The notes under the pieces: model-generated
What the model was told of the DNA's origin: nothing
What the model saw: the letters and a program-made list of their open reading frames with translations, nothing else
Databases searched by the model: none
Shown here: one piece after another, positions 1 to 20,980 of the stretch
Layout: each line of letters opens with the position of its first letter
How positions within the stretch are numbered: the stretch's first letter is position 1
Position numbers and translations under genes: made by a program
Virus record (IMG/VR): IMGVR_UViG_3300043469_001135
Span: 1 to 20,980 of that record
DNA from: a virus
DNA length: 20,980 nucleotides
Strand: one strand, 5' to 3'

Positions 1-2
1 AC

Positions 3-872
3 TTGTACAATAACATTGAGGTTCTTATTGACGATCTTTGCAATGTTCAAAAATCTATACCTAGTACATGGGAGTGGCTAGATGATGCTCTTAATGGTGG
101 GTTTATGGAAAACGGTAGATCGTTGTACGTCTTTGCTGGTGAGACGAATATTGGTAAGTCTATCTTCTTGGGTAATATTGCTGCTAATATTGCTAATCAA
201 GGAAAGAATGTACTGTTGATTACATTAGAGATGTCAGAGCTACTATATGCTCGTCGTATATGTACTAATGTAAGTAAGATACCACTAAAAGATCTTGCAA
301 CTAACACGCACTCTTTAAGGCAAGCAATTAAAGATCAGAAAGAAGCGGATAAGGGTAGAATCTTTATTAAAGAGTTTCCTCCTTCTACTATTACTCCTAA
401 CCAACTCAAAGCATTCATAAAGAAGCTTACCGATACAGGAGTACCTATTCATGCTATCGTACTAGACTACCTCAACTTACTCCACTCCTCTGTAGGTACT
501 AATTCTTACGAGCGAATTAAGAATGTTACAGAGCAAGTTAGGGCCATGTCGTATATTTTTAATTGTCCTATTATATCAGCAACGCAGTTAAATAGATCAG
601 GCTTTAATACGGATAATCCTGACCTTGCTACTATCTCTGAATCAGTCGGTCTGGCTGCAACAGCTGACGTTATCGTCTCCATCTTCCAAAACGAAGAAGA
701 TAGAGACCTTGGAATCATTAGATTGGGTATGATGAAGAATAGATACGGACCTAGAGGTCATACCCAACCTATGAGAATTGATTATTCTACACTCACTATT
801 ACTCAAGCTGAGAGTGACTCTATTAGCAGCGACGATCAGACACTCAACACGTTACAGTTTCTTGCTGGTTGA
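3..872 (+). CDS. 41: Replicative DNA helicase, DnaB/T4 gp41 type (5' end outside window)
   Basis: This is the RecA-like motor of the replicative hexameric helicase, which unwinds DNA at the fork on the lagging strand and partners the primase. Visible motifs: Walker A GETNIGKS (residues about 46-53 of the visible part), a conserved Glu in LEMS (76), Walker B hydrophobic run ending LDYLNLL (about 154-160), and the DnaB-type motif SATQLNRSG (192-200). Only 289 residues are visible, while T4 gp41 is about 475, so the N-terminal domain lies upstream of the window; the TTG at position 3 is probably not the real start. The gene ends 8 nt before a hairpin with a late promoter box in its loop. Family assignment is firm; naming it gp41 rests on the T4-like neighbours. 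Confidence 0.93.
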   Translation: MYNNIEVLIDDLCNVQKSIPSTWEWLDDALNGGFMENGRSLYVFAGETNIGKSIFLGNIAANIANQGKNVLLITLEMSELLYARRICTNVSKIPLKDLATNTHSLRQAIKDQKEADKGRIFIKEFPPSTITPNQLKAFIKKLTDTGVPIHAIVLDYLNLLHSSVGTNSYERIKNVTEQVRAMSYIFNCPIISATQLNRSGFNTDNPDLATISESVGLAATADVIVSIFQNEEDRDLGIIRLGMMKNRYGPRGHTQPMRIDYSTLTITQAESDSISSDDQTLNTLQFLAG

Positions 873-880
873 TAAAGTTC

Positions 881-903
881 CTTTACCTTATAAATAGGTA
901 AAG
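881..903 (+). promoter_or_regulatory. Hairpin with late promoter box in its loop
   Basis: CTTTACCT (881-888) and AGGTAAAG (896-903) form a perfect 8-bp stem with a 7-nt loop, TATAAAT. The loop plus the first stem base reads TATAAATA (889-896), an exact T4 late promoter -10 box. The G of the downstream GTG start (903) and the weak SD-like AGG are in the right arm. RNA reading through from the helicase would bury the start; a late transcript starting about 6 nt after the box would lack the left arm. Sequence is seen; the function is inferred from the same layout in T4 genes e and soc. Confidence 0.6.
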
Positions 904-1346
904 TGAAAATTTTTGACTACTACAAAAACGATAAGTTAAAATCCAATATTCAAGCCTATCGAGAAGGTCGCCGCGATTTTAGCGTAGAAGAACTTAACGA
1001 TATAAAGCTTTATATTTCAAGGTATAAAGATACAATAGACAATACCAATTTTTTTACTGGGTCGATAAAGGAATATAAGGTAGTAAGCTGCTTTGCAGAG
1101 GATTTTTACGAAGAGCTTCACTCAAGAATGATTAAAAATTTCGGAGCTGATATCGCGATAATTGTTATTCTAACTGAGCGAAGAATTATTTTTAAGAAAA
1201 ATAACAAAACATGTAAACTTGATTTGTGCAAGCTCGCACATATTCTAAGCGATGGTGAGTGTGATGAATCTTCAGTTGATCTTGCTGCAGGTAAAATGAC
1301 AGATAACTTTATTAATTTAACAAAGAAATTTATACAATGTTCATAA
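903..1346 (+). CDS. Hypothetical protein, 147 aa, late-type start
   Basis: I do not recognise this protein with confidence. It starts at GTG; an in-frame TAA lies just upstream and no good alternative start exists until much later. The N-terminal part is charged and helical. The C-terminal part (about residues 105-145), with the sequence GECDESSVDLAAGK, faintly recalls the end of a DHHA1 nucleic-acid-binding domain (GGGGH..AAG in real members), but the glycine run is missing and no DHH catalytic half is present, so this is a weak hint only. The next gene overlaps it by 10 nt. A TATAAATA box ends 6 nt before the start, suggesting late expression in addition to read-through from the helicase. 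Confidence 0.7.
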   Translation: MKIFDYYKNDKLKSNIQAYREGRRDFSVEELNDIKLYISRYKDTIDNTNFFTGSIKEYKVVSCFAEDFYEELHSRMIKNFGADIAIIVILTERRIIFKKNNKTCKLDLCKLAHILSDGECDESSVDLAAGKMTDNFINLTKKFIQCS

Positions 1347-1633
1347 AAACTGCTACAATAAATCCTTCGCAGGATATAATAGATAGAGAAAGTGAACATA
1401 TATTGTTATCCTTCTGTTCGTTTTGTACGTTATTAAAAGGAAAAAAATTATCATTCCAAAACGTTTTTATCTTAATTCTACAAGACGATAATCTACGTAC
1501 TGTATTAAAAGATCTTTTAGGAGTTGATTCTAATTATGAAATAGTTAAAATATTCTTAGAGTACGATCCAACTATAACTAAAAGTAAATATATAACAAAA
1601 TATATTAATAGTAACAAGCGAAAATGCCTTTAA
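1337..1633 (+). CDS. Hypothetical protein, 98 aa, in the gp33 position
   Basis: This small protein of no recognised family overlaps the upstream gene by 10 nt and the downstream gp59-like gene by 10 nt, so it belongs to a tight translationally coupled group. In T4 the small late-transcription coactivator gene 33 lies just before 59 and 32 and overlaps 59. Position and size (98 aa against 112 in T4) fit, but I see no sequence signature of gp33, and the C terminus (SNKRKCL) lacks the hydrophobic-acidic clamp-binding end of T4 gp33. The gp33 idea rests on gene order alone. Confidence 0.65.
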   Translation: MFIKTATINPSQDIIDRESEHILLSFCSFCTLLKGKKLSFQNVFILILQDDNLRTVLKDLLGVDSNYEIVKIFLEYDPTITKSKYITKYINSNKRKCL

Positions 1634-2289
1634 CAGAAAAAGAGAAAGCTATTTATAACTCATACCTTATTGCAGGCAGGACAATAAAAAATAAACCGTT
1701 TAAACTAAGACAAGACTTTAGCTCTCTCGATGATCAATCTTATACAACGCTTAAAAAACTAAGTATCTTTTTCGAAAAAAATAATAATATAAGACATATA
1801 GATTTTTTTACTGCACCATACGATTACTACGGAGCTGAAAATTATTTTAATTTGCATTATTATCTTACAACTAGAGCGCTAAAATGTTACACTCTATATC
1901 AAAAGAAAAAAGAAACGCAGGACCCAGACGGTGAGAGTACTATTAGTAGGTGTAAGGAGTGCTGTTCGTTTATATACAAGTACTGTAAAGAAAATAACCT
2001 AACCTTACAAGAATATAAAAGTATTATTAACGGTACAACGCCAGTAATTATACAGCACTTAAGAGAGCATAAAATTAATTTTTACGTACTTCACGGTCTG
2101 CAGTGTGATGCAACTATCAGACAGATAGAGTCAGAATTATTAGATTTCTTTGTGTCTAACTTTCAAAATTTACTAAATGAAACCAGAGTTAATTTTCAAC
2201 GATCATCTCGGTTAAAAAATGTAATAAGAGAAGCATTTTCGATAATTGAAAAACAACTGTTGAAAATTAAAATAACGAGCCTAAAATAA
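1624..2289 (+). CDS. 59: Probable helicase loader, T4 gp59 type
   Basis: In T4, gp59 loads the gp41 helicase onto gp32-coated forked DNA. The evidence here is mixed. The length is 221 aa (217 in T4). The gene lies directly upstream of gp32, as in T4. The composition is basic and aromatic-rich and apparently all helical. A C-terminal-half pattern (LQEYKSIINGTTPVIIQHL, about residues 126-144, then a phenylalanine/leucine-rich helix) resembles the segment of gp59 where a short turn carries N/P before a helix. There are no catalytic residues to check, because gp59 is not an enzyme. It starts at ATG within the end of the previous gene. About 24 nt separate it from gp32, the only real gap in this group. 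It could be an unrelated helical protein; a profile search would settle it. Confidence 0.5.
   Translation: MPLTEKEKAIYNSYLIAGRTIKNKPFKLRQDFSSLDDQSYTTLKKLSIFFEKNNNIRHIDFFTAPYDYYGAENYFNLHYYLTTRALKCYTLYQKKKETQDPDGESTISRCKECCSFIYKYCKENNLTLQEYKSIINGTTPVIIQHLREHKINFYVLHGLQCDATIRQIESELLDFFVSNFQNLLNETRVNFQRSSRLKNVIREAFSIIEKQLLKIKITSLK
2260..2287 (+). promoter_or_regulatory. Possible sigma70-type promoter before gp32
   Basis: TTGAAA (2260-2265), a 16-nt spacer and TAAAAT (2282-2287) each match the -35 and -10 consensus at five of six bases, and would start RNA about 20 nt before the gp32 ATG. It lies in the end of the gp59-like gene. T4 gene 32 also has its own promoters. In such AT-rich DNA a match of this quality can arise by chance. 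Confidence 0.3.
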
Positions 2290-2313
2290 AACATATAACA
2301 AACAAATAAAATT

Positions 2314-3150
2314 ATGAGTACATTCAATACATCAATGTTTCAATCCATTAAAGACGCACTAGCAAAAAATGATAATGAAAATAACACAGCATCCTATACT
2401 GAAATCCTAAAAACTACCCCAGGTAATACATACACTGTAAGGTTGCTGCCGTTTGCAAAGGATCCAAAAAATACCTTCTTTCATTACTTTAATCACGGGT
2501 GGGTATCATTTGCTACTGGTCAGTACGTTCAGTCGCTCTCTCCCATGACCTTTGGTGAAAGAGATCCTATTGCTGAGGAACGATTCCGTATTCTTCGTAC
2601 TGGTACAGAAGACGAGAAAGAAAAAGTAAAAGCCATTAAGCGTCTTGAAAAATATCTTGTTAACGTATACGTTATTGATGATCCGACTAACCCGGAAAAC
2701 AACGGCAAGGTAAAGATGCTTCGTTATGGTAAGCAAGTTCATAAAATTATTATGGAAGCTATCGAAGGTGAAGATGCAGAAGAATTTGGTCCTCGCATCT
2801 TCGACCTCGGCACTAACGGCGTTAATTTTAAAATTAAATGCGAAAATCAGGGCGAGTATCCCACTTATGTTTCATCACGCTTTACTTCTGCTGGTAAGCT
2901 AAACCTTAACGACGATGAACAAAAGAAAATTTACGATAGTGTCTTTGACCTTGCTAAAGTGTATACTCTTAAGTCGTATGATGAATTAAAGCAAATGCTT
3001 GACGAGCACTTCTACGTAAAAGATACTCAAACTGAAGTTGAAACAAGACACCACTCAGTAGATGAAGCGCCGATTCCTACTTTTACAAAGACCGTACAGG
3101 TAGAAAGCTCCATTGATGATGACATTGACGAACTTCTTAAGGACCTATGA
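2314..3150 (+). CDS. 32: Single-stranded DNA-binding protein, T4 gp32 type, without zinc ligands
   Basis: The protein coats single-stranded DNA during replication, recombination and repair. The layout is that of gp32: a short N-terminal region for cooperative binding, an OB-fold core that begins near TVRLLPFAKDPKN (41-53) and continues through HYFNHGW (57-63), and a very acidic C-terminal tail (SIDDDIDELLKDL) that in T4 contacts replication partners. Length is 278 aa (301 in T4). The part aligned to the zinc ribbon reads SPMTFGERDPIA (76-87) where zinc-binding members have Cys...CPxC; Ser, Asp and Ala stand in the cysteine places, and the only Cys in the protein is far away near residue 177. 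The stop overlaps the next ATG (ATGA), and a UUCG hairpin follows at once. Confidence 0.88.
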   Translation: MSTFNTSMFQSIKDALAKNDNENNTASYTEILKTTPGNTYTVRLLPFAKDPKNTFFHYFNHGWVSFATGQYVQSLSPMTFGERDPIAEERFRILRTGTEDEKEKVKAIKRLEKYLVNVYVIDDPTNPENNGKVKMLRYGKQVHKIIMEAIEGEDAEEFGPRIFDLGTNGVNFKIKCENQGEYPTYVSSRFTSAGKLNLNDDEQKKIYDSVFDLAKVYTLKSYDELKQMLDEHFYVKDTQTEVETRHHSVDEAPIPTFTKTVQVESSIDDDIDELLKDL

Positions 3151-3593
3151 ATATAACTCCTGATGAACAACGCGCGTTAGTACAGTTCTTCGGAACTGTA
3201 CACGCGCAAGCTAAGCAAACTGATCAAATGATCGTAGGCAACTCACAGTTTGTTAAGCCTGTAAGCCCTACTATTCAACATCAACTCGAGCAGGCTCTAC
3301 GTATCCCAGTTCAAGCCGATCAACAATTTCAACACCAGCAACAATATATAGAGCAACCTCCGATTGAGGTAGTACAGCCTACACACGCTATGCAAGAACC
3401 GCAAGACTTGCAGAGCTCGCCACTCGTAGCTCCTACCTATGAAGAAGTAAGACCTCACCCAGTTAGCATTTCAACTAATGATAATGTAATTGAGGTATTA
3501 AAAGAAATTAACTTGAATTTAGCTCGAATAGGAGATATACTAGAAAAACAAAATGGTAAACCAAAGAGAACTAACGCTCCAAAATCGGATTGA
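3147..3593 (+). CDS. Hypothetical Gln/Pro-rich linker protein, 148 aa
   Basis: I do not recognise this protein. Its start overlaps the gp32 stop (ATGA), with AAGGA just upstream as ribosome binding site. Residues 1-25 look helical; residues about 40-105 are rich in Gln, Pro and Val with low complexity, likely disordered; residues 110-135 (NVIEVLKEINLNLARIGDIL) form a heptad-like amphipathic helix, and the tail is basic (KPKRTNAPK). This layout of helix, linker, coiled-coil-like helix and basic end suits an adaptor rather than an enzyme. It sits between gp32 and the sliding clamp, so a replication-related role is inferred. The sliding-clamp gene starts 41 nt inside its end. Confidence 0.75.
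   Translation: MNITPDEQRALVQFFGTVHAQAKQTDQMIVGNSQFVKPVSPTIQHQLEQALRIPVQADQQFQHQQQYIEQPPIEVVQPTHAMQEPQDLQSSPLVAPTYEEVRPHPVSISTNDNVIEVLKEINLNLARIGDILEKQNGKPKRTNAPKSD
3172..3207 (+). ncRNA. C(UUCG)G-capped RNA hairpin just after gp32
   Basis: GTACAGTTC (3180-3188), loop TTCG (3189-3192) and GAACTGTAC (3193-3201) form a perfect 9-bp stem closed by C-G around a UUCG tetraloop. GCGCGT (3172-3177) and ACGCGC (3202-3207) extend it by 6 bp past a 2-nt TA bulge. It begins 21 nt after the gp32 stop, within codons 9-21 of the next gene. There is no U-tract, so it is probably not a terminator; it may stabilise the gp32 mRNA 3' end or slow translation of the next gene. Such CUUCGG hairpins are known to be common in T4 intercistronic RNA. 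Confidence 0.75.
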
Positions 3594-4287
3594 CTGCATC
3601 AAGTACCTAGAGGCGATCTCGAAAATAAACGAGTCGACTATATTAAACGCAAATCAAGATCTTGGTTTAATATCCTCGTTAGTATCTTCAGCAGATAATA
3701 CTCTTATACTATATAGTGAACTTTCAAATATTGAAGTAAACTATAATGGTAGTATTAATATTCCTGATATTAAGAAACTAATCAGAGTAGTTGATTCGAT
3801 TGATACAAAAGATGTCAGCTTACTAATTAATTCAAATAATATTGAATATAAGGGCAAATCCTTAAAGTTTAAATATCATCTTTATGAAGATGGTTTTCTA
3901 ACTAAACCGTCCATTAATATTGATAAGATTAAAAGCTTTAATTATAACGTTAAATTTACTCTTAAAAAAGATACAATTAACTCAATTATTAAAGGCAGTA
4001 CCTTTGCTTCAGAGACTAATAAACTGTATTTGTATACAGAAGATGGTAGATTGAAGGGCGAACTGACAGATAGAGCAAGACATAACACTGATGTATTTGC
4101 TATTGATCTAGGTGAAGTAGATTTTGAGTTATCTCCCTTACCTTTAAACTTTGATAACATTAAATTATTATCGTTTATAAGTGACGATATAAATTTCGGT
4201 ATTAATACAGAATATGGTGTAACTGTTATTGATATCTTAAATAATACTATTAAATTAAAATATATTATAACCTCTCTTACACAATGA
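3553..4287 (+). CDS. 45: Sliding clamp, T4 gp45 type (DNA polymerase processivity factor)
   Basis: The clamp forms a ring around DNA, tethering the replicative polymerase; in T4 it also activates late transcription. At 244 aa it is close to T4 gp45 (228). The N-terminal pattern of a helix (RIDCIKYLEAISKIN) followed by beta strands and the ordered repeat of short strand-rich segments (for example KLYLYTEDGRLKGELTD near residues 157-173 and INFGINTEYGVTVIDI near 214-229) fit the two-domain clamp fold, and the end matches the gp45 strand order. There are no active-site residues to check. ATG 3553 lies 41 nt inside the previous gene; it is the only Met early enough to keep the first helix. The stop overlaps the next start (ATGA). 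Clamp-loader genes 44 and 62, next to 45 in T4, are not in this window. Confidence 0.75.
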   Translation: MVNQRELTLQNRIDCIKYLEAISKINESTILNANQDLGLISSLVSSADNTLILYSELSNIEVNYNGSINIPDIKKLIRVVDSIDTKDVSLLINSNNIEYKGKSLKFKYHLYEDGFLTKPSINIDKIKSFNYNVKFTLKKDTINSIIKGSTFASETNKLYLYTEDGRLKGELTDRARHNTDVFAIDLGEVDFELSPLPLNFDNIKLLSFISDDINFGINTEYGVTVIDILNNTIKLKYIITSLTQ

Positions 4288-4622
4288 ATATTAACAAAAA
4301 TAAAATTACTACACTTTCATATTTTGTAAAACGTCTTAAGGATAGTGGATTTAATGTATGGAAGATCTGTAATAATTACGCTCAATCCGATCCACGTAAA
4401 TGGACAGTAATGATTGATCCTGGCAATGCCTCTGTGTTTGTTACTTGTTATGAAAATAGAGATTTTAAAAGTGAGAAAATGTTTGAATTTAATGATGGAG
4501 GTAGATTGTTTCCTAAAAACTTCTCTCTTAAGACTACCTCTATCGAAGTAGTCGTTACAACTCTCATTGAAAGAGGTATCTCTCAAATCGACGGCGGTAC
4601 TAAATATAATTATGAGCTCTGA
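4284..4622 (+). CDS. Conserved-looking hypothetical protein, 112 aa
   Basis: The gene starts in an ATGA overlap with the sliding clamp and is overlapped by 11 nt by the next gene. The protein is a compact single domain: an N-terminal helix (TLSYFVKRLKDSGFNV), then alternating strands with a central motif DPRKWTVMIDPGNASVFVTC (about residues 36-55), an acidic FNDGGR turn, and a C-terminal helix (SIEVVVTTLIERGI). This looks like a well-folded alpha/beta protein and not a shadow frame. I cannot name a family. Stable linkage to the clamp suggests a role in replication or late transcription, which is inference only. It is too short, and differs in pattern, for the clamp-loader subunit gp62. Confidence 0.72.
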   Translation: MNINKNKITTLSYFVKRLKDSGFNVWKICNNYAQSDPRKWTVMIDPGNASVFVTCYENRDFKSEKMFEFNDGGRLFPKNFSLKTTSIEVVVTTLIERGISQIDGGTKYNYEL

Positions 4623-4899
4623 TGATAATAAGTTCTCTGAAGAGGATATACGAGAACTTATTAAAGACGCCCTGAAGGGAAATTACGAAGGTAAAAAAAA
4701 GTACAATAACAAAATACAGCTTGAGAATGCTATAGCATCTACCCTCAAGGAATTTTTAGCAAATTTTATAGTTATTGGATATGATCTTAACGGTAAGCCT
4801 GTTATTTTAAAACACGCTAAAACACCAATGGAGAAAGATGCTCTTTCCTCGCTTGCAATAAAATATATATCGTATTTAATGTACGAAAATGGCCAGTAA
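4612..4899 (+). CDS. Hypothetical protein, 95 aa
   Basis: The ATG at 4612 (MSSDDNKF) is preferred over an upstream in-frame TTG at 4567, because it gives the same short stop/start overlap (11 nt) seen throughout this operon. The product begins with an acidic helix (SEEDIRELIKDALKG), followed by a Lys/Asn/Tyr linker, a helix containing LENAIASTLKEFLANF, a short beta turn (IGYDLNGKPV) and a C-terminal helix ending in YENGQ. It is all alpha in appearance and has no recognised domain. The next gene overlaps by 11 nt. Confidence 0.68.
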   Translation: MSSDDNKFSEEDIRELIKDALKGNYEGKKKYNNKIQLENAIASTLKEFLANFIVIGYDLNGKPVILKHAKTPMEKDALSSLAIKYISYLMYENGQ

Positions 4900-5176
4900 A
4901 AAAATAACACCAGGAGACATTTATGCAGTTCATACTGGCACATATGCTGGTGAAATGCTAATATATATTAAGAGTGAAGCAGTAGATCATTGCTTTCTGT
5001 CTGTACCAAATATGGTTAATAGGATTATACCTAAAATTATATTTGATCATGGAAGGAACAATAATATACTTAGATATGTAGAAAGAGTTCCTGTGTATGT
5101 TCTCAAGACATCAACCGCACAATATGTAAAAAATGAAAAAACTAACAAGACTATTAATATCCCCTTATCTGCTTAA
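4889..5176 (+). CDS. Hypothetical protein, 95 aa, last gene of the clamp group
   Basis: A small basic protein that starts within the end of the previous gene (11-nt overlap). It appears mostly beta: KITPGDIYAVHTGTYAGEMLIYIK (residues 5-28) looks like a small barrel-type start, with a His/Cys pair (DHCFLSV) and a basic middle (IPKIIFDHGRNNN). No family is recognised. Its last 23 nt overlap the 3' end of the convergent homing endonuclease gene, so the end of this operon is the border of the endonuclease insertion. Confidence 0.68.
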   Translation: MASKKITPGDIYAVHTGTYAGEMLIYIKSEAVDHCFLSVPNMVNRIIPKIIFDHGRNNNILRYVERVPVYVLKTSTAQYVKNEKTNKTINIPLSA

Positions 5177-5789
5177 GTCTTAATTTATTTACACTCTTAC
5201 ACTCACTACTGCAGGTCTTTCTAACATATCCTCTATTTATACACCAGCGTGTATTGTATATAGCGCTATTACATATCAAACAAGCGCTGTATTCGCCTGT
5301 CATTAGCGTTGGAACTTTTTTACCTTGAATAGCTTTATTTATTTTTTCTTGATGTTCTTTAGTTCTTTTATATTTTTTAAGGCTTTTTGAAATTTTGTCT
5401 TTTGTCTCTAGTGAATGTTTTTTACCGAGTATTTGAAATCTTTGATGTTCTCTCTGTGCTTGAGTTTTTGGAACATTAACTATACCTTTAGTTCCCGTGG
5501 AAGTATTGTTTCTATTTAACCAACACTCACTTTTAACAATATTCATCCTCCTAATAACTTTTTCCTCCCACTTTATAGCTTCTTCAGAAGTTTTAAAGGT
5601 TCTACGAACTTCGATAATAGTAGGTTCCCCAAACTTCTCACGCATTTGCTTTACATACTTTGATGATGTAAAGTATTTTTTCCAAAAAGTAGCTGGGGTA
5701 GCATCACGACCGTATTTAACACCGTAATAATACTTGCCTTCTTTAGACCATCCTATAAGATAACAATAGGGAATATTGACTTGCTGCAT
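5154..5789 (-). CDS. Free-standing homing endonuclease, GIY-YIG-like with NUMOD3 and zinc-finger motifs
   Basis: A selfish nuclease that would cut a related phage genome lacking this gene and spread by repair. The N-terminal part has a GIY-YIG-like pattern, CYLIGW...YYYGVKYGR (residues 9-28), the usual Arg at 28, a candidate catalytic Glu in AIKWEEK (75 or 76), and a WLNRN end to the module (90-94). Residues 122-158, beginning GKKHSLETKDKISKSLK and repeating TKEHQEKINKA, are a NUMOD3-type DNA-binding motif. CxxC (170, 173), C183 and CxxxC (193, 197) suggest a small zinc finger. It is the only minus-strand gene between two plus-strand replication groups, and its 3' end overlaps its neighbour tail to tail. 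The first G of the motif is replaced (YLI), so activity is not certain. Confidence 0.8.
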   Translation of the reverse strand: MQQVNIPYCYLIGWSKEGKYYYGVKYGRDATPATFWKKYFTSSKYVKQMREKFGEPTIIEVRRTFKTSEEAIKWEEKVIRRMNIVKSECWLNRNNTSTGTKGIVNVPKTQAQREHQRFQILGKKHSLETKDKISKSLKKYKRTKEHQEKINKAIQGKKVPTLMTGEYSACLICNSAIYNTRWCINRGYVRKTCSSECKSVNKLRLKQIRGY

Positions 5790-5877
5790 AATAGTAAAGT
5801 TTTATGTAGAGTAGGTGGAGGCTGCAACCTCGCGACCTATAATTATTTAATCTAAAGGAACCATTATACAATATATT
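5790..5877. promoter_or_regulatory. Intergenic region: inverted repeat and candidate promoter for the 5' nuclease
   Basis: The 88-nt divergent gap holds TAGGT (5812-5816) paired with ACCTA (5835-5839) around an inner GAGG/CCTC stem (5818-5821, 5828-5831) with a 6-nt loop. A perfect TATAAT (5838-5843) overlaps its right arm, and a ribosome-binding-like AAAGGA (5854-5859) lies 18 nt before the next ATG. No good -35 box is present. The repeat could be an operator, an RNA hairpin, or DNA tied to the endonuclease insertion. The GC-rich core stands out in this AT-rich region. Confidence 0.4.
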
Positions 5878-6750
5878 ATGAAGACTTTGCTTATAGATGG
5901 AAATAATTTAATTTGGAGGACGTATTGGACGGCCAAAACCCAATCTCAACGAACTAGCACCGATACACAAGAACAAATAAATAATTTTCATATTTATTTT
6001 ACTCTTAACGCAGTTTTTTCATACGTTACAAAATTTAATCCAGATAAAACTATCTTCGTTTGGGACGAGAAGCCCGATTATCAAATAAACGAAAGAAAAG
6101 CTGAGTTTGCAAACTATAAGGGTAATAGATCTGGAGACTCAGCTCCACATCAAAATAATGAAGCTATTAAGCTAATACTCCGTCACCTTGGCATACCATC
6201 TATTTTTCCTAGAGAGCTTGAAGCAGACGATATTATCTCTTATATTTGTACTAAGTATACAGGTCAGAAGGTAATTATATCTGTTGATAAGGATTTTCTA
6301 CAACTCGTGCAGTCTGATACTACTCTTTATGATCCTATACGGAAGAAGGAATTTACTGTAGAAAATTTTGAGGTAGAAACTGGGTGGTCTAATGTAGGTG
6401 ATTGGATGACTGCTAAGTGCTGTATGGGTGATAAGTCAGATAACGTTCCAGGTATTGAAAAATTTGGTAAAGCAAAAATTAAAAAATGGATTGATGGTGA
6501 GATCTCTATAAACGAAGAACAAATGGCTATCTATGATAGAAACTTTAGTTTGTTTAACTTAGGTAAAGTTATGACTATGGCTGAAGAGTGTAAATACTAT
6601 CAGGATCAACTTGATACTCCTGTAGAATCTAATTGGTTATCTTTTCAAGAGGAATGTAAGCGTCGAGACTTTAATTCTATATTAAAGAAAAAGGAATCAT
6701 GGTATTCGTTGTTTTTTCTTAGGGGTAAGCTACAATCTTTGTTTGCATGA
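5878..6750 (+). CDS. 5'-3' exonuclease / RNase H, FEN family (T4 rnh type)
   Basis: A structure-specific nuclease that removes RNA primers and flaps from lagging-strand fragments. Motifs run in FEN order: DGNN (7-10), WDEKP (62-66), YKGNR (80-84) for the arch region, the metal-binding cluster ELEADDII (113-120), SVDKDFLQL (135-143), and the helix-hairpin-helix signature GDKSDNVPGIEKFG (184-197). All expected acidic residues are present. Length is 290 aa (T4 RNase H is 305). The ATG is preceded at 18 nt by AAAGGA and by a TATAAT box. The stop overlaps the primase ATG (ATGA), so the two lagging-strand enzymes are translationally coupled. Confidence 0.92.
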   Translation: MKTLLIDGNNLIWRTYWTAKTQSQRTSTDTQEQINNFHIYFTLNAVFSYVTKFNPDKTIFVWDEKPDYQINERKAEFANYKGNRSGDSAPHQNNEAIKLILRHLGIPSIFPRELEADDIISYICTKYTGQKVIISVDKDFLQLVQSDTTLYDPIRKKEFTVENFEVETGWSNVGDWMTAKCCMGDKSDNVPGIEKFGKAKIKKWIDGEISINEEQMAIYDRNFSLFNLGKVMTMAEECKYYQDQLDTPVESNWLSFQEECKRRDFNSILKKKESWYSLFFLRGKLQSLFA

Positions 6751-7790
6751 TAAGTATTCCGGAAGAATATACTGTGAGTAAATTCTTTCAGTATATATAT
6801 CAGCCTAGATTTAATAAATTCAATAATACCTATCAAGGTGGGTGCTGTATATGTAGAGAGGGTGGATCTTTAGGTAAAAAGCGTAGATGTTACTATATAC
6901 CTAAAAATGATAATATTTTTTGTCATAATTGCGGATGGTCAGGTAAGCCGATAAAATGGGTTAAGGAAGTATCAGGTAAGACAGACGCAGAGATTATAGA
7001 TGAGATTAGACAGTATGTAGATGATCAGGATACTATAGAAGTCTCGGAGCAGGAAGTAATAAAGATTAAGACTGAGACACTTCCAAAAGATTCAATAAAT
7101 CTAAGTGATGCAACTCAAATTGAGTTCTATAAAGGTAATCCAATAGTAAGTGCGTGTGTTAAGCTAATTAAAGAACGAAGATTAGACACAGCTGTTAATA
7201 AGCCTGATTCGCTTTATGTATCACTTGTTGATAGAGTACACAAGAACAGGCTTGTAATACCTTTTATCAATGAGAATAAAGATATTGAGTTCTATCAGTC
7301 TAGAACTGTTGTGGCTAATGATAGTAAAATGAAGCCCAAGTACATATCTAGAGTAGGAGCAGAAAAGACTCTTTTTAATATCGATAGAATAAGCGACTAC
7401 TTTAAAAATGTTTTTATTTTCGAAGGACCTTTAAATGCTTTCTTTACTAAAAATAGTGTTGCTGTAGCTGGAATTACAGATAGAGGTAATGCCACCTTTA
7501 CAACGAGACAGCAGCAGCAAATAGATACAGTCTTGAGATGGTACAATAAAATATGGGTATTAGACAGTCAGTGGGTAGATGATGCTTCTTTAAGTAAGTC
7601 TGAGATACTTCTTAAGAATGGCGAGAAGTTATTTATATGGCCTGAGAAATTTGGTAGACGGTTTAAAGATTTTAATGATATATGTATAGCGTGTAACGTT
7701 AATGAAATATCACATGAATTTATAGAAAAAAATACCTTCGAGGGACTCGAAGGTATTTTTAGACTCGCTAATATAAAAAATAATCGTTAG
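6747..7790 (+). CDS. 61: DNA primase, T4 gp61 type (zinc ribbon plus TOPRIM)
   Basis: The primase makes RNA primers for lagging-strand synthesis with the gp41 helicase. The N-terminal zinc ribbon has CCIC (33-36) and CHNC (59-62) followed by GWSG. A variable linker precedes the catalytic part, which includes KPKYISRVGAEKTLFN (196-211), the TOPRIM glutamate in VFIFEGPLNA (222-231), and the acidic strand IWVLDSQ (269-275), where classical TOPRIM domains have DxD; here the third residue is Gln, with D278 and D279 nearby. Length is 347 aa (T4 gp61 is 342). The gene starts in an ATGA overlap with the 5' nuclease. Its last codons form a terminator hairpin, and its stop overlaps the stop of the convergent gene. 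Confidence 0.86.
   Translation: MISIPEEYTVSKFFQYIYQPRFNKFNNTYQGGCCICREGGSLGKKRRCYYIPKNDNIFCHNCGWSGKPIKWVKEVSGKTDAEIIDEIRQYVDDQDTIEVSEQEVIKIKTETLPKDSINLSDATQIEFYKGNPIVSACVKLIKERRLDTAVNKPDSLYVSLVDRVHKNRLVIPFINENKDIEFYQSRTVVANDSKMKPKYISRVGAEKTLFNIDRISDYFKNVFIFEGPLNAFFTKNSVAVAGITDRGNATFTTRQQQQIDTVLRWYNKIWVLDSQWVDDASLSKSEILLKNGEKLFIWPEKFGRRFKDFNDICIACNVNEISHEFIEKNTFEGLEGIFRLANIKNNR
7728..7760. terminator. Bidirectional intrinsic terminator inside the primase 3' end
   Basis: AAAAATACCTTCGAG (7728-7742) and CTCGAAGGTATTTTT (7746-7760) are perfect complements of 15 nt around a 3-nt GGA. On the plus strand the stem ends in a T-run. On the minus strand the A-run becomes a T-run (preceded in 5'-3' sense by the same stem), so RNA from both convergent genes (primase and the 7787-8212 gene) can be ended. 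It encodes NTFEGLEGIF of the primase. Confidence 0.82.
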
Positions 7791-8212
7791 ACGTATTTTA
7801 AAGATGAGTTGTTTGATTGAGCTAAGAACCCCTTAAATGACTCAGCCAAAGCAGCAAGTTCTGTTGCAACTCTTGCTATTTTTCTTTGTTCAGATTGCTT
7901 CATTTTATCTAAAAGTGTATCAGCCTCTGCATTCGCTAGTGCAGTCTGTATGGAATTTTCCGTACCGTTTAAATTTTCAAGAAACTCTTCCATGTTTGAT
8001 ACCCATTCACGTACCTGTGATACCATGGCTGCTTCTCTCTCAGATAAAGCTCTTGATACTGCCGAGTTAGGATCGTTAATATCAGTCGGTGAAGCAGTAT
8101 CCGTATCAAAATCCTCAGGATTTGTATCTTTATCTAATGTAGATAGCATAGCTGCTCTGTCTTCATCCTGTTCGCTTAGTACTTTAAAGAATCTATTTTC
8201 AAACTTACTCAT
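7787..8212 (-). CDS. Hypothetical acidic protein, 141 aa, probably late
   Basis: The N-terminal half is acidic and Ser/Thr/Asp-rich (for example DTDTASPTDINDPNS, about residues 36-50) and likely disordered. The C-terminal half (about 60-130) is Ala/Glu/Gln-rich and strongly helical, suggesting a coiled coil. No family is recognised. An AATAAATA box on its strand (8218-8225) ends 5 nt before the ATG, a late-promoter arrangement shared with the fibre genes, so a virion or assembly role (core, scaffold or internal protein) is a reasonable guess. There is no clear Shine-Dalgarno sequence. Its stop (7787-7789) overlaps the primase stop in TTAG, and the terminator lies just beyond. Confidence 0.75.
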   Translation of the reverse strand: MSKFENRFFKVLSEQDEDRAAMLSTLDKDTNPEDFDTDTASPTDINDPNSAVSRALSEREAAMVSQVREWVSNMEEFLENLNGTENSIQTALANAEADTLLDKMKQSEQRKIARVATELAALAESFKGFLAQSNNSSLKYV

Positions 8213-8245
8213 ACAATTATTTATTCAAATGCATAAATATTTACA
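8213..8245. promoter_or_regulatory. Divergent pair of late promoter boxes
   Basis: This 33-nt gap between divergent starts carries AATAAATA on the minus strand (8218-8225), 5 nt before the ATG at 8212, and CATAAATA on the plus strand (8232-8239), 6 nt before the ATG at 8246. Each differs from the T4 late box TATAAATA in the first base only. Neither gene has a visible Shine-Dalgarno sequence. If T4 start-site geometry holds, both RNAs would begin at or next to the start codon. Confidence 0.6.
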
Positions 8246-8575
8246 ATGAATAGTACAACTAATCCATACGCAACATATGCTTCAAACGCGCAACCTAAAT
8301 TACATATGGATGTATCTGATCAATTTAAAGTGCATCAAAAGGAAGAACAAGAGCAGAAAGCACCTAAAATACTACCACACCCTATTGATTCATCTTTAAT
8401 AGACATAAATGGTCAGATGTATATTAATCTAATGAAAATGAGAGATTTTATCAATAAAGTAGAATCTGAGCCTAAAAGAAACAAACAAGCAATAAGGCAA
8501 ATTCAATCTCTTATAGAGGAAATAGGTAAAAAAATCACAGAACTATATGTTCCCATTGATAAGTTATATCTTTAA
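8246..8575 (+). CDS. Hypothetical protein, 109 aa
   Basis: Residues 1-45 are polar, Gln/Lys/Glu-rich and probably unstructured (NPYATYASNAQPKL, then a KEEQEQK stretch). Residues 46-109 form a compact section beginning SSLIDINGQMYINLMKMRDF and ending in an amphipathic helix (KQAIRQIQSLIEEIGKKITELY). No family is recognised. CATAAATA lies 6 nt before the ATG, pointing to late expression. It is followed after 13 nt by the membrane-protein gene. Confidence 0.7.
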   Translation: MNSTTNPYATYASNAQPKLHMDVSDQFKVHQKEEQEQKAPKILPHPIDSSLIDINGQMYINLMKMRDFINKVESEPKRNKQAIRQIQSLIEEIGKKITELYVPIDKLYL

Positions 8576-8588
8576 ATTATAATTAAGT

Positions 8589-8996
8589 ATGTTAAAGTTG
8601 ATCGGTGTATCTATCGGAATAACACTACTTGTTAGTTTTGGTATAGGGTTTGTACTAGCTGATATTATAGGGTTCTGGCAAGGTGTTGTTGGTTCAATTA
8701 TTGCTCAGTTTTTAGGATTTTATATGTATTCGTTAAAAAATACTGATTCTAATAAACCAGATTTAAGTGAAGAGATTATAAATCTGCAAACCATACCTAT
8801 TTCCTGTCCTTGCGGTAAGCATACCTTTCCTGCACCAGTGTTTTATAACACGGATAATTCTTTCCTATGCGAAAAATGCGGTAGTAGATTTAAGGTAGAG
8901 TTAAATCACGAAACTGTGCTGCTAACAGAGCCTTTAAACATTGCTAATGTCTTTACCCAATTAAAAGAGAAGGAACTTTCCGATAATAAGGTATGA
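8589..8996 (+). CDS. Small membrane protein with a C-terminal zinc ribbon
   Basis: Two hydrophobic segments (about residues 2-23 and 26-48), separated by a short turn (ADIIGFW follows the first), predict a helical hairpin in the membrane. A linker leads to a soluble part with CPC (73-75) and CEKC (94-97), spaced about 20 residues apart as in small zinc ribbons, plus the surrounding GKHTF and GSRFKV strands. The topology is uncertain; reducing conditions for the cysteines suggest the ribbon faces the cytoplasm. The family is not recognised, and I see no holin- or spanin-specific feature. The next gene begins in an ATGA overlap. Confidence 0.74.
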   Translation: MLKLIGVSIGITLLVSFGIGFVLADIIGFWQGVVGSIIAQFLGFYMYSLKNTDSNKPDLSEEIINLQTIPISCPCGKHTFPAPVFYNTDNSFLCEKCGSRFKVELNHETVLLTEPLNIANVFTQLKEKELSDNKV

Positions 8997-9235
8997 ACAA
9001 ATTCAAATTTGAACTTAAAAACGGGACAGTAAAAGAGATGGGTATTGATGAGCTTACAAGATGGGCTTGTCTTCTTGAAGGTATTGAGCAGGTATCAAAA
9101 AGATACGATGATCTAGGCGAGAGTATGGATACTGATGAATGGATTAAGCCACTAGCGTTTCAAAAGTATATTGAAGAGAGATTTCATTCAATGAAGCACG
9201 ATCTTACAGTCGAGGCGACATTAGGTAGAATTTAA
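8993..9235 (+). CDS. Hypothetical protein, 80 aa
   Basis: A short, mostly helical, charged protein starting in the stop of the membrane-protein gene (ATGA), with AAGG just upstream. It contains MGIDELTRWACLLEGIEQVSK (about residues 16-36) as a likely helix and AFQKYIEERFHSMKHDL (about 54-70) as a second. The TAA stop (9233-9235) overlaps the stop of the convergent structural gene. No family is recognised and no catalytic or metal-binding pattern is seen. Confidence 0.7.
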   Translation: MNKFKFELKNGTVKEMGIDELTRWACLLEGIEQVSKRYDDLGESMDTDEWIKPLAFQKYIEERFHSMKHDLTVEATLGRI

Positions 9236-10761
9236 CTAGGGCAAGTTACATTAAACTGAACGTAGGTATTTACACCTGCATAATTAAGAGGAGAATATGT
9301 AACGATATCTATAAAAGTATGCGTAGATAAAGATTTAGTAAACGATACTGTCCCTATTGCTGGACCTGATATAGCGGGATATCCTATACTCTTAAGGTAC
9401 GGTGTAAATACTTGATCTGTGCCTCTGTATCCTGAATCAACAATAGGTACAGCAGATAAAGATGTATTATCATTAGGGTAATATATTCCTAAAAATCTTG
9501 CAGCTACGTTATTACAATTATAATTTATTGTCATAGTACCTGTCTTACTACCTACTATAACGCGTGTAACGTATGTTACTGGTGAGCCTAGTATTCTAAC
9601 TGTTGGAACGATACCGCACTGAACAGTCTTATATATTTCGCAGGGTATATCAGGGTTCCGGTTAATAATAAAAGGAAGAACCGTGCCATACGTATCGTAC
9701 GCGTCTATAGTTGCATATAAAGCTTCACCCCAAGCATATCTATAATTAAGTGTTAATATATTTTTAGAAAATATATCATAATTAACATTATAAGTAGAAA
9801 GACCTATAACATCAGATAATCTGTTATAGTTATACAACGCTAGCGGGTATTTAAATCTCGTAGCCAGAAAATTACTGTTTGTATCCGGTGACATCAGAAT
9901 AGCTGTACTTATTCCAGATAATATACCAGCACCTTGAGGAGCAGATATGTTACTATATTGAGTAATAATGTTAAAACACTTTTTAGCTGGATCGAGATAA
10001 GCAGATAATGTAAAGGGGCTAAATGTTGATGATGTCTCAGACCCTAAGCCATACTCAATAGGGTTAGGATATGTGTCACCAAACGCGGGCAGAACCTCAT
10101 TGTTCTTGCATAATATTAGCTTAGTTAGAGGGTTAAACAGTCTATCTTCAGGTATATTGTATATAGTTGATGTAGTAGGTACATAGAACGTATTATATGA
10201 AGATGCAGGTGACCCTATCGTGTAGGGCATCATTTTAAATGGTGAGTAATCACGCTCAACGTATGACGACCAGTCAACCGACAATCTATACTCAAAATTA
10301 ACAGCCTGGTTAAAATTAACCGTTACAGGATTTGTTAATACAGCTCTAGAAAACGCGCTTGATGTTGTATCGTTATATGGTTTTATAGAAAATTCCTTTA
10401 TAGTTTCTGTTACCTTATTAGTTACAGGGGTAGTAAAGGATACATAGTATGTTCTAAGATTAGGGTATGTACTGTTGTATATTACTTGGAAGTTATCACG
10501 TAATACATTTGCTAGTACAGAATTACCTGAAGGTGAAACTACTCCTGATAACGTGTAGTTTAGTGTAGTGGCAAACTTGTCGCTTATACCTAAATCTAAA
10601 AAATTTAATATATCAGAAAAGGGCAATGTAGCTAATCTTATAAGACCGCCTGATAAAATAGTATTCTTACACCACCCGGAGTCTGATACTATAGTATCTT
10701 TCTCTAAAACCTTTATGCGATATTCTCCACATAAATTAATATTAGCATCAACAACGCTCAT
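9232..10761 (-). CDS. Putative tail-fibre or virion structural protein, 509 aa
   Basis: A beta-rich, Ser/Thr/Asn/Tyr-rich protein, typical of phage fibre or decoration proteins. Residues 12-45, with GEYRIKVL, then SGWCKNTILSGGLIRLA, resemble the opening domain found in many phage tail proteins (a short strand pair, then a W/F...N.I...G motif). The rest lacks recognisable motifs. A C-terminal segment starting VTRVIVGSKTGTMTINYN (about 397-414) and running to the end looks like a separate small beta domain. CATAAATA (10768-10775) ends 6 nt before the ATG, so it probably has its own late promoter. The stop overlaps the opposing gene's stop (TTAA). No enzymatic residues are seen. Confidence 0.72.
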   Translation of the reverse strand: MSVVDANINLCGEYRIKVLEKDTIVSDSGWCKNTILSGGLIRLATLPFSDILNFLDLGISDKFATTLNYTLSGVVSPSGNSVLANVLRDNFQVIYNSTYPNLRTYYVSFTTPVTNKVTETIKEFSIKPYNDTTSSAFSRAVLTNPVTVNFNQAVNFEYRLSVDWSSYVERDYSPFKMMPYTIGSPASSYNTFYVPTTSTIYNIPEDRLFNPLTKLILCKNNEVLPAFGDTYPNPIEYGLGSETSSTFSPFTLSAYLDPAKKCFNIITQYSNISAPQGAGILSGISTAILMSPDTNSNFLATRFKYPLALYNYNRLSDVIGLSTYNVNYDIFSKNILTLNYRYAWGEALYATIDAYDTYGTVLPFIINRNPDIPCEIYKTVQCGIVPTVRILGSPVTYVTRVIVGSKTGTMTINYNCNNVAARFLGIYYPNDNTSLSAVPIVDSGYRGTDQVFTPYLKSIGYPAISGPAIGTVSFTKSLSTHTFIDIVTYSPLNYAGVNTYVQFNVTCPS

Positions 10762-10767
10762 TACTTA

Positions 10768-10775
10768 TATTTATG
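10768..10775 (-). promoter_or_regulatory. Late promoter box CATAAATA
   Basis: Minus-strand CATAAATA, one base from the T4 late consensus, ends 6 nt before the ATG of the 509-aa structural gene, in the 34-nt gap behind the beta-propeller gene. No Shine-Dalgarno sequence lies between box and ATG. Confidence 0.55.
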
Positions 10776-10795
10776 TTGCGAAATAATATTGCTAG

Positions 10796-12967
10796 TTAAG
10801 ATACTACAAATGTAATATTGTATGGCTCTTGTAAAACTCTCTCAGAATTAAGACTATTTTTATAGTAAAACGTGTTATATAATATTGTATATTCTCCACT
10901 TGTAGTAAATTTACGAAAATTAATCGCACCGCTTTGAGATCCATATGATCCATCAGGTAAATAAAAAGGAGATTCAAATAGAGCCTCAGTTAATACACCG
11001 TCAGACCATAGTGTTGTGGCTTTATAGGCTTCAAATGCAGAGAGGGTGAGTAGGGGATATACTGGTAGATTATAAACTTGAGCTCGACTTAATTTATCAA
11101 CACCTGCATCGTTAGGTTCTCCTATTGCTATTCTATCACCTAATTTATTTAGAGAAGTACTGTGTCCGAAGAATTTATAATTATCTCCAGTACCGCTTAA
11201 GGGCTCGATAATTGAACGCCAGTCTATACCATTAAACTCATACACATATACAATCCCTGTATCATTAACACCGCCTAAAATATCTCCTATTGCAAGACGA
11301 TCACCTACACAATTTAAAGAAACTGAGTGTCCAAACCCTCCAGTATATATTAATGGTGAGATAGGATTTCCTAGATAATTCCATTCACCTTCGTTCTGTT
11401 TAAAAACACATACAGCATCAGCACCATCTGACGTAGCAATTACGTCACCGGTTGAATTTATTGATAAACTTTCACCTATAAAAATTGTACCAGATGGATC
11501 TATAATGTCCGCAGTCTTATTCCATTGCACTCCATTCCATTCATAGACTCTAATAACACCATTTGCACCACTTAAGGAATCTTCTCCTTCGCATGCATAT
11601 GCAATAATATTACCTATTGAGTTTATAGCTACTCTATGCGTGGTTCCGGTATACATCTCGCCGTTTATGGTCTGACCTATTTGCATCCATTCTAATCCAT
11701 CATATTCAAAAACTCTAATGGTACTTACACCATCTCCATTCGCTCCATACGGCTCAGCAATAACTATACGATCACCTACAGAATTTAATTGTATTGATTC
11801 ACCTGAATCATCATCTATGATTAAACCTCTTATAGTAGACCCCAGCTGTATCCATTGACTTCCATTCCATTCATATATTTTAGTTCCACCTCTACTATCA
11901 AAGACAGCTCCGCATTGATTATGATACCCAAACGCTATACGGCTGCCGTTGTAGTTCATTGATACACTTACACCGAAAAAATCACACGCATCAACTCCAT
12001 AGAGCGACTGACCCATCTGCACCCATGAAGAATTAACTAGCTCATAAGCTCTCACGACACCTTCATCGTTACCTAAACCTCCTATACCTCCTACCACTAT
12101 TCTATTTCCTGCGTCATTTATATCTATTGAATATCCAATCATTTCATTAAAACCTACATTAGAAATACTATTACCTAATTGCAGTGCACTTAAAGAAAAG
12201 TCCTTATCTATATATAAAAGCTCTTTAGGGTCATATTGCGTTATATCTCTTGGCTGATCTACAACATATGTCGTTTCGTTACGTTTAAAAGGAATATAAT
12301 CACCCTTTAAATCTTCTCCACCTAAGCGAATACTAAACATATCCCATACTATTTTTTTAGTTTTATAGATGTTAATAAGTTCAGATGAAAGCCAAAAAAC
12401 ATAAGAAGAAGTAAACTCTATAGGTAAATAATAATTAAGTGTTATTATATCATTAGGAGATGTTGTTCTTCTATATGAACCAACAGGTAAGAGGTCTATA
12501 CTGGTACCGCTAAGCATTTTATTGTATCTAGCAGTACTGCTCAATACGGTCCAATTAGATATTAAGCTACCACTACTTGTAATATTGAAAGTGTCGTTTT
12601 TGTAAGTGAAATCATCCGTTCTGTCAAGAACAACGCCGCGATTTTGTATTAATAATTGATAGCCAAAATTAAATACATCATAGCCAGTAGCTAAATTTAC
12701 GCAGGTTGTTGTAGAGCTTAAATTTACTGATACCGCTGATCCCTCTGATAGATAATTATCAAGCACTATGCTATCCTCACCATCTATTTCTGTTGGAGGA
12801 TAGGCTATAGATGCTGGTGGTGGCGAATATCCACCATCTCTTGTTTGACTAGTCTGTGGATTAAGAGTGCCATTTGTTAATGCAGTTTCATCTATATTAA
12901 AGCACGCACTACCACTGCATAAATTATCATTGTTATTAAAAGAATATGCACTTAAATTATTAATCAT
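10796..12967 (-). CDS. Putative adhesin with a seven-repeat FG-GAP-like beta-propeller
   Basis: Residues 1-260 are a beta-rich, Ser/Thr/Asn-rich region of unknown type with a Pro-rich stretch (YSPPPASIAYPPTE, 47-60). Residues 262-634 are seven repeats of about 47-57 residues following W.QlG..i.G......G.SvslN..GDriaig......G.vrVYE.NG (for example GDRIVIAEP 398-406, GDRLAIGD 555-562, GDRIAIGEP 610-618). Seven repeats suit a closed seven-bladed propeller. Residues 635-723 form a C-terminal beta domain. The likely job is binding the host surface. It starts in a TAATG overlap with the lectin-like gene, with a strong AAGGAG 7 nt upstream. FG-GAP repeats of this kind occur in bacterial surface proteins; the receptor is unknown. 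Confidence 0.8.
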   Translation of the reverse strand: MINNLSAYSFNNNDNLCSGSACFNIDETALTNGTLNPQTSQTRDGGYSPPPASIAYPPTEIDGEDSIVLDNYLSEGSAVSVNLSSTTTCVNLATGYDVFNFGYQLLIQNRGVVLDRTDDFTYKNDTFNITSSGSLISNWTVLSSTARYNKMLSGTSIDLLPVGSYRRTTSPNDIITLNYYLPIEFTSSYVFWLSSELINIYKTKKIVWDMFSIRLGGEDLKGDYIPFKRNETTYVVDQPRDITQYDPKELLYIDKDFSLSALQLGNSISNVGFNEMIGYSIDINDAGNRIVVGGIGGLGNDEGVVRAYELVNSSWVQMGQSLYGVDACDFFGVSVSMNYNGSRIAFGYHNQCGAVFDSRGGTKIYEWNGSQWIQLGSTIRGLIIDDDSGESIQLNSVGDRIVIAEPYGANGDGVSTIRVFEYDGLEWMQIGQTINGEMYTGTTHRVAINSIGNIIAYACEGEDSLSGANGVIRVYEWNGVQWNKTADIIDPSGTIFIGESLSINSTGDVIATSDGADAVCVFKQNEGEWNYLGNPISPLIYTGGFGHSVSLNCVGDRLAIGDILGGVNDTGIVYVYEFNGIDWRSIIEPLSGTGDNYKFFGHSTSLNKLGDRIAIGEPNDAGVDKLSRAQVYNLPVYPLLTLSAFEAYKATTLWSDGVLTEALFESPFYLPDGSYGSQSGAINFRKFTTSGEYTILYNTFYYKNSLNSERVLQEPYNITFVVS
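11066..12184 (-). repeat. Seven tandem propeller repeats (about 47-57 codons each)
   Basis: Repeats cover residues about 262-317, 318-374, 375-429, 430-484, 485-531, 532-585 and 586-634. Each ends with an aromatic YEWNG.W-type strand, and the next begins with LG..I. Repeat 5 is shorter and has lost most of the loop between GD and VCVF. The repeats are diverged at the DNA level, so they are old rather than recent tandem duplications. Confidence 0.78.
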
Positions 12968-13668
12968 TAAGCTGCTCCTTCTGTATGTATGTTTTTAACA
13001 AATATATTCCCTATAGCTGCTGGTGATATGGAACTTATTGGAGTTACAAAAGAAATACCGGGGTAATAGGTTATACCTGGATTTACTGGAATGTTTATTT
13101 CTCGCTGCAATATTGGTTGAAACTCTTCGTTAGGATTATTTCTATAATCAATATATAGTGTTCTACCTACATTGCCTAATCTTACCCTAACAGTTTTATA
13201 TATTTCAGCGCTTTCAACAATAGAAAATGTACTGTTAAGGGATGAAAGAGGCTGATGGTAAGCGTATTGATTATAAGAGTAACGTGGTGATGAGCTCCTT
13301 ATTGTTACGGAGTTTTTCTCTACTTTTGTTGCATTTATACCATCTCTTACAGTATAAGAACCTATAAAAGCGGAAGCTGCAAATAAACCAGTGGTGTCGA
13401 AGCCAACTCCTATTGCTGCACCTATAATACCTGGTTTAATATATGAATAATTAACATCACCGCTGGATAATCCAGAATATCCTAAATCTATACCCCCACT
13501 ACCTCCATTTAATCCATATTTTGTTAAAAATACAGTAAATCCTGCTTCAGTATTTTGATTACCGCTTATTGCATAATCAAATGACCAAACAATATCATAA
13601 TATGGTGAAAAAGGAGTTTTAGAAGCAAAGTTAATTGCTTTAGCTGATGATAGCGTAGGATACTGCAC
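12967..13668 (-). CDS. Putative lectin-like (L-type/concanavalin fold) tail protein, 233 aa
   Basis: The strand pattern looks like a jelly-roll lectin: INFASKTPFSPYYDIVWSFDY (residues 12-32), EAGFTVFLTKYG (41-52), a glycine-rich turn, GAAIGVGFDTTGLF (83-96), then VRVRLGNVGRTLYIDYR (about 166-182), each typical of legume-lectin/LamG-type sandwiches. Lectin metal-ligand residues cannot be assigned by eye. The reading frame opens with GTG at 13668; an in-frame TGA lies 9 nt upstream, and there is no obvious ribosome binding site. The upstream frame overlaps it by 103 nt. It shares an operon with the propeller gene (TAATG overlap). The likely role is carbohydrate binding at a fibre tip. Confidence 0.68.
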   Translation of the reverse strand: MQYPTLSSAKAINFASKTPFSPYYDIVWSFDYAISGNQNTEAGFTVFLTKYGLNGGSGGIDLGYSGLSSGDVNYSYIKPGIIGAAIGVGFDTTGLFAASAFIGSYTVRDGINATKVEKNSVTIRSSSPRYSYNQYAYHQPLSSLNSTFSIVESAEIYKTVRVRLGNVGRTLYIDYRNNPNEEFQPILQREINIPVNPGITYYPGISFVTPISSISPAAIGNIFVKNIHTEGAA

Positions 13669-13856
13669 GTTAGTTCAGTATTTTCTTTAAATCTAGTAAC
13701 GTGCTTGAGAACGTATCCTAGTTTCTTGTACTCTCTGTATACAGTCTTAAAAAGATCAATTTTAATATTAAGTATAACGCTATTTCGCTTTTCGTCAATC
13801 AATACAAAATCGGTAAACTCCTCTCCTAATACAAAAGGTCTTCTGTTCTTAGCCAC
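13566..13856 (-). CDS. Small protein of 96 aa, overlapping the lectin-like gene in another frame
   Basis: Starts at GTG 13856; an out-of-frame ATG lies 2 nt upstream. The first 63 residues, up to about FKENTELT, look like a real folded protein (MAKNRRPFVLGEEFTDFVLIDEK opening, then strands and a helix). The last 33, which overlap the lectin-like frame, are Leu/His-rich (LLLKLLFHHIMILF) and look like an out-of-frame reading of the lectin sequence. So either the gene truly overlaps by 103 nt, or the two frames belong to one protein joined by a -1 shift, or there is a sequencing indel. GATAAATA lies 5 nt before the GTG. No family recognised. Confidence 0.55.
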   Translation of the reverse strand: MAKNRRPFVLGEEFTDFVLIDEKRNSVILNIKIDLFKTVYREYKKLGYVLKHVTRFKENTELTCSILRYHQLKQLTLLLKLLFHHIMILFGHLIMQ

Positions 13857-13860
13857 ATAA

Positions 13861-14025
13861 TTATTTATCCTCTAAACATCTTACTATATCTGTTATCTTA
13901 CCGTGTATATTACGAATATCTTCAAACGATATCTCGTTACTAATACTTAAGGTGTATGTTTCGAGGATCTTTTTTAATAGTACTAGATCGTCAGGAGTAA
14001 TGCCTTCTACAATTAACTCTTCCAT
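13861..14025 (-). CDS. Small hypothetical protein, 54 aa
   Basis: A 55-codon frame from ATG 14025 to TAA 13861 reads MEELIVEGITPDDL, then helical segments with KKILETYT and EDIRNIHGKITDIVRCLEDK. It is acidic, helical and soluble. It begins 3 nt after the stop of the collar-domain fibre gene, and its stop lies 4 nt before the next GTG, so it fits the operon with no gap. Codons and amino acids look ordinary. The last codons contain the GATAAATA box used by the next gene. T4-like phages often place small fibre-assembly factors here, but I see no match to one. Confidence 0.6.
   Translation of the reverse strand: MEELIVEGITPDDLVLLKKILETYTLSISNEISFEDIRNIHGKITDIVRCLEDK
13862..13869 (-). promoter_or_regulatory. 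Late promoter box GATAAATA
   Basis: GATAAATA on the minus strand overlaps the end of the 54-aa gene and lies 5 nt before the GTG at 13856 (3 nt before an out-of-frame ATG). It matches TATAAATA except in the first base. Confidence 0.5.
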
Positions 14026-14028
14026 AAA

Positions 14029-15723
14029 TTATTCTGTAAAGCCTACTATTCGAATAAAGCAGTTAGCTCCGATCTCCTGCGTTGTACCTCTTAAACCAAA
14101 GGTTAGCTGACCGGTGTTACTGGCACTAAGAGGTAGTGTAACCTGATTTGATGCGCAAACGTGATTACCACTACTTACTGATTTTAAATAATTTACTAAA
14201 TACTCATTAGTACCTAGTGTTTTTGAAGTTGACGTAGTTAAGAAAGATTTATCACTAGCAGCAGCAAACATACACTCTGTACCATTAGTTGATGAGGCCC
14301 AGCTATCTATTATAACCCCAGTAGCAGTACTAGGTAAGCTGTAACCTGTAGCTACTGAACCATTCATTGTTCCTCCATCAAAAGTTATATATCTTATTGC
14401 TGGGAAAACTGAAATATTAGTTGAAAAGGATGTATTACTCGGTACACCATTAAATAAAATTTCTACTGGTATAGTTAAAAACTTAGTAGTAGTTTCGTAA
14501 TTAACGAAAACAGTACTACCTACTGTATCGAGTAGACCAGCAGGTTCAGTCACCGGCTCACCTACAACTCTACCAAATTCATCAGTTATAACACCATCTC
14601 TAAACTCCCCACTTAACCCTGGCATAGCGCCATAAACTACAGTACCAGACAGAGGGTTAAACGCGCCTAATACCTGCGAGCCATTAACAGTAGCACATAA
14701 CGGATACGCTACAGTAGTAGAAACATTTATAACTTGATCAGGCTTAGCTTTAATAATATACAATGCGCCAGATGCACTTAACGCGCAGTTAGTTCCAGAT
14801 GCTATTGTGTATGTAGTAGATGTTGATGGGTTATTTTGAACGCCATAAAGTGTTCTATTAATATAATTTGGAACACTAAAGTTAGCTCCAGATCCTCCAT
14901 AAGTATACCCTATTACTGCAAACAACTCACTATAAAGAGCTGTTGTGACTGATTGACCATTACAGAGTAACCAGCCAATTGGTGCATTATTCGATGAGAT
15001 AAACGGCATTATTGAACCAACAGGTATTTGACCTGCCGTACTAGCTGAATAAAGAGTTGTAGGTGTAAACGCTGGCGCCCATGATAGATTACCGCTAGCA
15101 TCAATTTTTAAGTAGTTATCAGCTGCTAAACCGCCAGCTGGCCAGTTATAGGATACACCATTAAATGCAGTACCTGCTGGGAGCTGTAAATACGGCTCAC
15201 TAAATGAGCTTATACTATTAGTAAATACAGCTGTAGTAGATACACCTATCTTATTATTACCGTCAATTACAAGGCTGTTTCCTATAGCATTGGAAGAAAT
15301 ATCTCCTGCTGATAAAGACCCTACAGCAATACCATTAGTTGATGAAATTGTTATAGTGCCGTCAGCAGCAGTATAAACACCGCCGATTTCACTCCAGCTA
15401 CTTAAAAGAGCATACGACCCGCTGGTAAGTGTGTATATCTTTTTATTATCTGTATCGTAAGCTATATCACCAAATACAGCAGTATTAAGCGTAGTTACAT
15501 CCGCAGCACTGCCTACAAATCTACCACCTCCGCTACTTTGTATACCGCCGCCTATTGCAATGCCGCCTGGAGTTGAGCCATCACCTACAAATAATCTCTT
15601 TGTGTCTGTAGTGTATCCTAATTCTCCCTCTGCTAAGATAACATTTTGTCTATCAGCATCTGTACCTCGTCTAACAAGAAGTTTTAAAAGAGTATTTTCA
15701 AATATTTCTATTTTTTTTGGCAT
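14029..15723 (-). CDS. Tail-fibre protein with collar domain, 564 aa
   Basis: Residues 17-60, VRRGTDADRQN...GELGYTTDTKRLFVGDG, are the trimeric fibre-attachment motif found at the N terminus of many phage fibre proteins. Residues about 70-170 are a beta-rich section paralogous to the neighbouring fibre gene. Residues 234-295 are a phage tail-collar domain: VGSIMPF, then APIGWLLCNGQSV, then YSELFAVIGYTYGGSGANFSVPNY in pieces, with the usual G-W-LLCNG core. The C-terminal 270 residues are Ser/Thr/Gly-rich and variable, probably the receptor-binding tip. It starts 3 nt after the stop of the paralogue. In T4-like phages such proteins are short or long tail-fibre subunits. Confidence 0.86.
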   Translation of the reverse strand: MPKKIEIFENTLLKLLVRRGTDADRQNVILAEGELGYTTDTKRLFVGDGSTPGGIAIGGGIQSSGGGRFVGSAADVTTLNTAVFGDIAYDTDNKKIYTLTSGSYALLSSWSEIGGVYTAADGTITISSTNGIAVGSLSAGDISSNAIGNSLVIDGNNKIGVSTTAVFTNSISSFSEPYLQLPAGTAFNGVSYNWPAGGLAADNYLKIDASGNLSWAPAFTPTTLYSASTAGQIPVGSIMPFISSNNAPIGWLLCNGQSVTTALYSELFAVIGYTYGGSGANFSVPNYINRTLYGVQNNPSTSTTYTIASGTNCALSASGALYIIKAKPDQVINVSTTVAYPLCATVNGSQVLGAFNPLSGTVVYGAMPGLSGEFRDGVITDEFGRVVGEPVTEPAGLLDTVGSTVFVNYETTTKFLTIPVEILFNGVPSNTSFSTNISVFPAIRYITFDGGTMNGSVATGYSLPSTATGVIIDSWASSTNGTECMFAAASDKSFLTTSTSKTLGTNEYLVNYLKSVSSGNHVCASNQVTLPLSASNTGQLTFGLRGTTQEIGANCFIRIVGFTE

Positions 15724-15726
15724 AAG

Positions 15727-16809
15727 TTATGTATATTTAAAGATAGGTATTGCAACTAAACCGAACTCTGCAGTATTTATACTCATAAATCCAGCTGATG
15801 TTAAATTTATATTAACCGTTCTACCGACCGGATTACCTGAAACGCCTGTTACTGTGGATTGATTAGTAAAACGTGATTGTAAAGGAAAACCATTAAACGC
15901 AGATAGATGTGAGTTATTTGGATGATTACCTGTTAGTGCGCGAGTTATAATAGAGGTTGTACCCGTTATTTGACCGTTATTATTGTATGTTATATTAGAA
16001 AATGTAGTTGTAGCACCGGCAACCACCGGAGTTATACTAAGTTGGTTACTATTTAAAGTTAAGGAAGCATCTACTGTCTGAAAGGTTGCTTCTAGCTTAT
16101 TATCTGTATCTATAAACAAACCAGGCCCAATAGTATTAGCACTTAAAGAAGCTGCATTTACTATACCGAACGGTAGAGCTGTTAGTGTTAATACTCCGGA
16201 ATTATAACCAAAACTAGATGGTGTAGCGTTAATAGATAGCGTCGTACCGTCACCTCCATGTAAGCCGTTACCTAGAGCTTTATTGCTTATATTAGCGGCA
16301 CTTATGGTACCTACTGTTAATCTATTACTTACAATACGCACAGTTGTGCTATCTACGTTAGAAGAAAGACCATTAGTCGCAGTAGCTATAATAGCACCTT
16401 GATTAAATGCAGCAGTTGAAGCAAATTTAGTACCGGTGATACCATTATCCTTAATAACAAGAGTATTACCTCCGTTGTATTGTATGGTTGTATTATCTAC
16501 TTTTGTACCTATAAACGCCCATGAGCTTAATGAAGTGTAGTTAGTACCTGTGAGCTGATATAGTAGTGAGCTAACACTTACTATGTCGTATAAAGCTGCT
16601 CCTGTAATTCCTGTAAGTGAATTAACAGTAGCGAGAGGCTTAAGCATTACCGCACCGACGGGACCACCTCCAATTGTAATACCATCACCTACATACAGCC
16701 TATTTGTATCTGTAGTGTATCCCAACTCTCCCTGTTCGAGGATAATGGTACGTCTTTGAGCATCCGTACCACGCCTTACTTTAAGTTTTATAATAGAAAT
16801 GTCAGGCAT
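15727..16809 (-). CDS. Tail-fibre protein, 360 aa, paralogue of the collar-domain fibre
   Basis: The N-terminal motif VRRGTDAQRRTIILEQGELG...NRLYVGDG (11-43) matches that of the next gene, and similarity continues through a LSSW..IG strand (94-101 here, 107-114 there) and an IS..I....LGNGL-like segment. Then the sequence diverges; there is no collar domain. The C terminus (STVTGVSGNPVGRTVNINLTSAGF, ending IPIFKYT) is beta-rich. It leads the minus-strand fibre operon, with an exact TATAAATA 17 nt upstream. It probably forms part of the same fibre as its paralogue or a second fibre type. Confidence 0.83.
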   Translation of the reverse strand: MPDISIIKLKVRRGTDAQRRTIILEQGELGYTTDTNRLYVGDGITIGGGPVGAVMLKPLATVNSLTGITGAALYDIVSVSSLLYQLTGTNYTSLSSWAFIGTKVDNTTIQYNGGNTLVIKDNGITGTKFASTAAFNQGAIIATATNGLSSNVDSTTVRIVSNRLTVGTISAANISNKALGNGLHGGDGTTLSINATPSSFGYNSGVLTLTALPFGIVNAASLSANTIGPGLFIDTDNKLEATFQTVDASLTLNSNQLSITPVVAGATTTFSNITYNNNGQITGTTSIITRALTGNHPNNSHLSAFNGFPLQSRFTNQSTVTGVSGNPVGRTVNINLTSAGFMSINTAEFGLVAIPIFKYT

Positions 16810-16826
16810 AATTTAATAGTCTCTAT

Positions 16827-16834
16827 TATTTATA
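16827..16834 (-). promoter_or_regulatory. Late promoter box TATAAATA of the fibre operon
   Basis: Exact T4 late consensus on the minus strand, 17 nt before the ATG at 16809. Unlike the other boxes here, it leaves room for an 11-12 nt leader, which contains the small inverted repeat AATAG-AGA-CTATT. Confidence 0.68.
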
Positions 16835-16849
16835 CACTTATACTCTATT

Positions 16850-16867
16850 TCAACACTTAAGTGTTGA
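16850..16867. promoter_or_regulatory. 18-bp perfect palindrome, candidate operator
   Basis: TCAACACTT joined to AAGTGTTGA is perfectly self-complementary, in the middle of the 88-nt divergent region between the fibre operon and the radical SAM gene. It is centred about 25 bp behind the fibre late box and about 40 bp before the radical SAM ATG. A symmetric site of this length fits a dimeric regulator. As RNA it could fold, but with no loop spacing it is more likely a protein site. Confidence 0.45.
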
Positions 16868-16897
16868 TTATTAGCCTTAATAAATTACTCTTATATA

Positions 16898-17725
16898 ATG
16901 GCTGTTGATATATACAACCTAAGAGACGATCAATATAATAATAATAGTGGTAGCGATATAAAGATGGTTGAAATAAATCCAATCGAGTCTTGTAATCGTA
17001 GATGTTCTTTTTGTCCAAGATCAGATAGTAAAAAATATCCTAATACTAAAAATAAAATTTCATTTGAAACATGTAAAAATATATCTAGCCAATTAAAATC
17101 TATTAATTTTACTGGTTGGGTAAGTTTTGTTGGTTTTGGGGAGCCATTACTTCACTCTAGTTTAGAAGAATGTATTAACATTATAAGACAAAATAATCCA
17201 TATATTAAATTTGAAGTTAATACAAATGGTGATTTTTTAACAACCAATAAAATTGAATCGTTATATAGGTGTGGATGTACTAATATAAATGTTAGTATGT
17301 ATGATAACGATATATCATACAATATTAATGAACTTAAAGGAGACATACCTATTAATATAGTTTTTAGACATCATTACGATAAAAATTTAAATTATAACTT
17401 AAATTTAATTAATAGAAGTAATATAACATATGGTAATACTATATTAAATTTAAATTCTCCTTGTTATTTGCCGTTTTATAAGCTTATGATAGACTGGAAT
17501 GGAGATATACTACCGTGTGCAAATGACTGGTCACGTACTATTAAATTTGGTAATATTAATACACAAAATATAAAGGAAATAATAAATGGCGATACTAGTG
17601 TTAAGTTTAAAACATCACTATGTACAGGTACAAGAATTCAAATGCCTTGTTCAAAATGTAATGCCTGCGGTACTATACGTGGTGAGAAAGAATTTAATAA
17701 CTTTAAACAGAATTATAGATTATAA
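16898..17725 (+). CDS. Radical SAM / SPASM-domain enzyme, 275 aa
   Basis: A [4Fe-4S] radical S-adenosylmethionine enzyme. CNRRCSFC (32-39) is the CxxxCxxC cluster site, VGFGEPLLH (78-86) supplies the GEP-type SAM-binding motif, and EVNTNGDFL (106-114) is the usual strand after it. The C-terminal cysteines 189, 207, 242, 251, 254 and 257, with IDWNGDILPC and CSKCNAC, form a SPASM-like domain holding extra clusters. The substrate cannot be read. Relatives with this short form often sit in lipopolysaccharide or secondary-metabolite clusters. It is alone on the plus strand and meets the aminotransferase tail to tail with 13 nt of overlap. The DNA appears more AT-rich than its neighbours, consistent with recent acquisition. 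Confidence 0.86.
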   Translation: MAVDIYNLRDDQYNNNSGSDIKMVEINPIESCNRRCSFCPRSDSKKYPNTKNKISFETCKNISSQLKSINFTGWVSFVGFGEPLLHSSLEECINIIRQNNPYIKFEVNTNGDFLTTNKIESLYRCGCTNINVSMYDNDISYNINELKGDIPINIVFRHHYDKNLNYNLNLINRSNITYGNTILNLNSPCYLPFYKLMIDWNGDILPCANDWSRTIKFGNINTQNIKEIINGDTSVKFKTSLCTGTRIQMPCSKCNACGTIRGEKEFNNFKQNYRL

Positions 17726-18624
17726 AATGTCTCAATATCGCATAGCGTCATTCTATAAAAATAATTATTGTTGAATACATATTCCTTAAGTTTATAATTC
17801 TTAAATATATTGGTGTTTCTTAACAAAATAAAATTACCTGCTTCAGCCACTATATTAACATTTAATAAGTTTCTAACCTGTTTAAATTCGCTGCTTATCT
17901 CCTTTAAGAGACTACTATCTTTCAATAGCTCCCTAACTAGTTTTAAAGTAATAGAATTGAGATACATAGGGCGAAACTGATTGAGTTTTTCGATAACAGC
18001 AACATTACCTGTTATACAGAAACCAAACCGCATACCAGTAAGTCCTCCCATCTTACTGAAGGTTCTTACAATTATTAAGTTCTCGGGTAATTGTGAAAGC
18101 GGTAAAGGAGCTGTAGGTGTAATATACGCTTCATCAATTACAACAAATTTATATTGGTTGCACAAAGCTAATATATCTTTACAATCTAATTTATAACCAG
18201 TAGGGTTGTGAGGTGAAACAAAATATAAACCACAATCTTTGGTATTGGTTATATGATGTAAGTCTATAGTAAAATTATTTGAAAAAATAAAATCTATATA
18301 TTTAATTTCTTTGTTGTGAGCAGAAACATAGTAAGGAAATAGCTCAAAGGTAGGTGATGTAGTTACCCAGGTACTGCAATCTAGAGTTTCTATTATTGAC
18401 CTCAAAACTTGTTCTGATCCGTTATCTGCATATATGTTTGAAGTTGAGATATTAAAAATTTTAGAAAGATCTAATATTACATCTATAGGAGACTTATATT
18501 GGATATAATCTACACTATTAATATCCGTTATATTTAAAAGTTTCCTTACGACTGATGGAACAATACATTCATTTCTGTCCAATCTAATAGTGTCGCTGTT
18601 TATTTCTAACGGAAATCTATTCAT
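17713..18624 (-). CDS. PLP-dependent aminotransferase, HisC/CobD-like (class I/II)
   Basis: Fold-type I PLP enzyme. Landmarks: NGSEQ (68-72) for phosphate binding, PHNPTG (138-143), DEAY (164-167), the Schiff-base lysine in TFSKMGG (K191), R199 in MRFGF, and a substrate-carboxylate arginine in FYRMTL (R291). The spacing resembles histidinol-phosphate aminotransferase and threonine-phosphate decarboxylase rather than the DegT sugar aminotransferases. At 303 aa it is about 50 shorter than usual HisC, and it ends about a dozen residues after R291, so the last helix may be missing. It overlaps the deacetylase gene by 8 nt. The substrate may be a phosphorylated amine or amino acid used to decorate a glycan, which is an inference from context. 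Confidence 0.84.
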   Translation of the reverse strand: MNRFPLEINSDTIRLDRNECIVPSVVRKLLNITDINSVDYIQYKSPIDVILDLSKIFNISTSNIYADNGSEQVLRSIIETLDCSTWVTTSPTFELFPYYVSAHNKEIKYIDFIFSNNFTIDLHHITNTKDCGLYFVSPHNPTGYKLDCKDILALCNQYKFVVIDEAYITPTAPLPLSQLPENLIIVRTFSKMGGLTGMRFGFCITGNVAVIEKLNQFRPMYLNSITLKLVRELLKDSSLLKEISSEFKQVRNLLNVNIVAEAGNFILLRNTNIFKNYKLKEYVFNNNYFYRMTLCDIETFYNL

Positions 18625-19252
18625 TTATTTTATATAGGCTTATATAAGCTTCAGCAAATTCTCTATTGCACTCCATTCCTCTAAATCTAGCATAAGTCTC
18701 TAAACCCACTTTACTTCTCGGGTTTGGATATTGTCTTAGTTCACTTTTATATAGAGATAGCATATCCCACTTATTCATTACATCGCCATAGTCTAACACC
18801 GTGTAGGTGTTAGCAAAAAAGCATTTTTTACCTTGTGTAGTAGATGAAGGTACTTCGTATACTAATAGTTCTTGAGGTTGTATCTGTTGAATTTTACGAA
18901 AAGCTATAAGACACGATTTATGAACGGCAGCATGGTCACTGTTTATATCACCATCAAACGGAATAAAAACTTTTTGTGGTTGTAGTTTAGTGTAAATTCT
19001 TTCTATTTGTTTAGTAAGATCAGAAGAAGACATTACATCTAGCCTCTCATCTACATTATTTAAAAGATGATACTTTATTTTATATTTTGTAGATATGTCA
19101 GTTATGTTCTTTATATTGTCTAGCCTATGTTCTTCTCTATGCGAAACAACAATCACGTTAATATTTTCTTTATCTGCATTTTTAGAAATATAACCTCCAC
19201 ATCCGAGAATCTCATCGTCTGCGTGCGGAGCAATTATTAAAGTTGTTTTCAT
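18617..19252 (-). CDS. PIG-L / LmbE-family N-acetylglucosaminyl deacetylase-like protein
   Basis: A metal-dependent deacetylase of GlcNAc-type sugars or of nucleotide- or lipid-linked derivatives. The family signature PHADDE (9-14) gives the metal ligands H10 and D13, and DHAAVH (106-111) gives the third, H111. D12 is the likely general base. Length (211 aa) fits the family. It is most likely cytoplasmic, because no signal peptide or membrane segment is seen. It lies between the SDR pair and the aminotransferase in one operon (8-nt overlap downstream, 13-nt gap upstream). Free amines made here could be used for acylation or amino-sugar linkage. The true substrate is unknown. Confidence 0.88.
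   Translation of the reverse strand: MKTTLIIAPHADDEILGCGGYISKNADKENINVIVVSHREEHRLDNIKNITDISTKYKIKYHLLNNVDERLDVMSSSDLTKQIERIYTKLQPQKVFIPFDGDINSDHAAVHKSCLIAFRKIQQIQPQELLVYEVPSSTTQGKKCFFANTYTVLDYGDVMNKWDMLSLYKSELRQYPNPRSKVGLETYARFRGMECNREFAEAYISLYKINE
18793..18829. other. Hairpin plus A/T hairpin inside the deacetylase gene
   Basis: CTAACACC (18793-18800), loop GTGTA and GGTGTTAG (18806-18813) form an 8-bp stem, followed on the plus strand by A6-GCA-T6 (18815-18829, with CA between). It resembles an intrinsic terminator for plus-strand (antisense) RNA, for example read-through from the radical SAM gene. It is in coding DNA and may be chance. Confidence 0.25.
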
Positions 19253-19265
19253 ATCTATGAAAATA

Positions 19266-20150
19266 TTATCGATCTATCTGCTTATGTATCCAGTCTCGTA
19301 AATCTATAGTTTGTTTGTGATCTAAAAGTTTAACACTTTTTTTAAGATCTAAAACTTTACCTTTAAACTCTTTAACATCACTCAACTCAACTACTACATT
19401 TAGATTTGGTATTTTTTCTTTAATATAATTAACTATCTGTAATAATGATATACCATTAAACCCATCTATATTAATTGTTTCGTTTTTTGTCTCGTCTAGT
19501 TTATCAGGTATACTAGAAATAGTACGAGCTAGATCTTTAACGTGTATAAAGTTTCTATAACCATTACTGGTAATTGTAATAATTTCACCATTTATAGCTT
19601 TTTGAATAAAAGTAGATACCGCTGTTCGTGGATTAGACCCTTCACCGTAAATAGTTCCATATCTACAAATGGTATAATCAAGATTATAGCTTTTTTGATA
19701 GCTTCTTATTAAGATCTCACCACAAATTTTAGTAGCAGAGTATATATTTGTACCGTTATTAGCATTCAAACATGTATCACCCTCATTTACAAAATCTTCT
19801 TCACATTCTGAATAAACCCAAGATGTGCTAGAAAATATTACCCTCTTCACTTTATTTTCAACGCATGCTTTTAATACATTATGTAATCCTATAATATTTT
19901 TTTCTATTGACTCGTAAGGATATTCGTAATTTTTTGTTGCTTCTGAAAGAGCAGCAAACATATAAACCACGTCTGTATCTTGAAGTATATTAGATAGACC
20001 CTCGCGGTCAGTGACTACATCGCAAAAAATAAAGTCTTTAATATTTTTTTCATTTTTTATATCAACAACTTTAACTTCGTGTTTGTTTTTAAGATATTCG
20101 TATGTGTTATGACCAATAAATCCGGATCCGCCTATCAATTTAATTTTCAT
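19266..20150 (-). CDS. NAD-dependent nucleotide-sugar epimerase/dehydratase (extended SDR)
   Basis: The Rossmann NAD site is GGSGFIG (7-13), followed by an acidic D30 at the end of the second strand, as in NAD(H)-preferring enzymes. FSSTSWVY (106-113) holds the catalytic serine/threonine, and YSATK (137-141) gives the YxxxK pair. CRYGTIYGEGSNPRTAVSTF, in parts near 162-181, is the substrate loop of the GalE/RmlB-like group. At 294 aa it is of normal length or slightly short. The start overlaps the end of the upstream RmlD-like gene by 11 nt. It probably converts a nucleotide-linked hexose by epimerisation or 4,6-dehydration; which one cannot be told by eye. Confidence 0.87.
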   Translation of the reverse strand: MKIKLIGGSGFIGHNTYEYLKNKHEVKVVDIKNEKNIKDFIFCDVVTDREGLSNILQDTDVVYMFAALSEATKNYEYPYESIEKNIIGLHNVLKACVENKVKRVIFSSTSWVYSECEEDFVNEGDTCLNANNGTNIYSATKICGEILIRSYQKSYNLDYTICRYGTIYGEGSNPRTAVSTFIQKAINGEIITITSNGYRNFIHVKDLARTISSIPDKLDETKNETINIDGFNGISLLQIVNYIKEKIPNLNVVVELSDVKEFKGKVLDLKKSVKLLDHKQTIDLRDWIHKQIDR

Positions 20151-20961
20151 ATATAAAATTTCGTTGCTCGTAAATCATTTCTTCAAGCGTAGGTACCTGA
20201 ATCTTATTATATACTGTGGTTAGGCTTCTATCAAGGGTATTTTCTATTAAAGTACCGCATATTTCAGTTGCTTGTGTAGGTATTATTTTGAGATTAAGAT
20301 TATATATTGAATCTATAATGCTTAATATTTCATATTTTGAAACCACTTTATCAGAATATACATGTCTAACTCCCGACCAGAACGAAACTCCGTCGTCGCG
20401 TAGCATCTTTTCAATAATTTTAGCTATTTCCAATCCCGTTACCCCGTTCCACAAACAGTTAGTATATCCTGTTACCGACTTATTAGCGTTTTTTAATGCA
20501 AATTCTAATAATCCTATCTTATTGTAGAGCTCTTCTCCTATAAAACTTAATCTCATTACTGTTGTTTGTAAGTCGGTGTGTGTTTTCGTGATACCATAAA
20601 TATCTTCTGCATCGCATATATCTTGCTCTGAATAATTACCTCTATCACCTTTAAACACGCAGTCTGATGAAAAATTAATTAGCTCGCACCCAACCTCGAG
20701 GGCTAGTTTATCGAGAGTTAGTGGAAAAGACTTATTTACAATAGTAGCCTCCTCTTTAGATTTTATTCGAGGCTTAAGCAAGCCTATACAATTTATTATT
20801 ATATCTTTTGGAGAAATATTCTCAGTAAATTTTTGTTTATTAAAAGAAGTCGCATTTAAATCATCACGTGTATATGTCTTTATAGTATATTTTTTTTGTC
20901 TTAGATACTTAGATATGCAACATCCAAGCATTCCATTGGATCCTAATACATGAACTATCAT
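20140..20961 (-). CDS. dTDP-4-dehydrorhamnose reductase-like enzyme (RmlD family)
   Basis: SDR of the RmlD/RfbD type, which reduces a 4-keto nucleotide sugar. GSNGMLG (7-13) is the nucleotide-binding loop, as in RmlD's G.nGqlG. NCIG (57-60) and INFSSDCVFKGDRGNYSE (95-112) carry the S-S/T-D-YVF-D-G pattern typical of the family, and YGITK (122-126) is the catalytic YxxxK. It is 273 aa, a normal length being about 290. ATG 20961 is preceded by a purine-rich AGAGAAG stretch. It is the first visible gene of the sugar operon; further genes may lie beyond the window edge. The keto-sugar would come from the SDR downstream. Confidence 0.85.
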   Translation of the reverse strand: MIVHVLGSNGMLGCCISKYLRQKKYTIKTYTRDDLNATSFNKQKFTENISPKDIIINCIGLLKPRIKSKEEATIVNKSFPLTLDKLALEVGCELINFSSDCVFKGDRGNYSEQDICDAEDIYGITKTHTDLQTTVMRLSFIGEELYNKIGLLEFALKNANKSVTGYTNCLWNGVTGLEIAKIIEKMLRDDGVSFWSGVRHVYSDKVVSKYEILSIIDSIYNLNLKIIPTQATEICGTLIENTLDRSLTTVYNKIQVPTLEEMIYEQRNFIYEN

Positions 20962-20980
20962 TTTTATACTTCTCTCAATA

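Follow-up and report, generated by a model that had tools for sequence, protein, structure and literature searches.

In the window analysed here (the whole stretch of 20,980 nt, IMGVR_UViG_3300043469_001135 positions 1 to 20,980, to which all coordinates refer), a short open reading frame (ORF) stands behind a replicative helicase gene, and its GTG start codon lies at the edge of a hairpin that overlaps a candidate late promoter box. The locus raises the question of whether the hairpin and the box form an expression switch, and what such a switch would release. A preliminary description had proposed control of the T4 e and soc type, keeping a 147-aa protein silent until late infection.

The hairpin between the helicase gene and the 147-aa ORF

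The upstream gene (3-872, + strand, 5' end cut by the window) encodes a gp41/DnaB-type helicase (PHROG 19, E 3e-60) and is the presumed source of read-through RNA. The 147-aa ORF (903-1346, + strand, GTG start) runs in the same direction, with the hairpin site between the two, and the surrounding replication gene cluster includes a gp32-like single-strand binding protein, an RNase H-like exonuclease, and a primase. By megablast, the window had no nucleotide match among 50,697 records of cultured phages, and no homologues of the 147-aa protein were found among cultured phages. As far as could be seen, the clade consists of uncultured T4-like phages.

In relatives with the same helicase, this place is occupied by either a short protein or a DHH-DHHA1 phosphoesterase of ~290 aa. 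By profile comparison, the short protein corresponds to the C-terminal half of its full-length neighbours (E to 1e-46), and the alignment of the 147-aa form is limited to residues ~150-294 of the long one. The DHH half went undetected in eight contigs that have the short gene, all of them incomplete. The match and the missing half indicate that the gated product is a remnant of the DHHA1-like type, lacking the catalytic domain. Its predicted structure (pLDDT 88) matches DHH/DHHA1 proteins modestly (TM ~0.45), and the short form had no match in Pfam, including the DHHA1 model, or in PHROGs. Compared with DHH-DHHA1 phosphoesterases (NrnA, RecJ, PAP phosphatase), the product is homologous to the DHHA1-containing half, whereas it has no N-terminal DHH catalytic domain and has lost the GGGH motif seen in the long form. 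Loss of the catalytic domain with retention of the promoter and start was observed in many lineages (seen in the window at 903-1346 and in L021, L048, and L049).

The hairpin with TATAAAT as its loop, the late box, and the GTG at the stem edge were confirmed at 881-905 by sequence and folding, as originally described. Positions 881-903 read CTTTACCT TATAAAT AGGTAAAG, forming a perfect stem of 8 bp with a loop of 7 nt. In RNA folding, the stem is lengthened by pairing of UUC (878-880) with GAA (905-907), with U904 bulged, and therefore both G's of the GUG are paired. In the read-through RNA, the left side of the structure thus comprises the arm CTTTACCT (881-888) and its lower extension (878-880), and the right side, in which the start codon is buried, comprises the arm AGGTAAAG (896-903), the bulged base, and the lower stem (together 896-907). 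The box TATAAATA (889-896, + strand) ends 6 nt before the GTG (903-905). It had been placed in the loop, which holds for 889-895, but its last A (896) is the first paired base of the right arm.

The T4 late box spans -13 to -6 (PMC2988020), so the late transcript is predicted to begin at the start codon or one base before it; in the window, the predicted +1 is 902 (+ strand), one base before the GTG. Such an RNA would lose the left arm, as had been claimed, but it would begin at the 3' edge of the structure and not inside a surviving one. When the RNA was cut to 902, the predicted energy for opening the start region dropped from 8.1 to 0.3 kcal/mol.

The 81-nt fold had a z of -2.8, with equally good folds in 1 of 200 shuffles, and no match was found in Rfam. 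Stems of at least 8 bp also occur elsewhere in the window (19 nested hits vs. ~6 expected), and TATAAATA is not enriched in it (6 found vs. 6.8 expected), for which reason the late-box count was dropped as evidence. For so AT-rich a window, the stem alone or the box alone is unremarkable, and the case therefore depends on comparison. What appears remarkable is the combination of stem and box with the start codon, together with its comparative history.

Other structures were seen in the window and in relatives. At a point of gene convergence, the 3' end of the primase gene contains a 15-bp inverted repeat (AAAAATACCTTCGAG-GGA-CTCGAAGGTATTTTT, 7728-7760) that resembles a bidirectional terminator embedded in coding sequence. 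A 9-bp stem with a TTCG tetraloop and no T run (3180-3201) lies near the start of a 148-aa gene, which directly follows the gp32-like gene. In one relative, a tape-measure-like late gene that starts with GTG (L094, 5608-7059) has a predicted start hairpin stronger than that at 881-907, and in another, ARAGORN made a doubtful tmRNA call with an unusually long tag peptide (L101, 4252-4661, - strand).

Conservation of the box and the stem among relatives

The distance from the end of the box to the start codon, usually GTG, is 5-7 nt at most of the corresponding junctions, and the flanking bases vary. Most lineages with the 147-aa gene have a stem that was kept, re-made, or moved to a new place, and the start stays buried; in every such case, an RNA from the predicted late start would be left without the left arm. 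In L009, the stem (TTCTATC/GATAGAG) pairs one register over from that of the window, and unrelated stems of at least 9 bp are present in L011, L043, L044, and L078; the stem of L010 is weak. In a second clade (L022-L042), the bases between box and start pair with the first codons, placing the hairpin 3' of the box. In this clade, 94.9% of the cells are paired, 3 pairs have both sides changed, and covariation is 0.300, compared with at most 0.157 when slid. The register-fixed covariation count was applied to the second clade only, and the window-type stem was tested by shuffles and opening energy, because the pairing register differs by one base between relatives (window vs. L009). In both geometries, the left arm is almost entirely upstream of the predicted +1, placed as in T4.

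The effect on the start codon was estimated as the predicted opening energy of the read-through RNA minus that of the late RNA. The median difference was 5.9 kcal/mol in 17 short-gene lineages and 1.3 kcal/mol at 103 other late starts of the same phages (p 3e-7), with a 9-nt start region as the measure, chosen after the first result had been seen. The first measure, the three start bases alone, gave p<0.05 in 15/46 sequences vs. 9/106 controls, and it was poorer because the U of the GUG is bulged in several lineages. In box-preserving shuffles, p<0.05 was obtained in 8/17 representative lineages with the 147-aa gene (Fisher combined 7e-11), in 3/9 lineages with full-length DHH (combined 0.006), and at 6/103 other late promoters of the same phages (combined 0.42); the lineages share ancestry and kinship was ignored, so the p-values of both tests are optimistic.

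The comparison thus supports the proposed logic of a hairpin over the start with a late box within it, since the box is kept and the stem persists in some form in most lineages. According to the preliminary description, relatives that keep neither the stem nor the box would speak against the switch; this is not what was found, though in the large clade with full-length DHH (L049-L076) the box is kept and no stem was seen.

Late promoters and start codons across the clade

In five large relatives, late boxes end 5-6 nt before start codons (e.g., 36/48 in G004), whereas in a 50-kb region of T4, 13/17 boxes are located 21-40 nt before starts and 0 at 5-6 nt. The box precedes 20/33 orthologues of T4-type late genes vs. 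0/58 early ones (p 9e-12), being sought 4-8 nt before the start in the early-gene count in relatives. Boxed late orthologues include the sheath, portal, neck, and prohead protease genes. In the window, the genes for the 141-aa, 109-aa, and 509-aa proteins have the box and the replication genes do not. A gp55 homologue is encoded in five relatives (G001-G005). With a TATAAATA-like box at late and not at early genes, and with gp55, these elements resemble the gp55-dependent late promoters of T4 and can be assigned, as predictions, to that type; the clade differs in the distance from box to start codon.

Few ORFs have a Shine-Dalgarno motif upstream: 4-9% in the relatives and 5% in the window, compared with 56% in T4, 64% in CP220, and 48% in HTVC008M. 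Since these motifs are rare and the late boxes end 5-6 nt before starts, the late mRNAs should be leaderless: judged by promoter-to-start distance, no leader would be left. The major capsid gene, which has a long leader, is an exception to the box-start rule. Upstream of this gp23-like gene (L099; L104 and L116, both - strand), a leader hairpin of varying sequence (GAGGTG..CCACCT, GAGGTTATAATATAACCT, GAGGTCCTCTTGACCT) is followed by the Shine-Dalgarno-like GAAAGGAAA.

In the window, a 33-nt gap (8213-8245) contains two late boxes facing in opposite directions, from which the 141-aa (- strand) and 109-aa (+ strand) genes would be transcribed divergently as leaderless messages; similar divergent pairs are present in relatives. 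Rhodothermus phage RM378 (L203, 1-50000), another distant T4 relative, has a different box, TATTTAA, whose end is exactly 6 nt from the start codon in six genes; this suggests leaderless transcription there as well. A literature search largely confined to non-subscription journals turned up no paper describing late transcripts without leaders in T4-like phages.

The proposed switch and its alternatives

The sequence comparisons establish the anatomy of the site, the spacing rule, and the structural conservation, and the element is probably a gate on the start codon, suited to late mRNA that has no leader. Early in infection, read-through RNA from the helicase gene would fold the hairpin and hide the GUG from ribosomes. 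Late in infection, RNA polymerase with gp55 would start at ~902, and the RNA, beginning A-GUG and lacking the left arm, would be translated as a leaderless message. A single 30-nt element would set both early silence and late expression, and the 147-aa gene may thereby be silenced until late infection, as originally suggested.

This layout is close to that of T4 e, soc, 49, and I-TevI, also found in I-TevII/III, segB, and Aeh1 mobE, in which a hairpin over the initiation region silences late genes in long early RNA (PMC3014915, PMC2988022). As in that type, a late gene lies in an early transcription unit, the long-RNA hairpin hides the initiation region, and the late promoter is placed such that the late RNA would lack the left arm, given a +1 as in T4. 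In T4 e, soc, 49, and I-TevI, however, the late RNA keeps a freed Shine-Dalgarno site, with experimental support (PMC3014915, PMC2988022), whereas here, as read from sequence, sequestering applies to the start codon only, no ribosome-binding site would be kept, and the late RNA would carry its start codon at the 5' end. The comparison with e and soc therefore stands for the buried start codon and the late promoter overlapping the hairpin, but the predicted +1 at 902 frees no Shine-Dalgarno site. A T4 lysozyme-type switch exactly as first proposed shares the box-in-hairpin layout known from T4 e, soc, 49, and I-TevI (PMC3014915, PMC2988022), and AGG (896-898) can be read as a minimal Shine-Dalgarno motif; this AGG precedes the predicted +1, stands just 4 nt from the GTG, and is not conserved among relatives, and such motifs are rare in the clade, which makes the original version quite unlikely.

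The palindrome could instead serve as a DNA operator, with the late promoter repressed by a protein bound there, which might be the gene product itself; I-TevI, which represses from an operator of its own, offers a precedent (PMC2988022). The window stem is indeed a perfect DNA inverted repeat, but the arm sequence is not conserved across lineages and the inverted repeat of the second clade sits 3' of the box. In some lineages, the sense RNA is also more stable than the antisense, because of G-U pairs (L013, -12.0 vs. -4.3; L030, -9.4 vs. -2.0; L022, -12.7 vs. -8.2), although overall this difference is only weakly positive (median 0.45 kcal/mol, p 0.04). An operator is accordingly an unlikely reading. 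The hairpin is directly 3' of the helicase stop, and T910-914 follows a few bases past the stem, as would suit a transcription terminator or an RNA-processing signal ending the helicase mRNA. The stem is AU-rich, however, and is followed by GTGAAAA instead of a U tract, which is also missing after the stems of L011, L043, and L022, so that a signal of this kind seems improbable. Nor is it at all probable that TAAATA is a Kozak-like translation-initiation element of a host without Shine-Dalgarno sites, with no promoter and nothing leaderless. In Flavobacterium, A's upstream of the start, at -3, -6, and ~-12/-13, do tune translation (PMC6847099), but the T4 late consensus is matched, gp55 is encoded, and the motif precedes late and not early orthologues; on this early/late contrast, the Kozak-like reading of the box was rejected.

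For the start-codon gate, the efficiency of a leaderless GUG is relevant: such a GUG is a poor start in E. coli (<10% of AUG) but equals AUG in mycobacteria (PMC4633059), so efficiency here would depend on the host. A search of genome contigs for the host gave nothing useful. A Bacteroidota-type host would agree with the rarity of Shine-Dalgarno motifs (PMC6847099), although in Flavobacterium most mRNAs have leaders. As in the leaderless genes of mycobacteria and Deinococcus, a promoter element puts the predicted 5' end at ATG or GTG (PMC4633059, PMC3160421), but here this is tied to a phage late sigma factor and to one temporal class.

In a whole clade of uncultured T4-like phages, it is likely that most of the late regulon has switched to leaderless mRNAs, with the box as a start-codon locator 5-6 nt upstream, and that the hairpin switch was rebuilt to gate a 5'-terminal start codon and not a ribosome-binding site. 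The textbook T4 switch would thus be extended to phages with apparently leaderless late mRNAs, which suggests selection on concealing the start codon itself. One phage class is predicted to use two modes of translation initiation in time, leadered early and leaderless late, and a simple rule of box-to-start distance can serve to annotate the late genes of the clade. More surprising than the hairpin switch is the apparently leaderless late regulon.

Follow-up and report, generated by a model that had tools for sequence, protein, structure and literature searches.

The DNA analyzed here comprises positions 1-20,980 of the IMG/VR virus record IMGVR_UViG_3300043469_001135, and this whole stretch of 20,980 nucleotides is referred to below as the window. 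On its minus strand, within a tail-fibre module recognized by Pfam matches and synteny, lies a gene for a protein (P0001) that harbors a predicted beta-propeller and overlaps the preceding gene (TTAATG). The genes of the module and the parts of P0001 are the following.

9232..10761 (-), downstream tail-module gene; homologues are 337-1176 aa long and conserved mainly in their first part
10796..12967 (-), propeller gene (P0001, 723 aa); in order domain B, an unmatched segment (residues 181-258), the propeller and an unmatched C-terminal segment (638-723)
11057..12193 (-), seven-bladed beta-propeller, residues 259-637, from AlphaFold2 and an integrin-alpha fold match
11066..11170 (-), blade 7 repeat, residues 600-634, three strands only (repeat alignment, HMM, predicted structure)
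11171..11335 (-), blade 6 repeat, residues 545-599 (this one and blades 1-4 by repeat alignment and leave-one-out HMM)
11336..11479 (-), blade 5 repeat, residues 497-544, with a short loop between strands 2 and 3 (repeat alignment, HMM, predicted structure)
11480..11641 (-), blade 4 repeat, residues 443-496
11642..11806 (-), blade 3 repeat, residues 388-442
11807..11977 (-), blade 2 repeat, residues 331-387
11978..12139 (-), blade 1 repeat, residues 277-330
12161..12184 (-), closing strand (residues 262-269), which completes blade 7 as its fourth strand (DSSP strand; the last repeat has three strands only)
12425..12892 (-), domain B, about residues 26-181, common to relatives, in which it ends the protein (alignment and HMM)
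12967..13668 (-), domain A gene, 233 aa; in 14 of 18 relatives it forms a single ORF with domain B
14029..15723 (-), fibre-type protein with Mtd_N (PF18454, E 3.6e-13) and phage tail Collar (PF07484, E 4.2e-16)
15727..16809 (-), fibre-type protein with Mtd_N (PF18454, E 6.2e-12)

The span 11066-12184 (-), which corresponds to residues 262-634 of P0001, had been described in a first-pass annotation of this DNA as seven FG-GAP-like repeats, and two sequence tests bear this out. The mean pairwise local alignment score among the repeats is 63.8, against 22.4 +/- 1.0 (largest 25.6) in 200 within-repeat shuffles, and an HMM built from six of the repeats recovers the omitted one in 7/7 cases, with i-Evalues between 4.2e-7 (repeat 5, the weakest) and 8.5e-17 (repeat 3, the strongest). 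Since all seven repeats are found again when left out, the count of seven is no artefact of a single alignment. Full repeats number six, at 48-57 aa; the seventh is a stub of about 34 aa. The AlphaFold2 prediction, made from an alignment of P0001 with 23 relatives (24 sequences, picked from 33 non-redundant ones), models residues 259-637 with ten-residue blocks mostly at pLDDT 72-98 and loop dips to 58, and places 28 strands in this region: six four-strand blades, a three-strand seventh, and the N-terminal strand 262-269. This strand fills the fourth position of blade 7 and the blade count of P0001 is thus exactly seven.

Residues 259-637 are accordingly predicted to be a closed seven-bladed propeller, as the first-pass annotation had expected, with the repeats and the ring closure of the model in agreement. 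The beta domains that it had placed on either side of the propeller are not confirmed, as the flanks (residues 1-241 and 657-723) are modelled at pLDDT below 50 except for single residues; domain B folded separately reaches a mean pLDDT of 35.7 and no fold could be assigned to it. Repeat 5, likewise said to be shortened, is indeed the shortest full repeat (48 aa vs 54-57 aa). The further suggestion that it marks a distinct binding face finds no support in the family: in the 66 proteins that have exactly seven repeats, P0001 included, the shortest of blades 1-6 is blade 1 in 18, blade 2 in 12, blade 3 in 8, blade 4 in 9, blade 5 in 12 and blade 6 in 7. Blade 5 is not singled out and we do not regard it as a special face.

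Comparison of the predicted propeller with the PDB (971 chains aligned) gave integrin alpha chains as the best 18 matches listed (Z 34.3 to 33.0), the top one with an rmsd of 3.4 over 350 residues at 14% identity (Z 34.3). CylK (Z 33.0) and Ciao1 (Z 32.7) are close behind in the ranking; as these are nearly as close, the fold is that of a seven-bladed propeller in general, and a kinship with integrins would rest on sequence. The family profile of 24 sequences matches integrin alpha-M with an E-value of 3.1e-10, and P0001 alone has 0 matches to solved chains at E <= 1. Integrin alpha propellers possess calcium-binding D-x-[DN]-x-[DN]-G loops in their later blades; this calcium-type motif has 0 matches in P0001. 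A library of predicted viral structures returned 100 matches at E 0.001, of which those listed are mostly from giant viruses and some from phages. The phage propellers phi11 Gp45 and phiKZ gp131C are not among the best 50 structural matches listed, which excludes nothing.

Database searches with P0001 itself returned no match to FG-GAP_2 (PF14312) at E <= 1 in Pfam, where a chance-level DUF was the only hit, a weak lectin-named match (E 0.036) as the only one in NCBIfam, a weak unnamed match (E 0.0026) in PHROG, and none among phage records at E 1e-3. All nine of the relatives scanned (chosen from 45) reach the gathering score of Pfam FG-GAP_2. Judged by these profiles, P0001 is a relative of FG-GAP_2 that is not filed as a member, and proteins of this kind are already known from tailed phages, giant viruses and secreted bacterial proteins. 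A family-typical relative used as query matched 19 phage records, including Vibrio phage nt-1, the cyanophages S-MbCM6 and S-TIM5 with its kin, Sinorhizobium phage Phosso and Agrobacterium phage Atu_ph07. The annotation of S-TIM5 and of S-MbCM6 places their copies among the virion structural proteins; the S-TIM5 gene adjoins thymidylate synthase, and that of nt-1 lies among hypotheticals beside a nicotinamide phosphoribosyl transferase, outside any tail cluster. Synechococcus phage RN05-S was discarded as a homologue, as its match had an E-value of 5 and its protein showed no such repeats on reading.

Searches of viral contigs with small alignments yielded 32 and 11 loci, a set of 43 that includes near copies and in which L007 and L045 share one contig. 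Across 45 viral and phage loci besides P0001, seven repeats are found in 21, fourteen in 2 and twenty-one in 3, the rest having other repeat counts or being cut by contig ends. The very long proteins of L022, L023 (a near copy of L022) and L024 carry 21 or 14 FG-GAP repeats, that is, three or two propellers in a row, and those of L022 and L024 lie by neck genes (head-tail adaptor in both, head closure also in L024). Other relatives are found by a portal gene (L042), near terminase genes (L041), and after the tape measure (L002 / LR797314). L041 additionally encodes a distant homologue of domain A (E 3e-13), and both its 8727-9380 and 10328-11797 regions match the terminase large subunit and are separated by a further ORF, so that this gene is possibly split or interrupted. 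Six loci (L040, L041, L008, L009, L021 and L029) display five or six repeats with the short last repeat retained; these are either real five- or six-bladed rings or repeats collapsed in assembly.

The first-pass annotation had noted that such repeats are known from bacterial surface proteins, and kin of P0001 do occur in bacterial surface-type proteins as well as in other phages. Seven repeats are present in 49 of 79 bacterial loci, and 17 of the first 20 listed are from Bacteroidota by record title; the search was seeded with P0001, which biases the list toward its own relatives. Several of these bacterial proteins have a signal-peptide-like start with the closing strand directly after it, and a GIY-type tail that we take to resemble type IX secretion signals. 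A Bacteroidota ancestry of the propeller was considered from a quick tree that placed P0001 beside Bacteroidota rows (the careful search being unfinished), and was dropped. With P0001, which has the longest end branch, held with the other half of the tree the likelihood was higher (p-AU 0.715), and the tree is therefore uninformative on the origin of the propeller.

The tail module can be followed in related phages. The Collar fibre as query identified 23 loci, 18 of which (L130-L147) have the same module; the other five (L148-L152) match part of the fibre only and stand outside the comparison of gene order. Domains A and B are encoded in 18/18 of the module loci and synteny continues on both sides of the window gene. 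A domain B HMM, built from 10 of the 18 rows, matches all 18 relatives at E 1.4e-29 or better, and among the loci compared domain B is found in L130-L147 only. Peptide patterns brought up no relatives of the flanks, and the kin of domain B came instead through the neighbouring fibre gene. A and B form one ORF of 387-410 aa ending with B in 14 of the 18, L131, L132 and L142 encode B on its own (ORF of 156-157 aa), and in L130, the nearest relative (fibre 90% identical), B starts an ORF that is cut off by the contig end after 151 aa. Apart from this unreadable slot, the protein ends after B and the propeller is absent in 17/17 slots, which include near copies and represent 10 distinct phages by our grouping. 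P0001 is therefore a tail-module protein that has been extended at its C-terminus by the propeller. FG-GAP repeats do not rise above noise in the ORFs of the 18 loci (best 5.3 bits), and a profile search of the whole records of the relatives found a propeller in 0/18, a weak result as it had no positive control and the records are fragments. Peptide patterns, which reach close relatives only, found no second contig with the propeller extension.

What is new about P0001 is its locus, in which a protein of the tail module, encoded next to fibre genes, has gained a propeller. The homologues of the downstream gene (9232-10761) align to it over 358-522 residues, and Ig-type domains were found in two of seven scanned. 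The arrangement can be read as a putative adhesin locus with exchangeable ends. L132 and L142 exhibit another change in the slot, an extra 260-aa ORF (10956-11735) between the A and B genes that resembles part of the Collar fibre (36.9% over 122 aa). Third-position GC in P0001 is 0.20-0.22 in domain B, linker, propeller and C-terminus alike; the propeller equals its surroundings, and composition was given up as a sign of recent gain. Beyond the fibre genes, 16898-20979 of the window contains a radical SAM gene, a nucleotide-sugar epimerase-type gene and other cargo, part of which is shared by L130 and L141; in L131, L132, L133, L138, L140, L143, L145 and L146 this position by the fibres holds genes of ~1100 and ~650 aa instead.

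That the gene belongs to a late tail operon, as first annotated, is supported by the Mtd_N and Collar fibre genes upstream, the gene overlap and a late-promoter-like motif that stands ahead of many start codons in this phage group, with the following two instances in the module.

10768..10775 (-), CATAAATA, late-promoter-like motif upstream of gene 9232-10761, 14 nt from its start
16827..16834 (-), TATAAATA, late-promoter-like motif upstream of gene 15727-16809, 25 nt from its start

In the window and 11 relatives, 35 genes out of 179 have [TC]ATAAATA starting 8-30 nt ahead of their start codon, with about 1 expected, though the count is not blind, as it was made on the very sequences in which the pattern had first been noticed. 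The spacing is 13-15 nt in 29/36 cases (tail strand of the window and L130-L146). TATAAATA alone is not enriched over the whole window (6 vs 6.8 expected). We take TATAAATA to be the T4-type late promoter motif, and a T4-type late promoter is the obvious reading of [TC]ATAAATA, in which case the 13-15 nt spacing would give very short leaders. The window also encodes T4-type replication genes, namely a helicase, a single-strand binding protein, a recombination exonuclease and a primase (matches to phrog_19, phrog_224, phrog_107 and phrog_47), and the tblastn matches of the helicase include T4 gp41-like proteins at 33%. Within this replication block, a homing endonuclease-type gene (5154-5789 (-); phrog_314, E 1.9e-19) lies on the opposite strand. 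Shine-Dalgarno-like motifs are rare, with 2 in 19 window genes, 5 in 90 genes of six relatives (L131, L132, L138, L141, L143 and L145) and, similarly, 5 in 46 genes of ten Bacteroidota loci, in contrast to 8/16 in nt-1, 4/11 in S-TIM5, 7/11 in RN05-S and 11/17 in Vibrio/Grimontia loci. This rarity is a hint at the host and would fit Bacteroidota, a reading less secure than that of the tail adhesin.

Taking fold, family and locus together, we consider it probable that P0001 is a tail-borne adhesin, in which a tail protein of a T4-like phage has acquired an FG-GAP/integrin-alpha-type propeller that binds the host surface. Domain B would be the inherited part of the tail module and, by assumption, the anchor in the virion; the propeller, together with the unmatched linker and C-terminus, would have been added onto it and be displayed outward on the tail, and one face of the propeller disc may then bind a structure on the host surface. 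Against this reading stand the lack of matches of P0001 by itself to solved chains, Pfam families and phage records, the settings of the nt-1 and S-TIM5 copies, and the failure of the peptide patterns to bring up the extension on a second contig. The first-pass annotation had also proposed a phage adhesin, and the tail-module locus makes this likely, while its binding and its presence in the virion are what we infer.

Other roles for the propeller deserve consideration. It may serve the tail as a structural spacer or a decoration, in baseplate or fibre assembly, with neighbours such as the 9232-10761 product contacting the receptor. Structural propellers do exist in phage tails, as reported for the nozzle of SU10 (PMC9509320), and the homologues of the downstream gene are the more variable ones among relatives. 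However, as the propeller is missing from all 17 readable slots, tail assembly in this group does not depend on it, and we regard a purely structural role as unlikely. The gene might alternatively encode a non-virion protein, cellular or secreted, or be an assembly chimaera of a tail gene and a propeller gene; the extension is seen on no second contig, with the nearest relative (L130) stopping at residue 151, and the nt-1 copy lies outside any tail cluster. The reading frame is nevertheless open through both propeller junctions, third-position GC is uniform and synteny extends on both sides, which together render this alternative quite improbable. Many propellers are enzymes, and the structural matches include the alkylating enzyme CylK (Z 33.0), so that a putative depolymerase-like enzyme that cuts or modifies polysaccharide of the host surface could be envisaged. 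This we hold to be very improbable, given that the nine scanned relatives match FG-GAP_2 and that enzyme families exceed the cut-off in them only as chance-like short overlaps.

Returning to the tail-borne adhesin, a broader and rather unlikely proposal, which we offer tentatively, is that T4-like phages of Bacteroidota swap outward modules at this locus and that one of them has grafted an integrin-like propeller of a host-secreted type for host recognition. If this were true, FG-GAP propellers, whether of seven, fourteen or twenty-one repeats, would be a widespread and largely undescribed class of phage adhesins. Few cases of propellers as phage receptor-binding domains are known, and the locus offers a natural before/after pair: related phages share the tail protein but differ in whether it bears the propeller, so that the function of the module can be tested.

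In the open-licence literature of PubMed Central, no description of FG-GAP propellers as phage tail adhesins was found. The relevant excerpt of PMC4901313 describes the receptor-binding protein Gp45 of phi11 as a baseplate propeller closed by an N-terminal strand, with a proposed receptor site; phiKZ gp131C as seven-bladed and located at the baseplate periphery, with a receptor role proposed and unconfirmed; and PRD1 P2 as a further propeller. Going by description only, Gp45 resembles P0001 as a phage propeller closed by its N-terminal strand, but has five blades, forms a homotrimer and bears a helical stem; gp131C, also likened only through that excerpt, shares the seven blades. The FG-GAP proteins of S-TIM5, S-MbCM6 and nt-1 belong to the same repeat family and likewise occur in myoviruses, but those of S-TIM5 and nt-1 stand alone at about 400 aa, that of S-MbCM6 is part of a giant protein, and their neighbourhoods are unlike that of P0001. 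For a haptophyte virus, PMC11953307 lists an FG-GAP repeat protein among those identified in its virion proteome. The integrin alpha propeller is similar to P0001 in its seven blades and in the N-terminal strand that closes the last one, and differs in that P0001 shares only 14% identity with it and has no D-x-[DN]-x-[DN]-G loops. The FG-GAP_2 (PF14312) proteins match P0001 in repeat pattern, the count of seven, the short last repeat and the closing first strand, whereas P0001 falls below the Pfam model and is fused to a domain of the tail module.
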